From NCBI RefSeq assembly GCF_002161285.1, contig NZ_NFHH01000008.1, positions 62,001 through 126,000 on the forward strand: 64,000 bases of DNA, given 5' to 3'. Shown here piece after piece: positions 1 to 64,000 of the stretch. The notes under the pieces were generated by a model, which saw nothing but the letters and a program-made list of their open reading frames with translations, did no database searches and had not been told where the DNA came from. Position 1 is the first letter of the stretch, and each line of letters starts with the position of its first letter. The position numbers and the translations under genes are program-made. This stretch comes from Blautia sp. An81 (GTDB lineage Bacteria; Bacillota; Clostridia; Lachnospirales; Lachnospiraceae).

Positions 1-2
1 TT

Positions 3-314
3 TTAGGCGCAATGCTGGAAGCGGTTATAAAACCCAAATGGCCAGAAGATTTCAAAAGAATTATCGACATTACTTACCGTTTTTCTTCCGGATGGCGTAG
101 AGTTCATAACCCTATAACCGGCCATGATGTAGCCGATGATCTGACCACAACGGAGTTTGCGATTGCCATGCTTGCAGCCCGTAACTGGACAACCCAGGAG
201 ATCGCAGAACACCTGAATATCTCCGTAAACACGGTAAAAAGCCATATCTCCGAGGCCATGCGGAAACTGAATGTAAGGAACCGGAAAAGCCTGAAACAAT
301 ATATGTTAGAGTAA
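3..314 (+). CDS. LuxR-type regulator, C-terminal part
   Basis: This is the C-terminal portion of a transcriptional regulator. The frame is open to the left edge (codons before the ATG at 12 encode Leu-Gly-Ala), so the true start is probably outside the window. The last 65 residues form a LuxR/GerE helix-turn-helix: LTTTEFAIAMLAARNWTTQE, then IAEHLNISVNTVKSHI, then a KLNVRNR stretch, ending in KQYMLE. Such domains bind DNA as dimers and are usually fused to an N-terminal receiver or sensor domain, which is not visible here. A hairpin terminator follows at 341-377. It lies upstream of and parallel to the radical SAM cassette and may control it, but that is only inference from position. Confidence 0.75.
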   Translation, partial: LGAMLEAVIKPKWPEDFKRIIDITYRFSSGWRRVHNPITGHDVADDLTTTEFAIAMLAARNWTTQEIAEHLNISVNTVKSHISEAMRKLNVRNRKSLKQYMLE

Positions 315-340
315 GAAAAATATCTGAAAAGCCTTTGGCT

Positions 341-377
341 ATCACCCATTTCGACGGGGAGAATGGGTGATGGTTTT
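341..377 (+). terminator. Rho-independent terminator after the LuxR-type gene
   Basis: A 10-bp inverted repeat (ATCACCCATT at 341-350, AATGGGTGAT at 362-371) is followed by GGTTTTT. It closes the LuxR-type gene and separates it from the radical SAM cassette. Confidence 0.7.
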
Positions 378-661
378 TCCAGGATTTTCCCTGTATAATA
401 AAAAAAGCTGCATTGTGGATACTGATAGAAAACAGTTGCCCGGAGTCCAGGTATTCTGTGATGGAAGAACGACGCTCTTTTATGAAAAAGGAAAAGAAAC
501 CATGATTGTGGAACCTTTGGTATGGAGGCTGTCACACAGAACTATCGGAGAACCCGGAATACTGGAAAAGACGGAAAATTTGCACTAAGGATCGCCTTGA
601 ACGCTTTCCTGAGAGCTGAATTCAGGCAGGAAAGCAGGCGGATATAACAGGGAGTGATGGG
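378..661 (+). other. Leader of the radical SAM cassette, no clear gene
   Basis: This stretch carries a good -10 hexamer (TATAAT, 394-399) without a convincing -35. A 14-codon frame at 461-505 reads MEERRSFMKKEKKP and stops. Directly overlapping in another frame, an ATG at 502 begins a 28-residue peptide (MIVEPLVWRLSHRT...) that ends at 588. A leader beginning with Lys-rich residues and a KP motif would suit a RiPP precursor, but no single intact frame contains both halves. It may hold a broken or frameshifted precursor peptide, or nothing coding. A good ribosome site (GGGAGTGATGGG) near the end belongs to the PqqD-like gene. Confidence 0.35.
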
Positions 662-985
662 ATGAAATTAAAAGATGGACTGATACTCAGGGAAGTGGCT
701 GGTCAGTATGTGATCGTACCGACAGGGAAACGGGTCAAGGATGTGACAGGAGTTCTGTATATGACCAAACCTGCGGCAGCCCTGTGGGACTATATGCAGA
801 GTCATGACTTTGAAAAAGAAGACCTGATCAAGCTGACCATGGAACGGTATACAGACGCCACATACGACCAGGTATCAGCAGACCTGGATAAATTTTTAAA
901 GGAGCTGGCAGAACGAGGCATTCTGGAGGTAGAAGGCCAGATATATGGAAATTTCAGTATGCGTCTGCCGAAACAGCCAAAATGA
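662..985 (+). CDS. PqqD-like peptide-recognition protein
   Basis: A 107-aa PqqD-family protein (RiPP recognition element fold). It begins MKLKDGLILREVAGQYVIVP and has the typical order of beta-hairpin, then the LWDYMQS helix, then a C-terminal winged-helix part ending KELAERGILEV. Proteins of this family bind the leader of a precursor peptide and present it to a radical SAM enzyme or cyclase. Its stop codon overlaps the next start (ATGA at 982-985), so it is translationally coupled to the radical SAM gene. This supports a joint maturation complex. The peptide it recognises is not obvious in the window. Confidence 0.8.
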   Translation: MKLKDGLILREVAGQYVIVPTGKRVKDVTGVLYMTKPAAALWDYMQSHDFEKEDLIKLTMERYTDATYDQVSADLDKFLKELAERGILEVEGQIYGNFSMRLPKQPK

Positions 986-2022
986 GCAGCCATGAATTTG
1001 AACCTGCCTGCAGGAGAATGGAATGGCTGGATCCTTTTTATAAGGCAGTATGGGAGAAAGCTTTTGCAGAGGCAATCCCTATATCCGGAACTTTTGAACT
1101 GACATCCAGGTGCAACTTTAACTGCCGTATGTGTTACGTACATCTGCCGGAATCTGAAATCGGCAGACATGGCAGGGAACTGACAGCAAAAGAATGGATT
1201 CGGATTGCTACAGAAGCAAAAGACGCAGGAACTACCTGGCTTTGCATTACCGGAGGAGAACCTCTGATGCACCCGGAATTTGAAACTATTTGGCGGGAAT
1301 TGAACCAGATGGGATTTTTCATCACCCTGCAGACCAATGCTTCTCTGGTACCAAGATTTGAAAAACTGTTCCAGGAATGTCCGCCCCGGGCCTGTAAGAT
1401 TACCCTGTATGGATCCAGCGATCAGGTGTACGCAGATGTGTGCCAGATAGAAAAAGGATTTGCAAGGGCTAATGCGGGAATCCAGATGTTAAGGCAGATG
1501 AAGATACCAATCGAATTGGTCAGCACGGTGATCCGCCAGAATCTGGATGATGTGGAAAATATCATTCGGTATGTGGGAAAAAATAAGCTTCAGTGGATCC
1601 CTAACATAAACGTAAGGACTGCCGGACGAGGGGTAGAGGTAGATATGAAAAATCTGCGGATCCGCCCGCCGAAAATAGATAAGCCAGCCGGACAGGAAAC
1701 GACAGGACAGAAAAAAAGAATTATGGATCCGGACAGAAAGCCTTGTACATATTGTAAAGATTTTCGCTTGGGCTATTGGATTGTCTGGAACGGATATATG
1801 AGATTCTGCAGCTTTATGAACGGCCCGGATATTCCGGTGAGGGACAAGCCCTTTCAAGAATGCTGGCAAGAACTGGTTAAATTCCAGGAAAGCCTTCAGT
1901 GGCCGGAAGAATGCAGGATATGCGAACAGAAAGAAAGCTGTGCAAGGTGTGCAGCCTTGTTTGATATAGAGAATGGAAATTTGAAGATGAAAGATGAATT
2001 TTGTAAGAAGAGAAAGGGGTAG
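982..2022 (+). CDS. Radical SAM/SPASM maturase
   Basis: A 346-aa radical SAM enzyme. The cluster-binding motif C-x3-C-x2-C is at Cys44, Cys48 and Cys51 (CNFNCRMC), and the GGEP motif of the SAM site follows (CITGGEPLMHP). The C-terminal third, from about residue 254, is a Cys-rich SPASM-type auxiliary cluster region (CTYC, later CRICEQKESCARC and a final FCKK). Such enzymes make radical-based crosslinks, epimerisations or thioethers on peptide substrates. It is coupled to the PqqD-like gene by a 4-bp overlap and is followed 6 bp later by the 134-aa gene. The exact chemistry cannot be read from the sequence. Confidence 0.85.
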   Translation: MSSHEFEPACRRMEWLDPFYKAVWEKAFAEAIPISGTFELTSRCNFNCRMCYVHLPESEIGRHGRELTAKEWIRIATEAKDAGTTWLCITGGEPLMHPEFETIWRELNQMGFFITLQTNASLVPRFEKLFQECPPRACKITLYGSSDQVYADVCQIEKGFARANAGIQMLRQMKIPIELVSTVIRQNLDDVENIIRYVGKNKLQWIPNINVRTAGRGVEVDMKNLRIRPPKIDKPAGQETTGQKKRIMDPDRKPCTYCKDFRLGYWIVWNGYMRFCSFMNGPDIPVRDKPFQECWQELVKFQESLQWPEECRICEQKESCARCAALFDIENGNLKMKDEFCKKRKG

Positions 2023-2028
2023 TGGAGT

Positions 2029-2433
2029 ATGGGAACAATTTATGGTGAGTCTCCAGCACTGCAGGTAAATGGAGATGGATATTTGGAAGACGGGGGAATT
2101 GCCATGTATTCAGCTGACAGCGGAGGAGGAACGATTTCAGGAGGATCTAATGAAGATGGATCTTATGATTCTGAGTTTCGAATTTATTGGACAATTACGG
2201 ATAATGGAGATGGAACATATTCAGGTGGGGTAACAGGTGTAAGCTGGTTTACGGAAACGGGACCATTTTTGAATGTGACAAATATAAGTGAAATTTGGAC
2301 GGCTGCACAAGATGCAAATTTAGTAGAATATTTTGGCCCTTGGAACAATAGTACAGATAGTCTTGATAAACTAGCATATCTAAATTATTTAAATGAACAG
2401 GGTGCAGGTGAATGTTTTAAACTGAGTCTTTAG
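2029..2433 (+). CDS. Unrecognised Gly/Ser/Asp-rich protein in radical SAM cassette
   Basis: A 134-aa protein I do not recognise. It starts 6 bp after the radical SAM stop, with GGAGT ahead of the ATG. The N-terminal two thirds are rich in Gly, Ser, Asp and aromatic residues (for example GGGTISGGSNEDGSYDSEF and DNGDGTYSGGVTG), suggesting beta-strand repeats or a low-complexity region. The C-terminal part (NISEIWTAAQDANLVEYFGP, then a Leu/Asn-rich stretch) ends ECFKLSL with a single Cys. There is no signal peptide or membrane segment. Its base composition becomes visibly more AT-rich than the flanking genes. From position alone it could be an unusually large substrate of the maturase, or an immunity or accessory protein. 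Confidence 0.6.
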   Translation: MGTIYGESPALQVNGDGYLEDGGIAMYSADSGGGTISGGSNEDGSYDSEFRIYWTITDNGDGTYSGGVTGVSWFTETGPFLNVTNISEIWTAAQDANLVEYFGPWNNSTDSLDKLAYLNYLNEQGAGECFKLSL

Positions 2434-2435
2434 TT

Positions 2436-3218
2436 ATGAATTTTTATTCAGTAGTTGGAATGCCGTTTCAAGTTATGACAGAATTTGAGTGTGATGAATG
2501 GCAAAAGTTTTGGATAAAAGAAAGTGATTATATTTTTTTTCGCTTGGAACTGTTACATAAGATAGAAGAAATACATGGATTAGAAAATTTTGAAGTTCCT
2601 ACAAATATGAAATATATTATACGGCGTGGTGGAGATGTAATGGTTGCGGATAATAAATGGAGAAATGCAATTATTCTTCCTTTACAAGATAATTCTCATT
2701 TGTCGAGTTTTTTTTGCCAACTGTTTTATACCCATGCCGTCCAGCGTCACATTCTCTACCTACATAGTTCCCTAATTGATTATCAAGGCCATGGCTTAAT
2801 GTTCCTTGGTCCCTCCGGTATCGGCAAGACCACCCAGGCTGAACTATGGAACCAGTACCGTGACGCCTTGATTATCAATGGAGATGTGGTATTCGTTCAG
2901 GAAACTCCGGAAGCTTTCTTGGGCTGGGGTACTCCCTGGCATGGTTCCTCACCTTATTGTGAGAATACCAATGTACCGGTCTGTGCCATGATCGTTCTGA
3001 AGCAGGCTCCGGAAAATTCTATCCGGGAGCTTATGGGTTTTGAAAAGGTAACTGCAGTTTCTAACAGCGTATTTTATCCGCGCTGGCTGGAAAACGGCAT
3101 GGAACTTTGTCTGGAAACTTTGGATCATCTGCTTACAAAGCTTCCAGTCTACGAACTCTCCTGCCGCCCGGATGAGGATGCGGTGAAGCTCACCGAAGAG
3201 ACCATCTTCGGCAAATAA
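2436..3218 (+). CDS. HPr-kinase-like P-loop protein of the maturation cassette
   Basis: A 260-aa protein with an HprK-like kinase fold. The P-loop is FLGPSGIGKTTQAELW near residue 130, followed by an acidic NGDVVF segment and the WGTPWHGSS motif common to HprK-related proteins of RiPP clusters. Some lasso-peptide kinases of this type phosphorylate the peptide, but the substrate here is unknown. The start is 2 bp after the preceding stop and has no clear ribosome site, which suggests coupling. The first ~95 codons are AT-rich while the rest matches the flanking composition, as if two segments of different origin were joined near 2720. Confidence 0.7.
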   Translation: MNFYSVVGMPFQVMTEFECDEWQKFWIKESDYIFFRLELLHKIEEIHGLENFEVPTNMKYIIRRGGDVMVADNKWRNAIILPLQDNSHLSSFFCQLFYTHAVQRHILYLHSSLIDYQGHGLMFLGPSGIGKTTQAELWNQYRDALIINGDVVFVQETPEAFLGWGTPWHGSSPYCENTNVPVCAMIVLKQAPENSIRELMGFEKVTAVSNSVFYPRWLENGMELCLETLDHLLTKLPVYELSCRPDEDAVKLTEETIFGK

Positions 3219-3591
3219 ACAATGTATATATTATGTACGTTATATACGACTTATACATACCAAAACACATTACAAACCTTGAAAATTTAGCACCCTAAAC
3301 TAAGCCGGCAAAGTACAACCAGGAATCACTGCAGACTGACCATGAAAATGGACAAATATTCCCGATTTCACTTATACCGGGCAGCTCTGTACATAGTCTA
3401 CGAAAAGCCCGCAGCGATTCCTGCCACACACTTACTTATCGTTTTGGGCGTCAAAATTTTCAACAGAATCTCATTCCTGTATTCGGGGGAAATGCAGAAT
3501 ATGGGAATGGGATTTTTATGTCTGCGGGACGAAAGATCCGGCGGATAAATACCGGCAGAAAGCCTGCTGTATCCAGATAAGGGGAGTATCT
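3219..3591 (+). other. Intergenic region, no supported gene
   Basis: An AT-rich start (repeated TATATA/TATACA motifs around 3222-3262) is followed by more balanced sequence. A 68-codon open frame at 3342-3548 has no ribosome site and no recognisable features, so I do not call it. GGGGAG at 3581-3586 is the ribosome site of the downstream ABC gene. I see no clear terminator for the HprK-like gene. Confidence 0.4.
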
Positions 3592-5352
3592 ATGAGCGGC
3601 GTAAAACATATCATTCAGCGGATCCGGGAGGGCAGGCTGAAGCAGCTGATAGGTGAACTGCTGTGGATGTATGCCTATGTCCGGCGCTATTGGTTTTTGA
3701 TAGGAGTTTACATACTTCTGGGAGCTTCAGGCTCTGTTCTGTCTCTGGGGACTTCTGTGGTGAGCAGAGACCTGGTAGACGCTGTCACAGGAGTAAATTC
3801 TATGGAGATTGTCCGGGTGGCAGCTACCTATGTGGGAGTAGGGGTTTCCCAGATTTTTATTAATGCGGTAAAGTCCAGGATGTCTCTGAAGGTGCGTCTG
3901 AAGGTGACCAATGAGATCCGGGCGGATATTTATGAACAGGTACTCCGGACCAACTGGGAGTCGCTGGCCAAATACCGGTCGGGAGACCTGCTATACCGGG
4001 TAAATGGAGATGCAGGAATGGTGGCCAATACCATTCTTTCTTTTCTTCCTAACGTGGTGACCACACTGATCAGTTTTGGAGGTGCTTTTGTTATTGTGAT
4101 CCAACATGATCCGGTGATGGCAGTGATTGCCCTTCTGGGAGCCCCCATATCTTTTATTACTTCAAGATATTCGGCAAAGCGTATGCGGCAGTTTCAGAGA
4201 GACAATCAGAATGTAGCCAGCGACCGGACGGTTTTTGATCAGGAGACTTTTCAGAATCTGCAGTTTATCAAGGCATTTGGCATGCTGGACAGGGTAACGG
4301 AGAAATTCCACAAGATTCAGCAGGAATCTGTGGATATTGCTCTGCGGCAGAATAAATTTCAGCAGTATATGACCATTATTACCTCCCTGGTGGGCCAGGC
4401 TGTGGGATATGCCTGCTATGGATTTGCAGCGTTTCGTCTGTGGCAGGGGGAGATCAGCTACGGCACTATGACCATGTTTGTGTCTATGGCCGGGTCTTTA
4501 AGGGGATCTTTCAGCGGGATCCTGAATATGGCTCCAATGGTGATCCGGGCAGGAATCAGCGCAGAGCGGATCATGGAGATCACCAGCCTTCCCCGGGATT
4601 CCATGGAGGATAAAGAAGAGGCTGAGGAGATCAAGGCCAGGGCAAAGGAAGAGGGCGTCTTTGTACATATGGAAGACGTGGACTTTGCCTATGAAGAAGA
4701 GAAATGGATTTACCGGGAGGGGAATTTCCGGGCAGAGCCGGGAGAAATCGTGGCGCTTATCGGCCCTTCGGGCCAGGGAAAAACTACAACTTTAAATTTG
4801 ATCCTGGGTCTTTATCATCCCCAGAAGGGACGGATCCAGGTGGGGAATCCGGATGGTCAGGTCCTTCGGGCTTCTTCTTCTACCAGATGTCTGTTCAGCT
4901 ATATTCCTCAGGGAAATACCATGTTCTCCGGAACCATCGCAGAGAACATGCGGATGGTGAAGCCGGAAGCCACAGACCAGGAGATCCGGGAGGCGCTGGA
5001 GGCTGCCTGCGCCTGGGAGTTTGTGGAGAAGCTGGATGGCGGCATGGATACCGAGGTCCGGGAGCGGGGCACCAGGTTTTCGGAAGGCCAGAAACAGCGG
5101 CTTTCCATTGCCAGAGCTCTTCTGGCAGATGCGCCGGTGATGATCCTGGACGAGGCTACCAGTGCCCTGGATGTGGCTACGGAGCGAAGGGTTCTCAGGA
5201 GGATCATTAAGAAGGAGCCTCACCGGACGGTGATCGTAGCCGCCCACAGGCCCAGCGTATTCTCTATGTGCAGCCGGGTTTATAAGATAGGAGAAGGAAA
5301 AGTACGGGAAGTAGACGAAGAGGAGATTCAGGAGTTCCTGAATGAGTTTTGA
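3592..5352 (+). CDS. ABC exporter, fused membrane and ATPase domains
   Basis: A 586-aa half-transporter of the type IV (B-family) exporter class. Several hydrophobic segments in residues 20-310 are followed by a nucleotide-binding domain with Walker A (GPSGQGKTT), a signature motif in the variant form FSEGQ, Walker B (MILDEATSALD) and an H-loop (AAHRPS). It lacks an N-terminal C39 peptidase, so it would not itself cleave a leader. It could export the product of the upstream maturation cassette. However, it sits only 21 bp ahead of the exopolysaccharide control genes and probably heads that operon. As a half-transporter it should act as a homodimer. The substrate is unknown. Confidence 0.85.
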   Translation: MSGVKHIIQRIREGRLKQLIGELLWMYAYVRRYWFLIGVYILLGASGSVLSLGTSVVSRDLVDAVTGVNSMEIVRVAATYVGVGVSQIFINAVKSRMSLKVRLKVTNEIRADIYEQVLRTNWESLAKYRSGDLLYRVNGDAGMVANTILSFLPNVVTTLISFGGAFVIVIQHDPVMAVIALLGAPISFITSRYSAKRMRQFQRDNQNVASDRTVFDQETFQNLQFIKAFGMLDRVTEKFHKIQQESVDIALRQNKFQQYMTIITSLVGQAVGYACYGFAAFRLWQGEISYGTMTMFVSMAGSLRGSFSGILNMAPMVIRAGISAERIMEITSLPRDSMEDKEEAEEIKARAKEEGVFVHMEDVDFAYEEEKWIYREGNFRAEPGEIVALIGPSGQGKTTTLNLILGLYHPQKGRIQVGNPDGQVLRASSSTRCLFSYIPQGNTMFSGTIAENMRMVKPEATDQEIREALEAACAWEFVEKLDGGMDTEVRERGTRFSEGQKQRLSIARALLADAPVMILDEATSALDVATERRVLRRIIKKEPHRTVIVAAHRPSVFSMCSRVYKIGEGKVREVDEEEIQEFLNEF

Positions 5353-5373
5353 GAATAAAGAAAGGAAACTGTT

Positions 5374-6201
5374 ATGAGATTTGTCAGAGCTGGGGTAGTG
5401 ATGATTTTTATTTTGTCTCTGGTAATCTTTGGCGTATCCCGGGTAGTTCTTTTTCAGAACCGGGATCCCAATGAACCGGAGATCGTAAGTGACCGGGAGA
5501 TTTTGGAGATTCCCTGTGAGTATACCCAGGAACAGCTGTTAGAGGGGCTTACAGCCTCAGATCAGGAAGACGGGGATCTGACCTCGCAGATCGTGGCAGG
5601 CTCTTTTTCCAGATTTATTGAGCCGGGATTGTGCAACATGACCTATGTGGTCTTTGACTCTGCTGATCAGCCTGCCTCTCTTACCAGACAGGTAAGGTTC
5701 ACCGACTATCATTCTCCCAGGTTTACCCTGACGGAGCCTCTGGTGTTTTCAGAGGGAGAAGGAAGCTATGATGAACTGATGGGCCGGCTGGGCGCCCAGG
5801 ATCAGCTGGATGGGGATCTTTCTGACTGGATCACCCAGACAGATACAGATGTAAATTATCAGAGGGCAGGAAGCTATACCACGACTTTAGAGATGAGCAA
5901 CAGCCTGGGGGATACGGTGACCCAGGATCTGCCGATCCATGTGGTGGCTGCAGAGGGGCATTCTCTGGAGATTGTTTTGAATACCGGGATTGTTTATATA
6001 GACCAGGGCAGCGGTATTGACGCCGCAGCCTATATTCAGGAACTTTTGGACAACCAGGGCAATAATCTGGATACCAGCCTTATTTCGTCGGAATCAAATG
6101 TGGATCCCCAGACGCCAGGCTGTTATGAGATTCATTATCAGGCAGATGACGGACAGGGAAATTCCGGGGAAACCTGGCTGACTGTGATCGTAGAAGGATG
6201 A
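5374..6201 (+). CDS. Membrane-anchored protein with Ig-like (DUF5011-type) domains
   Basis: A 275-aa protein with one N-terminal transmembrane segment (VVMIFILSLVIFGVSRVVLF, residues 9-28) and an extracellular part. Two or three repeats resemble DUF5011/Ig-like modules: the D-x-x-D-G-D-L-T motif occurs as DQEDGDLTS and DQLDGDLSD, and each module ends in a GxYxxxY-type strand. Such proteins often accompany Wzz/BY-kinase genes in Clostridia and may help organise polysaccharide export at the surface, but no enzymatic motif is seen. It lies 21 bp after the ABC gene and 13 bp before the kinase gene, so it is part of one operon. Confidence 0.65.
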   Translation: MRFVRAGVVMIFILSLVIFGVSRVVLFQNRDPNEPEIVSDREILEIPCEYTQEQLLEGLTASDQEDGDLTSQIVAGSFSRFIEPGLCNMTYVVFDSADQPASLTRQVRFTDYHSPRFTLTEPLVFSEGEGSYDELMGRLGAQDQLDGDLSDWITQTDTDVNYQRAGSYTTTLEMSNSLGDTVTQDLPIHVVAAEGHSLEIVLNTGIVYIDQGSGIDAAAYIQELLDNQGNNLDTSLISSESNVDPQTPGCYEIHYQADDGQGNSGETWLTVIVEG

Positions 6202-6214
6202 AAGGAGGAGGCAG

Positions 6215-7621
6215 ATGAATCGGGAACTTTTTCGACTGGATGAAATAAGCATAAGAGGCCTCTGTCTTGAGCTTCTTCAGAGCCTATGGATGATCCTGGT
6301 GATCGGTGTGTCTCTGTGGCTGGGGATCACCGGGGTCCACACTTTGATCTATGAGCCGGCTTATACTTCAACCGCTACCCTGGTGGTAACAGTGAAGGGA
6401 GAGAGCAGCGCCTATTCCTCTCTGTCGGTGACCAGCCAGATGGCAGATGTTTTCGGCGAGGTGTTTCAGAGCTCGGCTTTAAGGTCCAGGATCATAGAAG
6501 ATGTGGGAGAGGAAATCACAGGAGATATTACCTGTACTCCTATTACAGACACCAACCTGCTTACTTTAAGCGTGTCCAGCCCGGATCCGCGGCAGGCGTA
6601 TCTGTTTATCAATTCTGCTTTGGAAAATTATGAACAGGTGGCCCAGGATGTGTTCTCTAACGCTTCCCTGCAGATTTTACAGGAGCCTCAGGTGCCTTCT
6701 TCACCTTCCAATACTTCCTGGATCATGGCCAGGCGGAATCTGCTGACGGCAGCAGGAATGCTGGCAATGGCGGCAGTGATCTGCCTTTTCTATCTCCTCC
6801 GGTTTACAGTGAAAAGTCCTTCTTCCGCTTCCAGGCTTCTGGATGGAACGGTCCGGGGGATCATTCCCTTTGAGAGCAAGGGGATCCTGGGAAGGAAGAA
6901 TACCAAGAAAGCCCTTCTTCTGAATTCTCCCCTGGTAAGCATGGACTTTGCCGAGGCCAGCAGAAGAGCTGAGGCTAAGGTAGAGTATCATATGAGGCGG
7001 AATGATCAGAAGATCCTGCTGGTCACCAGTATCAGTGAAAATGAAGGGAAATCTACAGTGGCGGCTAATATTGCCCTGGCTCTGGCGGAGAAGCACCAGA
7101 AGGTGCTTCTGGTGGACGGGGATCTGCGGCAGCCTGCCCAGTATAAGGTTTTTGAGGAAAAAAGTGCAGGAAGGACTTCTGTAGAGCAGGTATTTACGGG
7201 AAAGGCCTCCTGGAAGGAGAATCTGTATTATAATAAAGCTGCAGGTATATGGGAGCTGTTCCAGTTTTCCGGCGCAAAAGATCCGGCTGCGGTCTTTGCA
7301 GAGGCACCTATGAAGACTCTGGCCCGGGAGTGGAAACAGGAGATGGACTATATTATCATAGACTGTCCGCCTACGGCAGTATCCACTGACGCAGAAGTCT
7401 GGATGGAAGCAGCGGATACTGTGCTATTAGTAGTCCGGGAGGACTGGTCTGATGTGCGGATAGTTAACGATACGGTAGATATGATCTGGCAGAGCGGCTG
7501 TGATTTCTCAGGATTTATTCTGAATGCTTTTCACAGAGACTGGATTTCCCAGAGTTCCGGATATGGATATGATTATGGAAACTATGGGAAAAACATCCGG
7601 AGAGGAGACCAAAGAGGATAA
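6215..7621 (+). CDS. Wzz/BY-kinase fusion (polysaccharide chain-length regulator), copy 1
   Basis: A 468-aa membrane protein fusing a Wzz chain-length domain to a bacterial tyrosine kinase. Two transmembrane segments (about residues 20-45 and 170-195) flank the extracellular part. The cytoplasmic kinase carries Walker A (ENEGKSTVAANIA), Walker A' (LLVDGDLRQP) and Walker B (YIIIDCPP). The tail is moderately Tyr-rich (GYGYDYGNYG), the usual autophosphorylation cluster. These proteins control polymerisation and export of capsule or exopolysaccharide. The ribosome site AAGGAGG lies just upstream. The next gene encodes a second, divergent copy, and a phosphatase follows. Confidence 0.85.
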   Translation: MNRELFRLDEISIRGLCLELLQSLWMILVIGVSLWLGITGVHTLIYEPAYTSTATLVVTVKGESSAYSSLSVTSQMADVFGEVFQSSALRSRIIEDVGEEITGDITCTPITDTNLLTLSVSSPDPRQAYLFINSALENYEQVAQDVFSNASLQILQEPQVPSSPSNTSWIMARRNLLTAAGMLAMAAVICLFYLLRFTVKSPSSASRLLDGTVRGIIPFESKGILGRKNTKKALLLNSPLVSMDFAEASRRAEAKVEYHMRRNDQKILLVTSISENEGKSTVAANIALALAEKHQKVLLVDGDLRQPAQYKVFEEKSAGRTSVEQVFTGKASWKENLYYNKAAGIWELFQFSGAKDPAAVFAEAPMKTLAREWKQEMDYIIIDCPPTAVSTDAEVWMEAADTVLLVVREDWSDVRIVNDTVDMIWQSGCDFSGFILNAFHRDWISQSSGYGYDYGNYGKNIRRGDQRG

Positions 7622-7625
7622 AAGT

Positions 7626-9134
7626 ATGGAAGATCAGAGAAAAGAGATAGAAAACAGAGAAGACGATGAGATGGAAATTGACCTTGTCCTGCTTTTTGGG
7701 GCTTTCTGGAAAAGCTTTACCAGACTGTGGTGGCTGGTGCTGATTCTGATCCTTGCAGGAGCGGGAGGATTCTATGCTTTTCAGAATCTGAGTTATGAGC
7801 CTCTGTATGCCAGCAGTGCCACCTTTACGGTAGCTACCGGAGACGGAGAAAACGGCACCTATAATTTTTATTACAACAGAAATACGGCGGATCAGATGTC
7901 CAGGACTTTTCCTTATATTCTGGACAGCAGCTTTTTCAGGAGCGCCCTTTTGGAGCGGCTGGGAACAGATACCTTAAACGGCACCATTACTTCAGAGACT
8001 GTGGAAAATTCCAATATGGTCACCATGCGGGTGGAAAGCCCGGATCCAGAGGACGCCAGGGAGATCCTGGATACAGCTTTGGAAATCTATCCGGAAACGG
8101 CACGGTTTGTCCTGGGTGACATTCAGTTTAATTATCTGAACGAGCCAGAGACTCCCACAGAGCCTTTTAATCATATTGGTCTCAGGCGTACCCTGGCTCT
8201 GGGAGGAGGAGCCGGCGCACTGGCAGGAATTCTGATCCTGGGCCTTACGGCTCTTTTCAGAAGGACTGCCAGAAATCCGGAGGAGATGCAGAAGATCACC
8301 AGTCTCCGGTGCCTGGCTATGATCCCTCAGGTTCGCTTCAAGGCAAGGAAAAAGCAGAAGAAAAAGAAGATTTCTGTGCTGGACAAGAGGCTCTCTTTTG
8401 GTTACAGGGAAAGTCTCAGAGCCCTGGAAATCCGTCTGGAGAACATGATGGCAAAAGAAGGCGGCAAGGTCCTGCTGATCTCCAGTACGGCTTCCGGGGA
8501 GGGAAAATCCACCCTGGCGGTGAACTTAAGCGAGCTGCTGGCATCCAGAGGAAAACGGGTGCTCCTCATAGACGGAGATCTGCGGAAACAGGATGATGCC
8601 GGGATCATCGGGATCCGGGATGGCGCAGGACTTGCAGATATTGTCAAAGGAGAGAAAACCATTCGGGAAGGCCTGCGGAAGCTGAAGAAAAGCGGTATCT
8701 GGTTTCTGGGGAGCCGCAGGATTGTGAAGCAGCCGGCTTCTGTTCTCAGCAGCCCCCGGACAGGAGAACTGATACAGGCTCTGAAAAAAGAAATGGATTA
8801 TATCATCATCGATACCCCTCCCTGTGAAATGTTCCAGGACGCAGGAATGCTGTCAGACTATGCCGACGGAATCCTCTATGTGGTGAAATATGATTTTATT
8901 CCCCAGAGACGGATCTGGGAGGGCCTGTCCTTCCTGGGAGGCAGAAGCGCCAGGATATTGGGATATGTGTTTAATTCTTATCCGGAATCAGTCAGTGAAT
9001 ACGGTTACGGCCGCTATGGTTACGGAAGATATGGCCGTTACGGCTATGGAAAATATGGTTACGGCGGCGGTTCCTACAGACAGCCTTATGGTCAGAAGAA
9101 TGCTTATGAAGAGGAGGAGGCAGAAAATGGTTGA
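7626..9134 (+). CDS. Wzz/BY-kinase fusion, copy 2 with long Tyr/Gly tail
   Basis: A 502-aa second Wzz/tyrosine-kinase fusion, starting 5 bp after the first copy (ATG at 7626, with AGAGGA upstream). It has two transmembrane segments (about 35-55 and 195-215), Walker A (ASGEGKSTLAVNL), Walker A' (LLIDGDLRKQ) and Walker B (YIIIDTPPCEM). The C-terminal tail is a repeated Tyr-Gly sequence (YGYGRYGYGRYGRYGYGKYG) with about a dozen tyrosines, far more than copy 1, and is probably the main phosphorylation tail. The last 8 bp overlap the phosphatase gene. Having two kinases suggests either a heteromeric complex or control of two polymers. Confidence 0.87.
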   Translation: MEDQRKEIENREDDEMEIDLVLLFGAFWKSFTRLWWLVLILILAGAGGFYAFQNLSYEPLYASSATFTVATGDGENGTYNFYYNRNTADQMSRTFPYILDSSFFRSALLERLGTDTLNGTITSETVENSNMVTMRVESPDPEDAREILDTALEIYPETARFVLGDIQFNYLNEPETPTEPFNHIGLRRTLALGGGAGALAGILILGLTALFRRTARNPEEMQKITSLRCLAMIPQVRFKARKKQKKKKISVLDKRLSFGYRESLRALEIRLENMMAKEGGKVLLISSTASGEGKSTLAVNLSELLASRGKRVLLIDGDLRKQDDAGIIGIRDGAGLADIVKGEKTIREGLRKLKKSGIWFLGSRRIVKQPASVLSSPRTGELIQALKKEMDYIIIDTPPCEMFQDAGMLSDYADGILYVVKYDFIPQRRIWEGLSFLGGRSARILGYVFNSYPESVSEYGYGRYGYGRYGRYGYGKYGYGGGSYRQPYGQKNAYEEEEAENG

Positions 9135-9849
9135 TCTGCATATCCACATCCTTCCGGGAATCGATGACGGTGCAAAATCTCTGAAAGAGTCCGTGGAAAT
9201 GGCCAGGATGTCCGCCGCAGGCGGCGTCCGGGCCGTTTCCGCTACCTCTCACGGGGATTTTTCCTTTTATGAACCGGAAGAATATCTGGAAAATTATGGA
9301 AAAAAACTGGAGGACTTTTGCCGGGCCCTGAAAGAGGAGCAGATCCCCCTGGAAGTCCACAGAGGCATGGAGCTGATGGTCAATGAATCCCTTCTTAAGG
9401 CAGGGCGGAAAGGCCCCCTGCCCGGATACGGCGGCAGCCGCCGTCTGCTGGTGGAATTTTTCTTTGACATTTCCAGGACTACTGCATTAAAATGGACAGA
9501 TGAACTCTTAGCCATGGGTTATCAGATTGTTCTGGCTCATCCGGAGCGGTATGATTTTGCAAAAGGGCAGCCGGAGGCTTTGGAAGGATTCTGGAGAAGA
9601 GGAGTGATCCTTCAGGTAAACAAGGGGAGCATCCTGGGAGAACTGGGAAGAAGAGCTGCCAGGACAGCAGACTGGCTTCTTAGCCGGGGGATGGCAGGAC
9701 TGGTGGCCTCAGACGCTCATGACCCGGTGCTGCGGACGCCGGATCTGGAAGAAACGGCCAGAGTCCTGGACATATACTACGGAAGCAGCGCTTCCCGGAT
9801 CCTTCTGGAGAGAAATCCTGCGAGGATTCTGGAGGGGCGGGAGCTGTAG
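9127..9849 (+). CDS. CpsB/YwqE-type tyrosine-protein phosphatase (PHP family)
   Basis: A 240-aa PHP-fold phosphatase. The start at 9127 is chosen because it begins with the metal-binding motif VDLHIHILPGIDDG and overlaps the kinase gene by 8 bp. Further metal ligands are visible in ATSHGDF, the RGMEL motif, VLAHPERY and ASDAHD. These manganese-dependent phosphatases remove phosphate from the tyrosine tail of BY-kinases, completing the phosphorylation cycle that controls polysaccharide export. Its position directly behind two BY-kinase genes fits this role well. It is the last gene of the block, followed by a 135-bp gap before vanZ. Confidence 0.88.
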   Translation: MVDLHIHILPGIDDGAKSLKESVEMARMSAAGGVRAVSATSHGDFSFYEPEEYLENYGKKLEDFCRALKEEQIPLEVHRGMELMVNESLLKAGRKGPLPGYGGSRRLLVEFFFDISRTTALKWTDELLAMGYQIVLAHPERYDFAKGQPEALEGFWRRGVILQVNKGSILGELGRRAARTADWLLSRGMAGLVASDAHDPVLRTPDLEETARVLDIYYGSSASRILLERNPARILEGREL

Positions 9850-9984
9850 AAACAGTTTTTGTGTTTAAAGGGAAGCAGAATGCGCAATACTGGAGATAAA
9901 AGAAGACAATACAAGATAAGCAGAGTCATTCTGAGAAACAGGCGAGAAAGAGAATGCAGATAAAACAGGGAAAGGAAGGGCTGT

Positions 9985-10560
9985 ATGGTACTGGATAAAT
10001 TTATAAAAACCTATACAACACAGGTGTCTTCTGCCTGGTTTTATATCCTGATACTGACGGTTGTGCTGTTTTGCCTGATGGTGTATCTGGAAAGGCGGGG
10101 AATGGCCCGGCGTCACAGCACTGCCCTGAAAGCATTTCTTTCCAGAGGGCTTATGGCAGTGTCCCTGGCCGGGATACTGGCGCTGACTCTTTGCGGCCGG
10201 GAGTGGGGCAGCCGGATGGGAGGCCGTTTCCAGTTTTTTCCTTTCTGGTCCTATTGGAGAACCATTACCCAGGGAGATGAGGGACTGGGGATACAGATCG
10301 TAAACAACATCCTTCTTTTTATTCCCTTTGGATTTGCCCTGCCTTTGAACTTTTCACGGTTTAAAAAACTGCGGCACATTATACTGGCGGGAGCATTACT
10401 GTCTTTGACCGTTGAGCTGGTCCAGGGATTTACCGGATTGGGGCTGTGTGAGATTGACGATGTGATGGGGAATACCCTGGGAGCCGGGATCGGGGGATGG
10501 CTGTGGTTTTACTGTACAAAATCAAATAAAAATCCAAGGCGGCAGAGGGGAAATTTTTAG
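9985..10560 (+). CDS. VanZ family membrane protein
   Basis: A 191-aa VanZ-like protein with four or five predicted transmembrane segments. The conserved central motif (NNILLFIPFGFALPL) and C-terminal VELVQGF...CEIDDVMGNTLGAGIGGWL are characteristic. VanZ family members occur near polysaccharide and cell-wall genes and can confer low-level teicoplanin tolerance, but the biochemical role is unknown. The gene follows the exopolysaccharide control operon after a 135-bp gap that contains no gene. Its stop codon lies inside a strong palindrome that should act as a terminator. Confidence 0.85.
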   Translation: MVLDKFIKTYTTQVSSAWFYILILTVVLFCLMVYLERRGMARRHSTALKAFLSRGLMAVSLAGILALTLCGREWGSRMGGRFQFFPFWSYWRTITQGDEGLGIQIVNNILLFIPFGFALPLNFSRFKKLRHIILAGALLSLTVELVQGFTGLGLCEIDDVMGNTLGAGIGGWLWFYCTKSNKNPRRQRGNF

Positions 10561-10573
10561 AAAAATTTCCGTC
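10547..10573 (+). terminator. Palindromic terminator at the vanZ stop
   Basis: GGAAATTTTT and AAAAATTTCC are perfect 10-bp arms separated by AG, extended by GCAGA/TCTGC. The vanZ TAG lies in the loop. Runs of T and A in the arms may allow termination from either strand. Confidence 0.55.
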
Positions 10574-10577
10574 TGCT

Positions 10578-11129
10578 GTTATAAAAACAGATAGGATATC
10601 ATAAAGAAAACAAGATAGAAAGTCTGAAAGACACTTCAAGAAACAATTCAAGAATCCGTTCGACATATCATTTCTCCATTTACCATTGACAGAGAGCAAA
10701 AAAGAGTATTATGCAGCTAACATATAGTTGCAAGGAGGCGTGCCTTGCAAAATGAGTTTGATCCCGGGAATGTTATGAAGCCGGGGCAGTGAGAGAACTG
10801 GCGGACTTTCTGTATGGTTTGGGAGAGATTTAGCAACGAGTATCTGAAATCTACAAAAATTACTTGCTTAATTCCCCAGTATTTTGTGAAACCTTCTATC
10901 TGTCTCCAGATTGGAAAATATGTTATTATAAAGAAAAGCATTTATATTTCAACATCCTTACCAGCATTTCAAAGAGCTCTGGCTCTGTCTTAAATTTCTA
11001 TGGATCATATCAAAGGAAAGAAATTTCAATGCTTTTATCCCAGATCAAACAGCAGAGAGGTTTCTTTTTACAGGATATGCGCCGGTGAAAAGACCTTCTG
11101 CGCAGGTTTTAAGAAAAGGAGGTCTTATT
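10578..11129 (+). other. Intergenic region before the Rpn-type gene
   Basis: About 550 bp without a supported gene. It contains TTGACA at 10686-10691 with a TATTAT 15 bp downstream (spacing poor) and an 8-bp inverted repeat TTGCAAGG/CCTTGCAA (10728-10750). A 74-codon frame at 10864-11088 lacks a ribosome site and resembles nothing I know. It may be eroded mobile sequence, given the Rpn-type gene that follows. Confidence 0.35.
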
Positions 11130-12011
11130 ATGGGACAGACAAAGAATAACGGGGCAGCGGAAAACTTTTCCGCCAATCGAAACTATAAGTCCACGGTTTT
11201 TGCCATGCTCTTTGGAGACAGGGAAAGGCTGCTGAGATTGTATAATGCCATTAGTGGAAAAAATTATCAGGATCCGGAAGCACTGGAGATCAACACTTTG
11301 GAGAATGCCATCTATATGGGAATGAAAAATGATCTTTCTTTCCTCATTGATGACAAATTATCTCTTTATGAGCACCAGTCTACCGTAAATCCCAACATGC
11401 CTTTGAGGTTTTTGTTTTACATTTCCGATCTGTATTCCTGCATGACAACAGAGGAAAATTTTTATGGAAGGAAGGCTCTGTCCATTCCTATCCCATGCTT
11501 TGTGATCTTTTATAACGGGGCAGAGCCTCAGCCGGACCGGAAGATCCTGCGGCTGTCGGACCTCTATACGGTAAGGATGAAAGAAACACAGCTGGAGCTG
11601 ACAGCAGTGCTGCTGAACATCAACCGGAATCATAACCGGGAACTGATGGAAGCATGCAGGGATCTGAAAGATTATGCGGAATACGTAGATCGGGTGCGGA
11701 AATATGCCAGAGAACTGCCCCTGTCAGAGGCGGTGGAACGTGCCATTACAGAGTGTATCCGGAAAGGAATCTTGAAAGAGTTTCTGGAGAAGAACCGGGC
11801 GGAGGTGAAGAAGATGAGTATATACGAATACGACCAGGAAAAACATATCCGGATGGAGAGACAGGATGCCTGGGAGGAAGGCGCAGAGCAGCAATTGATC
11901 AAGATTATTAAAAATATGACAAAAAAGGGACGGAATGTCTCTCAAATTGCCGAGGAACTGGGAGAAGATGAAACACGGATACGTGAATTAGCCAAGAAGA
12001 GTACAGAATAA
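11130..12011 (+). CDS. Rpn family PD-(D/E)XK nuclease / putative transposase
   Basis: A 293-aa member of the Rpn (recombination-promoting nuclease, PDDEXK) family. The start at 11130 is preceded by AAAGGAGG. The N-terminal core has the family pattern FAMLFGDRERLLRLYNAISG, LSFLIDDKLSLYEHQST (active-site Asp and Glu-His-Gln) and the FYNG motif. The C-terminal 40 residues are a charged helical region plus a small helix-turn-helix-like segment (NVSQIAEELGEDETRIRELA). These proteins cleave DNA and are often multicopy in Clostridia; their biological role is debated. It is apparently complete. Confidence 0.8.
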   Translation: MGQTKNNGAAENFSANRNYKSTVFAMLFGDRERLLRLYNAISGKNYQDPEALEINTLENAIYMGMKNDLSFLIDDKLSLYEHQSTVNPNMPLRFLFYISDLYSCMTTEENFYGRKALSIPIPCFVIFYNGAEPQPDRKILRLSDLYTVRMKETQLELTAVLLNINRNHNRELMEACRDLKDYAEYVDRVRKYARELPLSEAVERAITECIRKGILKEFLEKNRAEVKKMSIYEYDQEKHIRMERQDAWEEGAEQQLIKIIKNMTKKGRNVSQIAEELGEDETRIRELAKKSTE

Positions 12012-12110
12012 AGAAATCTATTCCAGAAGGACGGGAAAGCTTCTTCAAAAGCGGACAAGGCGATGGCGGAGGTATTACGCTAATGTCATAAATCTGGTGG
12101 AGGTCAGTAT

Positions 12111-13017
12111 ATGCAGTTTAGCGGAAGTGGATCAAAAGACAGCTTATCAAGCCTTTATGTTCTGAAACATAAAGACTTAGATGTGGCGATGGTACAGATT
12201 GATAATATGACAGGCTCCATAGAGTATATTTTAGATATTTATATCCCGGAGGAACTGCCTCTGGGCTGCGATGCCAATGGAGGCGGAGTGAAAGAATGGT
12301 GGAAAGCCAGGGCGATCCCTGAGTCCAGGAAGGGGATCCGGCAGGTATTAAATTCCCTGAATGAAAAAACCAGTCAGTCTCTGATGCTGTCTGCTTATGG
12401 ATTGAGCCTGACAGACCATTACTAGCCGCAGCCGGTAGACCGGGAATATTACTGGAAAGATCTGAACTTTTATGAAAATGATTTTTCCGATGAATTGGGA
12501 AAGCTCCTTACGGATTCCGGAGAGCTGGATCTGGATTTTCCTGTTTCTAAATTTTCACCTTCTTCATCTGTGAATGGGGAGATGAGGAAGAAATGGGTTA
12601 TTTTGGACGGAGCCCGCTATCTTTTAAAAGTCAGTCAGGAGCATTATGGCCAGCAGACAGTTAATGAAGCCATTGCAGGAAAGCTTCATGAATTGACTGG
12701 ATGGAAGAACTATATTCCTTATAGGATTGACAAGGCTGTTATAGAAGGGAAGAACTATCCCTGTTCTCTGTCGCCCCTGTTTACTTCTCAGGAACTGGAA
12801 TTTGTTCCTGCTCCAATACAGACCGGCATTTTAATAATTTTGGCTTTTTATATGATGAAAAGCAGCACAGACTTGTGTCTACGGTGCCAATATTTGATAC
12901 AGGGAACGCCTTGTTTTATAATGAAGAGGCGATACCGTCAAAAGAGAATCTTTTGAACATAGAGGTAAATTCCTTCAGTAAAAAGGAGACGGAAAAAGTA
13001 TTGGTAGGCGGTGAAAT
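12111..13017 (+). pseudogene. HipA-like kinase, disrupted
   Basis: Remnant of a HipA-like protein kinase. The first part (12111-12422) runs to LMLSAYGLSLTDHY and then hits a TAG at 12423 where family members usually have Trp (TGG to TAG). The same frame resumes as REYYWKDLNFYENDFSDELG and carries the WVILDGARYLLKV ATP-binding region. Near 12810 the frame is lost. The catalytic loop NTDRHFNNFGFL is encoded in the +1 frame (12816-12851), apparently after deletion of roughly 60 residues, and that frame continues to TGA at 13015. Three independent lesions indicate a dead gene. HipA-type kinases act in toxin-antitoxin or phage-defence contexts. Confidence 0.8.
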
Positions 13018-13323
13018 ATGAAAAATGTAGAAGCACAGTTGAAGGGCAATTTTCTGATTATAGGGAAGGATCCCAGGCTTGTTGTAAATTTAAAGAGCCA
13101 GGAGAACTATATTGAGACCGGGAGCCGAAAAATCCCTTACCAGAAGAAAATACAGTTCAGCAGGGACCTGTTGGAAGGAAAGCGGCAGAATGTTTTTCAG
13201 ACTGCTGTAAGATATTATTATCAGCAGGCATGCCAGGTGGCAGAAGGGATGAGAATAGCAGAGCAATATAGGCTGAAAGCGAACAGGACAGTCCGGGAGA
13301 AGGGGAGGGAAGAGCCTTTATAG
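13018..13323 (+). CDS. Hypothetical protein coupled to the HipA-like remnant
   Basis: A 101-aa frame that begins in an ATGA overlap with the last codons of the broken HipA-like gene. It is charged and mostly helical (for example RDLLEGKRQNVFQTAVRYYY and QACQVAEGMRIAEQYRLKAN), with no signal peptide or membrane segment. I do not recognise the family. The overlap suggests it was once co-translated with the kinase, perhaps as a partner. Since the kinase is dead, this gene may be decaying too. An inverted repeat (CAGGGAG...CTCCCTG, 13362-13390) follows, but without a U-tract. Confidence 0.45.
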   Translation: MKNVEAQLKGNFLIIGKDPRLVVNLKSQENYIETGSRKIPYQKKIQFSRDLLEGKRQNVFQTAVRYYYQQACQVAEGMRIAEQYRLKANRTVREKGREEPL

Positions 13324-13405
13324 ATAATAGCAGAGTATATCAGATTTATAGTAATCAGGGAGCGAACTATTTGTAACAGTTGACTCCCTGAAAAATTACT
13401 GCCTT

Positions 13406-14809
13406 TTACTGAAACATCTCTCCCAGAGTCCGTACCAGCACTCCGGTAGCGCCCTTTGCCATATATGGCTTGCCCTCGGAGAAATCACTGCTTCCGGCGA
13501 TGTCCAGATGGATCCATTCTACTCCCTCGTCAATAAATTCTTCCAGGAAGGCGGCGGCAAGAGAACTGCCGGCACCGACTCCGATCACGCAGTTGTTCAT
13601 GTCTGCTACATTGCTTTCCAGTACCTGCTTATGGAAGTCTTCGTCAATAGGCAGCTGCCAGAGTTTTTCTCTGGTCTTCTGAGAATACTTTTCCAGTTCC
13701 TGAAGAAAATCCTGAGAATTTGTGAAAGCTCCGGTATAGTTTTTGCCGAGAGCTGCTACGCAGGCCCCTGTAAGGGTAGCCATATCGATGATCTTTTTGG
13801 CGCCCAGCTTCTGGGCCCAGGTAATGGCATCGCATAAAACCAGACGGCCTTCAGCGTCTGTATTGGTGATCTCTATGGTCTTTCCGGACAGGGAAGTGAG
13901 AACATCATTGCAGGTGTAGCCGTCGGGACCAATCTTATTTTCTGTGGCGCCGATGACAGCCATAACATTTGCTTTTGCCTTGCTTCTGGCGATCAGTTCC
14001 AGGGCACAAAGAACATTTGCAGCGCCGCACATGTCAAATTTCATCCCGTCCATATGCGTGCCGGTTTTTATGTTGTAGCCGCCGGCATCGAAGGTCAGGC
14101 CCTTTCCTACCAGAGCAGTATAATCCTCGCCGGGAGCCCCCTCATATTTCACGGCAATCAGCCGGGCACCGTGGGAAGAGCCTCTGTTGACGCCCAGGAT
14201 GGCTCCGGCCCCCATTTCTTCCAGTTCTTTATTTGTAAGAATCTCACATTCCAGATCCAGCTCTTTTGCTATATTGGCGGCTTCCTCTGCCAGGGCTTCG
14301 GGAGTCATAATATTGCTGGGCGTGTTCCCCAGATTTCTGGCATGGTTGACACAGAATGCGGCTGTCTGGGCCCTCTGGCATACAGCGTCAATGTCTGCTG
14401 AAGAGATCAGGGCAATTTCCGGTTTCTTTTCCGGCTGTTTTCCGATTTTCGTGAAGTCATACTGACTGAAACCTGCGGCAAAAGCTGCCTCAGCAGCAGC
14501 CTCTTCTATGGAAAAACCTTCCCTGGCAGGGGAATCAACAAAGATACACAAGTCTTTTTTGGCTGAGCGGACAGCTGCGCCTATGGTCTCCCGGAACTTT
14601 TTCGGGGTCATCTCCTCTGCTTTTCCAAGGCCCAGAAGCAGGAGCTTTTTGGGGGCCAGGATGTGGTACAGGTTTCCGGCTTCCAGATCCAGGTCTTGGG
14701 TGCCGGTCAGATACCCGGAAAACTCCCGGGGAATGGAGGCTCCTTCATAGAGAGGAAGAAGTACAGAAGTATCTATGGAAGATAATTCGCTGATGGAGTA
14801 TGTTTTCAT
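13406..14809 (-). CDS. pepA: Leucyl aminopeptidase (M17 family)
   Basis: A 467-aa cytosolic M17 aminopeptidase, close to the usual length. The C-terminal catalytic domain has the Lys/Asp metal site GKGLTFDAGGYNIK, the DMCGAANVL segment and the signature NTDAEGRLVL followed by CDAITWA. The N-terminal domain is the variable oligomerisation domain. These di-metal enzymes form hexamers and release N-terminal residues from peptides. The gene is monocistronic and convergent with the disrupted HipA-like region. Its start is preceded by a GAAAGGACGG ribosome site on the minus strand. It is a housekeeping function. Confidence 0.93.
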   Translation of the reverse strand: MKTYSISELSSIDTSVLLPLYEGASIPREFSGYLTGTQDLDLEAGNLYHILAPKKLLLLGLGKAEEMTPKKFRETIGAAVRSAKKDLCIFVDSPAREGFSIEEAAAEAAFAAGFSQYDFTKIGKQPEKKPEIALISSADIDAVCQRAQTAAFCVNHARNLGNTPSNIMTPEALAEEAANIAKELDLECEILTNKELEEMGAGAILGVNRGSSHGARLIAVKYEGAPGEDYTALVGKGLTFDAGGYNIKTGTHMDGMKFDMCGAANVLCALELIARSKAKANVMAVIGATENKIGPDGYTCNDVLTSLSGKTIEITNTDAEGRLVLCDAITWAQKLGAKKIIDMATLTGACVAALGKNYTGAFTNSQDFLQELEKYSQKTREKLWQLPIDEDFHKQVLESNVADMNNCVIGVGAGSSLAAAFLEEFIDEGVEWIHLDIAGSSDFSEGKPYMAKGATGVLVRTLGEMFQ

Positions 14810-14929
14810 GATAATCCGTCCTTTCTATATATAATTTTCTTCGTTTTGTTTTTGCACACTGAGGGTAGCATATTCCTGAAAGAAAGTCAATTTTTGGGGC
14901 AGAGACAGGATTATAATCAGAATTTCATA

Positions 14930-14958
14930 ATGACAGATTTTGAAATACATGGTAGAAT
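14930..14958 (+). promoter_or_regulatory. glmS promoter
   Basis: ATGACA (14930-14935), a 17-bp spacer, then TAGAAT (14953-14958) matches a sigma-A promoter. The ~75-nt leader contains a short GGGAG-GAAA-CTCCC hairpin with a GNRA-type loop (about 14985-14998). I see no glmS ribozyme core in it. Confidence 0.6.
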
Positions 14959-15037
14959 ATACTCGTTTAAAATGTGACTGCAAAGGGGAGGAAACTCCCG
15001 GATAAATTTTGAATATGAATATAATGGAGAGAATGTT

Positions 15038-16876
15038 ATGTGTGGAATTGTAGGATATGTAGGTGAAGAGCAGGCGGCTCCGATTTTACTTGGCGGGCTG
15101 TCTAAGCTGGAGTACAGAGGATATGATTCTGCGGGAATCGCAGTGAGAAATGACGGGACCGGTAAGACAGAGATCGTAAAAGCCAAGGGACGTCTGAAAA
15201 TCCTGGTAGAGAAAACAGACGGAGGAATGGCAGTGCCGGGAACCTGCGGCATCGGACATACCCGGTGGGCAACCCATGGGGAACCTTCCGAGAAAAATGC
15301 CCATCCTCATTGTTCTGACGACCGTTCTGTGATCCTGGTACACAATGGAATTATTGAAAATTATCAGGAACTGAAGGAAAAACTGCTGAAATCCGGCTAT
15401 AGTTTTTATTCTCAGACAGACACAGAAATTGCTGTTAAGCTGGTAGATTATTATTATAAAAAGACCGGAACTCCTCTGGAGGCTATGTCCAGAGCTATGC
15501 TTCGTATCCGGGGATCTTACGCTTTCGGTGTGATGTTCCAGGACTATCCGGGAAAGATTTTTGCAGCCCGCAAGGACAGCCCGCTGATCGTAGGAAAAAG
15601 CGATACAGGCGCGCTGATCGCTTCTGATGTGCCGGCTATCCTGGATAGGACCAGAAATGTATATTATATTGGAAATATGGAGATCGCTGAACTGTCAGCA
15701 ACAGAGATCCATTTCTATAATATTGACAGGGAAGAGATCCAGAAGGATCTGGTTTCCATCAACTGGGATGCAGAATCTGCGGAAAAAGGCGGATATGAGC
15801 ATTTCATGCTGAAAGAGATCCATGAACAGCCGAAAGCGGTTAAGGATACTATCGGCGCTTATGTAAAAGAGGGAAGCATTGATTTTTCCCAGGTGGGGCT
15901 GGAAGATGAGACTCTGGCAGCTATAGAGCGGATCTATATTGTAGCCTGCGGCTCTGCCTACCATGTGGGAATGGTAGGAAAATATGTGATCGAAGGTCTG
16001 GCAAAGATTCCGGTGGAAGTGGACCTGGCTTCTGAGTTCCGTTACAGAAATCCCATCCTGGTAAAAAATTCTCTGGTGATCGTGGTTTCCCAGTCCGGAG
16101 AGACGGCAGATAGTCTGGCTGCTCTTCGTCTGGCTAAGGAAAAAGGCGTACCGGTGCTGGGAATCGTGAATGTAGTAGGATCCAGCATTGCCAGAGAAAG
16201 CGACTATATCCTGTATACTTACGCCGGACCGGAAATCTCTGTGGCCACTACAAAGGCTTACAGCACCCAGCTGATCGCTGTATATCTTCTGGCTGTCCAG
16301 GCCGCAAAAATAAAAGGCCTTATTGATGAAAACAGGTATACGGCTCTGTTGGAGGAGATGGGAACTCTTCCGGATAAGATCCAGAAAACTCTGGACGACA
16401 AGGAAAGGATCCAGTGGTTCGCCAGCAAATATGCCAATGCAAGAGACATTTTCTTTATCGGAAGAGGCATCGACTATGCCATCAGTCTGGAAGGCAGCCT
16501 GAAGATGAAGGAGATCAGCTATATTCATTCTGAGGCTTACGCTGCGGGAGAATTAAAACATGGCACCATCAGCCTTATCGAAGACGGAACTTTGGTTGTA
16601 GGCGTGGCCACTCAGAAAGCGCTGTTTGAGAAGACAGTGAGCAACATGGTAGAGGTAAAGAGCCGTGGCGCTTATCTCATGGGACTGACCCAGTATGGAA
16701 ACTATAACATTGAAGACACGGCAGATTTCTCCGTATATGTGCCGAAGACAGACCAGTATTTTACCACCAGCTTGGCAATCGTGCCGCTGCAGCTGATGGG
16801 ATATTATGTCAGTGTGGCAAAGGGCCTGGATGTGGATAAGCCAAGGAATCTGGCGAAGTCGGTGACAGTGGAATAA
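15038..16876 (+). CDS. glmS: Glutamine-fructose-6-phosphate aminotransferase
   Basis: A 612-aa GlmS of normal length. Cys2 is the N-terminal nucleophile (MCGIVGYVG), followed by the glutaminase motifs GHTRWATHG and HNGIIENY. Two SIS isomerase domains follow, with SQSGETADSLAALR in the first and GRGIDYAISLEGSLKMKEIS then HGTISLIEDG in the second; the C-terminus is KPRNLAKSVTVE. It converts fructose-6-phosphate and glutamine to glucosamine-6-phosphate, the first step towards UDP-GlcNAc and peptidoglycan. It is monocistronic with its own promoter and terminator. Confidence 0.97.
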   Translation: MCGIVGYVGEEQAAPILLGGLSKLEYRGYDSAGIAVRNDGTGKTEIVKAKGRLKILVEKTDGGMAVPGTCGIGHTRWATHGEPSEKNAHPHCSDDRSVILVHNGIIENYQELKEKLLKSGYSFYSQTDTEIAVKLVDYYYKKTGTPLEAMSRAMLRIRGSYAFGVMFQDYPGKIFAARKDSPLIVGKSDTGALIASDVPAILDRTRNVYYIGNMEIAELSATEIHFYNIDREEIQKDLVSINWDAESAEKGGYEHFMLKEIHEQPKAVKDTIGAYVKEGSIDFSQVGLEDETLAAIERIYIVACGSAYHVGMVGKYVIEGLAKIPVEVDLASEFRYRNPILVKNSLVIVVSQSGETADSLAALRLAKEKGVPVLGIVNVVGSSIARESDYILYTYAGPEISVATTKAYSTQLIAVYLLAVQAAKIKGLIDENRYTALLEEMGTLPDKIQKTLDDKERIQWFASKYANARDIFFIGRGIDYAISLEGSLKMKEISYIHSEAYAAGELKHGTISLIEDGTLVVGVATQKALFEKTVSNMVEVKSRGAYLMGLTQYGNYNIEDTADFSVYVPKTDQYFTTSLAIVPLQLMGYYVSVAKGLDVDKPRNLAKSVTVE

Positions 16877-16952
16877 AAGAATGCGCAAGCTTAGCCGAGA
16901 AGGAGAGGAATCTCTGAAAAGGGAAAAACAGCTCTCATAGATGGAAGTATTT

Positions 16953-17013
16953 AAGGCGGTTGGAAGAGGGAAATTTAGACAAAAAGCCCCCTTCCGGACC
17001 GCCTTATTTTTTA
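16953..17013 (+). terminator. glmS terminator
   Basis: AAGGCGGT pairs with ACCGCCTT and GGAAG with CTTCC in a long stem (16953-17005), followed by ATTTTTT. The IS element is inserted about 20 bp beyond it. Confidence 0.8.
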
Positions 17014-17023
17014 CATGGAAACT

Positions 17024-17033
17024 TGTATTTTCC
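17024..17033. repeat. Left target-site duplication of the IS element
   Basis: TGTATTTTCC, identical to 18607-18616. With the IS removed, the site reads ATGGAAA...TTTCCAT, a small palindrome. Confidence 0.85.
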
Positions 17034-18606
17034 CTTGAGTTTCCGCAAACTGCATTGAAAAGATAGATATGTCCTCTCCAAGTACCAATCTGCCGTTTTT
17101 TTGAGAGTTCTGGAATGGCAGTACCGAGAATAGAGGCACTTTTATAAGCCCCGCCGGAACCGGGCTTGGGGAGACATATTCTTTTATCTATTCAAACGGT
17201 CAGCTTAAGGCATAGTTGACGGTACGCCGGACGCTTTGTCCGGTACCAGAGCCGGATGCCCTCTTTGGCATATGACAGTATGCCGGAGATGCCTTTTGCC
17301 AGCCGATAATAGCAGAAACTGACTTTATCCTTGATTGGATCTGCTTCCTGTATGATTGAAACTTTCAGGGCGTTTGTCTCAGGACTTAATTCTTCCTGAG
17401 CTAAAAATGCCATAGCTAAAGTAATATAAAAGTTAAGCGCATTAATGGCTTCCAGTTTCCTTACACGGAAATTTTCAAACTGATAGATCTGCTTTTTACA
17501 ACGAAAATATTCCTCGATCCGCCATCTGGAAAAGTAAGTCCGGGCAATGCGGATCACATCCTCCTTTGAGCGGATTTCTTTGTTTGTGGCCAGCATCATG
17601 GGATGTTCCGTGATCCCATAGACCAGAATCAGATAAATATTCTTTCGAGAGGCAGTGATCTGAACCTTTACATGGGAAAGATATGCAGTATGTTCTTTGC
17701 CTTTATAGAAAACATCTGCTTTTATCTTGCCTTTCCTCCGGTTCCGCAGTTCCGTTGCTTTGGTCCATTTGTTATGGTAAAGCAGTTTCCGTTTAGAGGT
17801 CAGGCGGATCACATAATCCTGCTTCAGATGGTCGAGGATGAGAAATATCTTATTGTCATCATAACCGCGGTCCATAACAAAGGTGGCCTTTCCGAAAAGA
17901 GCAGCTGCCTGTTTGACAGCGTCAAACGTGATGGTGTTTACAGATTTATAGTCCTTCTCCGCAGAAGAATGGATTCGGGAAAAGACACTGATAGGATGCT
18001 TGTGGGCAGTCAGGGCACAGGCTTCCGTTACGTGGTAGCCTTTTTTATAAACATTTTTCGTCTGTGTACTTTCAGAGCCATCGCGGACAATACCAAGAGA
18101 CTCAAACTGTTTTCCATCAGGTTTTACAACATCACTTTCATCGATGAGGACTACTGGTTCGGATGGGACGAGTCTTTTTACAGTGTGAAGATAAGAAGCA
18201 GCTGCAGAGGCAGGAGTACCTGTTGAGAGATGATTGGAAAGACGTTTTACAGTATTGGCTTTATGTACTGTTTCATGAAGGTGATCGGAAATATCAGTAA
18301 GCAGGCAGCTTCTGGATGCCAGAATGCCATAAACCATATCTGCTGTAAACTTCCGGTCTGGTTTCGAAAGTCTGCGGGAGATTTTATTTGTAAAAGTCAA
18401 AATTTTTCTTTTCAAACAGTAAGTAATTGATGTAGAATTAGCCATAAGGAATCCCCTTTCTTTTTTGTTTAGTAAGGTTTTTGTTTGGTAGCTTAATTTT
18501 ACATCAAAAAGGATCAGGATTCCTTATATTTTGGACATTTTTTGCAAGTTGTGGATAACAAAATTCAGCAGATTTATCTTAGGGGATAATTCTGCGGAAA
18601 CTCAAG
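17034..18606 (-). mobile_element. IS4-family insertion sequence, complete, 1573 bp
   Basis: The ends are 14-bp perfect inverted repeats, CTTGAGTTTCCGCA at 17034 and its complement TGCGGAAACTCAAG ending at 18606. The element is flanked by identical 10-bp direct repeats TGTATTTTCC at 17024-17033 and 18607-18616, which fits IS4-type target duplication. It contains one transposase gene. The perfect duplications and intact gene suggest recent insertion. It lies between the glmS terminator and the MATE promoter and breaks neither. Confidence 0.9.
17192..18445 (-). CDS. IS4-family transposase
   Basis: A 417-aa DDE transposase filling most of the IS element. The catalytic triad is visible: VVLIDESDVVKPDG (first Asp), TFVMDRGYDDNK (second Asp) and the Y-x2-R-x3-E-x6-K signature in YFSRWRIEEYFRCKK (Glu). 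An N-terminal helical region of about 90 residues probably binds the ends. The frame is intact and the start is followed by MANSTSITYCLK; GAAAGGGGAT lies upstream on the minus strand. It is a cut-and-paste enzyme with hairpin intermediates in related elements. It should be functional as far as the sequence shows. Confidence 0.93.
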   Translation of the reverse strand: MANSTSITYCLKRKILTFTNKISRRLSKPDRKFTADMVYGILASRSCLLTDISDHLHETVHKANTVKRLSNHLSTGTPASAAASYLHTVKRLVPSEPVVLIDESDVVKPDGKQFESLGIVRDGSESTQTKNVYKKGYHVTEACALTAHKHPISVFSRIHSSAEKDYKSVNTITFDAVKQAAALFGKATFVMDRGYDDNKIFLILDHLKQDYVIRLTSKRKLLYHNKWTKATELRNRRKGKIKADVFYKGKEHTAYLSHVKVQITASRKNIYLILVYGITEHPMMLATNKEIRSKEDVIRIARTYFSRWRIEEYFRCKKQIYQFENFRVRKLEAINALNFYITLAMAFLAQEELSPETNALKVSIIQEADPIKDKVSFCYYRLAKGISGILSYAKEGIRLWYRTKRPAYRQLCLKLTV

Positions 18607-18619
18607 TGTATTTTCCATC

Positions 18620-18721
18620 TTGATTTTTTTATAAAAAAGCATAGAATATGTGTACGACATCACAAAAACAGCTGCTTATAAAGCAGCGGTACATCAAGAG
18701 AGACAACGGGCCCTGAAGGGC
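18620..18721 (+). promoter_or_regulatory. MATE promoter and hairpin leader
   Basis: TTGATT (18620-18625), a 16-bp spacer and TAGAAT (18642-18647) form a plausible promoter starting only 4 bp after the IS target duplication. The leader holds two tight hairpins: GCTGCTT/AAGCAGC (18671-18687) and GCCCT/AGGGC (18710-18721). The second adjoins the ribosome site GGGAGG and could limit translation. I cannot match it to a known riboswitch. Confidence 0.5.
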
Positions 18722-18737
18722 GGGAGGTACATTTTCT

Positions 18738-20078
18738 ATGACAAATGATATGACAACAGGAAGTCCTATAAAACTGATCATTAAGTTTATGATTCCTATG
18801 TGTCTGGGAAATATTTTCCAGCAGTTTTATAATATTGCAGATTCCATTGTGGCAGGACAGTTTCTGGGAGTAAACGCCCTGGCGGCCATTGGAAGCACAG
18901 GTTCCCTGATTTTTTTTGTGACAGGCTGGCTGAACGGACTGACCAGCGGCTTTTCCATTTGGGTGGCTCAATGGTTCGGAGCTAAGCGTCTGACCAGAAT
19001 GCGGCATTTTATCGCCATGTCTATTTATGTATGTCTGTTTTTTGTAGTAATTATGACCGTGGGGCTGCTGTTCCTGAACGAGCCGATCCTGAGGCTGATG
19101 AATGCCCCGGAGGAGCTGATGGGAGATATCAGCAAGTATATGGCCATCATTTACGCAGGACTTTTTGTTACCTGTGCCTATAACGCTCTGTCGGCAGTGC
19201 TGCGGGCTTTGGGAGACAGCCGCTCTCCTCTGTATTTTCTGATCGTTTCCGCAGTGCTGAATGTATTTATGGATATCGGATTTATCGTGTTTTTCCATAT
19301 GGGCGTGGAAGGCTGCGCCTATGCCACAGTGATCGCTCAGGGAATTTCCGCAGTGTTGTGCCTGATTTACATAATTAAGAAATTTGATGTGCTGAAGCTG
19401 AAGAAAAGAGACTTTAAATTTTCTTTTTTTGTGATCAGGAAATTGTTGTCCCTGGGAGTTCCCATGGGTCTGCAGTTTTCCATTACGGCCATCGGGACTA
19501 TTATTGTTCAGGGAGCTATTAACGTATATGGACCGGTTTCTATGGCAGGATTTTCCGCAGCCAGCAAGATCCAGAATATTATCTGTACGGTATTTGTCTC
19601 CTTTGGGGCTACCATAGCAACCTTTGTGGGACAAAACCGTGGGGCGGGAAAGATGGACCGTGTGCGGAAAGGGGTATATATGACCCAGGCCATGATCCTG
19701 GTGTGCAGTTTTGTAATTATGGCGGTGATCTATTTCCTGGGAAAATATATGGTGCTGATCTTTGTGGATCCATCAGAGACGGATGTGATCCATGCGGCTC
19801 AGATTTATTTCAATACGGTGGCCTGGTGCTATCCTTTCCTGGGAAGTATTTACCTTTACAGGAACGCTCTTCAGGGCCTTGGTTATGGGCTTGTTCCTAT
19901 GATGGGAGGAGTCTTTGAGCTATTGGCCAGATGGGGGATCGTGGCCCTGGTGGCAGGGAACGCCGGTTTCGGAGCTGTGTGTATGTCTGATCCGGCAGCC
20001 TGGATCGCTGCGCTGATCCCGCTGATCCCTTATTATTTCTGGACCATGAGGAAAGAGAGGAAGAAAGAAACGGCATAA
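18738..20078 (+). CDS. MATE family efflux transporter
   Basis: A 446-aa multidrug and toxin extrusion protein with about 12 transmembrane segments in two homologous halves. It starts with the family pattern SPIKLIIKFMIPMCLGNIFQ and QQFYNIADSIVAGQFLGVNA, and the second half begins at the LLSLGVPMGLQFSITAIGT helix. Family members exchange sodium ions or protons for cationic compounds. The ribosome site GGGAGG is 9-10 bp upstream. It is a single gene, and the IS element sits just upstream of its promoter. The substrate cannot be predicted. Confidence 0.9.
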   Translation: MTNDMTTGSPIKLIIKFMIPMCLGNIFQQFYNIADSIVAGQFLGVNALAAIGSTGSLIFFVTGWLNGLTSGFSIWVAQWFGAKRLTRMRHFIAMSIYVCLFFVVIMTVGLLFLNEPILRLMNAPEELMGDISKYMAIIYAGLFVTCAYNALSAVLRALGDSRSPLYFLIVSAVLNVFMDIGFIVFFHMGVEGCAYATVIAQGISAVLCLIYIIKKFDVLKLKKRDFKFSFFVIRKLLSLGVPMGLQFSITAIGTIIVQGAINVYGPVSMAGFSAASKIQNIICTVFVSFGATIATFVGQNRGAGKMDRVRKGVYMTQAMILVCSFVIMAVIYFLGKYMVLIFVDPSETDVIHAAQIYFNTVAWCYPFLGSIYLYRNALQGLGYGLVPMMGGVFELLARWGIVALVAGNAGFGAVCMSDPAAWIAALIPLIPYYFWTMRKERKKETA

Positions 20079-20093
20079 AAGAGGGACATTTCA

Positions 20094-20122
20094 TTGAGTT
20101 CTTCGGAAAGAGAAGATATAAT
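20094..20122 (+). promoter_or_regulatory. Promoter of the AAA-ATPase/nuclease gene
   Basis: TTGAGT (20094-20099), a 17-bp spacer and TATAAT (20117-20122), placed 50 bp before the start codon. Confidence 0.65.
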
Positions 20123-20171
20123 AGAGACAGAATATATGTGAGCCGGGCTGGCTGAGAAAGGAGGCGCTGTT

Positions 20172-21938
20172 ATGCCCAAAAAGATATCCATCGGCTATCA
20201 GGAATTCGATGAAATTATGGAAAAACAGTTGTTCTATATAGATAAAACCTCCTTTATAAAGGAGTGGTGGGAACGGGAAGATAAAGTTACACTGCTTACA
20301 CGGCCCAGAAGATTTGGCAAGACTTTAATGATGAGTACAATAGAGAATTTTTTCTCTGTGGAAAGGTCAGAGAAGAAAGGGATGTTTGCAGGGCTGGATA
20401 TATGGAAAGAGGAGGCTTATCGAGAACTTCAGGGGAAGTTTCCGGTGATCAGTCTTACCTTTGCTAATGTAAAAGAACGTACTTTCCAAATGACAAAGCA
20501 GCGCATCGGACAGATATTGGCCGACTTATACAGCAAACATATTTATCTTCTGGAAAGCGGACTGCTGACCGCAGATGAAAAGAAGTATTTTCAGAGCGTT
20601 ACTATGGATATGGACGAAACGATAGCCACAATGTCTGTTCATAAACTGTCGGATTTTCTCAGCAGATATTATCAGAGAAAAGTGATCATACTGCTGGACG
20701 AGTATGATACGCCCATGCAGGAAGCCTATGTAAACGGATATTGGGATGAGCTGGTTTCTTTTATGAGGAGCATGTTAAATGCAGCATTTAAGACCAATCC
20801 ATATCTTGAGCGTGGACTTATGACAGGAATTACAAGAATCAGCAGAGAATCTATTTTTTCAGATCTGAATAACCTGAAGGTTATTACCACAACTTCCCGG
20901 GAGTACGGCGACTGTTTCGGATTTACAGAAGAAGAGGTATTTGCAGCTTTAGAGACATATGGGCTTTCGGATAAAAAGATGGAGGTAAAAAGCTGGTATG
21001 ACGGATTTACCTTTGGAGATAAAAGGGATATTTACAACCCATGGTCTATTCTGAATTATCTGGATAATAAAAAATTAGCCCTGTATTGGGCACCTGTAGA
21101 TTGTCATCTACAGGTCGCAGGCAGTCGCCAAATATCTGCAAGCAGCTACTTGGCTCGTTGCCATTGCGAAAAAACGAGTAGCAACAGTCTTGCCGGAAAA
21201 CTGATCCGTGAAGGGAGTAAAGGGATCAAGGAAAGATTTGAGGTGCTGCTTCAGGGAGGGAGCATTGAGGTCTCTATTGATGAACAGATCGTATATGAAC
21301 AGCTTTCTTTTAAGGAAAGCTCCATCTGGAGCCTTTTGCTGGCTGCAGGTTATCTGAAAGTAGCAGAGACAAAATTTATGGAGAATACAGGATATACGTT
21401 TTATGTGCTGAAGCTTACCAATAAAGAAGTGCACTGTATGTTTCTCTCGATGGTCCATGACTGGTTTTCCGACTATGACAGCGGCTATAATGAATTTGTG
21501 GAGGCTATGCTTCAAGGCGATGTAAAAGCTATGAACGTGTATATGAACCGGGTAGCATTAAATACCTTCAGCTTTTTTGACAGTGGGAAAAAAGCCTCTG
21601 CAGAAAATGAACCGGAGAGATTTTATCATGGATTTGTTTTAGGATTGATCGCTGATCTGGCGGAACGCTATACGATCACTTCAAACAGAGAAAGCGGTTT
21701 TGGACGCTATGATGTGATGCTGGAGCCGAAAACCGCTTCTGATGACGGGATCATATTGGAATTTAAGGTTCAGGATCATGAAGAGGAGAAATCTCTGGAA
21801 GACACCGCTCAGGCTGCCCTTAAGCAGATTGAGGAAAAAAGATATGCGTCATCTCTGGAAGCAAAAGGGATACCCAAAGAAAGGATACGCAGATATGGAT
21901 TTGCTTTTTCAGGGAAAAAGGTATTGATCGGAAAATGA
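20172..21938 (+). CDS. AAA-ATPase-like / PD-(D/E)XK nuclease protein with in-frame insertion
   Basis: A 588-aa protein of the AAA-ATPase_like plus DUF1703-type nuclease family. The N-terminus has [15 protein letters not shown] and the P-loop-like [13 protein letters not shown]; Walker B is [12 protein letters not shown]; a WYDGFTFG motif follows. The C-terminal nuclease core shows RYDVMLEPK and GIILEFKV. These multicopy genes have no firm function. Between YWA and TSSNSL, where relatives carry a single Asn, there are 26 extra codons (21093-21170) that belong to a dispersed repeat. The frame is preserved, so the protein may still be made. The ribosome site AAAGGAGG precedes the ATG. Confidence 0.85.
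21093..21170 (-). repeat. Dispersed repeat family 1, copy D, inside a coding frame
   Basis: Read on the minus strand it contains GCAACGAGCCAAG and, after a variable spacer, ATTTGGCGACTGCC, both identical to copies at 37947 and 51270. It ends in a hairpin CCTGTAGAT-GACA-ATCTACAGG. It is 78 bp, exactly 26 codons, and adds no stop codon to the host gene in the frame used. Confidence 0.8.
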
Positions 21939-21941
21939 GCG

Positions 21942-22032
21942 GCATAAATGAAGGAGCTGTCATATGAGACATATGTCAGGAATACTTATGTATTCTGGAT
22001 TTTGTTTCATAGGGCAGCTCCTTTATTTATGC
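21942..22032 (+). terminator. Long palindrome (repeat family 2) acting as terminator
   Basis: GCATAAAT and GGAGCTG pair with CAGCTCC and ATTTATGC across about 90 bp, with inner hairpins CATATG-AGA-CATATG and AATAC/GTATT. The distal arm includes TTTATTT. It ends the AAA-ATPase gene and is related in sequence to copies near 40470 and 51347. Confidence 0.65.
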
Positions 22033-22054
22033 TATTTAAAGAGGTGATAAACTG

Positions 22055-24103
22055 TTAATTCAGCTTCTTCCCGGCGTCATCCGGATTTTCAAAAGGTCCC
22101 ACACAGGGATGAAGACTTCTGTGGTTTCCGAAATAGTCTTCGTTGAAGGTGATAGGGGAACCGTCGGGATTCTCAAAAGATTCTTCCGGTTCAAAGGCCA
22201 TTCCCAGAGTTTCGGTACTGATGGTGCCTACTGTGATCTCAGGCAGGAGTTCATAGAGGTTGGTGTTCAGTTTCCATTCTCCGTTTTTTTCTTCCAGGGA
22301 AAGGGTAACTTTATGAGTATCGTCTACCACACAGTTCTTTTCTTTCTTCCAGGGTTTTGCGCCGTTTAAGTATACATTTCCCTCTGCCCATACAGGAAGG
22401 TGAATGTAATACCGGTCGCTGTCCGGACTGCCCATGCCGCAGTAGCCATCAAAATCTTTTACCCATTCTTCGTAGAGCTGGTATCCGTTGTCAAACATCC
22501 AGGTTCCTACGTCTAAATTTCCGTCATCCCATCCGTTCTTTCCTTCTCCCTGGAGATAGTCGTAGATCTTCACCATGCCAGGACGCTTTGGCTGCTGAAC
22601 AAAAATATTATTGTAGAAACGGTCATCTCCATGAAGAAAGGTCATAAATCCTGCCACTTCTGTTCTGTGGGGAACATGGTATGGGGTATATCTTGGCGAA
22701 GATAAGGTAAGGGCTCCGTTGTCTGTGCCTTTTCCTACAGCGGTAAGGGCCCCGGCGATCAGGTTGTGGACAAATGCTACGCCCTGGGTGGCCAGCTTCA
22801 CGCTGCGGTCAGAAAGAAGCAGGTTGTTGTCCACCAGAGTAGGGCCGTGGGATACTTCGATGAAGATATCCTCCCCCATGCCGGGATCACTGGGATCTAT
22901 GCAGTCATCGGGAAGCGGCAGACAGTTGTCATGGAACAGGTTCTGGGTCACACGGGTGCCCTGTGCCTGCCAGTCCAGCCACAGACCTCTGGTGCAGTGG
23001 TGGATATGATTTCTCCGGTAGATCACGTCAATAGCGGCGTGCATTTTGATTCCGCCGATTTCCGCCCCGGCAAGATTCTGCTTGTTGTTAATATGGTGGA
23101 TGTGATTATCCTCAATTAAAGAGAAGACGCCGCCTAAATGTCCTACAATGCCGGTCTGGCCGCAGTCGTGGATATTACATCTCCGGATAATATGAGAGCC
23201 GATATTCTCCTTTGTCCATCCCTCTCTCTGGGCCTGACAGATACAGTCGCGCTCTGTCTGGGTCCCGTCTTTAAATTTCCAGGTAAGCCATTTGTTGTCA
23301 TTGTTTGGCTGTCTATATTTTCCCAGGGAAATGCCAGAGCATTTGGAGTGGGATACTTCGCAGTCTTCGATGATCCAGCCCTTAGACCAGTGAGGACCGA
23401 TCATGCCTTCCTGGTAAGCGGTTGGAGGCGCCCACTGGGTAGCTGCCTTGGTTACTGTAAAGCCAGACAGAGTGATATAGCCGACCCCTTCTTTGTCAGG
23501 ATAGAAGCAGTTTCTCCGCACATTGATCTCTACATTTTCTTTATTTGGATCTGCACCCTGGAAATTGGCGTAGATCACAGTCTCGTTTTTCTCTTCATCC
23601 TGCTGGGTATACCAGGTATAAACAGAGAAATCAGGATCCCAGGAAGTCCTGGATTTTACAGGATTTAAAACTTTATCCAGTTCCGTAACTTCATATAAGG
23701 ACTTGTCATTGAGATATACTTCTCCGGTATGAGCGATGAAAGTAGCAATAAACCAGTCGCCCCTTACCAGGGTGGTGTAGGGATTGTAATTTCCGAAAAG
23801 TCCGTTGGGGATCCTGGCGACCCATACATTACCGCCGCCTTCTTTCTCTTCATAAGGTTCCCAGCATTTCACTTCTTCTGCTCCGGTGATCACAGCTTTT
23901 AAAGGTTCCACAGAAGTGTAGGTGATCCTGGCGTCTTCGGTTCCGGCGTTTACGGGATTTACATATTCCCGGTAAACGCCCGGATATACCAGGACTTCAT
24001 CTCCGGCTTTGGCCAGATTGGCGGCCTCCTGGATATGCCTGAAAGGGTATTCTTTGCTTCCGTTTCCGCTTCTGGAGACGGAGGCATCAACGTAGTATTT
24101 CAT
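22055..24103 (-). CDS. Right-handed parallel beta-helix protein, probable glycoside hydrolase
   Basis: A 682-aa protein; the start at 24103 is chosen because GGGAGG lies 9-10 bp upstream and the sequence begins with the conserved MKYYVDASVSRSGNGS. DUF1565-like N-terminal motifs (EYPFRHIQEAANLAKAGDEV and VYPGVYREYV) lead into beta-helix repeats rich in His-Asn (IIRRCNIHDCGQTGI, DNHIHHIN, RRNHIHHCTRG, VTQNLFHDN). Proteins of this architecture include GH141 and other polysaccharide-active enzymes. There is no signal peptide, so it would act on imported oligosaccharides. It lies beside a sugar-uptake locus with a YesMN pair. The exact substrate is unknown. Confidence 0.75.
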   Translation of the reverse strand: MKYYVDASVSRSGNGSKEYPFRHIQEAANLAKAGDEVLVYPGVYREYVNPVNAGTEDARITYTSVEPLKAVITGAEEVKCWEPYEEKEGGGNVWVARIPNGLFGNYNPYTTLVRGDWFIATFIAHTGEVYLNDKSLYEVTELDKVLNPVKSRTSWDPDFSVYTWYTQQDEEKNETVIYANFQGADPNKENVEINVRRNCFYPDKEGVGYITLSGFTVTKAATQWAPPTAYQEGMIGPHWSKGWIIEDCEVSHSKCSGISLGKYRQPNNDNKWLTWKFKDGTQTERDCICQAQREGWTKENIGSHIIRRCNIHDCGQTGIVGHLGGVFSLIEDNHIHHINNKQNLAGAEIGGIKMHAAIDVIYRRNHIHHCTRGLWLDWQAQGTRVTQNLFHDNCLPLPDDCIDPSDPGMGEDIFIEVSHGPTLVDNNLLLSDRSVKLATQGVAFVHNLIAGALTAVGKGTDNGALTLSSPRYTPYHVPHRTEVAGFMTFLHGDDRFYNNIFVQQPKRPGMVKIYDYLQGEGKNGWDDGNLDVGTWMFDNGYQLYEEWVKDFDGYCGMGSPDSDRYYIHLPVWAEGNVYLNGAKPWKKEKNCVVDDTHKVTLSLEEKNGEWKLNTNLYELLPEITVGTISTETLGMAFEPEESFENPDGSPITFNEDYFGNHRSLHPCVGPFENPDDAGKKLN

Positions 24104-24252
24104 GATATCAAAACCTCCCGATTTGTTATTTCTTAATTGCATTATAGTGTTCAAAATTTTTGGAAGCAATAGAGGAAAGGGGGAACTTTATAGAATAAAT
24201 TGATGGACAGACTCTATGGCTGTTATATTTTTATATTAAATAAAAGAAATTT

Positions 24253-24527
24253 TACCCTCAGTGTACAAGAGACCAAATGGTCAGAACGGCTGAATTTGCA
24301 GTTCTGCTGCGTTACTTTCAATCGGCGTACATCCAGTACGCCTCATTCAAGTGCCTTGCAGAACTGCAAATTTAGCTCCTTCTGACTCTCCGACCTCTGC
24401 CATAGGAATTTTGCCCATTTTCAAGGCAGACGAAAGAGGCGTACTGGACGTACGCCGACTGAGGATAACGCCGAAAATGGGCAAAATTACATGGCAGAGG
24501 CGTTTGGCCCCTTGTACACTGAGGGTA
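24253..24527. repeat. Two-armed palindromic element, MITE-like
   Basis: Terminal inverted repeats of about 25 bp (TACCCTCAGTGTACAAG at the left and its complement at the right, then GRGRCCAAA-type positions with two differences) enclose two hairpin arms. Arm 1 (about 24293-24374) has the stem AATTTGCAGTTCTGC; arm 2 (about 24396-24500) has the stem TTTTGCCCATTTTC plus CTCTGCCAT. Each arm carries a tip hairpin GGCGTAC-N5-GTACGCC. There is no coding gene. Possible TA duplication at both ends suggests mobilisation by a Tc1/IS630-like transposase. Confidence 0.8.
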
Positions 24528-24651
24528 GCTTTAGTTTATGAAAAAAGAGTGGGTATTTATGGGAAGCATGAGCAGGGTATTATCCGGATAAAGCCGTATT
24601 ATTGGGAAGACGGCGTGGAAATACCCTGGAAGCAGGCAATGGATTAAAAAG

Positions 24652-24706
24652 AAAAGCTATAAGAGAACTCTCCCGGGAGGAAGGAGATTCTCTTATAGCT
24701 TTTTTC
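24652..24706 (-). terminator. Bidirectional terminator after the YesN-type operon
   Basis: AAAAGCTATAAGAGAA (24652-24666) pairs with TTCTCTTATAGCTTTT (24688-24703). T-runs exist on both strands. It lies just past the stop of the small RhuM-derived frame. Confidence 0.8.
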
Positions 24707-24707
24707 A

Positions 24708-24881
24708 TTAGTCTTCTTCCTTTGTGCTGGCTACAAGACGACCAAAATTACTCTGATACAGACCGTCTTGGATAATACGGTACTGCTCAAATTCACTTTC
24801 TGCAAAGGCTTTGGCGATTGCCTTTTGCAAATCTACCGTGCTGTTTCGAATTTGCAGTCTGTTATTTTTCTTTTCAGTCAT
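24708..24881 (-). pseudogene. Internally deleted RhuM remnant (57 aa)
   Basis: A 57-codon frame starting in an ATGA overlap with the response regulator stop. Residues 1-17 (ending LQIRNSTVDL) match the start of RhuM family proteins (IRNSTVDF...). Residues 19 onwards (AIAKAFAESEFEQYRIIQD and the QSNFGRL segment) match their extreme C-terminus. The roughly 280 residues that normally lie between are missing, joined in frame. RhuM proteins are accessory genes of islands and prophages. The product might still be translated as a coupled mini-protein, but a functional role is doubtful. Confidence 0.65.
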
Positions 24882-26521
24882 TGTATATCACCATTGTTTG
24901 GGGAAATTTCTTTTTCCGGCAAAGGCCTTGGCTGCTGCTCTCTATAAACTGATGGAGATACCCCCAGCTTTTTCTTAAAGCTGTTACTGAAATAGTATTG
25001 GTTTGCATATCCGCATTTGCTGCTGATCTCTTTCAGAGAAAGGTTTGTAGAGGAAAGATAACGGCAGGCGCTTTCAATCCGGAGGGCTGCAATGGTGTCG
25101 CTGATACTCTGTCCAGAGACTTTTTTGAAAAGCGTACTCAGATAAGCCGGCGAGATATTGGCATGCTGGGCGATGTCGTTTAGGCAAAGGCTGCTGTGCT
25201 CAAAATTTTCTTTTATATATCCCATGGCGACATTGTATACTTGATTATGATAGTTTTCCATGGAAGAATCCAGTTTCCGGTAAGCCATAACACAGAGCTT
25301 TTTGATCCAGACTACAAATTGCTCATAGGTCCGGAAGGAATCAAAATGCTTATATACTTCCAGGATTTCTTTCTCCAGATCAGCAGTCTCCAGGTTCATT
25401 TCATAGAGAAATTTCAGGATACGTCCCAGCAGAGAATAAATGCGGATAAAGATCATATTTTTGTCTTGTACCTGGCTGGTAAGCTGCTGGAAAAAGGCTT
25501 TCAGCCAGTTTTCAATGGCGTCGTCCTCTTTGGAACAGATCAGCCGGATCAGTTCTTCTTCGGAAGCCTCAGAAAAAGATAAAAGACTGAATTCCTTTCC
25601 AAGGGCGTCTTTTGCGTCAAAAATATTTTTGTGAGGAAAAAAGAACCGGTATTTTAACGCCCGGGAAGCACTGGCGAAAGAAGCCGGGAGTCTCCAGATA
25701 TTATCTACTGCGCTTCCCAGACCGATATTCAAAGTGTAATGAAAATTATTGTAGGACTTTGTGATATCTTCTACTGTGTTATGTACAGACTGAAGAAACT
25801 TTCGGCGGGAATGGCTGCTGCCGCCTAAGATACAGGTAATCTCCTCAGCATCTGTCAGATAATGAAAGTAGCTGAATCCATGGAATTTTTCTTTCAGAAG
25901 ATCCAGAATATTCAATAATTCCATCTGGAATTGGGCGAAGTCCGGGCGGTTGTCGGTTTCCCCGGTATATTCGGCCTCCAGGACAAGTACGATAAAATAA
26001 TCATAATCTGTTTTTAGATCCAGGTATTCCAGAAAGTCTCCCAGGCGGAGTTTTGGATCTTCTCCCGGATAATGGAGGAGGTCGTCAAAAAATTTATCGG
26101 TCATCAAAGGACGGCTGGCTCTGAGCAATTCCTGGTTTTTCCGGATCTTATCTAATTGTAAGAAGGCGTTCTGGATTTTTTCGGTAAGATAGGGATAGTC
26201 CAGAGGTTTTTCAATATAATCATAGGCTCCCAGGCGTATGGCACGCTTGGCGTATTCAAATTTATCATAGGCGCTGACCAGGATGATCTTAACCATAGGA
26301 TTTATGGACAGGGCCAGTTTACACATGGAAATCCCGTCAAGGTCCGGCATTTCTATGTCGGAAATGATCAGATCCACGGAAGTTCTTTTCATAGCTTCCA
26401 AAGCGGAGCGGCTGTTGTATTCAATAATAGAGACTTCTGCATCCAGAGACGGCCAGTCTATATTTTTTTCAATACCTTCTGCTGCGAGAGAATTGTCGTC
26501 AACAATCATTACTTTCTTCAT
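24878..26521 (-). CDS. YesN-type response regulator (receiver + AraC domain)
   Basis: A 547-aa response regulator. The start at 26521 is preceded by GGAGG and begins MKKVMIVDDN. The receiver domain has Asp8/Asp9, the phosphoacceptor Asp55 (LIISDIEMPD) and Lys in IEKPLDYP. A long middle domain follows. The C-terminal AraC/XylS region has two helix-turn-helix motifs (LCLNDIAQHANISPAYLSTL and LSLKEISSKCGYANQYYFSN). It overlaps the histidine kinase gene by 23 bp. By analogy with YesN it should activate the adjacent sugar-transport operon in response to a carbohydrate sensed outside. Confidence 0.9.
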   Translation of the reverse strand: MKKVMIVDDNSLAAEGIEKNIDWPSLDAEVSIIEYNSRSALEAMKRTSVDLIISDIEMPDLDGISMCKLALSINPMVKIILVSAYDKFEYAKRAIRLGAYDYIEKPLDYPYLTEKIQNAFLQLDKIRKNQELLRASRPLMTDKFFDDLLHYPGEDPKLRLGDFLEYLDLKTDYDYFIVLVLEAEYTGETDNRPDFAQFQMELLNILDLLKEKFHGFSYFHYLTDAEEITCILGGSSHSRRKFLQSVHNTVEDITKSYNNFHYTLNIGLGSAVDNIWRLPASFASASRALKYRFFFPHKNIFDAKDALGKEFSLLSFSEASEEELIRLICSKEDDAIENWLKAFFQQLTSQVQDKNMIFIRIYSLLGRILKFLYEMNLETADLEKEILEVYKHFDSFRTYEQFVVWIKKLCVMAYRKLDSSMENYHNQVYNVAMGYIKENFEHSSLCLNDIAQHANISPAYLSTLFKKVSGQSISDTIAALRIESACRYLSSTNLSLKEISSKCGYANQYYFSNSFKKKLGVSPSVYREQQPRPLPEKEISPNNGDIQ

Positions 26522-28313
26522 AGTCTTCCTCCATTTGATCAAATTCTATAGTGATCACTGTTCCGTGATATAACCGGCTCTCAATGGAAATATGGCCGTT
26601 TCCGAAGTGGGGACTGGAAATCCTTTTATTTACATTGCCGATCCCGAAATGCTTTTCATAGTTTACGGCTTTGCTGTCCAGGGTACGCCTTAGTTCTTCC
26701 AGCTGTTTTTCACCGATTCCCACCCCATTATCTTCAATGGTGATAATTACAGTATCTTCCCCGTATACAGCGGCGATGTGCAGATGAATCCGGGGAGCCC
26801 GCTGGGAAAGTCCGTGGAGAATGGAATTTTCCAGAAAAGGCTGGAGGGTAAATTTACAGATCAGGAAATTTTCAATGCCGTCTTCTAGATCAAATTCCCA
26901 GGACAGATTATCATTATGGCATAATTTCTCTATTTCCAGATAAAGACGGGCAATTTCCAATTCATCCTTTATAGTGATCAGGTCTTTGGATTTTCTAAGA
27001 GTCATCCGGTAGAACCGGGTGAGATTTGTCAGCATTTGATCTGCAATATCCAGTTTTCCGATGGACTGACAGGTCTGAATGGATCCCAGAATATTATAGA
27101 GAAAATGGGGATTGATCTGTGATTGAAGCAGCTGGTACTTCAACTTTTCTTCAGTAAGGGAAAGGTCCAGGATGGACTGCATATTATCTTTCAGGGACAG
27201 CTGCATTTTCTGAAAAGTCAGTCCCAGACGGTCAATCTCATCATAAGTTTCCGGGTCTTTTCCGGGAGGGATCAGTTCTGACAGATCTTCTTTGGGAGAA
27301 TCAAGAGTCAGATGTTCCATAGCCCGTGATAAGAGCCGTATCTTTTTTGTTAATTTTCCGGAGATCGCAATGATCACAAGCAGCGTTAAAGGCAGAGAAC
27401 AAAGCAGGGTGATCAAAATGGACTGTATCAATACCTGTACATTTTCCTGAATATAAGAATCCGGGATTTCCGTGATATGATACCAGCCGTTCTGAAGCTG
27501 TACGCAATGATAGGTAATATTGTCTTTATAGAGGATCTGACTGGAGCTTTCTTTTAACTGTGAGAGAAGTGCCTCGTCTGCTCCAGGCGGATTGACAGGG
27601 GTATTGTGCGCGATGATCGTCCCCTGATCGGTCAGAATATAGCTGGACAGATTTTTGTCAGCAAAGGATTCCTCCAGATAACCGGAAAATTCAGAGATAT
27701 CCAGAAAAATAATATAAGCATAGGCGATTTCTTTTGTCTCTGTATCTTTTAAAATACGGCAGCAGGCAATACAGTTTCGGCTTTCTTCTGTGCCGGAGAT
27801 CAATAATGGAACAGACACATTTTTCTGGTAAAACCAGATAGAAGATGTGCCGGGATTCTCCAGGGCTGTTTCCGGAACATCATACTCCTCAAATTCCTCA
27901 AGGGGAAAGAAGTAGAGACGTTCATTAGCGCCCAGACGGTCCGAGGGAAGAAAAATACAGGCGTAATACAAATTAAAAGTGGATTTGAAAAGGGAAACAT
28001 CATTTCTGATATCTGTCAGGGCAGATAAATATTCCATTGTAGAATCCGATTGTCCTAATGTATACATATCGTACTGCAGAGCATTTGCCACACTTTCTAC
28101 ATGGGACAGACGCTCGTTGATCTGCATATTCAGCTGCTCGTCAGAGGATATAGATGCGTTCAGGATCCTCTGTTCTGCAATATGATAGGATACAGAGTAA
28201 GAGATCCCTCCAATAATACATAAAGGGATAAACGTGCATAATAAAAAAGCACATAGCAGTTTGGCCTGAAAGTGAGAACGCCATTTGCCAGAGAGCATCC
28301 TGTTTTTTTTCAT
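26499..28313 (-). CDS. YesM-type sensor histidine kinase
   Basis: A 604-aa membrane sensor kinase. An N-terminal transmembrane segment (about residues 15-40) and a second one near 290-315 enclose an extracellular dCache-like sensing region. A HAMP-like linker follows, then the His_kinase motif QSQINPHFLYNILGSIQ (His about residue 405) and an ATPase domain with EDNGVGIG. YesM-type kinases sense extracellular sugars or a loaded binding protein. The gene is transcribed with the YesN-type regulator and is divergent from the binding lipoprotein gene at 28510; the shared 196-bp region probably holds both promoters. Confidence 0.9.
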   Translation of the reverse strand: MKKNRMLSGKWRSHFQAKLLCAFLLCTFIPLCIIGGISYSVSYHIAEQRILNASISSDEQLNMQINERLSHVESVANALQYDMYTLGQSDSTMEYLSALTDIRNDVSLFKSTFNLYYACIFLPSDRLGANERLYFFPLEEFEEYDVPETALENPGTSSIWFYQKNVSVPLLISGTEESRNCIACCRILKDTETKEIAYAYIIFLDISEFSGYLEESFADKNLSSYILTDQGTIIAHNTPVNPPGADEALLSQLKESSSQILYKDNITYHCVQLQNGWYHITEIPDSYIQENVQVLIQSILITLLCSLPLTLLVIIAISGKLTKKIRLLSRAMEHLTLDSPKEDLSELIPPGKDPETYDEIDRLGLTFQKMQLSLKDNMQSILDLSLTEEKLKYQLLQSQINPHFLYNILGSIQTCQSIGKLDIADQMLTNLTRFYRMTLRKSKDLITIKDELEIARLYLEIEKLCHNDNLSWEFDLEDGIENFLICKFTLQPFLENSILHGLSQRAPRIHLHIAAVYGEDTVIITIEDNGVGIGEKQLEELRRTLDSKAVNYEKHFGIGNVNKRISSPHFGNGHISIESRLYHGTVITIEFDQMEEDYEESNDC

Positions 28314-28509
28314 AAAAACCTCCTAAATATATAGATACATCTATGAGTTTTATTATAAAAGAGAGAAAAACAGGATTCAATAAAGATAAAAATAATATAA
28401 ACGAATCGAAAAATATTGTATTTTGAAAAAAACAGCTTTTTGTTATTCTGAGTACATCAAAAACAAAGGGCGGCGGGAATAGAGAAGAACGCCCGGATAG
28501 GAGGAAAAC

Positions 28510-29793
28510 ATGAGAAAGAAAGTTGTGAGTATGTTACTTGCCACAGTCATGGCAGCAAGTATGCTTGCGGGCTGCGGAAACGGCAGTTCCGAAAGCGGCG
28601 GCGACGCCGGATCAGGAGAAGGGAGCGGTACTTCAGATGAGGCGTACGATCTGACCTTATATAGCATTAATACAACAGACCCGGAATTTGATCAGTGGCT
28701 CGATAACGTAGAAGAAGCTACGGGACTGAATATTAATGTGATCGCAGCGCCTACGGATTCTGACACCCGCCAGCAGAAAATCACCACTATATTATCTACC
28801 GGCGATGCTTCCGTAGATATCATAGAGATCAATGATGAGATGAGTTCTGCGTTTAAAAATTCCGGCTGGCTGGAAGGACTCAACGATACAGTTATGACAG
28901 AAGATATTGTTGATAATTTCGCCAAGGGCTATGTGGAAAATATGATCACAGACAAAGACGGAAATATTATCGGAGTACCCGGATACACAGGATATCTGGC
29001 CTTTTGGGTAAACCAGGAGATCATGGATGAAGTGGGAATTACCTCAATTGACACAAAGGAAGACTTCATGAAGTATATGGAAGCTGTCTCAGGTGACGGA
29101 CGGTACGGATATGGAGGATCCTGGGAGAAAACATATGTTTTTAATGAGATCGCCCAATTTGTCAATATGTTCGGAGGAGATTATTTCGACTGGACGAAAG
29201 AAGAAAATAAAGAAGCGATTCAGTTCCTTTATGATATGGTCCAGAATGGACAGACGCCTATCGATCAGATCGCAGATAAATATGAACAGATGAATCCGAA
29301 AGCCAATGATGGAAAATACGGATGCTGGTTTATGTGGGGACTCGGAACGGATTATGAATCTGCAGGTATGCTGGGAGCAGATAAGATCCATATGGCTATG
29401 GTTCCGTCCTTTACAGAGGATGGAAGCAGATATGTCTTCACAGATTCCTGGAACTATGTATTAAACTCAGCTTCTAAGAATAAAGAGGCGGCTATTAAAT
29501 TCCTTCAGTATATGGCAGATGAAGGCGGAATGAAAGCATCTTATGAATGTTTTGACCGGTATCCGGCCAGAACGGACGTGGCAGAAAAGATCGTTCCGGA
29601 TTCAGATCCTGCAAAAGAAATGTATAGCAGATATGCTACGGAGTGTACAGTTTCAGGACGTCCTATGCTTCCTCAGACCATGGAATTCATTACAGATATG
29701 GGAACGATTTTCCAATCCTGTATGCAGGGAGATATTTCTGTAGACGAATTTTGCACGAATGCCCAGGAACTGGTTGATAAGTACAGCGAGTAA
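28510..29793 (+). CDS. Extracellular sugar-binding lipoprotein 1
   Basis: A 427-aa family 1 solute-binding protein. The signal peptide MRKKVVSMLLATVMAASML ends in a lipobox LAGC, with a Gly/Ser/Glu linker after the cysteine. The mature part has the usual SBP pattern (VDIIEINDEMSSAFKNSGWL, GVPGYTGYLAFWVNQEIMD, YGYGGSWEK). It should capture an oligosaccharide for the two permeases that follow. A second, related binding protein sits at the end of the operon. No ATPase is present here, so a shared MsmK/UgpC-type ATPase (for example at 51589) may energise it. GGAGG precedes the ATG. Confidence 0.92.
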   Translation: MRKKVVSMLLATVMAASMLAGCGNGSSESGGDAGSGEGSGTSDEAYDLTLYSINTTDPEFDQWLDNVEEATGLNINVIAAPTDSDTRQQKITTILSTGDASVDIIEINDEMSSAFKNSGWLEGLNDTVMTEDIVDNFAKGYVENMITDKDGNIIGVPGYTGYLAFWVNQEIMDEVGITSIDTKEDFMKYMEAVSGDGRYGYGGSWEKTYVFNEIAQFVNMFGGDYFDWTKEENKEAIQFLYDMVQNGQTPIDQIADKYEQMNPKANDGKYGCWFMWGLGTDYESAGMLGADKIHMAMVPSFTEDGSRYVFTDSWNYVLNSASKNKEAAIKFLQYMADEGGMKASYECFDRYPARTDVAEKIVPDSDPAKEMYSRYATECTVSGRPMLPQTMEFITDMGTIFQSCMQGDISVDEFCTNAQELVDKYSE

Positions 29794-29862
29794 GGGAAAC
29801 AGCAGGCTGCCGCAGAAATGTGGCAGCCTTACTTACAGAAGCGGAGAAAAGGAGGAAAGGAT

Positions 29863-30741
29863 ATGGCCGTAAGTAAAAAAGCAATGAAGTGGATTCCCTG
29901 GGTTTTGATTTTACCGGTTGTACTTATCAGAGGATTTACCACGCTATACCCGATTCTGGTTACAATAAAGAACAGTTTTTTTGATATTAAGATTTTAGCC
30001 GGGGTCGATGAATTTGTAGGACTGGCAAATTATATAAATGTATTTAAAGATGCGAAGGTTCAGACATCTGTGATTTTTACAGTTATGTTTGTTGTAGTAT
30101 CTATGTTTTTCCATATACTGCTGGGAGTAGCGCTGGCCTTGATACTCAATATGAAATTTAAAGGACGCCGCTTCCTGAGGACGATTGTCCTGATCCCCTG
30201 GGCTATGCCTACTGTTGTAGCCGGAATGGCGGCGAAATGGGCTTTTAATAATGACTATGGACTGATCAATGATTTTGTCCGGAGATTTTTTTCAGATTTT
30301 CAGTTTAACTGGCTGATCCATACAGAATCAGCAAGATCTGCGGTTATTGCAGTAGATTTGTGGAAGGATCTGCCGTTTTTCGCTATTTTAGTACTGTCGG
30401 GTCTTCAGTTTATATCCGAAGATATTTATGAAGCAGCCAGGGTAGATGGAGCGAACGGGATCCAGTGCTTTTTCAGGATCACACTTCCGCTGATCGCAAG
30501 AAATGTTTTGACATTATGTATACCCTTCACGCTCTGGAGACTGACCAGTTTCGACCTTGTTTATGCCATGACATCTGGAGGACCGGGAGAGGATACAGCT
30601 TTGATCGCCTACCGCATTACTACGGAAGCCTTTACAAATCTGAATGTAGGTTATGCGGCTACATTAGCAGTTATGCTGTTTATGGTAATGGCTCTGTTCA
30701 GTTTTATTAATATGCGGTTTATCAGTAAGATATCGGATTGA
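29863..30741 (+). CDS. Sugar ABC transporter permease 1
   Basis: A 292-aa MalF/UgpA-type permease. The ATG at 29863 has AAGGAGGAAAGG upstream and is preferred over the upstream 29818 ATG. It has six transmembrane segments and the EAA loop (EAARVDGANGIQCFFRITLP), which contacts the ATPase. It lies 69 bp behind the binding protein gene and 14 bp ahead of the second permease. Together they should form the heterodimeric channel of a carbohydrate uptake system. Confidence 0.9.
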   Translation: MAVSKKAMKWIPWVLILPVVLIRGFTTLYPILVTIKNSFFDIKILAGVDEFVGLANYINVFKDAKVQTSVIFTVMFVVVSMFFHILLGVALALILNMKFKGRRFLRTIVLIPWAMPTVVAGMAAKWAFNNDYGLINDFVRRFFSDFQFNWLIHTESARSAVIAVDLWKDLPFFAILVLSGLQFISEDIYEAARVDGANGIQCFFRITLPLIARNVLTLCIPFTLWRLTSFDLVYAMTSGGPGEDTALIAYRITTEAFTNLNVGYAATLAVMLFMVMALFSFINMRFISKISD

Positions 30742-30755
30742 CGGGAGGGTTAAGA

Positions 30756-31610
30756 ATGCAGGATAACGCAAAATATAAAGTATACAGAGGATTGATAACG
30801 GTAGGAAGATGGGTTTTATTTGCCGTCGTAGCATTTATCATCTTGTTTCCTGTATACTGGATCTTTATTTCATCCATTACTCCATCAGGAGAACTTTTTA
30901 AAACCCCCATTGATTATCTGCCGGACCATCCTACACTGGAAAGCTATTTATTTCTGATCGAGAATGTAGGGCTTTTAGAAAAGATAGGGAATACAATATT
31001 GATCGTAGGGATCACACTTATCGTAGGGACAATTTTGTGCTGCATGGCAGCCTATGGTTTTGCCAGGTTTACATCAAAAGGGGTATCACTGGCTTTTGCT
31101 TTTGTGATCGCCACTATGCTTATACCGGAGGTTGTGACCGCCAGACCTTTGTACGAATTTATGAGAACGGTGGGACTATATGATACCTATATAGGTCTGA
31201 TCATTTTATATATCAGTGCGGTGATTCCGTTTACTGTGCTGATCCTGAAAAACTTTGCTTCAGAGATCCCGGTATCTCTTGAAGAAGCTGCGGCTATTGA
31301 TGGCGCTAATTTTATACAGAGGCTTTTTTTGATCGTGCTGCCTCTTATGCGTCCTGCCATCGCTACGGTCTGTATCATTAATTTCATAACCTGTCTGAAT
31401 AACTTTTTCACACCGCTGTATTATTCCAATAATATACAGGTTTTATCCGTATCCATTGTACAGCTTCCGCTGCGGGATAATATGTATGGAGTTCCCTGGG
31501 ATCTGGTAAGCGCTATGGGATGGATCATCCTGCTTCCGATCATTATCTTTGTAGCAGTCTTTGAGAAACAGATTATGGATGGTATAATGGCAGGAGGAGT
31601 GAAAGCATGA
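30756..31610 (+). CDS. Sugar ABC transporter permease 2
   Basis: A 284-aa MalG/UgpE-type permease; the start at 30756 follows GGGAGGGTTAAGA. It has six transmembrane segments, the N-terminal signature GELFKTPIDYLPDHPTLESY and the EAA loop (SLEEAAAIDGANFIQRLFLI). It pairs with the permease just upstream. The gene is followed 22 bp later by the DUF2961 enzyme gene, so uptake and hydrolysis are coupled in one operon. Confidence 0.9.
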   Translation: MQDNAKYKVYRGLITVGRWVLFAVVAFIILFPVYWIFISSITPSGELFKTPIDYLPDHPTLESYLFLIENVGLLEKIGNTILIVGITLIVGTILCCMAAYGFARFTSKGVSLAFAFVIATMLIPEVVTARPLYEFMRTVGLYDTYIGLIILYISAVIPFTVLILKNFASEIPVSLEEAAAIDGANFIQRLFLIVLPLMRPAIATVCIINFITCLNNFFTPLYYSNNIQVLSVSIVQLPLRDNMYGVPWDLVSAMGWIILLPIIIFVAVFEKQIMDGIMAGGVKA

Positions 31611-31632
31611 TCATATATGGGAGGAAAACAGA

Positions 31633-32745
31633 ATGAATCAAATATTTGGAGGAAGCCTGTCTTCTCTGCCATTTGCAAGGCATGAGAAAAGCAGGTCTAT
31701 AAACGCAGAGAACCCAACGGGTGAAAAAGGAAAAGGAGGGATGACCGCCAGTGAACTGGGGCCGTCCAGAAAGGGAAGTCCCTGCCTTAGAAATATCAAG
31801 AGTGGGGACACGGTAACTCTGGCAGAGATCCAGGGACCGGGAATGATCCATCATATCTGGATCACAGTAACGGATAAGACCACAGAGGCAGACCGTTTTG
31901 TACTCCGAGACCTGGTGCTGCGGATGTATTGGGATGATGAGGAAAGCCCGTCGGTAGAAACGCCTCTGGGAGACTTTTTCTGCTGCGGTTTCGGTGAGGA
32001 ATGTATCGTAAATTCCCTGCCGGTAGCTGCTGTGCCCAGCCGTGGGCTGAATTGTTATTTCCAGATGCCTTTTAATAAAAAGGCCAGGATCACTCTGGAA
32101 AATCAGCATGCCAATGAAATACCGGCGTTTTTCTATCAGATTGACTATGGGCTTTATCAGGACCCTTTCCCGTCAGACATCGCATATTTTCACGCACAGT
32201 GGAGAAGAGAGAAGATCACCCAGCTGCAAAAGGACTATGTGATACTGGATCAGGTAAAGGGGAAAGGCCATTATGTAGGAACCTACATGGCCCTTACGAC
32301 TTTGGAGAGATACTGGTGGGGAGAAGGTGAGATCAAATTTTATATTGACGGAGATGAAGAGTATCCCACTATCTGCGGTACAGGGACAGAGGACTATTTC
32401 GGCGGTTCCTGGAGTTTTGCAAAGCAGATAAACGGAAAAACAGTAGAGCAGAATTATTGTACGCCATATATGGGATATCCCTACTATTCCAGTCATGATG
32501 AGAAAATCCATAATCTTTACCACAATGACGACTGTATGCCTATGCGGGGATTTTACAGGTGGCATATTCAGGATCCCATCTGTTTTGAGGAAGATCTGAA
32601 AGTAACGATCCAGCAGATCGGAGTGGGATACAGAGGACTTTTTGAAAGGCAGGATGATGTGGCCAGCGTGGCCTACTGGTATCAGGCAGAGCCTCATAAT
32701 CCTTTCGGCCCGATGCTGAAGAAAGAAGACAGGTGGCCCAGATAA
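31633..32745 (+). CDS. DUF2961 (GH172-like) glycoside hydrolase
   Basis: A 370-aa DUF2961 protein. Typical features are the N-terminal region (RNIKSGDTVTLAEIQGPGMI then HHIWITV), the motif WDDEESPSVETPLGDFFCCG with its acidic residues, GRG-like NCYFQMPF, and GTGTEDYFGGSWSF near residue 255. Members of this family, now GH172, include alpha-D-fructofuranosidases and D-arabinofuran-active enzymes. No signal peptide is present, so it should cleave imported sugars. It lies between the permease genes and a second binding protein, which suggests the substrate contains a furanose unit; this is inference. Confidence 0.85.
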   Translation: MNQIFGGSLSSLPFARHEKSRSINAENPTGEKGKGGMTASELGPSRKGSPCLRNIKSGDTVTLAEIQGPGMIHHIWITVTDKTTEADRFVLRDLVLRMYWDDEESPSVETPLGDFFCCGFGEECIVNSLPVAAVPSRGLNCYFQMPFNKKARITLENQHANEIPAFFYQIDYGLYQDPFPSDIAYFHAQWRREKITQLQKDYVILDQVKGKGHYVGTYMALTTLERYWWGEGEIKFYIDGDEEYPTICGTGTEDYFGGSWSFAKQINGKTVEQNYCTPYMGYPYYSSHDEKIHNLYHNDDCMPMRGFYRWHIQDPICFEEDLKVTIQQIGVGYRGLFERQDDVASVAYWYQAEPHNPFGPMLKKEDRWPR

Positions 32746-32755
32746 GGAGCAGAAG

Positions 32756-33991
32756 TTGAAAAAATATGTATTGGGGATTCTGTTTTGCAGCTGTCTGCTG
32801 GGAACAGGGATCGGCTGTTCAGAAAAAGCCAGAGAAGAAAAAATACCGGAAACTGGAAAGAGCGGCCAAAATGAGATTACGATCATGCATGTAGATGCAG
32901 ATTATCCGGAATTTCAGAAATTCATTGATCAGGCTGAAAAAGATCTGGATCTGAAAATCCATATTGTTTCTTATCCGGAAAATGCAGATAACCGGCAGGC
33001 GGAGGTATCTACCATACTCTCTGCCGGAGAGGATTCTGTGGATATTTTTTCAGTAAATGATGAAATGGTCAGTGAATTTAAATATAAAGGTTATCTGGAA
33101 CCGCTGAATGATACAGTAATGACGGAAGACATTCTTTCCTGTTATCCGGAAAGTTATATGGAGCATATCGCTATGCTGGACGGGAAGGTGTATTCTGTGC
33201 CATATTATATGGATATTATGGTATTCTGGGTCAATAAAAGCATGATCGGCGATATGGAGATCAGGACCCAGGAAGATTTCCAGCGCCTTCTGGAGACGGA
33301 CTTCGGTGAGGGACGCTATGGATACGGAAGCGCATGGGACAGCGCTTATGTATATAATGAACTTTCCGAATTTATTAATTTTTTTGGCGGCAGTTATTAT
33401 GACTGGAACAGCCCGTCTACCCGGGAAGCTCTTACCTTTCTGGCGGATATTGTGAAAAAAGAGCAGACGCCCATAGAGCAGATAACGGACCAATATGAAC
33501 AGTTGGAACAAAAATTTCTGGAAGGAACCTACGCCAGCATCTTTGTCTATAGCGGAACACTGGATATGTTTGTGCGGGCAGGCGCATACAGGGAAGACTT
33601 CATACAGCTTGCACCCCTGCCCAGGTTCAAAGAAAATGTTACCAATATAGCGGCCTGGCAGTATATCCTGAATAAATCTTCGGCGAATAAGGAGGCGGCT
33701 ATCCGTTTTCTGAAATATGCGGCCAGCCGTGAAGGAAGCATTGCCTACGCAGAATATATGAACCGGCTTCCGGTAAGACTGGACATTATCAGAGAGGAAG
33801 ATCTGGACATTCCCGGATTTGAGCAGTTGAGAGAGTATGTGGAAAATACAGAACTGAAGGAAAGGCCTTTTTCCAGAAATACTATGGAAGATATTACTTC
33901 TATGGGCGCTTTGTTCCAGAGATATGTCCTGGAGGAAATCAGCCTGGAAGAGTTCTGCAAAGGCGCGCAGAACATTACAGATGGTTTCTGA
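32756..33991 (+). CDS. Extracellular sugar-binding lipoprotein 2 (TTG start)
   Basis: A 411-aa solute-binding protein similar along its length to the one at 28510 (shared patterns: LNDTVMTEDI, GxRYGYGSAWDSAYVYNE, FFGGSYYDW, the MxxITSMGALFQ-type ending). It starts with TTG at 32756, with AAGGAG 10 bp upstream. The signal peptide is LGILFCSCLLGTGIGC, a lipobox in which Gly precedes the lipidated Cys. Having two related binding proteins for one permease pair suggests different ligands or affinities. A bidirectional terminator follows. Confidence 0.88.
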   Translation: MKKYVLGILFCSCLLGTGIGCSEKAREEKIPETGKSGQNEITIMHVDADYPEFQKFIDQAEKDLDLKIHIVSYPENADNRQAEVSTILSAGEDSVDIFSVNDEMVSEFKYKGYLEPLNDTVMTEDILSCYPESYMEHIAMLDGKVYSVPYYMDIMVFWVNKSMIGDMEIRTQEDFQRLLETDFGEGRYGYGSAWDSAYVYNELSEFINFFGGSYYDWNSPSTREALTFLADIVKKEQTPIEQITDQYEQLEQKFLEGTYASIFVYSGTLDMFVRAGAYREDFIQLAPLPRFKENVTNIAAWQYILNKSSANKEAAIRFLKYAASREGSIAYAEYMNRLPVRLDIIREEDLDIPGFEQLREYVENTELKERPFSRNTMEDITSMGALFQRYVLEEISLEEFCKGAQNITDGF

Positions 33992-34066
33992 AAGAACTAT
34001 ATGCAAATATCATGTTCAATATATAAGACCTGGCACTTAAAAACAATCTGTGCCGGAAAGAAAAAT

Positions 34067-34120
34067 TATGCCATAAAGTACCGTAGCTTTAGAAAAGTCC
34101 GGACTTTATGGCATAGTCTT
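34067..34120. terminator. Bidirectional terminator between convergent operons
   Basis: TATGCCATAAAGT (34067-34079) and ACTTTATGGCATA (34103-34115) form a 13-bp stem, followed by GTCTTTT. It separates the sugar operon from rfbC. Confidence 0.8.
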
Positions 34121-34726
34121 TTACTGGAACTTAAAAGTATCCTTAAATCCTGCCCACTTCTGATCTTTTTCACTTAAATTCAACGGCGTTCCATCCTTTA
34201 AGCAATATCCCTCAGCAGAAGCAGTACCTTTATATTCTCCGGTAACTTCCGGCCACTCAATACCGATTTCCGGATCGTTCCAGGCCATGCCCCCTTCGTC
34301 ACCGGGATGGTAGAAGTCTGTGCATTTATAGCAGAACTCGGCCACATCGCTGAGTACCAGGAAGCCGTGGGCAAAGCCCTGGGGAATGTAGAACTGCTTT
34401 TTGTTTTCTTCAGAAAGCTCTACGCCGAACCATTTGCCGTAGGTTTCGCTGTGGGTCCGAAGATCTACCGCCACATCAAAGACCTTTCCTTTGATGACCC
34501 GGACCAGTTTGCCCTGGGGGAACTGCTTCTGGTAATGAAGGCCTCTTAATACACCCTTTGTGGAGCAGGACTGGTTGTCCTGGACAAAGTTCATAGTAAG
34601 GCCTGCCTCCTCCATGTCCTTCTGATTATAGGTTTCCATAAAATAACCTCTGTCATCGCCGTGAACAGCAGGTTCTATGATGCAAAGCCCTTCAATAGGG
34701 CATTTAGTTACTTTGATCTGTCCCAT
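34121..34726 (-). CDS. rfbC: dTDP-4-dehydrorhamnose 3,5-epimerase
   Basis: A 201-aa RmlC-type cupin. Conserved elements include DDRGYFMETYNQ, the active-site His in GVLRGLHYQ, KVFDVAVDLR, and YIPQGFAHGFLVLSD followed by YKCTDFYHP. It epimerises dTDP-4-keto-6-deoxyglucose at C3 and C5. It is the last gene of the minus-strand order rfbA, rfbB, rfbD, rfbC, separated from rfbD by 84 bp. AGGAGG lies upstream of its ATG. Confidence 0.95.
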   Translation of the reverse strand: MGQIKVTKCPIEGLCIIEPAVHGDDRGYFMETYNQKDMEEAGLTMNFVQDNQSCSTKGVLRGLHYQKQFPQGKLVRVIKGKVFDVAVDLRTHSETYGKWFGVELSEENKKQFYIPQGFAHGFLVLSDVAEFCYKCTDFYHPGDEGGMAWNDPEIGIEWPEVTGEYKGTASAEGYCLKDGTPLNLSEKDQKWAGFKDTFKFQ

Positions 34727-34810
34727 GAAATCCTCCTTTATTTATATAAAGTTCTGTGATAAATTTGATAAAAATTCTGCCGGAACAAAGAATCCTGATT
34801 CTTGACAGCA

Positions 34811-35746
34811 TCAAAATTCAATTTCAGCCAGGTAGCGTTTCACTGCATCCTGCCAGGTTGGAAGAAGGTTAAAGCCGTTGGCAGTAAGCTTGCTTTTGTC
34901 CAGACGGCTGTTGAAAGGCCGTTTTGCCTTGGACACGCCGTATTCTTCTGTGGTCACAGGAGTTACGGTCACCTTTTCATACTCTTTGTGGCCGGCTTCA
35001 ATAGCCTGACGGAAGATTTCTTTTGTGAAATCATACCAGCTGATGTAGCCGCCTTCGTTAGTAGCGTGGTAGTAGCCATACTTTTCTGTTTCAATCATAT
35101 CTACCAGCAGTACGGCCAGATCCAAAGTGTAAGTCGGAGTGCCGATCTGGTCGCTGACTACCCGGAGCTGATCGTGGGTTTTTCCAAGATTCAGCATGGT
35201 CTTAATGAAGTTCTTGCCGTTCTTGCCGAATACCCAGGCAATACGGACAATGAAATATTTTTCCAGGTTTTCGGAAACTGCCAGTTCTCCGGCCAGCTTG
35301 GTCTCTCCGTACACATTAAGCGGCTTGTAATCCTTGCAGTCCGGCTCCCAGGGCTGGGTGCCCTGGCCGTCGAAGACGTAGTCGGTGCTGATGTAAACCA
35401 TCTTACAGCCCAGGTCTTTGCACACCAGGGCAATATTTCTGGTGCCGTCGGCATTGACTTTCCGGACAGTTTCTTTTTTATCTTCATCTTCTGCCAGGTC
35501 TACGGCAGTCCAGGCAGCGCAGTGTACCACTACGTCGGGATTTACTTCTTTTAATACTTTTTCTACAGAAGCTTTATCCGTGATATCCATGGGAACATAA
35601 GGCATAGTTACAACGGCGGTGCCGTCTGGGATACCGCTGTAAGTATCTTTAATATCTGATCCAATGCCTTCATAGCCCCTCTTTGCAAGTTCGTTCATCA
35701 CGTCATGGCCTAACTGGCCGGCAACACCTGTAACTAATACTTTCAT
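34811..35746 (-). CDS. rfbD: dTDP-4-dehydrorhamnose reductase
   Basis: A 311-aa RmlD, a short-chain dehydrogenase. The start at 35746 is chosen because AGGAGG is 8 bp upstream; the alternative ATG at 35752 is only 2 bp from it. N-terminal NADP motif VTGVAGQLGHDV, then YISTDYVFDGQG and the catalytic YGETKLAGE. It reduces the 4-keto group to yield dTDP-L-rhamnose. It lies 12 bp after rfbB and is surely co-transcribed. Confidence 0.95.
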   Translation of the reverse strand: MKVLVTGVAGQLGHDVMNELAKRGYEGIGSDIKDTYSGIPDGTAVVTMPYVPMDITDKASVEKVLKEVNPDVVVHCAAWTAVDLAEDEDKKETVRKVNADGTRNIALVCKDLGCKMVYISTDYVFDGQGTQPWEPDCKDYKPLNVYGETKLAGELAVSENLEKYFIVRIAWVFGKNGKNFIKTMLNLGKTHDQLRVVSDQIGTPTYTLDLAVLLVDMIETEKYGYYHATNEGGYISWYDFTKEIFRQAIEAGHKEYEKVTVTPVTTEEYGVSKAKRPFNSRLDKSKLTANGFNLLPTWQDAVKRYLAEIEF

Positions 35747-35758
35747 GAGCATGTCCTC

Positions 35759-36778
35759 CTATCTGTTTCCATACATTTTTTCATAATAATTCTGGTATTC
35801 ACCGGAGATGATAGTTTCCCACCATTCTCTGTTTTCCAGATACCATTTGATGGTTTTCTTGATGCCGTCTGCGAACTTGGTCTCCGGCAGCCAGCCCAGC
35901 TCGTTGTGGATCTTGGTTGGGTCAATAGCATAGCGCATGTCGTGACCCTTCCGGTCTGCAACGTAAGTGATCAGGCTTTCCGGTTTGCCAAGTTCCTTGC
36001 AGATCAGTTTTACAATGTCAATGTTTTTCATTTCGTTGTGGCCGCCGATGTTGTAGACCTCTCCTACACGGCCTTTGTGGATGATCAGGTCGATAGCTTT
36101 GCAGTGGTCTTCCACATACAGCCAGTCTCTTACATTTTCACCTTTTCCATATACAGGAAGAGGCTTGTCATTTAAAGCATTGGCGATCATCAGAGGGATC
36201 AGCTTCTCCGGGAAATGGTAAGGTCCATAGTTATTGGAGCAGCGGCTGATGGTCACAGGCAGGCCATAGGTACGGTGGTAAGCCAGTACCAGAAGGTCGG
36301 CTCCTGCCTTGGAGGAGCTGTAAGGGCTGCTGGTGTGGATAGGGGTTTCTTCTGTAAAGAACAGGTCCGGACGGTCCAGAGGCAGATCTCCGTAAACTTC
36401 GTCTGTAGATACCTGATGATAACGCTGGATCCCGTATTTCCGGCAGGCGTCCATAAGTACGGCAGTTCCTTTGATATTGGTGTCCAGGAATACTTCCGGA
36501 TTTTCAATGGAACGGTCTACGTGACTTTCAGCGGCAAAGTTTACCACCATGTCCGGATGCTCTTCTTCAAATAATTTATATACGGCTTCTCTGTCAGTAA
36601 TGCTTTCTTTTACAAAACGGAAATTAGGATTGTCCATAACAGGGGCAAGAGTAGAAAGGTTTCCTGCATAAGTCAGACAGTCAAGACAGATGATCCGATA
36701 GTCCGGATACTTGTCCAGCATATGGAAAATAAAGTTGCTTCCGATAAATCCGGCTCCGCCGGTAACAATAATGGTCAT
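35759..36778 (-). CDS. rfbB: dTDP-glucose 4,6-dehydratase
   Basis: A 339-aa RmlB. Rossmann motif VTGGAGFIGSNFIF, AAESHVDRSIENPEVF, the STDEVYGDL catalytic Thr-Asp-Glu region and the YSSSKAGADLLVLAYHRTYG Tyr-x3-Lys pair. It converts dTDP-glucose to dTDP-4-keto-6-deoxyglucose. The gene follows rfbA after 95 bp and has AAAAGGAGAACC before the start. Confidence 0.96.
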   Translation of the reverse strand: MTIIVTGGAGFIGSNFIFHMLDKYPDYRIICLDCLTYAGNLSTLAPVMDNPNFRFVKESITDREAVYKLFEEEHPDMVVNFAAESHVDRSIENPEVFLDTNIKGTAVLMDACRKYGIQRYHQVSTDEVYGDLPLDRPDLFFTEETPIHTSSPYSSSKAGADLLVLAYHRTYGLPVTISRCSNNYGPYHFPEKLIPLMIANALNDKPLPVYGKGENVRDWLYVEDHCKAIDLIIHKGRVGEVYNIGGHNEMKNIDIVKLICKELGKPESLITYVADRKGHDMRYAIDPTKIHNELGWLPETKFADGIKKTIKWYLENREWWETIISGEYQNYYEKMYGNR

Positions 36779-36873
36779 AATGGTTCTCCTTTTATAATGA
36801 TATTTTTAATAAAGCGGATTTATGACAAAAACCCGCTCATCCGGAAAACTGTTTTAAGAAGAATTCCGGGAAA

Positions 36874-37770
36874 TCAGTGGAGGCTGTCCAGATATTTGCC
36901 GTCCAGAACGTCTTTTAAATACTGGCCGTACTGATTTTTCTTCAGGACTTCATATACCTTCATAACATCGTCTTTGGTGATCCAGCCGTTTAAGTAGGCA
37001 ATCTCTTCCAGGCAGGCAATTTTTCTGTGCTGATGGTCTTCCATGGTCTTTACAAAGTTGGTGGCTTCTACCAGGCTTTCATGAGTACCAGTGTCCAGCC
37101 AGGTAAAGCCCTGTCCCAGGAGCTCTACATTTAGCTGTCCGGCCTCCAGATAGATACGGTTCAGATCTGTGATCTCCAGTTCTCCTCTGGGGCTTGGTTT
37201 TAAGTTTTTCGCATAGTCTACAACCTTATTGTCATAGAAATACAGTCCGGTAACGCAGTAGTTGCTCTTTGGATGTTCCGGTTTCTCTTCAATGGAGATG
37301 GCCTTTCCGTTTTCATCAAACTCTACGATACCGAAACGCTCCGGATCGTCTACATAGTAACCGAATACTGTGGCGCCTTTGCCCATTTCTGCATTTTCTA
37401 CAGCTGCTTTCAGCCTTTTCTTCAGGCCGTGGCCCGCAAAAATGTTGTCTCCCAGAACCATGGCTACGCAGTCATTTCCAATAAAGTCTGCGCCGATGAT
37501 AAAGGCCTGAGCCAGTCCGTCAGGACTGGGCTGTACGGCATAGGAGAGTTCAACGCCAAACTGGTGGCCGTCTCCTAAAAGAGCCTCAAACCGGGGAGTG
37601 TCCTGAGGGGTAGAAATGATCAGGATATCCCGGATCCCTGCGTTCATGAGAACAGACAGAGGATAGTAGATCATAGGCTTGTCATAAATTGGCAGCAGCT
37701 GCTTGGATGTTACCATGGTCAAAGGGTAAAGGCGGGTTCCTGAACCGCCGGCAAGAATAATACCTTTCAT
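36874..37770 (-). CDS. rfbA: Glucose-1-phosphate thymidylyltransferase
   Basis: A 298-aa RmlA. The nucleotidyltransferase signature [16 protein letters not shown] is followed by [25 protein letters not shown] and [19 protein letters not shown]. It makes dTDP-glucose, the entry step of rhamnose synthesis. It is the first gene of the operon. The promoter about 110 bp upstream has a 19-bp spacer filled by a palindrome. The product should feed surface polysaccharide, possibly the one controlled by the kinases at 6-9 kb. Confidence 0.96.
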
Positions 37771-37887
37771 GAGATAATCTCCTTTGTATATTAGTTATTT
37801 TTGTTCTTTAGTTTTCCATAAGCTGTCGATTATAAACGGATATGTTCATAAGATTAGGATTAAGGCTCCTGACCTTATGTTAAATCT

Positions 37888-37918
37888 ATTATATAAGATG
37901 ACGTTACGTCACCTTCAA
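37888..37918 (-). promoter_or_regulatory. rfb promoter with MerR-like 19-bp spacer and palindrome
   Basis: On the minus strand, TTGAAG (37918-37913) and TATAAT (37893-37888) are separated by 19 bp. The palindrome TGACGTAACGTCA (37899-37911) lies in the spacer and extends imperfectly to fill all 19 bp. This geometry is the hallmark of MerR-family activated promoters. Confidence 0.65.
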
Positions 37919-37946
37919 CCCCTATTTTCCAATTTTAAGAAATATT

Positions 37947-38014
37947 TTATTCCCGCGAGCAACGAGCCAAGCGGGCATGCTCGCATGTCCATTTGGCGAC
38001 TGCCGCGAGGGTCT
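37947..38014 (+). repeat. Dispersed repeat family 1, copy A
   Basis: A 68-bp element beginning TTATTCCCGCGAGCAACGAG and ending GCCGCGAGGGTCT; nearly identical to copy B at 51270. It is followed by a hairpin CCGATGC-CT-GCATCGG and six T (38021-38043). That hairpin encodes the last codons of the MerR/methyltransferase gene on the other strand. Confidence 0.85.
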
Positions 38015-39227
38015 AATACTCCGATGCCTGCATCGGGTTTTTTGACTTACTGCGGCAGGCAAAAAAGCCGGCATCCTTGGTGATATAGAAGCCATCGGCA
38101 GTTTTTTTGGATACAAAGGATCGGAATTCTTTGTATCTGTCCAGAATGTACTGATTCTGATTTCCATGGCAGGACAGGATATAGGCTATAAGGGGCTCCG
38201 CCTGGGTGACCAGAAGACTGTCCTCATACCGGTGCCACTCTACATCTGAAAAATAAGGACTGAGAATAGAAGGACCGTTTTCTTTGCCGAATTTTTCATA
38301 AAGCTTGTCCGCAGAAAGTATAATACGGCTGTCAAAATCCTGGACCAGACGGCTGATTTCACACATATGCTGGGTTCCATAGGCACTGCAGTAGAAAATT
38401 CCGCCAGGCTTTAATACCCGCCGGATCTCTTTTAAGGTTTTATCCAGATCATCACAGTAAAACAGTACGTGATTGGCAATGACTGTGTGAAAACTTTCAT
38501 CAGGGAAAGGGATTTCCTGGCAGTCGAAAGCCTGAAAGGAAAAACGGGGATCTCCTCCCGCCAGGTTTCTCTTGGCGTCTCTGAGCATACCATCGGAGAT
38601 ATCCGAAAGTGTGAGAAAAATATTTTCTGGAATCTTTTCCTTGTTCTGAGACCAAAGGGAGCCGTCTCCGCACCCAAGCTCCAGGATATCCGTTCTTTCC
38701 TGGATATGATACATTCGGAACAGCCAGGGGAACCACCCCTCTTTATTTTGAGAATAAAGGCTGTGGAGCCGGATTCTGTCAGAAATATTTTTTGAGTTCA
38801 GATACTGGCCTTTCAGACTTTTTTCCATTCCTGTAAGGTGGATCAGATCCAGCATATGGCTCCAGTTAATACTGCGGTTTTCCTGAATCTCCCTGGTAGT
38901 ATCTTCTATAGCTTTTTCTACAAGCTGTAACTGTTCGATCCGGTCCTGGACCAGCTTCTGCTGGAGGGCGAGAGAATTCAGAGTAAAGTGATAGTCTGTG
39001 TCGTCGATGGTCATTTCCTTGATATCTTCCAGGGAAAAACCCAGATATTTCAGCAGCAGGATTTGCTGAAGCCGGGCAAAGTCCTTATCTGTATAGAAAC
39101 GGGATCCTGCCGGGGAGACGTAGGAAGGCTTTAAAATATTCTGTTTGTCATAAAAACGGACAGTACGCACAGAAATGCGGGCCATTTTGGCAAACTGTCC
39201 CGAGGTATAGTATCCTTCTGGTTTCAT
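38013..39227 (-). CDS. MerR regulator fused to SAM-dependent methyltransferase
   Basis: A 404-aa two-domain protein. The N-terminal 75 residues are a MerR helix-turn-helix (YTSGQFAKMARISVRTVRFY, then GSRFYTDKDFARLQQILLLK), followed by a coiled-coil helix. From about residue 170 a class I methyltransferase domain follows (ILELGCGDGSLW, then LSDISDGML and FHTVIANHVLFY). This architecture occurs in several Firmicutes, and the methylated substrate is unknown. Its last nine residues are encoded by a hairpin next to repeat copy A, so the natural C-terminus may have been altered. Repeat copy C lies in its leader. It may regulate the neighbouring 19-bp-spacer promoter. Confidence 0.85.
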   Translation of the reverse strand: MKPEGYYTSGQFAKMARISVRTVRFYDKQNILKPSYVSPAGSRFYTDKDFARLQQILLLKYLGFSLEDIKEMTIDDTDYHFTLNSLALQQKLVQDRIEQLQLVEKAIEDTTREIQENRSINWSHMLDLIHLTGMEKSLKGQYLNSKNISDRIRLHSLYSQNKEGWFPWLFRMYHIQERTDILELGCGDGSLWSQNKEKIPENIFLTLSDISDGMLRDAKRNLAGGDPRFSFQAFDCQEIPFPDESFHTVIANHVLFYCDDLDKTLKEIRRVLKPGGIFYCSAYGTQHMCEISRLVQDFDSRIILSADKLYEKFGKENGPSILSPYFSDVEWHRYEDSLLVTQAEPLIAYILSCHGNQNQYILDRYKEFRSFVSKKTADGFYITKDAGFFACRSKSKNPMQASEY

Positions 39228-39249
39228 AGGGGACTTCCTTATTAAATCT

Positions 39250-39301
39250 TTATTCCTGCGGGCATGCTTGTACGTCCATTTGGTGACTGCCGCAAGAGTC
39301 T
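39250..39301 (+). repeat. Dispersed repeat family 1, short copy C
   Basis: TTTATTCCTGCGGGCATGCT, then TCCATTTGGTGACTGCCGCA and AGAGTCT, aligned with copies A and B but lacking about 16 bp (the GAGCAACGAGCCAAGC part) and carrying several substitutions. It lies in the leader of the MerR/methyltransferase gene, so copies A and C flank that gene. Confidence 0.75.
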
Positions 39302-39496
39302 TTGACTATCCCTATTATAAGGGGAAAGATAGGAGTGAGACAAGAGATTTAAAAAATTCTCATTTTTGGCATGGAAGAGTTTAGGACCAGTAGAAGAACT
39401 ACTGGCGCACTCCTGTTCTTTTTGCTAAAATAAGAGAAAAGATTTGTCAGATTTTTTAAATACATTGGAAGTCTGAAAATTAGGAGGAACAGAAGT

Positions 39497-40453
39497 ATGA
39501 AAATCGCATTATTAGAACCTATCGGAGTACCAGAAGAGACCATTCAGGCATATGGCGATAAGATCCGCAGCCTGGGCCATGAATTTGTAAGCTATGATAC
39601 GGTGACCACAGATCCGGAGGAGCTGAAGGAGCGTTCTAAAGGCTGTGAGATCGTTATGATCGCCAATCACCCATATAAGGATGAAGTAGTTGCCGCATCT
39701 GAGGACTTAAAGATGATCTCTGTAGCATTTACAGGAATCGATCATGTAGGAACCAAAGCATGCAAAGAAAAAGGTGTGACTGTGTGTAACGCAGCAGGAT
39801 ATTCTAACGAGACTGTGGCAGAACTGATCCTGGGATTTGCAGTAGACGCTTTACGAAACGTGGCAAAAGCCAATGATGTAGTGAGAAAAGGAGGCACCAG
39901 TGCGGGAATCGGCGGCAGAGAAATCTGTGGAAGAACGGTGGGAATCATCGGGCTGGGACAGATCGGAACCAGAGCAGCGGAACTTTTCCAGGCCTTTGGG
40001 GCAAAGGTGATCGCCTATAACAGAAGTCAGTCTCAGAAGGCCATTGACATGGGAATTGAGTATCGGTCTCTGGATGAAGTACTGTCAGAAAGCGACATCA
40101 TTTCTCTGAACCTGCCTTTAAATGATGAGACAAGAGGATTTATTGATAAAGAAAAAATCGGAAAAATGAAGAGTGACGCTGTGTTTATCAACTGTGCAAG
40201 AGGCCCCATTGTGGATAATAAGGCTCTGGCAGAAGCGTTAAATGAGGATAAGCTGGGCTTTGCCTGTGTGGATGTTTTTGACATGGAGCCTCCGATTCCG
40301 GAGGATTACCCTCTCCTTCATGGGAAGAATACTCTGCTGACGCCTCATCAGGCATTTATTTCTGAGGAATCTATGCTGAGAAGAGCAGAGATCGTCTTCC
40401 AGAATGTGTTTGCTTATCTGGAAGGAAAGCCGGAGAATGTATGTAAACTATAA
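39497..40453 (+). CDS. D-2-hydroxyacid dehydrogenase (NAD-dependent)
   Basis: A 318-aa D-isomer-specific 2-hydroxyacid dehydrogenase. The NAD-binding motif is VGIIGLGQIGTRAAELF; the substrate Arg is in INCARGPIVDN, the Glu in DVFDMEPPIP and the catalytic His in LLTPHQAFIS. It reduces a 2-keto acid or oxidises the D-hydroxyacid; the specific substrate cannot be told. TTAGGAGGAAC precedes the ATG. The upstream region (39371-39425) contains a CCAGTAG-AAGAA-CTACTGG hairpin followed by TTCTTTTT, perhaps an attenuator. It is monocistronic. Confidence 0.88.
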   Translation: MKIALLEPIGVPEETIQAYGDKIRSLGHEFVSYDTVTTDPEELKERSKGCEIVMIANHPYKDEVVAASEDLKMISVAFTGIDHVGTKACKEKGVTVCNAAGYSNETVAELILGFAVDALRNVAKANDVVRKGGTSAGIGGREICGRTVGIIGLGQIGTRAAELFQAFGAKVIAYNRSQSQKAIDMGIEYRSLDEVLSESDIISLNLPLNDETRGFIDKEKIGKMKSDAVFINCARGPIVDNKALAEALNEDKLGFACVDVFDMEPPIPEDYPLLHGKNTLLTPHQAFISEESMLRRAEIVFQNVFAYLEGKPENVCKL

Positions 40454-40459
40454 AATAAT

Positions 40460-40535
40460 AAGAAACTGCCCCATTAGTCATATATCAGGAATATTTTTGT
40501 ATTTTATGAGACATATGACTAATGCGACAGCCCCT
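40460..40535 (-). terminator. Palindromic repeat family 2, terminator of the YfcC-type gene
   Basis: CATTAGTCATAT (40472-40483) and ATATGACTAATG (40513-40524) pair; on the minus strand the stem is followed by GGGGCAGTTTCTTATT. The loop carries TCAGGAATATTTTTGTATTT, shared with the copies at 21970 and 51370. Confidence 0.6.
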
Positions 40536-40541
40536 TTCATA

Positions 40542-41939
40542 TCATACAGGCCAAACAACAGTTGAAACTGCCACCAGAACTGCCTGGGTAAGGAGGATTA
40601 ACAGGAAAAGGGGAACAAACCATTTCCACCATTTTTCGATTTTTACTCCAGCAATACCGCAGATGATCGGAGCAGAAGCCGTAGGCCAGAGGACGTTGGA
40701 CAATCCGTCGCCAAACTGGAACGCCAGGATAGAGGTCTGACGGGAAATACCTACCAGGTCAGCCAGAGGCGCCATAATGGGCATACTAGTCACTGCCTGT
40801 CCGGAGCCGGAAGGGATCAGGAAATTGATCAGAGTCTGAACGATCAGCATGGCTATGGAAGAAAGCCAGCCCGGAAGGTTGGTCAGAGGGATGGACAGTC
40901 CGTATACTACAGTATCGATAATATGACCGGACTGAAGGATCACCAGGATACCCCGGGCAATACCGATCATCAGGCAGGCTACGGCAATATCTTTAAAGCC
41001 GTTGGCCATTTTCTCTGCAATGGTATTAGGTCCCCAGCCCATGATAAAGGAACTTATGACGCCCATGATCAGGAAGGTGGTTGCAATATCTCCGAAGCCC
41101 CAGCCCTGGACTTTTACACCCCAGACGATCACTACGATACCGGCTACCAGAACAGCCAGAACGCCTTTTTCACGGATACCGAAGGGATGCTTATGTACAT
41201 CATCTTCTGACATGGCAAGATGACTGAAATCATCGCCGTAGACCAGACTCTTAGTAGGATCTTTCTGGATCTTTAAAGCATAGCGGATAGTAAATATAGA
41301 AGCCACCAGGATCATAGCCAGATGGCAGATCAGCCGGTATCCGGAACCGGAAAGCTGGGGAACTCCGGCAATTTCCTGGGCCATGCCTACGGTGAAAGGA
41401 TTCATAATAGAGCCGCTGTACCCAAGACCAGTACCCAGAGCCACAATGGCCAGTCCTACAATGGCATCATATCCCATGGCAATGGCAATTCCTACGAATA
41501 TAGGGATGAAGGGAAACATTTCTTCAAATACGGCGATACTGGAAGAAGCGGCTCCGATAAGGGTAATAAAAATAGGAATGATAATGACTCGGGCATTTCC
41601 CTTTAGAATCCGCAGCATCCAGGCTACAAGGCCATTAAAGGCCCCTGAGGCAATGATTAATCCGATAGAAGCGTAGGCCACGAATACGAAGAAAACAACA
41701 TCTGCTCCTGCTACCATGCCTTCGTAGATAGATTTTACGGCTTCAAAAGGCCCAACAGGAGATTGTTCAACTTCATGATAGGTTCCCGGAACTACCAGTT
41801 CTGTTCCAGATTCATTTGCCTCCCGGTCAAATTCCCCGGCAGGAAGAATCCAGGTGGCTACAGCACATACAATGATAAAGCTCACCAGCAGCACATAGAT
41901 GTGAGGCAGGTGAAATTTCTTTTTTACTTTTCTTTCCAT
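40542..41939 (-). CDS. YfcC family transporter
   Basis: A 465-aa integral membrane protein of the YfcC/DcuC-like group, with about 12 transmembrane segments. It starts with a basic stretch then LPHIYVLLVSFIIVCAVATW and ILPAGEFDR, and has NPFTVGMAQEIAG in the middle and a FLIPSGSGQAVTSMPIMAPL motif near residue 380. Family members move basic amino acids, dipeptides or dicarboxylates. It follows the M20 peptidase gene by 39 bp on the same strand, which suggests import of an acylated amino acid or peptide that the peptidase then cleaves. Confidence 0.85.
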   Translation of the reverse strand: MERKVKKKFHLPHIYVLLVSFIIVCAVATWILPAGEFDREANESGTELVVPGTYHEVEQSPVGPFEAVKSIYEGMVAGADVVFFVFVAYASIGLIIASGAFNGLVAWMLRILKGNARVIIIPIFITLIGAASSSIAVFEEMFPFIPIFVGIAIAMGYDAIVGLAIVALGTGLGYSGSIMNPFTVGMAQEIAGVPQLSGSGYRLICHLAMILVASIFTIRYALKIQKDPTKSLVYGDDFSHLAMSEDDVHKHPFGIREKGVLAVLVAGIVVIVWGVKVQGWGFGDIATTFLIMGVISSFIMGWGPNTIAEKMANGFKDIAVACLMIGIARGILVILQSGHIIDTVVYGLSIPLTNLPGWLSSIAMLIVQTLINFLIPSGSGQAVTSMPIMAPLADLVGISRQTSILAFQFGDGLSNVLWPTASAPIICGIAGVKIEKWWKWFVPLFLLILLTQAVLVAVSTVVWPV

Positions 41940-41978
41940 ATGAATAATACTCCGATCTTTTTTGATTTTCTTCAGCTT

Positions 41979-43163
41979 TTACCCTTTCTTTCGACTAAGG
42001 GCGGCTTCCCAGGATTCTTTTACTTTTTCACAGAATTCCGGCTCATTATAAATTTTGAGGAAAAGCTCCGTCAGCACGGCTGCCCCTGAAAGCATAGCCT
42101 GATGAGCGGCCTCTGTACGGCAGGCATTACGGAATTCTGTGGTGTGAAGAGCCATTGTTTCTTCCGTGACCGCAATGAGAGGCTGGATTGCCGGACAGCG
42201 GTAGCTGACATTTCCCACGTCTGAGGAGCCGGAAGGGGCTTCTATAGGTCCTACTTTTTCACCGTATTTTTCCAGAAGCTGGGCCACAGTATTTTCCAGA
42301 GGAACAGTGCGCACCATGTCAAAGAAATCAGAAAGCCCTGGAGTCAGAGTGACCGTACAGTCCAAAGCCATAGCAGCAGCGTTGGCGCACTTGCGGATAG
42401 CTTCGTCCATGACCTCCAGTTTTTTCATGGAATCTGTGCGGAATTCCATGCGAATCTGGCAGAAGTCAGGGATGATATTCGGTGCTTTGCCTCCATCCAG
42501 TATCACAGAGTTTACATGGACATCTGGGGTGAAGCATTCACGTCTGGCATCAATAAGGTCCAGAAATTTTCTTCCGGCAGCCAGGGCACTTTTTCCCTCC
42601 CAGGGAGCCCCTACTGCGTGAGCAGTTTTTCCATGGAAATCTACCACATAGCAACGGAGGCTGAGCTCGTCCATATCCGGAACAGAGAGTCCTCCTGCTG
42701 TACTGTGCATCATGGCTGCCAGAGACATGCCGTCAAAAATTCCCTGCTCAGCCATCCCAATTTTGGCCCCGTTTTCTTCTTCGGCGGGAGTTCCGATGAC
42801 ATAGAGCTTTCCCTTAAAAGAATCTTTCAGTTCCATAAGTCCGAGACCAGACAGAACAGACAAGGCTCCGTGGAGATTATGGCCGCAGCCGTGACCGATT
42901 CCGGGAAGAGCGTCATACTCTACTAATAAAGCAGCGGAGGGCCCTTGGCCGTTGTCCAGATAACCACAAAAAGCTGTATCATACCCTGCATAGGGATAGG
43001 TTACCTGGAAGCCAGCTTCTTTCAGGATTTCAGCGATTTTTCGGCTGGATTCATATTCTTCATAGGGCAGCTCCGGATGATCCGAAAGGTCCAGACTGAG
43101 AGCTACGGCTTTGTGGTAATGTTTTTCCAGAGCCTGAAGAACCTGTTCCTTTTCAATACTCAT
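41979..43163 (-). CDS. M20 family amidohydrolase/peptidase
   Basis: A 394-aa M20D-type amidohydrolase. Metal and catalytic motifs include LDLSDHPELPYEEYESS, GIGHGCGHNLHG and GTPAEEENGAK; a dimerisation domain contains HGKTAHAVGAPWEGKSAL. Relatives include AbgB and N-acyl-amino-acid hydrolases. No signal peptide is present. It is transcribed ahead of the YfcC-type transporter gene as a two-gene operon. TATAAT near 43216-43221 on the minus strand may be part of its promoter. Confidence 0.88.
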   Translation of the reverse strand: MSIEKEQVLQALEKHYHKAVALSLDLSDHPELPYEEYESSRKIAEILKEAGFQVTYPYAGYDTAFCGYLDNGQGPSAALLVEYDALPGIGHGCGHNLHGALSVLSGLGLMELKDSFKGKLYVIGTPAEEENGAKIGMAEQGIFDGMSLAAMMHSTAGGLSVPDMDELSLRCYVVDFHGKTAHAVGAPWEGKSALAAGRKFLDLIDARRECFTPDVHVNSVILDGGKAPNIIPDFCQIRMEFRTDSMKKLEVMDEAIRKCANAAAMALDCTVTLTPGLSDFFDMVRTVPLENTVAQLLEKYGEKVGPIEAPSGSSDVGNVSYRCPAIQPLIAVTEETMALHTTEFRNACRTEAAHQAMLSGAAVLTELFLKIYNEPEFCEKVKESWEAALSRKKG

Positions 43164-43253
43164 AATAACAGTCCCCCTTTGTCTAAAAAGTGTTTAATTT
43201 AATGTATTAATAAATTATAACATTAAAGCGAGGGAGATACAAGAAAATTCAGA

Positions 43254-44171
43254 CTATCTTGCATTAATACTTTTCTGGCGGAAAGCCTGACGGTACTGGC
43301 CTGGGGTCATTCCTTCCTGTTTTTTAAACAGACGCATGAAGTATTTCTCATCTGGAAAACCACAGGTATGGGCAATGGCGGATACAGACAGGAATTCTCC
43401 CTGACAGAGAAGATTCTTGGCGGCGGACAGTCTTATGTGATTTACATAAGTATTAACAGAATAGCCGGTATATTTTTTCATAAGAGAAGTAAGATAGGTG
43501 GGATGATAATGACAGCGGGCCGCAAGTTCCTCTACAGTAACCGGCTGGTCATAATGGCTGCGGATCCATTCGATTATATCCAGGAGCTTTCCGGGAGCCT
43601 GGTCTTCCAGGATGCGGTCCAGAGAAAGGCTTTCGGAGGAGAGCTCCAGCAAAAGCAGATTCAAAGCGTATCTGGTCTTCCAGGAAGATTGGTAGTTTTC
43701 TCTCTTTGCAATATCCAGGAGCTGGACAAAGAGAAGATGGCTCCGTTTTTCCATAGAGAGCCTTCCGGATTCAGGAAGGATAAAAGCTTCTGCGGAAGGA
43801 GAAAAAGGAGATAAAAGGGGATTGGACCGGTCTTTACGGAAGTTTAACAGCTCTTTTTTGGAAATGATCCGGCTTTCCGGATCTGTCATATGAAAATGCA
43901 CCCAATAATAGGAAAGCTTTCCTTCACTGGGGGCATAACCGTAGTGGATCTGGCAGGGGAAAAGAAGCAGGGTTTCATTTTCGTGAACATCTATGTTCCT
44001 GCCGCTCTGATTTATATGGAGTGTTCCCCGGCAGACCAGGATCAGTACAAAGGCGTCGATACACCGGCGTTGGTGGAGAAAGCCTCCGTCACTTACCAGA
44101 TTGCCGCAGGAGAGAAATTCAGCAGGAAAAGAGGCTTTTGCAGTACAATATAACATCTTGGATTTGTCCAC
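43254..44171 (-). CDS. AraC family regulator of the GH127 gene
   Basis: A 305-aa AraC-type regulator with an N-terminal cupin sensing domain (HINQSGRNIDVHENETLLLF) and a C-terminal double helix-turn-helix (VTVEELAARCHYHPTYLTSL and LSVSAIAHTCGFPDEKYFMR). The listed frame starts with GTG at 44171; an ATG five codons later (44156) is an alternative. It is divergent from the GH127 gene, with 110 bp between them. Two TGTCCACC direct repeats there are candidate binding sites. It should respond to an arabinose-containing sugar. Confidence 0.87.
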   Translation of the reverse strand: MDKSKMLYCTAKASFPAEFLSCGNLVSDGGFLHQRRCIDAFVLILVCRGTLHINQSGRNIDVHENETLLLFPCQIHYGYAPSEGKLSYYWVHFHMTDPESRIISKKELLNFRKDRSNPLLSPFSPSAEAFILPESGRLSMEKRSHLLFVQLLDIAKRENYQSSWKTRYALNLLLLELSSESLSLDRILEDQAPGKLLDIIEWIRSHYDQPVTVEELAARCHYHPTYLTSLMKKYTGYSVNTYVNHIRLSAAKNLLCQGEFLSVSAIAHTCGFPDEKYFMRLFKKQEGMTPGQYRQAFRQKSINAR

Positions 44172-44260
44172 CCTTTCTTTAAGAATGTCAGTTGTTTTAA
44201 AGGTTTTATATAAACTATAATACCATTAGTGAAAAAACAGGACAAGGTAAAATGTCCACC
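44165..44260 (+). promoter_or_regulatory. AraC/GH127 divergent control region
   Basis: TTGTTT (44192-44197), an 18-bp spacer and TATAAT (44216-44221) point towards the GH127 gene. TGTCCACC occurs in direct orientation at 44165-44172 and 44253-44260, bracketing the promoter, with related A/T-rich tails. Confidence 0.55.
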
Positions 44261-44281
44261 TTAAAAGAAAGGAGAAGGAAA

Positions 44282-46225
44282 ATGTTTGAGAAAAAATTAA
44301 AACCTGTAGCGCCAGACCATATGAAAATCCAGGACCGCTTCTGGAAAGAATATATGGAACTTATCAGAAATCATGTGATCCCGTATCAGTGGGAGGCTCT
44401 AAATGACCGGATTGAAAATGCGGAACCTAGTTATTGCATCCAGAACTTCCGGGTAGCTGCGGGGCTTGAGAAAGGAACTTTCCAGGGCATGGTCTTCCAG
44501 GACAGTGATGTTTATAAGTGGCTGGAAGCAGTGGCATATTCCCTGATGTGGCACCCAGATGAGGAACTGGAGAAAACTGCAGACGAGACGATTGAGCTGA
44601 TTGGAAAGGCCCAGCAGCCTGACGGATATCTGGACACCTACTATATTATCAATGGTCTGGAAAAAAGATTTACCAATCTTATGGATCATCATGAGCTGTA
44701 CTGTCTGGGGCATATGACCGAGGCGGCAGTAGCATATTATAAGGCTACAGGAAAAAGGCGATTCCTGGATATTGCTATCGGCTATGCAGACTGCGTCTAT
44801 GACCATCTTGGCATGGAAGACGGCAAGATCCCCGGGTATCCAGGCCATGAGGTAGCAGAGATGGCCCTCTGCGCCCTGTATGATATCACGAAAGATGAGA
44901 AGCATCTGAAGCTGGCAAAATATTTTATTGACCAGAGAGGTCAGCAGCCTTTGTTTTTTGACCAGGAGTGTGAAAAGAATGGGAATAAATGCTTCTGGGA
45001 TGATACTTATATGCAAAAGCAGTATTATCAGGCAGGAAAGCCAGTGCGGGACCAGGATAAGGCAGAAGGCCATGCAGTAAGAGCCGTATATCTGTATTCC
45101 GGAATGGCAGAGGTGGCTGCCAGAACAGAAGACCAGGAACTTTTTGCAGCCTGTGAAAAGCTGTGGGAGAACATTGTGAACCGTCAGATGTATGTGACAG
45201 GAGCCATTGGGGCTACAGAGCATGGAGAGGCTTTTACCTTTGACTATGATCTGCCTAATGATACTGTTTACGGAGAGACCTGTGCGGCTATTGGTCTGAT
45301 CTTCTTTGCCAGAAGAATGTTTGAGATCACCAAAGATGGAAAATATGCAGACGTGATGGAAAGAGCCCTGTATAATGGGGTGATCAGCGGCATGTCTCTG
45401 GATGGAAAGAGCTTTTTCTATGTGAATCCCCTGGAGGTTGTTCCAGAGGCCTGTGAGAAGGATTACCATAAGCGCCATGTGAAACCTGTAAGACAGAAAT
45501 GGTTTGGCTGTGCCTGCTGTCCGCCAAACATTGCCAGACTGTTGTCATCTCTGGCAGGATATGCTTTTGAGGAAAATGAACATGAACTTTATGTAAACTT
45601 GTATACGGGAGGAGTCCTGAATACAAGAAAAAACGGCAGAGAAAATCAGATTACTTTTGAGACAGATTACCCCTGGAATGGTCAGGTAAAGATTACTATA
45701 GAAAATCAGGAGGATACAGAGTTTACTCTGGCCCTGAGGATTCCCGGCTGGTGCAGCAGCTGCAGCCTGAAGATTAACGGAGAAGAAGTGGAAGCTGTTC
45801 CGGAAAAAGGCTATGTTCTGCTGAACAAAGTATGGAAAAATGAAGATAATATTCTTTTGGAAATGGATATGCCGGTTCGACTGGTAGAAGCCAACCCGAA
45901 AGTCAGAGAAGATATCGGTAAGGCTGCGGTTATGAGAGGACCTCTGGTCTATTGTCTGGAAGAAGCAGACAATGGGCCTCAGCTCCAGCAGATTTATCTG
46001 AAGGAAGAACCGAAATTTTGCACAGAATTCCAGCCGGAACTGCTGAAAGGAGTAGTGACCATCAAGGCGGAAGGCAAACGTGTTTCTTCTCATGGATGGG
46101 AAGGTGAAGGACTGTACAGGACTTATACAGGAAAACAGTTCGAAGATGCAGAATTGAAATTTATTCCTTACTATGCATGGACCAACCGCACGCCAGGGGA
46201 AATGGCTGTATGGGTCCGAGTGTAA
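44282..46225 (+). CDS. GH127 beta-L-arabinofuranosidase
   Basis: A 647-aa GH127 (DUF1680) enzyme. The start at 44282 follows AAAGGAGAAGG; an upstream ATG at 44252 lacks a good site. The catalytic (alpha/alpha)6 barrel shows QPDGYLDTYY, the VTGAIGATEHGEAFTFDYDL region with catalytic Glu, ETCAAIGL, and the zinc-binding FGCACCPPNIAR with paired cysteines. GH127 enzymes remove beta-L-arabinofuranose from plant hydroxyproline-rich glycoproteins and related glycans. There is no signal peptide, so it acts in the cytoplasm on imported oligosaccharide. Control is probably by the divergent AraC protein. Confidence 0.93.
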   Translation: MFEKKLKPVAPDHMKIQDRFWKEYMELIRNHVIPYQWEALNDRIENAEPSYCIQNFRVAAGLEKGTFQGMVFQDSDVYKWLEAVAYSLMWHPDEELEKTADETIELIGKAQQPDGYLDTYYIINGLEKRFTNLMDHHELYCLGHMTEAAVAYYKATGKRRFLDIAIGYADCVYDHLGMEDGKIPGYPGHEVAEMALCALYDITKDEKHLKLAKYFIDQRGQQPLFFDQECEKNGNKCFWDDTYMQKQYYQAGKPVRDQDKAEGHAVRAVYLYSGMAEVAARTEDQELFAACEKLWENIVNRQMYVTGAIGATEHGEAFTFDYDLPNDTVYGETCAAIGLIFFARRMFEITKDGKYADVMERALYNGVISGMSLDGKSFFYVNPLEVVPEACEKDYHKRHVKPVRQKWFGCACCPPNIARLLSSLAGYAFEENEHELYVNLYTGGVLNTRKNGRENQITFETDYPWNGQVKITIENQEDTEFTLALRIPGWCSSCSLKINGEEVEAVPEKGYVLLNKVWKNEDNILLEMDMPVRLVEANPKVREDIGKAAVMRGPLVYCLEEADNGPQLQQIYLKEEPKFCTEFQPELLKGVVTIKAEGKRVSSHGWEGEGLYRTYTGKQFEDAELKFIPYYAWTNRTPGEMAVWVRV

Positions 46226-46305
46226 GAGGAACCTGCAAATCCAGGAGCCAATAATACGGTTAAATTTTCAAAAACTCCAATTTCAACCGCATAGAGCAGA
46301 AAAAA

Positions 46306-46350
46306 GAACGGTTAAGATCACGCAAATCAGATTTTAACCGTTCTTTTTTG
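46306..46350. terminator. Bidirectional terminator after GH127
   Basis: GAACGGTTAA (46306-46315) and TTAACCGTTC (46334-46343) with T-runs on both strands. It separates the GH127 gene from the convergent O-acylation cassette. Confidence 0.8.
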
Positions 46351-46427
46351 ATATTTCCGGCGAGAGACTGTTATATGCCAATATGAGAGAATACCTGCCG
46401 GGCGTTTTTGCAGTAAAATTCCTGATT

Positions 46428-47789
46428 TTATGGAATAATCGCTTCCTCATCTGCATCAGTACCATTAGAATCTGCGCCTTCTGCCTGTCCATTCTCCGTA
46501 TCGCTTGTATCTGTCGTACCGTTTGTATCTTCCGCAGCACCAGCATCTTCTGAATCACTTACGTTTGCTGTGCTGTCTGTCTGGGACTCCGGCATGGGCT
46601 CCAGGCTGTCTGCCAGAGATGTATCTGTCATAAAAGTATCCACATTATAAAGGAAGAGAATATCTGTGATGCTGTTGTCCGTCACCAGCCGATCCACATC
46701 GTCATAGTAATAACGGGGATCTATGACAATAATACTGCGGAAGTAAGGCTGGAAAAAAGGGATAAAGCAGTTTGCGTAAGAGTCTTTAAAAATCAGGAGG
46801 TTTTTGTTTTCCTCTACAGGAGTGGTGATGTCGATCCGGCTGTGGTTTCCTCCGAAGAACACTTCATACTGATCTTTTTGCTCCAAAGCCCTGCTTTCGT
46901 ACATGGAAGCAGTTTTTTCGCCCTCTTCCACATAGTTTACTACATATTCGGTGCTTACATCCTGGGGAACATAGATGTCAATGGTGTCCCGAGATCTGTC
47001 ATATCCGCTTTTGGAGGCCAGGGTTCCGGAAAAGGTATGAGATACAGGGTAAACGGTATAGTCCTGTGCCGGCTCTGAAATCCCAAGGGCGCTGTAAATG
47101 GTGTCAAAGGCATACCGGGCCCCCAGACTGGTCCAATGGTGGTCTGTTTTGTAATAAATAGCCTCGTCCCGATGAGAGGACATGGTTTCTGTCAGATCCA
47201 CAAAGGTAAGAACATCACCTACAGTTTCCTCTGCCAGGGCAATATCCTGGGATTGATCCCGGACAGGCGCATTGGCAGGCGTCAGCTGTTCCAGAATATA
47301 GGCAGCATTGGGAACCAGACTCATAACCGTATTCACGTCTTCATGGCGCTGGGCGAATTCCCGGATGGCATTTAAGTTATCGTTTACAGAATCATCATCT
47401 ATATTATTTTCAGGAACCTGCATAAGATATCCCTGCTTTCCTATATAGACACCGTTAGACTCTCTTTTTCCCAGGGCCATATCCTCCAGGACCTTCAGAT
47501 TGATCCACTGGTCCCGGAAAACGAACTGGTCGGTGACATAATCTTCCATATCCGTCATAAATTTGCCGCTGGCCAGATTGGTCAGAGAGAATTCCGGAGC
47601 CTGAGCCAGCATGCGGTTTTCAGATTCCGAATATTCTTTGTCCGGCATAAAGATGTTAAGAACTATAGCAAGGACCATGAAAAGAAGGAAAATACAGGTA
47701 ATCCTGAAATAAATTTTTCCAGTTCTTTGCCGATATATCCTGGCCCTCTTTTTTTGCCTTTCTTCAGGGGTTAATCGCTTTTTTTTCAT
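46428..47789 (-). CDS. DHHW family protein, surface polysaccharide O-acylation
   Basis: A 453-aa DHHW-type (AlgX/AlgJ-like) protein. An N-terminal basic stretch and one transmembrane segment (about residues 28-48) anchor it outside the membrane. The active-site motif YKTDHHWTSLGARYAF is near residue 220, and NLLIFKDSYANCFIPFF is the SGNH-like block with its Ser. The C-terminal 60 residues are an acidic Ser/Thr/Asp-rich low-complexity tail. Such proteins cooperate with an MBOAT acyltransferase in O-acetylating exported polysaccharide. It is the last gene of a four-gene minus-strand cassette. Confidence 0.85.
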   Translation of the reverse strand: MKKKRLTPEERQKKRARIYRQRTGKIYFRITCIFLLFMVLAIVLNIFMPDKEYSESENRMLAQAPEFSLTNLASGKFMTDMEDYVTDQFVFRDQWINLKVLEDMALGKRESNGVYIGKQGYLMQVPENNIDDDSVNDNLNAIREFAQRHEDVNTVMSLVPNAAYILEQLTPANAPVRDQSQDIALAEETVGDVLTFVDLTETMSSHRDEAIYYKTDHHWTSLGARYAFDTIYSALGISEPAQDYTVYPVSHTFSGTLASKSGYDRSRDTIDIYVPQDVSTEYVVNYVEEGEKTASMYESRALEQKDQYEVFFGGNHSRIDITTPVEENKNLLIFKDSYANCFIPFFQPYFRSIIVIDPRYYYDDVDRLVTDNSITDILFLYNVDTFMTDTSLADSLEPMPESQTDSTANVSDSEDAGAAEDTNGTTDTSDTENGQAEGADSNGTDADEEAIIP

Positions 47790-47831
47790 AATAACTGAAT
47801 GATTCCTTCTATAAAAGTATTTCCCTTAATC

Positions 47832-49244
47832 CTAGAATCGGAAGTAAAGGAAAGGATTGTAAGTTGCGTTCACCAGGTAGGCGATAGAAAAAACAAATAT
47901 GGCAGTGTAGACTACAACAGCCCCTATGGAAGGAGAATTTCCCGGCTTCAGAGCCAACTTTCGGAATTTCTTCCACACAAAGGGAGTGGCGCAGAAAAAG
48001 CAGATTACCAGAAGAATCAGATTTCCTGCAAGGTAGTACAGACCGGTAGAATCAATGACCCCATGGCCGCCGATGCCAAACATATTTCCCAGGTACGCCA
48101 AAGCGTCTGTCAGGGAAGAAGAGAAAAACAGTACCCAGCCCAATAACACCAGCACAAAGGAATAAATCTGCTGGACTATATCCGGCAGTTTCTGAAGCTT
48201 AGGCGCCAGGAAATATTTTTCCAGAAGAAGGAGCAGACCATAGTAAAGGCCCCAGAACATAAAGTTCCAGGCAGCTCCGTGCCAGAAACCTGTGAGCATC
48301 CATACCACCAGGATATTCCGTACGTGCTTCAGCCTGGATACCCGGTTGCCTCCAAGGGGAATATATACATACTCCCGGAACCAGGTGCTCAGAGAGATAT
48401 GCCATCTTCTCCAGAAATCCGTAATACTTTTGGATATGTATGGATAATTGAAGTTTCGTACGAACTCAAAGCCAAACATCTTTCCAAGCCCTACTGCCAT
48501 ATCGGAATAACCGCTGAAATCGAAGTAGATCTGCATGGCGTAAGCCAGGCATCCGATCCAGGCTGTGAGAACAGAACGTTGATCAGGGGCAATAGCCACA
48601 ATGGCGTCGAAAGTCATACCGATATTGTTTGCCAGAAGGACTTTTTTCCCAAGACCTCTCAGGAACCAGGCAACGCCCTGACCAAATTTGTAGAGACTCA
48701 GTTGCCTCTGGACAAGCTGGGCGTCGATATCTGCATAGCGGACAATAGGACCGGCAATGAGCTGAGGAAACATGGTAACGTAAGTGCCGAAATTTATAAA
48801 GTTTTTCTGCACCGGAACCTCTCCTTTATATACATCGATGATATAGGAAAGGGTCTGGAAGGTATAAAAGGAAATACCTACGGGAAGCGCCAGCTCCCGG
48901 TAGGGAATATCCACAGGAAGGATGGCATTTATATTGTCCAGCAGGAATCCATAGTATTTAAAGAATCCGAGAATAGCCAGGTTGACTGCTACTGTAAACC
49001 AGAAGCTAAAACGCAGAAATTTCTGGTTATCATCCTCACGATATTTATGGATTTCAATTCCGCTTATATAGTTAAAGACAATGCTGAAAAGCATCAGAAA
49101 TACATATACAGGTTCTCCCCAGGCGTAGAAAATCAGACTGACAATGAGAAGAACTGCATTTTTCAGCTTCCAGGGCACCAGAAAGTACAAAAGCAGAGTT
49201 ATGGGCAGGAAGACGAAAAGAAAGAAAATGCTGCTGAATATCAT
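47832..49244 (-). CDS. MBOAT O-acyltransferase (AlgI/DltB-like)
   Basis: A 470-aa membrane-bound O-acyltransferase with about 11 transmembrane segments. The family pattern FDFSGYSDMAVGLGKMFGF is followed by DFWRRWHISLSTWFREYVYI and the catalytic His in GFWHGAAWNFMFWG. It transfers an acyl group, usually acetyl, across the membrane. With the DHHW, DUF4358 and SGNH proteins encoded around it, it should modify a surface polysaccharide. It lies 42 bp from the DHHW gene. Confidence 0.93.
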   Translation of the reverse strand: MIFSSIFFLFVFLPITLLLYFLVPWKLKNAVLLIVSLIFYAWGEPVYVFLMLFSIVFNYISGIEIHKYREDDNQKFLRFSFWFTVAVNLAILGFFKYYGFLLDNINAILPVDIPYRELALPVGISFYTFQTLSYIIDVYKGEVPVQKNFINFGTYVTMFPQLIAGPIVRYADIDAQLVQRQLSLYKFGQGVAWFLRGLGKKVLLANNIGMTFDAIVAIAPDQRSVLTAWIGCLAYAMQIYFDFSGYSDMAVGLGKMFGFEFVRNFNYPYISKSITDFWRRWHISLSTWFREYVYIPLGGNRVSRLKHVRNILVVWMLTGFWHGAAWNFMFWGLYYGLLLLLEKYFLAPKLQKLPDIVQQIYSFVLVLLGWVLFFSSSLTDALAYLGNMFGIGGHGVIDSTGLYYLAGNLILLVICFFCATPFVWKKFRKLALKPGNSPSIGAVVVYTAIFVFSIAYLVNATYNPFLYFRF

Positions 49245-49272
49245 ATTTTAATATCCTTTCTGATTATTTTTA

Positions 49273-49758
49273 TCATAAACTGTTCCGGAAGGCTTCATCA
49301 GCCTGTCCGGCATCGGGATGTACGATATAGAGGATGAAATTTCCCTGTACATCCAGAACATGGTCTTCCAGCATGGCATACTGTTCAATCCCATACCCCT
49401 CAAAGCTGTTCATCTGGGTTTCCAGCCGTGTGTTAATGGCTTCGGTTACAGCTTCTGCCTGAGAGTTGTCTTTTAATTTAATGATCAAAAGTTCCTGAGC
49501 ATCCATATTGCTGGCAGGGGAGTACAGGGTAACACCTTCATAATCTTCAGGGTTCAGTCCATAAAATTTCTGGAACATCCGGTTATTGCTTTCCTGCATT
49601 CCCTCCAGATCCAGAGTATCTACTACACTTTCTGTAACATCTTCCAAAGAGGCGCTGCTGCTTTTATCTCCAGCCTGGAGGACAATAACAAAGACCAGAA
49701 GAGCCGCAACCATGGCGATGCGGATGATTGTTAATACAGAGATAGACTTATTATTCAT
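49273..49758 (-). CDS. DUF4358 family protein
   Basis: A 161-aa protein with an N-terminal transmembrane segment (VLTIIRIAMVAALLVFVIVL) and an extracellular domain ending in QGNFILYIVHPDAGQADEAF. The pattern LYSPASNMDAQELLIIKLKD fits DUF4358, an uncharacterised family found beside MBOAT and SGNH genes in Clostridia. It overlaps the SGNH gene by 8 bp and probably forms part of the extracellular acylation complex. Its biochemical role is not known. Confidence 0.8.
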   Translation of the reverse strand: MNNKSISVLTIIRIAMVAALLVFVIVLQAGDKSSSASLEDVTESVVDTLDLEGMQESNNRMFQKFYGLNPEDYEGVTLYSPASNMDAQELLIIKLKDNSQAEAVTEAINTRLETQMNSFEGYGIEQYAMLEDHVLDVQGNFILYIVHPDAGQADEAFRNSL

Positions 49759-50584
49759 TTTCAGTCACCTCCGTGATCATATCAATAGCCCAGTATTCAT
49801 AAAAGGCTTTCTGCATATGGATTCCGTCCACATCATAGAGATCTCTGTGGGTTTCTACTTCTTCTGTAATATCGATATAAGGAATACTGTTATCCTCACA
49901 ATGCTGGCTGATGGCCTCGTTCCAATCTGGGATATCCTGTATCCTTTCAGAAACTTCCTTACTATAGCTTTCAAGAGCAGAGGAGGTAACAGGGATAATT
50001 GAGTTTACATAAACTATAGCCTGAGGAAGAAGGGTCTGCAGTTCTTCAATGGTCTTGTCCAAATCTGAGAGATAGTCATTTACGCTGCTCCAATATCCAA
50101 CATCATTAAGACCATAACAAAGAATGATATTGGAGGGGTTTAAACTGACCAGCTGGTCAGTATAAGTGTCAATGTCCTGGATAGTTCCTCCTAAAGCAGC
50201 AAAAACATGGCTTTCATCTACCAGATTATAAGAAGAGAATCCCATAGCTCTGGAATCGCCCATAATGGCTATATCAGTGAACTGCGCCCACACGTCCAGG
50301 TCGCCGCTTTCCAGAGCTGCTTTACGTTCAGCTCTGCGCAGCTGTCTCAACTCTTCTTCAATGGAAGCAGTGTCAGTGGCCTCCAGTCCTTCTATGTAAG
50401 CAACTCCCTCTTTAACATCATCTGTTGCAATATTTTGTCCTGACAGGGCAATAAAAATAACAATTCCGATGATCACTGCCACAGCGGCCAATTCCAGGAA
50501 TAGCCGTTTTCGAGGATTTCGGAACTGTTTTTTGAAAAATCTCCGTATCCGCCGGGAAAGCGGATATTTTTTCCTTTTCTGCAT
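49751..50584 (-). CDS. Membrane-anchored SGNH/GDSL hydrolase
   Basis: A 277-aa protein, first in the O-acylation cassette. A strongly basic N-terminus and one transmembrane segment (about residues 28-47) precede an SGNH domain: nucleophile block IAIMGDSRAMGFS, a GTI block, the LCYGLNDVGYW block and the catalytic DGIHMQKAF Asp-His. It should act outside the membrane as an acyl-transfer or de-esterifying enzyme on polysaccharide. Its stop overlaps the DUF4358 start. Confidence 0.85.
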   Translation of the reverse strand: MQKRKKYPLSRRIRRFFKKQFRNPRKRLFLELAAVAVIIGIVIFIALSGQNIATDDVKEGVAYIEGLEATDTASIEEELRQLRRAERKAALESGDLDVWAQFTDIAIMGDSRAMGFSSYNLVDESHVFAALGGTIQDIDTYTDQLVSLNPSNIILCYGLNDVGYWSSVNDYLSDLDKTIEELQTLLPQAIVYVNSIIPVTSSALESYSKEVSERIQDIPDWNEAISQHCEDNSIPYIDITEEVETHRDLYDVDGIHMQKAFYEYWAIDMITEVTENE

Positions 50585-50989
50585 TATATATGTCCCCTCG
50601 TTTTACTTCTATATTATTATACTATTTATTTATGCTTCAAAATTCAGTCGGGATTTCCGGAAGAATCTCCGGCAGATAAAATTTATCTTTTATTATTATA
50701 AAGCTTTTTTAAAATATGGCAATATGTGACATGCATCGACACGAAAAAAATACAAAAAAATTTGGAGATGTCTGGTCATATAAACGATGGGAGAGGGAAA
50801 GAAGAAACAAAGTGCATAAAAAATGTATGAAACATCCGCTGATAAGAGCAGATATGATTTTGAACAGATTACCATAATAAAGCAGAAAAGAGCAAAAGGG
50901 AGAATTCCATGGAAACCTATTGAAGTCTCCCTGAATTGGTGCTAAGATTCAGCTGAAAAAGATGAATAAAAGGAAAGAGGCATTGACTT
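50585..50989 (+). other. Intergenic region before the small 51-aa frame
   Basis: AT-rich sequence with TATAAT-like motifs on the minus strand near 50620-50630 that probably drive the SGNH operon. A GGGAGA/TCTCCC pair (about 50899-50933) could form a hairpin in the leader of the small gene. No other gene is supported. Confidence 0.35.
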
Positions 50990-51145
50990 ATGAGCAATAA
51001 GAGAGAAGAAAAGAAAGAGAGAAGAACATTCAAAGAGAAACTTCATGACTATATGATGGATATGTCCAGAATCTCACCTTCAGGAATCACAGACCGCCAT
51101 GAAGAATATTACTTTCATATTAACCGGTACTATAGATTTGAATAA
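50990..51145 (+). CDS. Small charged hypothetical protein
   Basis: A 51-aa frame beginning MSNKREEKKERRTFKEKL and ending FHINRYYRFE. It is highly charged, with no membrane segment. AGGAAAGAGG lies 9-10 bp upstream and a strong terminator follows 55 bp after the stop, so it looks like an independent small transcription unit. I do not recognise the family, although an internal ISPSGITDRHEEYYFHI segment looks specific rather than random. Confidence 0.5.
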   Translation: MSNKREEKKERRTFKEKLHDYMMDMSRISPSGITDRHEEYYFHINRYYRFE

Positions 51146-51200
51146 TAGAGAAAGTAATATATATGATGTAAAATAAGAGTTTTCATATTTGTCCCAAAGT

Positions 51201-51271
51201 GCGGATATTTTTACATTCCTTCCAGATGTACAGAGCAGAAAGGAAAGGATGTAAAAATATCCGCTTTTTTA
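51201..51271 (+). terminator. Strong terminator after the 51-aa frame
   Basis: GCGGATATTTTTACAT (51201-51216) pairs perfectly with ATGTAAAAATATCCGC (51250-51265), extended by CCTT/AAGG, and is followed by TTTTTT. Repeat copy B begins at the end of the T-run. Confidence 0.85.
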
Positions 51272-51337
51272 TTCCCGCGAGCAACGAGCCAAGCGGGCAT
51301 GCTCGCATGTCCATTTGGCGACTGCCGCGAGGGTCTT
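51270..51337 (+). repeat. Dispersed repeat family 1, copy B
   Basis: A 68-bp copy identical to copy A (37947-38014) over nearly its full length. It starts exactly at a terminator T-run and is followed at 51338 by TTGACTC, then directly by a family 2 repeat. Confidence 0.85.
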
Positions 51338-51346
51338 TGACTCTAT

Positions 51347-51405
51347 GGAGCTGTTGCATTGATCGTATGTCAGGAACATTTATACATTTTATGCGAATTT
51401 GTCGA
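51347..51405 (+). repeat. Palindromic repeat family 2, partial copy
   Basis: GGAGCTGTTGCATTGATCGT then ATGTCAGGAACATTTATACA resembles the arms and loops of the copies at 21953 and 40460 and the terminator at 59210, but the closing arm is degraded. It lies immediately after repeat copy B. Confidence 0.55.
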
Positions 51406-51588
51406 GTACCCCTTTGAGACCATAGGGTAAAAAGCTCTCTGGGCGGGATGCTTTTACAGAGATTTTACGTAGTTTTTCTACAAATGCGATAGTTTAAAAA
51501 TAATTTACTGCTTAAAATATCAACTGTTCGAGTAAAAAAATGCGTGTAGAAAATTTACAAGATTTAAAAGAAGGAAGGAGAAAACGCC

Positions 51589-52734
51589 GTGTCAGAGATT
51601 ACATTAAGAAATGTATGTAAAGAGTATGACAAAGGGCACTTTGCAGTGAAAGACTTTAACCTGGATATCCAGGACAAGGAATTCATCATCTTTGTTGGCC
51701 CCTCCGGCTGCGGCAAGTCCACCACGCTGCGCATGATCGCAGGACTGGAGGATATCAGCGATGGAGAACTATGGATCGATGGAGACCTTTGCAATTATTA
51801 TGAACCAAAGGACAGGGGGCTGTCCATGGTATTTCAGAACTATGCTCTGTATCCCAACATGACCGTGTATGGAAACCTGGCCTATGCTCTGAAAATCCGT
51901 AAGGTTCCAAAAAAGGAAATTGATGAGAGAGTACATAAAGTGGCCAAGACCCTGGAGATCGAACATCTTCTGGACAGAAAACCGGCTGCCCTTTCCGGAG
52001 GTCAGAAACAGAGAGTGGCTATCGGAAGCGCTATTATCCGGAAACCAAAGGCCTTCCTTATGGATGAACCCCTGTCCAACCTGGATGCCAAACTGAGAGC
52101 CCAGATGCGTGTAGAACTGGCAAAGCTTCATGAAGAACTGGAAACGACGATTATATATGTAACTCATGACCAGACCGAGGCCATGACCCTGGGAACCAGG
52201 ATCGTGGTTATGAAAGACGGTGTAGTGCAGCAGGTAGAAGCACCTATCCAGCTTTACAACAATCCGGCAAACCTTTTTGTGGCAGGTTTTATCGGCTCTC
52301 CTTCCATGAACTTCTTCGACGCCTATGTAGGAGAGGAAGAGGGAAAAGTTGTGGTCTATCTGGGCGGCAGCGAGCTTGGAAAGAAAGTCTTCTTAAGAGG
52401 CGAGAAAGCGGAAGTCGCAAGACAGAGAGAGATGAACAAAAAGGTAGTCCTGGGAATCCGTCCGGAAGACGTCTATGATTACAAAGAGGCAAAGGAAAGA
52501 GGCATCCACATGGACACCCAGGGGCTGGAAGAAACTGTCTCTGCCAGAGAAATGCTGGGAGCTGAGGTTATTCTTTACTTTGACGCCCAGGGCAAAACCC
52601 ATGCGGTAAGGTTAAGTCCGGAGAATCAGACCCAGACCGGAGAGAAAGCGGACTTTTACTTTGACACGGACAGGATCCACATCTTTGATAAAGATACAGA
52701 AGAAAACATTTATTACAGAGAGGAGATTCGGTAA
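51589..52734 (+). CDS. ugpC: ABC transporter ATPase, UgpC/MsmK type
   Basis: A 381-aa sugar-importer ATPase starting with GTG (GGAAGGAG upstream). Walker A is GPSGCGKSTTLRM, the signature LSGGQKQRVAIGSAI, Walker B AFLMDEPLSNLDAKL, and the H-loop THDQTEA. A C-terminal OB-fold regulatory domain follows (GFIGSPSMNFFDA onward). It heads the ugp-like operon. ATPases of this type are often shared among several sugar transporters, so it might also energise the permeases at 30 kb. Confidence 0.92.
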   Translation: MSEITLRNVCKEYDKGHFAVKDFNLDIQDKEFIIFVGPSGCGKSTTLRMIAGLEDISDGELWIDGDLCNYYEPKDRGLSMVFQNYALYPNMTVYGNLAYALKIRKVPKKEIDERVHKVAKTLEIEHLLDRKPAALSGGQKQRVAIGSAIIRKPKAFLMDEPLSNLDAKLRAQMRVELAKLHEELETTIIYVTHDQTEAMTLGTRIVVMKDGVVQQVEAPIQLYNNPANLFVAGFIGSPSMNFFDAYVGEEEGKVVVYLGGSELGKKVFLRGEKAEVARQREMNKKVVLGIRPEDVYDYKEAKERGIHMDTQGLEETVSAREMLGAEVILYFDAQGKTHAVRLSPENQTQTGEKADFYFDTDRIHIFDKDTEENIYYREEIR

Positions 52735-53603
52735 TGAACACAGGGAAGAAGAAAAAATTAAACTGGACCCCATACTGCTATCTGATCCCATGTATGCTGG
52801 TGTTCGCCATATTCCTGTTCTATCCCTTTTTCAAGACCATTTATCTCAGCCTTTTCCTGACAGACAGAATGGGACAGGCTAAGATTTTTGTAGGGATGCA
52901 GAACTATATAGACCTTCTTACTTCTGAATCATTCAGAAACAGTCTGAAGGTAACTTTGATCTTTGTTGTGATCGTAGTTATCGGGGGCATGCTCCTGGGC
53001 CTGATCGCAGCGGTTCTGTGCAACAAGGCTTTCCCGGGAATCCGGGCTTTCAGTACCGCATATGCCCTGCCTATGGCTATTGCTTCCAGTTCTGCGGCAA
53101 TGATCTTCCAGATCATGCTCCACCCTACTGTTGGTATTGTGAACAAACTTACAGGGCTGGATATTAACTGGCTGAATGATCCCGACACTGCCCTGGTCTG
53201 TGTGGCGATCCTGACTGCCTGGCTGAACAGCGGCATTAACTTTCTGTATTTCTCAGCAGGGCTGGGCAATATTGACGAGACCATCTATGAGAGAGCTTCC
53301 GTAGACGGAGCAAGCGGCGTGCAGCAGTTCTTCAGCCTGACTCTGCCGGGACTTTCTCCGATCATGTTCTACACACTGGTTGTAAATATTATCCAGGCAT
53401 TTCAGTCCTTTGGACAGATCAAGATCCTGACCGAAGGAGGCCCGGACGAGGCGACAAATGTTATCGTGTATTCCATTTACCGTGACGCTTTCTTTAACTA
53501 CCGTTTCGGAAGTGCCGCAGCTCAGTCCGTGATCCTGTTTATTATTATCATGATCATTACACTGATTATGTTCAGACTTGAAAAGAAAGGAGTAAGCTAC
53601 TAA
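52734..53603 (+). CDS. ugpA: ABC transporter permease, UgpA type
   Basis: A 289-aa permease with six transmembrane segments and the EAA-loop sequence YERASVDGASGVQQFFSLTL followed by PGLSPIMFY. It starts in a TAATG overlap with the ATPase gene. It resembles glycerol-3-phosphate permease UgpA (N-terminal LIPCMLVFAIFLFYPFFKTI, then GMQNYIDLL). Together with the next permease it forms the channel. Confidence 0.9.
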   Translation: MNTGKKKKLNWTPYCYLIPCMLVFAIFLFYPFFKTIYLSLFLTDRMGQAKIFVGMQNYIDLLTSESFRNSLKVTLIFVVIVVIGGMLLGLIAAVLCNKAFPGIRAFSTAYALPMAIASSSAAMIFQIMLHPTVGIVNKLTGLDINWLNDPDTALVCVAILTAWLNSGINFLYFSAGLGNIDETIYERASVDGASGVQQFFSLTLPGLSPIMFYTLVVNIIQAFQSFGQIKILTEGGPDEATNVIVYSIYRDAFFNYRFGSAAAQSVILFIIIMIITLIMFRLEKKGVSY

Positions 53604-54523
53604 TGAGTCAGTCTAGTAATGCAGCTACCATCAGCGGCCAGAAAACTATCAGCAGAGAGCAGCTTCTGGCTTTAAAAAAGGAAATGAATGCCAAGGCACT
53701 GACTAAGAGAAGAATCCGTACAGGGGGCCTTCTGGCAGGAAACATTATATTTGCACTTTTGATCCTGCTTCCTTTGCTTTATGCAGTCAGCATTGCATTT
53801 ATGCCTTCAGGAGAACTGTTTACCACTGAGCTGAATCTTCTTCCGAAGCATCCTACTTTGCAGAACTTTCAAGATGCATTTGTAAATGTACCTTTGCTGA
53901 GATTTATTGTTAACTCCTTTGTTATGGCAGGTTCCATTACTATCGGGCAGATCATTACCTGTTCTCTTGCAGCTTTTGCTTTCTCCTTTTTGGAGTTTAA
54001 GGGAAGGAATGTACTGTTTATGATCGTTTTGGCGACTATGATGGTTCCCGGGGAAGCAACAATAGTATCAAACTATCTGACTGTAGGTAATCTGGGAATG
54101 CTGGATACTTATCCTGTATTGATCGTGCCTTACCTGACATCAGCAATGGGAATTTTCCTGTTCCGTCAGTTTTATATGTCCTTCCCGATTTCTCTGTATG
54201 AATCAGCGAAACTGGACGGATGCAGCAATTTGAAATTTATTGTGCGGATCCTGATCCCGCTGACAAAATCTGCTATCGGAGCAATGGCTGTATATACCTT
54301 TATCAATGCATGGAATATGTATATGTGGCCTTTGCTGGTAACCGGTTCTAATGAGATGAGAACAGTGCAGATCGGTATCAGTATGCTGAACAGTGTGGAT
54401 TCCCAGTCACTGACTATGATGGTGGCAGGTGTGGTAATTGTTATTATTCCCTCAATTTCTATCTTTATTGTGGGACAGAAACAGCTGATCCGGGGTATGT
54501 TCTCCGGTGCGGTAAAAGGTTAA
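53603..54523 (+). CDS. ugpE: ABC transporter permease, UgpE type
   Basis: A 306-aa permease of the MalG/UgpE type. After about 45 hydrophilic residues there are six transmembrane segments; a GELFTTELNLLPKHPTLQNF motif and the EAA loop (SLYESAKLDGCSNLKFIVRI) are visible. Start and stop overlap the preceding gene (TAATG). The binding-protein gene follows after 20 bp. Confidence 0.9.
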   Translation: MSQSSNAATISGQKTISREQLLALKKEMNAKALTKRRIRTGGLLAGNIIFALLILLPLLYAVSIAFMPSGELFTTELNLLPKHPTLQNFQDAFVNVPLLRFIVNSFVMAGSITIGQIITCSLAAFAFSFLEFKGRNVLFMIVLATMMVPGEATIVSNYLTVGNLGMLDTYPVLIVPYLTSAMGIFLFRQFYMSFPISLYESAKLDGCSNLKFIVRILIPLTKSAIGAMAVYTFINAWNMYMWPLLVTGSNEMRTVQIGISMLNSVDSQSLTMMVAGVVIVIIPSISIFIVGQKQLIRGMFSGAVKG

Positions 54524-54543
54524 TTGAAAAAAGGAGAGTAAGA

Positions 54544-55950
54544 ATGAAGAAAAAAATCGTATCTTTATTATTGACAGGCGTTATGGCAGCAGGCGCACTG
54601 GCTGGCTGCGGCGGACAGAGCATTGCTGATCAGCAGGCGGCAGGTGATACCACTGCAGATTCTGCAGAGGGCGAAGCCGCTGAAGAAACAGTGACAATGG
54701 CGGCAGCCGATGAGGTAGACGGTACAGAGATCACCTTCTGGCATTCTATGGGCGGCGTAAACGGCCAGGCTATTGATGAGCTGGTAAACCGGTTCAATGA
54801 AGAGAATGAACTGGGAATCACCGTTGTATCTGAGTATCAGGGGGAATATGATGACGCCCTGAACAAGCTGAGAAGTGCCCAGATCGGAAACATGGGTGCA
54901 GATCTGGTACAGGTATATGAGATCGGTACAAGATTCATGATCGATTCCGGCTGGATCATTCCCATGCAGGAGATGATCGACCAGGATAATTATGATGTTT
55001 CCCAGATCGAGCCAAACCTGGCAGCTTACTATACTATTGACGATCAGCTTTATTCCATGCCTTTTAACTCCTCTACTCCTCTTATGTATTATAATGTAGA
55101 TATGTTTGAGCAGGCAGGGATTACAGAGATTCCTACCAGCCTGGAAGGAATTCTGGAGATCGGTGATCAGCTGCTGAATGAAGGCGGCGCCGGAGAAGTT
55201 ATGTCTCTGTCTATCTATGGATGGTTCTTTGAACAGTTCCTTGGAAAACAGGGCCTTGATTATGCAAACAACGGTAACGGAAGAGAAGAGGCTGCTACAG
55301 CAGTTGCTTTTGATGAGAACGGCGGAGCTGCAAATATCCTGAACGCATGGAAAGATCTTTCTGACGCAGGATATGCGCCTATCGTTGGTAAAGGTGGAGA
55401 TGCAGGTCTTGCAGATTTCTCCGCAGGAAAATCTGCCATTACTCTGGCATCTACAGCTTCTCTGAAACAGATCCTTCAGGATGTAAACGGAAAATTTGAA
55501 GTAGGTACCGCTTACTTCCCATCTATTACAGATGAAGACCAGGGCGGCGTATCTATCGGCGGCGCTTCTCTGTGGGCACTGAACAACAACGATCCTAAGA
55601 AATTAAGAGCTACCTGGGAGTTTGTGAAATTTATGATCTCTCCGGAGTCTCAGGCTTACTGGAATGCACAGACCGGATATTTCCCTGTAACTGTTGCAGC
55701 TCAGGAAGAGCAGGTATTCAAAGATAACATTGCTCAGTATCCTCAGTTCCAGACAGCTATCGACCAGCTCCATGATTCTTCACCGGAGTATGTAGGAGCA
55801 CTGTTAAGCGTCTTCTCTGAGGCAAGGGCAACTGTGGAGTCAGAGATTGAGAGTATGCTGAACGGTGAAGTGAATGTAGATGAAGCTGTATCCAATATGG
55901 CCGATACCATTAACAAGTCCATTGAGGAATACAATCTGGTAAATGGCTGA
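54544..55950 (+). CDS. ugpB: Binding lipoprotein, UgpB type
   Basis: A 468-aa substrate-binding lipoprotein. The signal peptide ends in ALAGCGG with Cys lipidation, then an acidic linker. The mature domain shows the UgpB pattern: ITFWHSMGGVNGQAIDELVN, VYEIGTRFMIDSG and MPFNSSTPLMYYNVDMF. UgpB binds glycerol-3-phosphate and glycerophosphodiesters. The following glycerophosphodiesterase gene strongly supports such a substrate here. AAAGGAGAGTAAG precedes the ATG. Confidence 0.88.
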   Translation: MKKKIVSLLLTGVMAAGALAGCGGQSIADQQAAGDTTADSAEGEAAEETVTMAAADEVDGTEITFWHSMGGVNGQAIDELVNRFNEENELGITVVSEYQGEYDDALNKLRSAQIGNMGADLVQVYEIGTRFMIDSGWIIPMQEMIDQDNYDVSQIEPNLAAYYTIDDQLYSMPFNSSTPLMYYNVDMFEQAGITEIPTSLEGILEIGDQLLNEGGAGEVMSLSIYGWFFEQFLGKQGLDYANNGNGREEAATAVAFDENGGAANILNAWKDLSDAGYAPIVGKGGDAGLADFSAGKSAITLASTASLKQILQDVNGKFEVGTAYFPSITDEDQGGVSIGGASLWALNNNDPKKLRATWEFVKFMISPESQAYWNAQTGYFPVTVAAQEEQVFKDNIAQYPQFQTAIDQLHDSSPEYVGALLSVFSEARATVESEIESMLNGEVNVDEAVSNMADTINKSIEEYNLVNG

Positions 55951-56004
55951 GACAGAGAAACCGCTGGGCAGTGACGGGGGATCTTTATAAAGAATTTCCC
56001 AACC

Positions 56005-56080
56005 TTGCACATTGGAAACATCATGTTATAATAGCCGTAGACAGGTAAATGAGGGCCGCCCCTTTACGGGCGGTCTTCTT
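56005..56080 (+). promoter_or_regulatory. Internal promoter followed by attenuator-like hairpin
   Basis: TTGCAC (56005-56010), a 16-bp spacer and TATAAT (56027-56032), then about 20 bp downstream a GC-rich hairpin GGCCGCCC/GGGCGGTC (56054-56075) trailed by TTCTTT. The hairpin could end ugpB transcription and also limit transcription from this promoter into the phosphodiesterase gene. Confidence 0.6.
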
Positions 56081-56142
56081 TGTACCTCAGACTTGGAAGG
56101 ATAAGCAGTCAGACAAAATATCGGAAAGAAGGAAAAGAAATT

Positions 56143-56883
56143 ATGACAAAAGTATTTGCACACAGAGGCGCCAGCGGATATGCGCCGGAAAATACGCTTC
56201 AGGCTTTTCATCTGGCCCAGGAGCAGGGAGCAGACGGGATCGAACTGGATGTCCAGCTTACAAAAGACGGGGAAGTGGTGGTGATCCACGATGAGACCAT
56301 TGACCGGACCAGCACGGGCAAAGGCTATGTAAGAGACTATACCCTGGCAGAACTGAAAAAATTTTCTTTCCATAATCATATGGAAAAATATAAAGGGGTA
56401 AAGATCCCTACTTTAAGGGAAGTGCTGGAACTGGTAAAGCCGGGAAAGATGGAAGTGAATATTGAACTGAAGACCGGAATCTTCTGGTATCCGGATATTG
56501 AAGAAAAGACTATGAAGATCGTAAAGGAAGCAGGCATGGAAGACCGGGTGATCTATTCTTCTTTTAACCACTACAGCGTGCAGAAGGTACGGAGCCTGGA
56601 CGAGAAAGCGGAAACCGCTTATTTATACAGCGATGTGATGCTGGATGTGGAAAAGTATGCTCAGAATACAGGGGTATGTGGATTGCACCCGGCAGTTTTT
56701 CATCTGTATATGGCGGACTTTCTGGAAAAATATAAGGCAAGCGGCCTGAAAGTCCGGGTATGGACGGTAAACCGTGAAAAGGATATGAAAAAATTCATAG
56801 AGGAAGATCTGGAAGCCGTGATCACCAATTATCCGGATACTGCCCTTACTGTGAGAAGGCAGGTGGAAAATGCTGCAGGATAA
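56143..56883 (+). CDS. ugpQ: Glycerophosphodiester phosphodiesterase
   Basis: A 246-aa cytoplasmic GDPD. The start at 56143 gives the conserved N-terminus KVFAHRGASGYAPENTLQAF. Metal-binding residues appear in GIELDVQLTKDGEVVVIHDE and VNIELKTG, and the C-terminal VRVWTVN motif is intact. It hydrolyses glycerophosphodiesters to glycerol-3-phosphate and an alcohol. No signal peptide means it acts on imported substrate. Its end overlaps the HAD gene by 14 bp. Confidence 0.93.
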   Translation: MTKVFAHRGASGYAPENTLQAFHLAQEQGADGIELDVQLTKDGEVVVIHDETIDRTSTGKGYVRDYTLAELKKFSFHNHMEKYKGVKIPTLREVLELVKPGKMEVNIELKTGIFWYPDIEEKTMKIVKEAGMEDRVIYSSFNHYSVQKVRSLDEKAETAYLYSDVMLDVEKYAQNTGVCGLHPAVFHLYMADFLEKYKASGLKVRVWTVNREKDMKKFIEEDLEAVITNYPDTALTVRRQVENAAG

Positions 56884-57679
56884 TGGATTTATAAAAGATA
56901 AGCGCCTCTTCCTCCTGGATATTGACGGCACGGTGTGCATTGGACAGCGGCTGATCGACGGCACCAGAGAATTTCTGAAGGCAGTGAAGAACAGCGGCGG
57001 ACAGTTTGCCTTTATTACCAATAATTCTACAAGAAGTATAGAAGATTATATCCTGTCTTTCCAGAAACTGGGAGTGATGACAGACTATACCAATTTTGTC
57101 ACCGCCTCTTTTGCCACGGTCCAGTATCTGAAAAAGCACTATGACGGAAAGCTGATCTATGTGATGGGAACCAAATCTTTGATCCGGGAGTTGAAAAAGA
57201 ATAAGATCCATGTAACAACAGACTGTATGGATGAGGATATTGCCTGTGTCCTGGTTTCCTATGACAACCAGCTGACCTATGAAAAGATACAGGACACCTG
57301 TCAGGTCCTGAGCACCTGTAAGGTAGATTACCTGGCTACTAATCTGGACTATGTGTGCCCTATCGAATTCGGCTATGTGCCGGACTGCGGGGCCATCTGC
57401 CAGATGCTGGAACATGCGGTGAAGAGAAAACCAATCTATCTTGGAAAACCGGGCACTGCCATGGTAGATTATGCCCTGAAGCTGAACCATTTCTCCAGAG
57501 AGGAAACCCTGGTAGTGGGGGACCGGCTTTACACAGATATCCTCTGCGGCCATAACGCCGGTGTGGAAACCGCTCTGGTCCTTACAGGAGAGGCCACAAG
57601 AGAGGAAGGAGAAGCCTGTGAATACGGGCCGGATTATATATTCCGCTCCATTGAAGAATTGTATAAAGCGTGGCTGTAA
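56870..57679 (+). CDS. HAD-IIA phosphatase (NagD/AraL-like)
   Basis: A 269-aa HAD-superfamily hydrolase with the IIA cap. Motif I is LLDIDGTVCIGQ, motif II FITNNSTRS, the Lys motif LGKPGTAMVD and motif IV VVGDRLYTDILCGHNAG. NagD/AraL-type enzymes dephosphorylate sugar phosphates and related compounds. Overlap with the GDPD gene suggests it may act on glycerol-3-phosphate or the released phosphoalcohol; this is inference. Confidence 0.88.
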   Translation: MLQDNGFIKDKRLFLLDIDGTVCIGQRLIDGTREFLKAVKNSGGQFAFITNNSTRSIEDYILSFQKLGVMTDYTNFVTASFATVQYLKKHYDGKLIYVMGTKSLIRELKKNKIHVTTDCMDEDIACVLVSYDNQLTYEKIQDTCQVLSTCKVDYLATNLDYVCPIEFGYVPDCGAICQMLEHAVKRKPIYLGKPGTAMVDYALKLNHFSREETLVVGDRLYTDILCGHNAGVETALVLTGEATREEGEACEYGPDYIFRSIEELYKAWL

Positions 57680-57724
57680 TGCGACATCCCCGTTTTTTTT
57701 TCACTGTTTCGAGAAAGAATTCAA

Positions 57725-57753
57725 TTGAAGCCTTGCTGCTGGGATAGTATAAT
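57725..57753 (+). promoter_or_regulatory. Promoter of the YihS-like isomerase gene
   Basis: TTGAAG (57725-57730), a 17-bp spacer and TATAAT (57748-57753). Transcription should start near 57760, giving a leader of about 105 nt. Confidence 0.75.
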
Positions 57754-57761
57754 AAAAGAAC

Positions 57762-57845
57762 ATCAGGATATCAGGGCGAAAAAGCTGGAAAGCCGACCCA
57801 GGATCACCTGCAAAAGCAGATACGGCTCTGGGACCCGTTAAAATA
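57762..57845 (+). promoter_or_regulatory. Structured 5' leader, possible RNA regulator
   Basis: The leader contains nested pairings: CCCAG (57797-57801) with CTGGG (57828-57832), enclosing the tight hairpin CTGC-AAAA-GCAG (57808-57819); upstream GGGC and GCTGGAAAGC motifs; and GCCG/CGGC that could pair across the loop. I cannot assign it to a known riboswitch class. Confidence 0.4.
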
Positions 57846-57870
57846 TGAAGAAAGCAGCGAGGTAATGAAA

Positions 57871-59124
57871 ATGAGCGAGATATTGAAAAAATATCAGATT
57901 GACACAGAAGAAAACAAAAAATTTCAGGATGAGATCCGGGAAAACCTTTTGAACTTCGGACACAGATTTCCGTCTCCCAAGGGCAGTTCCTATTATCTGG
58001 GAGATGACGGAACCCCTTGGAAGGAAAGAAACCGTGAGACCTGGATCACTTCCAGGATGACCCATGTATATAGTATCGGCACTTTTCTGGGACACCCGGG
58101 CAGCGAGGAGCTGGCGGATGCAGGGCTGAAAGGTCTTCGTGAAGAACTTCACGATACCGAAAACGGAGGCTGGTATGCAGGCCTTACAGCAGAGGACCAG
58201 ATCCTTCCAAATAAACAGTGTTACGCCCATGCCTTTGTGATCCTGGCAGCAACATCGGCACTTCTGGCAGGAAGACCGGGAGCAGAGGAACTTTTAAAGG
58301 ATGCCCTGAAGCTCTATGATCTTCGGTTCTGGAATGAGGAAGAAGGACTTTCCTGTGATACTTGGAATACAGAATTCACGGTATTGGATGACTATCGGGG
58401 ACTGAACGCCAATATGCATACAGTAGAGGCTTTTCTGGCGGTAGCTGATGCTGCCGGAAAGGAAGAATACAGAGTGAGATCGGGCAGGATCATTGACCAT
58501 GTACTGGGATGGGCTTCAGATAACCAGTGGAGGATTCCGGAGCATTTCACCAAAGACTGGACACCGGATCTGGAATGTAATAAGGATCAGCCGGCAGATC
58601 AGTTTAAGCCATACGGGGCTACTCCGGGACACGGTATTGAATGGGCAAGATTGATCACACAGTGGGCTCTGTCTACATATAAGGAAGACACTCAGGGAGC
58701 TGCCAGGTACATAGAAGCAGCAGAAAATCTCTTTAACCGTGCAGTGAAAGACGCATGGAACGCAGATGGAGCTCCCGGTATTGTTTATACTACAGATTGG
58801 GAAGGCAAACCGGTAGTCCATGACCGTATGCACTGGACTCTGGCAGAGGCGATCAATACCTCCTCTGTGCTGTACCACGTTACAGGAAAAGCGGAGTATG
58901 GCCAGTATTACGCAGAGTTTATGAAGTATCTGGACGAGACGGTCATGGATCATTTCAATGGTTCCTGGTTCCATCAGCTGGACGAACACAACCAGGTGAT
59001 CGGTACTGTATGGCCGGGAAAATCAGATTTGTATCATGCTTTTCAGTCTACGCTGATTCCATTTTATTCTCCAGCATTGTCCATTGCGGCAGCAGTGGCT
59101 TCCTTCCGCCGCCTTGGAGACTGA
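57871..59124 (+). CDS. AGE-family aldose-ketose isomerase, YihS-like
   Basis: A 417-aa N-acylglucosamine 2-epimerase-superfamily enzyme with an (alpha/alpha)6 barrel. It matches the YihS pattern closely: TWITSRMTHVYSIGTFLGHP, GGWYAGL, YAHAFVILAATSA, YRGLNANMHTVEAFLAV, RIPEHF and GATPGHGIEWARL, DGAPGIVYTTDWEGKPVV. The His residues in NANMH, EHF and PGHGIEW correspond to the active site. YihS interconverts mannose/fructose and sulfoquinovose/sulfofructose. ATG at 57871 has GAGG 8 bp upstream; 57865 is an alternative start. No other sulfosugar genes are seen, so mannose-type activity is equally likely. Confidence 0.85.
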   Translation: MSEILKKYQIDTEENKKFQDEIRENLLNFGHRFPSPKGSSYYLGDDGTPWKERNRETWITSRMTHVYSIGTFLGHPGSEELADAGLKGLREELHDTENGGWYAGLTAEDQILPNKQCYAHAFVILAATSALLAGRPGAEELLKDALKLYDLRFWNEEEGLSCDTWNTEFTVLDDYRGLNANMHTVEAFLAVADAAGKEEYRVRSGRIIDHVLGWASDNQWRIPEHFTKDWTPDLECNKDQPADQFKPYGATPGHGIEWARLITQWALSTYKEDTQGAARYIEAAENLFNRAVKDAWNADGAPGIVYTTDWEGKPVVHDRMHWTLAEAINTSSVLYHVTGKAEYGQYYAEFMKYLDETVMDHFNGSWFHQLDEHNQVIGTVWPGKSDLYHAFQSTLIPFYSPALSIAAAVASFRRLGD

Positions 59125-59165
59125 AAGATCCATCCAGCGTCATTAGTTTGAAAATGATCGTGTCA

Positions 59166-59179
59166 GTACACTAGTGTAC
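59166..59179. repeat. Perfect 14-bp palindrome
   Basis: GTACACTAGTGTAC, fully self-complementary, 42 bp after the isomerase stop. Purpose unknown; it may be an operator or a chance site. Confidence 0.5.
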
Positions 59180-59209
59180 CAGGACTCAGGAAAAATAAAT
59201 TACAGATTA

Positions 59210-59263
59210 CGGAGCTATTGCATTAATATTCCCGGTTTTCATTAATGCAATAGCTCCGTTTTA
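59210..59263 (+). terminator. Terminator after the YihS-like gene
   Basis: CGGAGCTATTGCATTAAT (59210-59227) pairs perfectly over 18 bp with its complement at 59241-59258, followed by TTTTATT. The arm resembles family 2 repeats (GGAGCTGTTGCATTGAT at 51348). Confidence 0.85.
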
Positions 59264-59324
59264 TTCTATAGGAGCTGCTGCACACAAAGTCCTCAAGCTC
59301 CTTGAGATTGAGAAGAGGTAAAGA

Positions 59325-59367
59325 TTGACATGGATTTAATTGAGACATACAATAGTTGTATATACAA
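59325..59367 (+). promoter_or_regulatory. ABC exporter promoter with palindromic operator
   Basis: TTGACA (59325-59330), a 17-bp spacer and TACAAT (59348-59353). Two overlapping palindromes, ACAATAGTTGT (59349-59359) and TTGTATATACAA (59356-59367), cover the -10 and start region. This is a suitable repressor site for the MarR protein encoded at the end of the operon. Confidence 0.7.
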
Positions 59368-59384
59368 TAATTGGAGGTGCAACT

Positions 59385-61112
59385 ATGCTTCGAAGGCTTT
59401 TTTCCTATATGCATCAGTATAAAAAATATGCGCTGCTGGCTCTTATCTGTATCAGTGCAGAGTCTGTTTTTGAGCTGATCGTTCCCCTTATTATGGCGGA
59501 CCTGGTAGATATTGGAGTGGCTGCAGGGGACAAAGAGTATATTTTCAGAAAAGGTCTGGAGATGGTTATCTGCGGTATCATTGCCCTGATCCTGGGTGTG
59601 GGAAGCGCCAGGTTTGCGGCCCTGGCAGGACAGGGATTGGGTGCGGAGCTCCGCCGGGCAGAATATGAGAAGCTTCAGAAATATTCCTTTTCCAATATTG
59701 ACCATTTTCGGGTATCTTCCCTTGTCACCAGGCTGACAAGCGATGTGACTAATATTCAGAATACCGTTTCCACAGGAATGCGGCCTTTCTGCAGAGGGCC
59801 GGTGATGTTGGTGGCGGCTACAGCCGTGGCCTTTTCCATCAACCGGGAACTGGCGGTGGTGTTTCTGGTAGCCCTTCCTGTTCTGGCCTGTCTGCTGTTT
59901 TGTATCACTATGAAGGTCCGCCCTCTTTATGGTGTCATGCAGGAGGCCATTGATAATGTGAACCGGATCATACAGGAAAACCTGGCGGCAGTTCGTGTGG
60001 TAAAGGCTTATGTAAGAGGAGATTACGAAAATGCCAAGTTTGAGGAAGGAAATGAGAACCTGAAGGAACAGTCGGAAAGGGCCTTCCGGCTGGCGGCTTT
60101 GAATATGCCTGCCATGCAGTTCGTCATGTACGGGACGATCCTGAGTATCCTCTGGTTTGGCGGAGGACTGATCAACACAGGAAAAATGGAAGTAGGGGAG
60201 CTGACAGGATTTCTCAGCTATGTACTCCAGATTTTGAATTCTCTGATGATGATTTCAAATGTATTTCTGATGATGACCCGCTCTATTGCTTCAGGAGTCC
60301 GGATTATGGAAGTGATTGATGAGAAAGTAGACATTACAGATGAAAAGGCCAGAGACATTCAGGTAGAACGGGGAGAAATCGACTTTGACCATGTATGGTT
60401 TAAATATAAAAAGGATGCTGAAGAGTATGTTCTTTCCGATATTTCCTTCCATATAGAGCCGGGACAGACTCTGGGGATCATCGGGCAGACAGGCTCTGCC
60501 AAGACAACTCTGGTCCAGCTGATCCCCAGGCTTTATGAGGCAGAGAGGGGAATTGTCCGGGTAGATGGAATACCGGTGGAGGAGTATCCTATGGAACATT
60601 TAAGAGATGCCATTGCCATGGTGCTCCAGAAAAATACCCTGTTTTCCGGAAGCCTTCTTTCAAATCTGAAATGGGGAAATGAAAATGCATCTCAGGAGGA
60701 AGTGGAACTGGCCTGCAGGATTGCCTGTGCAGATGAATTTATTTCCAGGCTGCCCCAGGGTTACGAAACAGAAATGGGGCAGGGCGGAGTAAATGTATCC
60801 GGAGGGCAGAAGCAGAGACTATGTATTGCCAGAGCTCTGCTGAAGCGTCCCAGAGTGCTGATACTGGACGACTCCACCAGTGCCGTTGACACGGCTACAG
60901 AGGGGAAGATCCGTGAGAGATTGAAAACATACCTGCCGGATATGACAAAGATCATCATTGCGCAGAGGATTTCTTCTGTACGCCATGCAGACCAGATCCT
61001 TATCCTGGATGATGGAAAGGTAAATGATATAGGAACCCATGAAGCCCTGCTGGAGAGAAATGAGATCTACCGGCAGATCTATGATTCACAGAAGGAAGGA
61101 GTGGAGCTGTAA
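59385..61112 (+). CDS. Heterodimeric ABC exporter, degenerate-site subunit
   Basis: A 575-aa half-transporter; ATG at 59385 follows TTGGAGG. Six transmembrane segments are followed by a nucleotide-binding domain whose catalytic site is altered: Walker A is GQTGSAKTT (Ala in place of the usual Gly), Walker B is LILDDSTSAVD (Asp instead of the catalytic Glu) and the switch His is Gln (IIAQRISS). The signature VSGGQKQRL is normal. This is the pattern of the degenerate partner in asymmetric exporters such as LmrCD or TM287/288. It overlaps its partner gene (TAATG). Confidence 0.9.
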   Translation: MLRRLFSYMHQYKKYALLALICISAESVFELIVPLIMADLVDIGVAAGDKEYIFRKGLEMVICGIIALILGVGSARFAALAGQGLGAELRRAEYEKLQKYSFSNIDHFRVSSLVTRLTSDVTNIQNTVSTGMRPFCRGPVMLVAATAVAFSINRELAVVFLVALPVLACLLFCITMKVRPLYGVMQEAIDNVNRIIQENLAAVRVVKAYVRGDYENAKFEEGNENLKEQSERAFRLAALNMPAMQFVMYGTILSILWFGGGLINTGKMEVGELTGFLSYVLQILNSLMMISNVFLMMTRSIASGVRIMEVIDEKVDITDEKARDIQVERGEIDFDHVWFKYKKDAEEYVLSDISFHIEPGQTLGIIGQTGSAKTTLVQLIPRLYEAERGIVRVDGIPVEEYPMEHLRDAIAMVLQKNTLFSGSLLSNLKWGNENASQEEVELACRIACADEFISRLPQGYETEMGQGGVNVSGGQKQRLCIARALLKRPRVLILDDSTSAVDTATEGKIRERLKTYLPDMTKIIIAQRISSVRHADQILILDDGKVNDIGTHEALLERNEIYRQIYDSQKEGVEL

Positions 61113-62959
61113 TGGCAAAATATGTAGGATATAAAAGACCGAAGAATACAAAGAAAACACTTCTCCACCTTATGAAATATCTGGGACTGCATAAGTGGAT
61201 GTTCATGCTGGTGGCTCTTCTGGTGTTTGTCAGCGCGGGAGCGAATATTATGGGAACTTATCTTTTGAAGCCAGTGATCAACAAATTTATCCTCCCTGGT
61301 AACAGAGAGGGGCTTCTTCTGGCAGTGGCCGGAATGGCAGTGATGTATATCTGCGGAGCCCTTGCCACGCTGGGATACAATCAGCTGATGATACGCTCTG
61401 CTCAAAAGGTAGTAAAGGAAATACGGTCAGATCTTTTTGCTCATGTACAGAAACTTCCGCTGAAGTATTTTGACGCCCATACCCATGGGGAACTTATGAG
61501 CCGCTTTACCAACGATGTGGATACGGTACAGGAGGCAATGAACAATAGTTTTGCCATGATCATACAGAGCTTTATGATGCTGTTCGGTACAGTGGTCATG
61601 ATGATGGTATTAAGCCTTCAGCTGTCCCTGATCGTAGTGGCGTTTCTCCTTATTATGTTTGCATTTATTAAGTTTAACGGCCAGAGAAGCAAGAAATACT
61701 TCCAAAGGCAGCAGGCAGAACTGGGGAAGATTAATGGATTTGTGGAAGAAATGACTGCAGGGCTGAAGGTAGAGAAAGTGTTCAACCATGAGAAAAAGGA
61801 TTTTGAGGCCTTCTGCGAGATGAACGAGAACCTTAGAAAGGAGTCTACCAATGCCCTGACCTTTTCTGGCATGATGGTTCCTACCATTGTGAGCTTGTCT
61901 TATGTAGACTACGCGGTTTCTGCCTGTGTGGGCGGGCTCTTTACTCTTATGGGACTGCTGGACATCGGGAGTCTGGCCTCTTATCTGGTCTACGTGCGCC
62001 AGAGCGCCATGCCTCTGAACCAGTTTACCCAGCAGGTGAATTTCCTCCTGGCAGCTCTTTCCGGGGCAGAGCGGATTTTTGAGATGATGGAGGAAGAACC
62101 GGAAGAAGACATGGGAAAGGTAACTCTCTGCAGAGTCAGGGAGGAAGATGGAACTCTGAAAGAGACAGAGGAGTATACAGGCAGGTTTGCATGGAAACTG
62201 CCGGATACAAAACAACTGGTGCCGTTAAAGGGAGATGTGCGGTTTCATGATGTGGTTTTTGGTTATGTGCCGGAAAGGAAGATTTTAAATGGTATTTCTC
62301 TGTACGCAAAACCAGGGCAGAAAATAGCCTTCGTAGGTTCTACAGGAGCGGGAAAGACCACCATTATCAATCTCATTAACCGTTTTTATGAAATCCAGTC
62401 AGGAACTATCACCTATGACGGCATAGATATACGGGATATAAAAAAAGATGACCTTCGCCGCTCCCTGGCTATGGTCATCCAGGAGACCCACCTGTTCACC
62501 GGGACCATTGCAGACAATATCCGTTATGGAAGGCTGGACGCTTCACTGGAAGAAGTAAAAGAAGCAGCCAGGATTGCTAATGCGGATTCTTTTATCCGGC
62601 GGCTTCCAAAGGGATATGATACTATGCTGTACAGCGATGGGAGCAATCTTTCCCAGGGCCAGAGACAGCTGCTGGCTATTGCCAGGGCAGCAGTGGCAAA
62701 ACCGCCGGTGCTGATCCTGGATGAAGCCACCAGCTCTGTTGACACCCGGACAGAAAGGCTCATAGAGAAAGGAATGGATGCCATTATGGAGGGAAGAACG
62801 GTGTTTGTGATTGCCCACAGGCTATCCACAGTACGTAATTCTAAAGCGATCATGGTCCTGGAAAAGGGGGAGATCATTGAGAGAGGCAGCCATGAAGAGC
62901 TTCTGGACCTGAAAGGACGTTATTATCAGTTATATACCGGACAATTTGAACTGGAGTGA
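61112..62959 (+). CDS. Heterodimeric ABC exporter, catalytic-site subunit
   Basis: A 615-aa half-transporter with six transmembrane segments and a canonical ATPase domain: Walker A GSTGAGKTT, signature LSQGQRQLLAIARA, Walker B LILDEATSSVD, H-loop IAHRLST. It should pair with the preceding subunit and provide the Glu and His missing there. The linker between membrane and ATPase domains (about residues 330-370) is longer than usual and acidic. Multidrug or peptide export is likely; the substrate is unknown. Confidence 0.9.
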   Translation: MAKYVGYKRPKNTKKTLLHLMKYLGLHKWMFMLVALLVFVSAGANIMGTYLLKPVINKFILPGNREGLLLAVAGMAVMYICGALATLGYNQLMIRSAQKVVKEIRSDLFAHVQKLPLKYFDAHTHGELMSRFTNDVDTVQEAMNNSFAMIIQSFMMLFGTVVMMMVLSLQLSLIVVAFLLIMFAFIKFNGQRSKKYFQRQQAELGKINGFVEEMTAGLKVEKVFNHEKKDFEAFCEMNENLRKESTNALTFSGMMVPTIVSLSYVDYAVSACVGGLFTLMGLLDIGSLASYLVYVRQSAMPLNQFTQQVNFLLAALSGAERIFEMMEEEPEEDMGKVTLCRVREEDGTLKETEEYTGRFAWKLPDTKQLVPLKGDVRFHDVVFGYVPERKILNGISLYAKPGQKIAFVGSTGAGKTTIINLINRFYEIQSGTITYDGIDIRDIKKDDLRRSLAMVIQETHLFTGTIADNIRYGRLDASLEEVKEAARIANADSFIRRLPKGYDTMLYSDGSNLSQGQRQLLAIARAAVAKPPVLILDEATSSVDTRTERLIEKGMDAIMEGRTVFVIAHRLSTVRNSKAIMVLEKGEIIERGSHEELLDLKGRYYQLYTGQFELE

Positions 62960-62964
62960 GGAAT

Positions 62965-63396
62965 ATGGAAAAAAACAGTGTGAGAAAGATACTTCACAGA
63001 TTAGATCTGGAAAGAAGACAGCTGATGCGGCCCAGATTTCTGGAACTGGGGCTGACTGTGGGAGAGGGGCAGCCCAGAATCCTGAACTGCCTTCTGGAGC
63101 AGGGAGAGATGAGCCAGAGAGAGCTGGCAGACGCCTGTATGTTTGATGTGACTACTATGTCCCGGACCCTGGATAAAATGGAGAAGGCAGGACTTATAGA
63201 GAGGAAGGTAAATCCATCCAGCAGAAGAGCTCACCTGATACATCTGACTTTGGAGGGAAAAGAAAAGGCAGCACAGGTGCAGAAACAATTTGCCTGGCTG
63301 GACCAGGTCCTCTGGGGAGAGCTTGAAGAGGAAGAGATGGAGAACTTGTATAAGACTTTGGAAAAAATAGAGAAAAATGTGAAAAATATGCTTTGA
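62965..63396 (+). CDS. MarR family regulator
   Basis: A 143-aa MarR-type regulator. The ATG at 62965 is preceded by GGAGTGAGG and lies 5 bp after the exporter stop. The winged helix-turn-helix is visible (MSQRELADACMFDVTTMSRT, DKMEKAGLIERKVNP, RRAHLIHLT wing), between N- and C-terminal dimerisation helices. It is the last gene of the exporter operon, an unusual order, and probably represses it through the palindromes at 59349-59367 until a toxic compound binds. Confidence 0.9.
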   Translation: MEKNSVRKILHRLDLERRQLMRPRFLELGLTVGEGQPRILNCLLEQGEMSQRELADACMFDVTTMSRTLDKMEKAGLIERKVNPSSRRAHLIHLTLEGKEKAAQVQKQFAWLDQVLWGELEEEEMENLYKTLEKIEKNVKNML

Positions 63397-63405
63397 GAAA
63401 GAAGA

Positions 63406-64000
63406 CAGATTTTCTGATATACTTCCGGCTTTTCCGTTGGCCTTTTTCCAGTAATAAATTGGTTTCCACCATATATTTCAGAAAACGTTTAGTTGTGGAA
63501 TCTGCTAATCCCAAAATTTCCCGTGCCTCCTTGTTTGTAATGAAGCCGTTTTCTTCAATATAATCTAAGATAAGCCGCTGCCGAAGAAAGATTTTATCGG
63601 CTTTTTTACCGGTTTTTATTGGCTTTTTATCGGCTTTTTTATCGGCTTTTTTAAATAAATTTACTCGGAAGGTATCTCCGATTTCCATAAACTCAGGTTC
63701 AGGAAGGCCATATTCTTATGCGCGATGAAGAATCCTCCGGATTCCTGTCCCCCATTCCTCTATGATCTCCATACGGCTGAATATATCCGCAATAATCCGA
63801 TTCCGTATTTTAGAACGGCCACTGACGGCCTCTTCCAGTGTAAGTCCGCCATAAAGCATACCGGGAGAGGTAACCTCTATCCGGTCATCGTAGACAGCGA
63901 CCTGTATGCAGGAATTATCCATATAGTTACGATGACATACGGCATTGACGCTCATTTCCCGGATAGCAGTTACGGGAAGTTCATAGGTGTCTTTCCGGAC
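63406..64000 (-). pseudogene. ATP-binding regulator (AlbA_2/HATPase_c_4 type), interrupted, runs off the window
   Basis: Part of an ATP-binding putative regulator. Codons from the right edge read YELPVTAIREMSVNAVCHRN, then GRSKIRNRIIADIFSRMEII and EEWGTGIRRILHRA, the C-terminal HATPase_c_4 pattern. There TAA at 63716-63718 interrupts a frame that continues EYGLPEPEFMEIGDTFRVNL, where relatives have Lys (AAA to TAA). A C-terminal winged helix (IEENGFITNKEAREILGLAD, STTKRFLKYM) follows a Lys-rich tandem repeat at about 63597-63657. The frame then runs into the marR gene with no natural stop, so the exact end is uncertain. Confidence 0.7.

Follow-up and report, generated by a model that had tools for sequence, protein, structure and literature searches.

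The window, a stretch of 64,000 nt from the genome of Blautia sp. An81, contains a gene for a 588-aa protein with AAA-ATPase-like and PDDEXK_9 domains, into which a palindromic element with two hairpins is inserted in frame. Further copies of the same element family occur in the opposite orientation in the second half of the window. The features are:

20172-21938, plus strand: AAA-ATPase_like/PDDEXK_9 gene with insert, 588 aa (open reading frame; Pfam PF09820 and PF08011)
21093-21170, plus strand: 78-nt (26-codon) in-frame insert, a two-hairpin element of a gene-specific subtype; absent from the G009 and G002 genes, present in six other genes
21093-21114, plus strand: hairpin 1, CCTGTAGAT-TGTC-ATCTACAGG; its sequence varies among copies, with pairing mostly kept
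21115-21169, plus strand: hairpin 2, a long imperfect stem with both conserved boxes and an internal loop
21120-21133, plus strand: conserved box GGCAGTCGCCAAAT (14-mer)
21149-21161, plus strand: conserved box CTTGGCTCGTTGC (13-mer)
37946-38047, minus strand (opposite to the insert): family copy with a longer hairpin 1 (covariance model, match at 37946-38013)
39249-39300, minus strand (opposite to the insert): weak, shortened family copy, 26 bits (covariance model)
51268-51335, minus strand (opposite to the insert): family copy (covariance model)

In the encoded protein, the AAA-ATPase_like domain spans residues 7-229 and the PDDEXK_9 domain residues 481-587 (Pfam), and the 26 inserted residues are located between these two domains. 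No solved structure was found for the host protein at E <= 1, and no defence-system model gave a match. An AlphaFold model of the host protein (five sequences) was unusable, with a mean pLDDT of 61, a pTM of 0.39, and values of approximately 21-37 in the blocks that hold the insert. A DDE transposase gene (PF01609; IS4-like according to NCBIfam matches that fall below cut-offs) is located 1.7 kb upstream of the nuclease gene, at 17192-18445 on the minus strand.

According to the original prediction, a 78-bp repeat had been inserted in frame into this gene, adding 26 codons and changing an Asn to Lys at the junction. Alignment with homologues from the same genus bore this out. The G009 gene, which lacks the insert, was identical to the window gene at 1677 of 1689 aligned nucleotides (99.3%), with a single gap of exactly 78 nt, and the G002 gene, 92% identical to the window gene, was also free of the insert. 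The insert-free site reads TATTGGGCGAACACGAGT, i.e. TATTGGGC-GAACACGAGT, and the filled site in the window gene reads TATTGGGCACCTG...GCGAAAAAACGAGT. From the empty site to the window gene, the junction codons changed from AAC (Asn) to AAA (Lys) and from GCG to GCA; over codons 268-333, two bases adjoining the insert were the sole differences between the window gene and that of G009. Since the insert is 78 nt long and free of stop codons, it adds 26 codons and the downstream frame stays open; judged from this open frame, the 26 residues would be translated. Inspection for translational bypass showed that the codon before the insert (GCA, GCC, or GAT) is unlike the in-frame codon that precedes the landing point (GAA or GGA). 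Because of this mismatch, and because the inserts of all seven genes described below are open and in frame, bypass is not suggested.

The two boxes had been described as common to the insert and to intergenic copies near 37947 and 51270. Exact matches of both were indeed present on the opposite strand, at 37959-37971 (13-mer) and 37991-38004 (14-mer) and at 51281-51293 (13-mer) and 51313-51326 (14-mer). With up to two mismatches, the chance expectation per window is 1.1 matches for the 13-mer and 0.4 for the 14-mer. Three matches of the 13-mer were reached in 12 of 100 shuffles, so that its count alone is unconvincing; five matches of the 14-mer were reached in none of 100. A covariance model built on ten copies (rough E-values, at most 150 candidates scored per genome) yielded 33 matches at E <= 0.01 in the window's genome, one of which was a partial match beside another copy. 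The 14-mer shuffles and these genome-wide matches ruled out that the boxes are chance matches and identified a dispersed family. The hairpin that the insert was predicted to carry at its end is likewise real and corresponds to hairpin 1, at the low-coordinate end.

Read on the strand of the insert (the plus strand of the window), the general form of the family is AGTCAAA-(hairpin 1)-CCTCGC-GGCAGTCGCCAAAT-(stem-loop)-CTTGGCTCGTTGC-TCGCGGGAATAAA. The conserved internal loop GCAACGAGCC / GGCGACUGC (consensus, opposite strand) resembles, by eye, a kink-turn with GA/GA pairs. No Rfam family reached its gathering score in the window, and a structured RNA known to Rfam was rejected as an explanation: the sole match in six loci was a chance-level miRNA, elsewhere in L001. 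With the covariance model, 16 of 20 genomes of the genus were positive for the element, with up to 93 matches in one genome. The exact pattern occurred in at least 120 stretches of named genomes and, among the matches listed, these belonged mostly to Lachnospiraceae genera or to unplaced Clostridia, Eubacteriales, and Firmicutes, with one in Emergencia (L222) and one in Muribaculaceae (L124). No element was present in G002, G006, and G019 at the place equivalent to the 37946 copy, which indicates that the family is mobile; in G015, G016, and G018, this place is occupied by other sequence. The element copy at 51268 is adjoined by a seemingly unrelated dispersed repeat of approximately 86 nt (51347-51432), which corresponds to no Rfam family and occurs at at least nine other places in the window's genome and at many in the genus. 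Sequence similar to this repeat adjoins element copies in L003 and L005, the latter being the 51347-51432 place itself.

A 78-nt insert at one codon boundary, YW(A/D)/N-TSSN (the slash marks the boundary), was found in seven genes from four genomes and two genera. All seven inserts are 78 nt long, stop-free, and in frame. When 397 genomes of the family were searched with a 60-residue query (insert plus flanks), full or near-full matches were confined to the window's genome and to G069, which belongs to another genus (g51) and has four such genes; a partial match in G060 proved to be an unfilled gene. A profile of the filled genes, applied to 394 relatives of G069, gave full-length matches in G069 (four), G416 (one; genome of contig CATJBQ010000040.1, L172, matched on coordinates), and G418 (one); in both searches at most 16 candidates were scored per genome, and filled genes were possibly missed. 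Plasmids and phages contained no match of the 78-nt subtype and viral contigs none of the subtype DNA pattern. Four viral loci retrieved with the profile matched 102 nt for 60 residues and thus represent unfilled homologues.

Identity among the filled genes was 82-99% for the inserts and 60-79% for the 250-nt flanks. The inserts of L274 and L276 differ at 1 of 78 positions, and their proteins are 60% identical. The subtype in the AAA genes differs from dispersed copies in hairpin 1 and in the stem ends. A DNA search for the subtype in the g51 genomes G069, G416, and G418 found near-full-length copies only inside the six filled genes, other copies in G069 and G418 being 78-81% identical over part of it. 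In G124, 33 matches covered the hairpin-2 part only, and the longer of the best ones were 93-98% identical. The immediate flanks of the site, TAYTGGGC and AAYACNAGC, are alike in nearly all members of the gene family. This AAA-ATPase/PDDEXK_9 family shows a striking expansion, with 65 match rows in G069 and 58 in G414 (fragments included). L350 (G069:C189) has a reverse-oriented copy of the general element family, next to or within an AAA-ATPase gene that is broken, and at a position other than that of the 78-nt insert.

The distribution of the insert was compared with gene trees, in which L281, a G069 gene with a short scar at the same site, was scored as unfilled. When the insert and L272 (left out for length) were excluded, a tree of 63 genes, whose bootstrap was not fully settled, required six changes for the six filled rows, and at least four of these were forced by well-supported branches. 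A quick tree of 57 rows, from which seven distant rows had been dropped beforehand, required seven changes for seven filled rows, and placement of these in one clade was rejected (p-AU 0.0002, 694 log units). These results suggest that the 78-nt insert repeatedly targets the YW(A)/NTSSN site.

An improbable alternative is one ancient insertion, selected for its structure and nearly unchanged, that was precisely lost many times. The structure is clearly kept, and the scar in L281 (G069:C33; YWA-FEEHKLQ-STN) is an in-frame remnant that resembles hairpin 1 only, which indicates that loss of the insert happens. However, a one-gain scenario on the 57-row tree with midpoint rooting entails 23 losses, one of which would have to be almost exact between the 99.3% identical genes. 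Moreover, insert differences were uncorrelated with gene distance (rho 0.11, p 0.64, 21 pairs), and the inserts of L274 and L276 show a single difference despite the distance between their proteins.

The strongest rival is short-tract conversion between paralogs, in which a single entry into one gene was followed by very short-tract homologous recombination (gene conversion, transformation) between paralogs or strains to the same place. All filled copies belong to one multi-copy gene family; in the three g51 genomes, the DNA search gave no near-full-length copy of the subtype outside this family. The near flanks that nearly all members have in common are slightly more alike among filled genes. 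In g51 genes, with L281 excluded, similarity over 1-30 nt of the right flank was 0.77 for filled-filled pairs versus 0.69 for unfilled pairs, and over 10-30 nt of the left flank 0.57 versus 0.47 (15 versus 136 pairs), a difference compatible with very short conversion tracts. Against this scenario, the window gene and its G009 counterpart differ around the insert only at the two adjoining bases, and within 12 nt of the insert L278 retains its own TSAN codons, which the related genes L294 and L296 also have. With gene-specific flanks so close, conversion tracts would have to end very near the insert, and we consider this scenario unlikely, albeit less so than an ancient insertion.

Pairing and coding were then compared among the seven inserts. 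Across 29 pairs in seven copies, 99% of the 203 cells were paired. Two-sided pair changes numbered five, versus 1.0 in shuffles, none of 500 of which was as high, and slid structures gave zero or one; further pair types showed no excess (seven versus 6.4 in shuffles, 223 of 500). Codon changes relative to the majority comprised 20 nonsynonymous and eight synonymous ones, which suggests that the amino-acid sequence is free to drift. This combination of kept pairing and peptide drift may be due to selection acting on the fold, or else to independent gains in which each incoming copy had its pairing already in place. Four of the seven filled genes look complete (L023, L274, L276, L309) and three have breaks that lie upstream of the insert (L272, L275, L278), so that the insert is not necessarily harmless. 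Of 17 unfilled G069 and G414 genes (L281 excluded), four look incomplete (L286, L288, L289, L302) and two have no N-terminus (L294, L296), in some cases possibly due to contig ends. The filled genes were not clearly worse off than the unfilled ones, in numbers that are too small for a conclusion.

Beyond this gene family, few in-frame copies were found inside long open reading frames. In only six of 172 element contexts did an open reading frame run at least 95 codons to both sides, a test that sees intact frames only and is blind to frame-breaking insertions. These six comprised two AAA genes, one helix-turn-helix gene, one possible EamA-like join, and two that are apparently false. The two false candidates were rejected by eye, L134 as a relaxed-pattern match in an ABC ATPase and L144 because its open reading frame looks non-coding. 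Two tandem EamA-like half genes appear, by eye, to be joined into a 399-codon frame by the element in L177, which has a long hairpin 1. Among 28 of the 30 loci from the window's genome (G000; two short ones were skipped), an open reading frame of at least 100 codons beyond both element ends occurred only in L069, which is the window gene. A second in-frame insertion, of 69 nt and with the element in the other orientation, was present in a helix-turn-helix gene of G009 (HTH_3, with membrane segments by eye; L098). The corresponding genes of G018, G002, and G000 and the G009 paralog lack these 69 nt, and the filled helix-turn-helix gene of G016 has stops. In-frame insertion was thus confirmed against empty sites in two gene families, AAA-ATPase and helix-turn-helix.

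These copies bear on a further alternative, namely that RPE-like elements land at random throughout the genome and that the loop between the two domains is merely where in-frame copies survive. On average over 184 copies, 5.46 of six frames are open in the element core, versus 3.40 in mononucleotide shuffles (the copies share descent, and the figure therefore represents one property and not 184 tests), so that survival in frame is easy. Consistent with such landings are also the second in-frame copy, in the helix-turn-helix gene, and L060 (G000:C45, in the window's genome), in which the final codons of a 344-codon open frame are supplied by an element copy. Nevertheless, seven identical boundaries are not expected from random landing, and the gene subtype is distinct in hairpin 1 and the stem ends and was found near full length nowhere else in G069, G416, and G418. 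We regard random landing as very improbable, and as the least probable of the readings considered. The behaviour predicted by analogy with Rickettsia was recovered in part: a dispersed palindrome does lie in frame within this gene of a Lachnospiraceae genome, but the insert belongs to a gene-specific subtype and is not a plain landing of the dispersed family.

Across 178 copies, hairpin 2 is flanked, on the other strand, by TTTATT, with each base at 69-96% and random sequence before it. The TTTATT was already present at the empty helix-turn-helix sites of G018, G002, and the G009 paralog and was absent from that of G000; the empty 37946 site reads TTTTAT in G006 and G019 and TTTAAT in G002. 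No target duplication was seen at the two readable empty sites (the helix-turn-helix gene and the 37946 copy), and no terminal inverted repeat was seen in the element. A target of 5-6 nt is insufficient to explain a subtype found only at this gene motif. The window's genome contains two intact-looking Y1 transposase open reading frames, within 1.5 kb of which no complete box pair and one box-like 11-mer without a second box were present. In the loci examined, Y1 matches occurred at two other places only, one of them broken, and no autonomous partner with the end hairpins of the element was seen beside the matches inspected. A flanking IS200-type transposase as the source of the element was not found in the window's genome. 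Degenerate Y1 pieces occur near a B. parvula copy (L154).

The best explanation, which we consider probable with modest confidence, is an RPE-like two-hairpin mobile element of which one subtype was repeatedly and precisely gained at one codon boundary of AAA-ATPase/PDDEXK_9 genes. Insertion polymorphism, identity of site and length, scatter on the gene tree, gene-specific near flanks, and kept pairing with a drifting peptide were all observed directly. The 78 bp would be a non-autonomous mobile element whose family has spread through the Lachnospiraceae, and the subtype would have been gained at the exact boundary within the conserved YW(A)/NTSSN motif by precise, DNA-level insertion, catalysed by an enzyme acting in trans. 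The asymmetric hairpins, the one-sided T-rich TTTATT, and the lack of target duplication at two empty sites suggest that this enzyme may be of the IS200/IS605 type. In a more far-reaching and tentative interpretation, the subtype is an enzyme-less, protein-coding homing element, specialised on the YW(A)/NTSSN motif of one multi-copy nuclease-ATPase family. It would move among paralogs, species, and genera through precise insertion and persist as an open 26-codon stretch.

Rickettsia provides the best-known examples of selfish palindromes inserted in frame. The present results show such insertion in a gut commensal family, with near-identical filled and empty alleles and repeated gain at an exact site. 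They provide a natural system for asking how a tiny, gene-less DNA element locates a single motif. They also allow one to ask how a protein tolerates 26 foreign residues, seemingly kept for a DNA or RNA fold and not for the peptide.

RPE have been described as small, multi-copy palindromic repeats that lie in frame within protein genes and leave the reading frame open (PMC10969869, PMC3733652). The Lachnospiraceae element is likewise a palindromic repeat that lies in frame within coding genes. It differs in its bacterial phylum, in the small number of copies seen in long open reading frames and, since RPE occupy unrelated genes, in the recurrence of its in-frame copies at one codon boundary of one gene family. 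A review on MITEs indicates that in-frame fusions by intragenic copies are not unusual (PMC10969869), and in-frame insertion alone is therefore not new. In contrast to bacterial MITEs in general, no terminal inverted repeat or target duplication was seen for the element, and it recurs exactly at one motif.

REP sequences and REPINs, which are mobilised by REP-associated Y1 (RAYT) transposases, also resemble the element in being high-copy, short imperfect palindromes with conserved mismatches. REP sequences carry a GTAG or CGTC tag at one palindrome end (PMC3733652). No such tag was present in the consensus flanks of 178 copies, which show TTTATTCC on one side and GGGTC... followed by hairpin 1 on the other. 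In contrast to the REP/RAYT system, the element ends in AGTCAAA... and TTTATT/CC, and it was not found beside the Y1 genes of the window's genome. With non-autonomous IS200/IS605 elements it shares asymmetric hairpins and the lack of a terminal inverted repeat and, as far as the two readable empty sites show, appears to share the lack of target duplication and a one-sided, fixed T-rich flank; it differs from them in its length of approximately 68-103 bp and in having no matching autonomous partner beside the Y1 matches examined. To our knowledge, specificity for a gene motif is not a known trait of the IS200/IS605 group.

In the open-licence literature, neither such an element family or sequence nor a description of exact recurrence of an in-frame palindrome at one motif was found in print. 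The element resembles homing elements, such as inteins and self-splicing introns, in its recurrent gain at a single conserved motif of a protein family and in its scattered distribution over the gene tree. However, a 78-nt insert is far too short to encode an enzyme of its own and must stay in frame, and nothing in its sequence suggests removal from RNA or protein. In-frame insertion as such was already known from other systems; the new part is the exact recurrence of a palindromic element at one motif.
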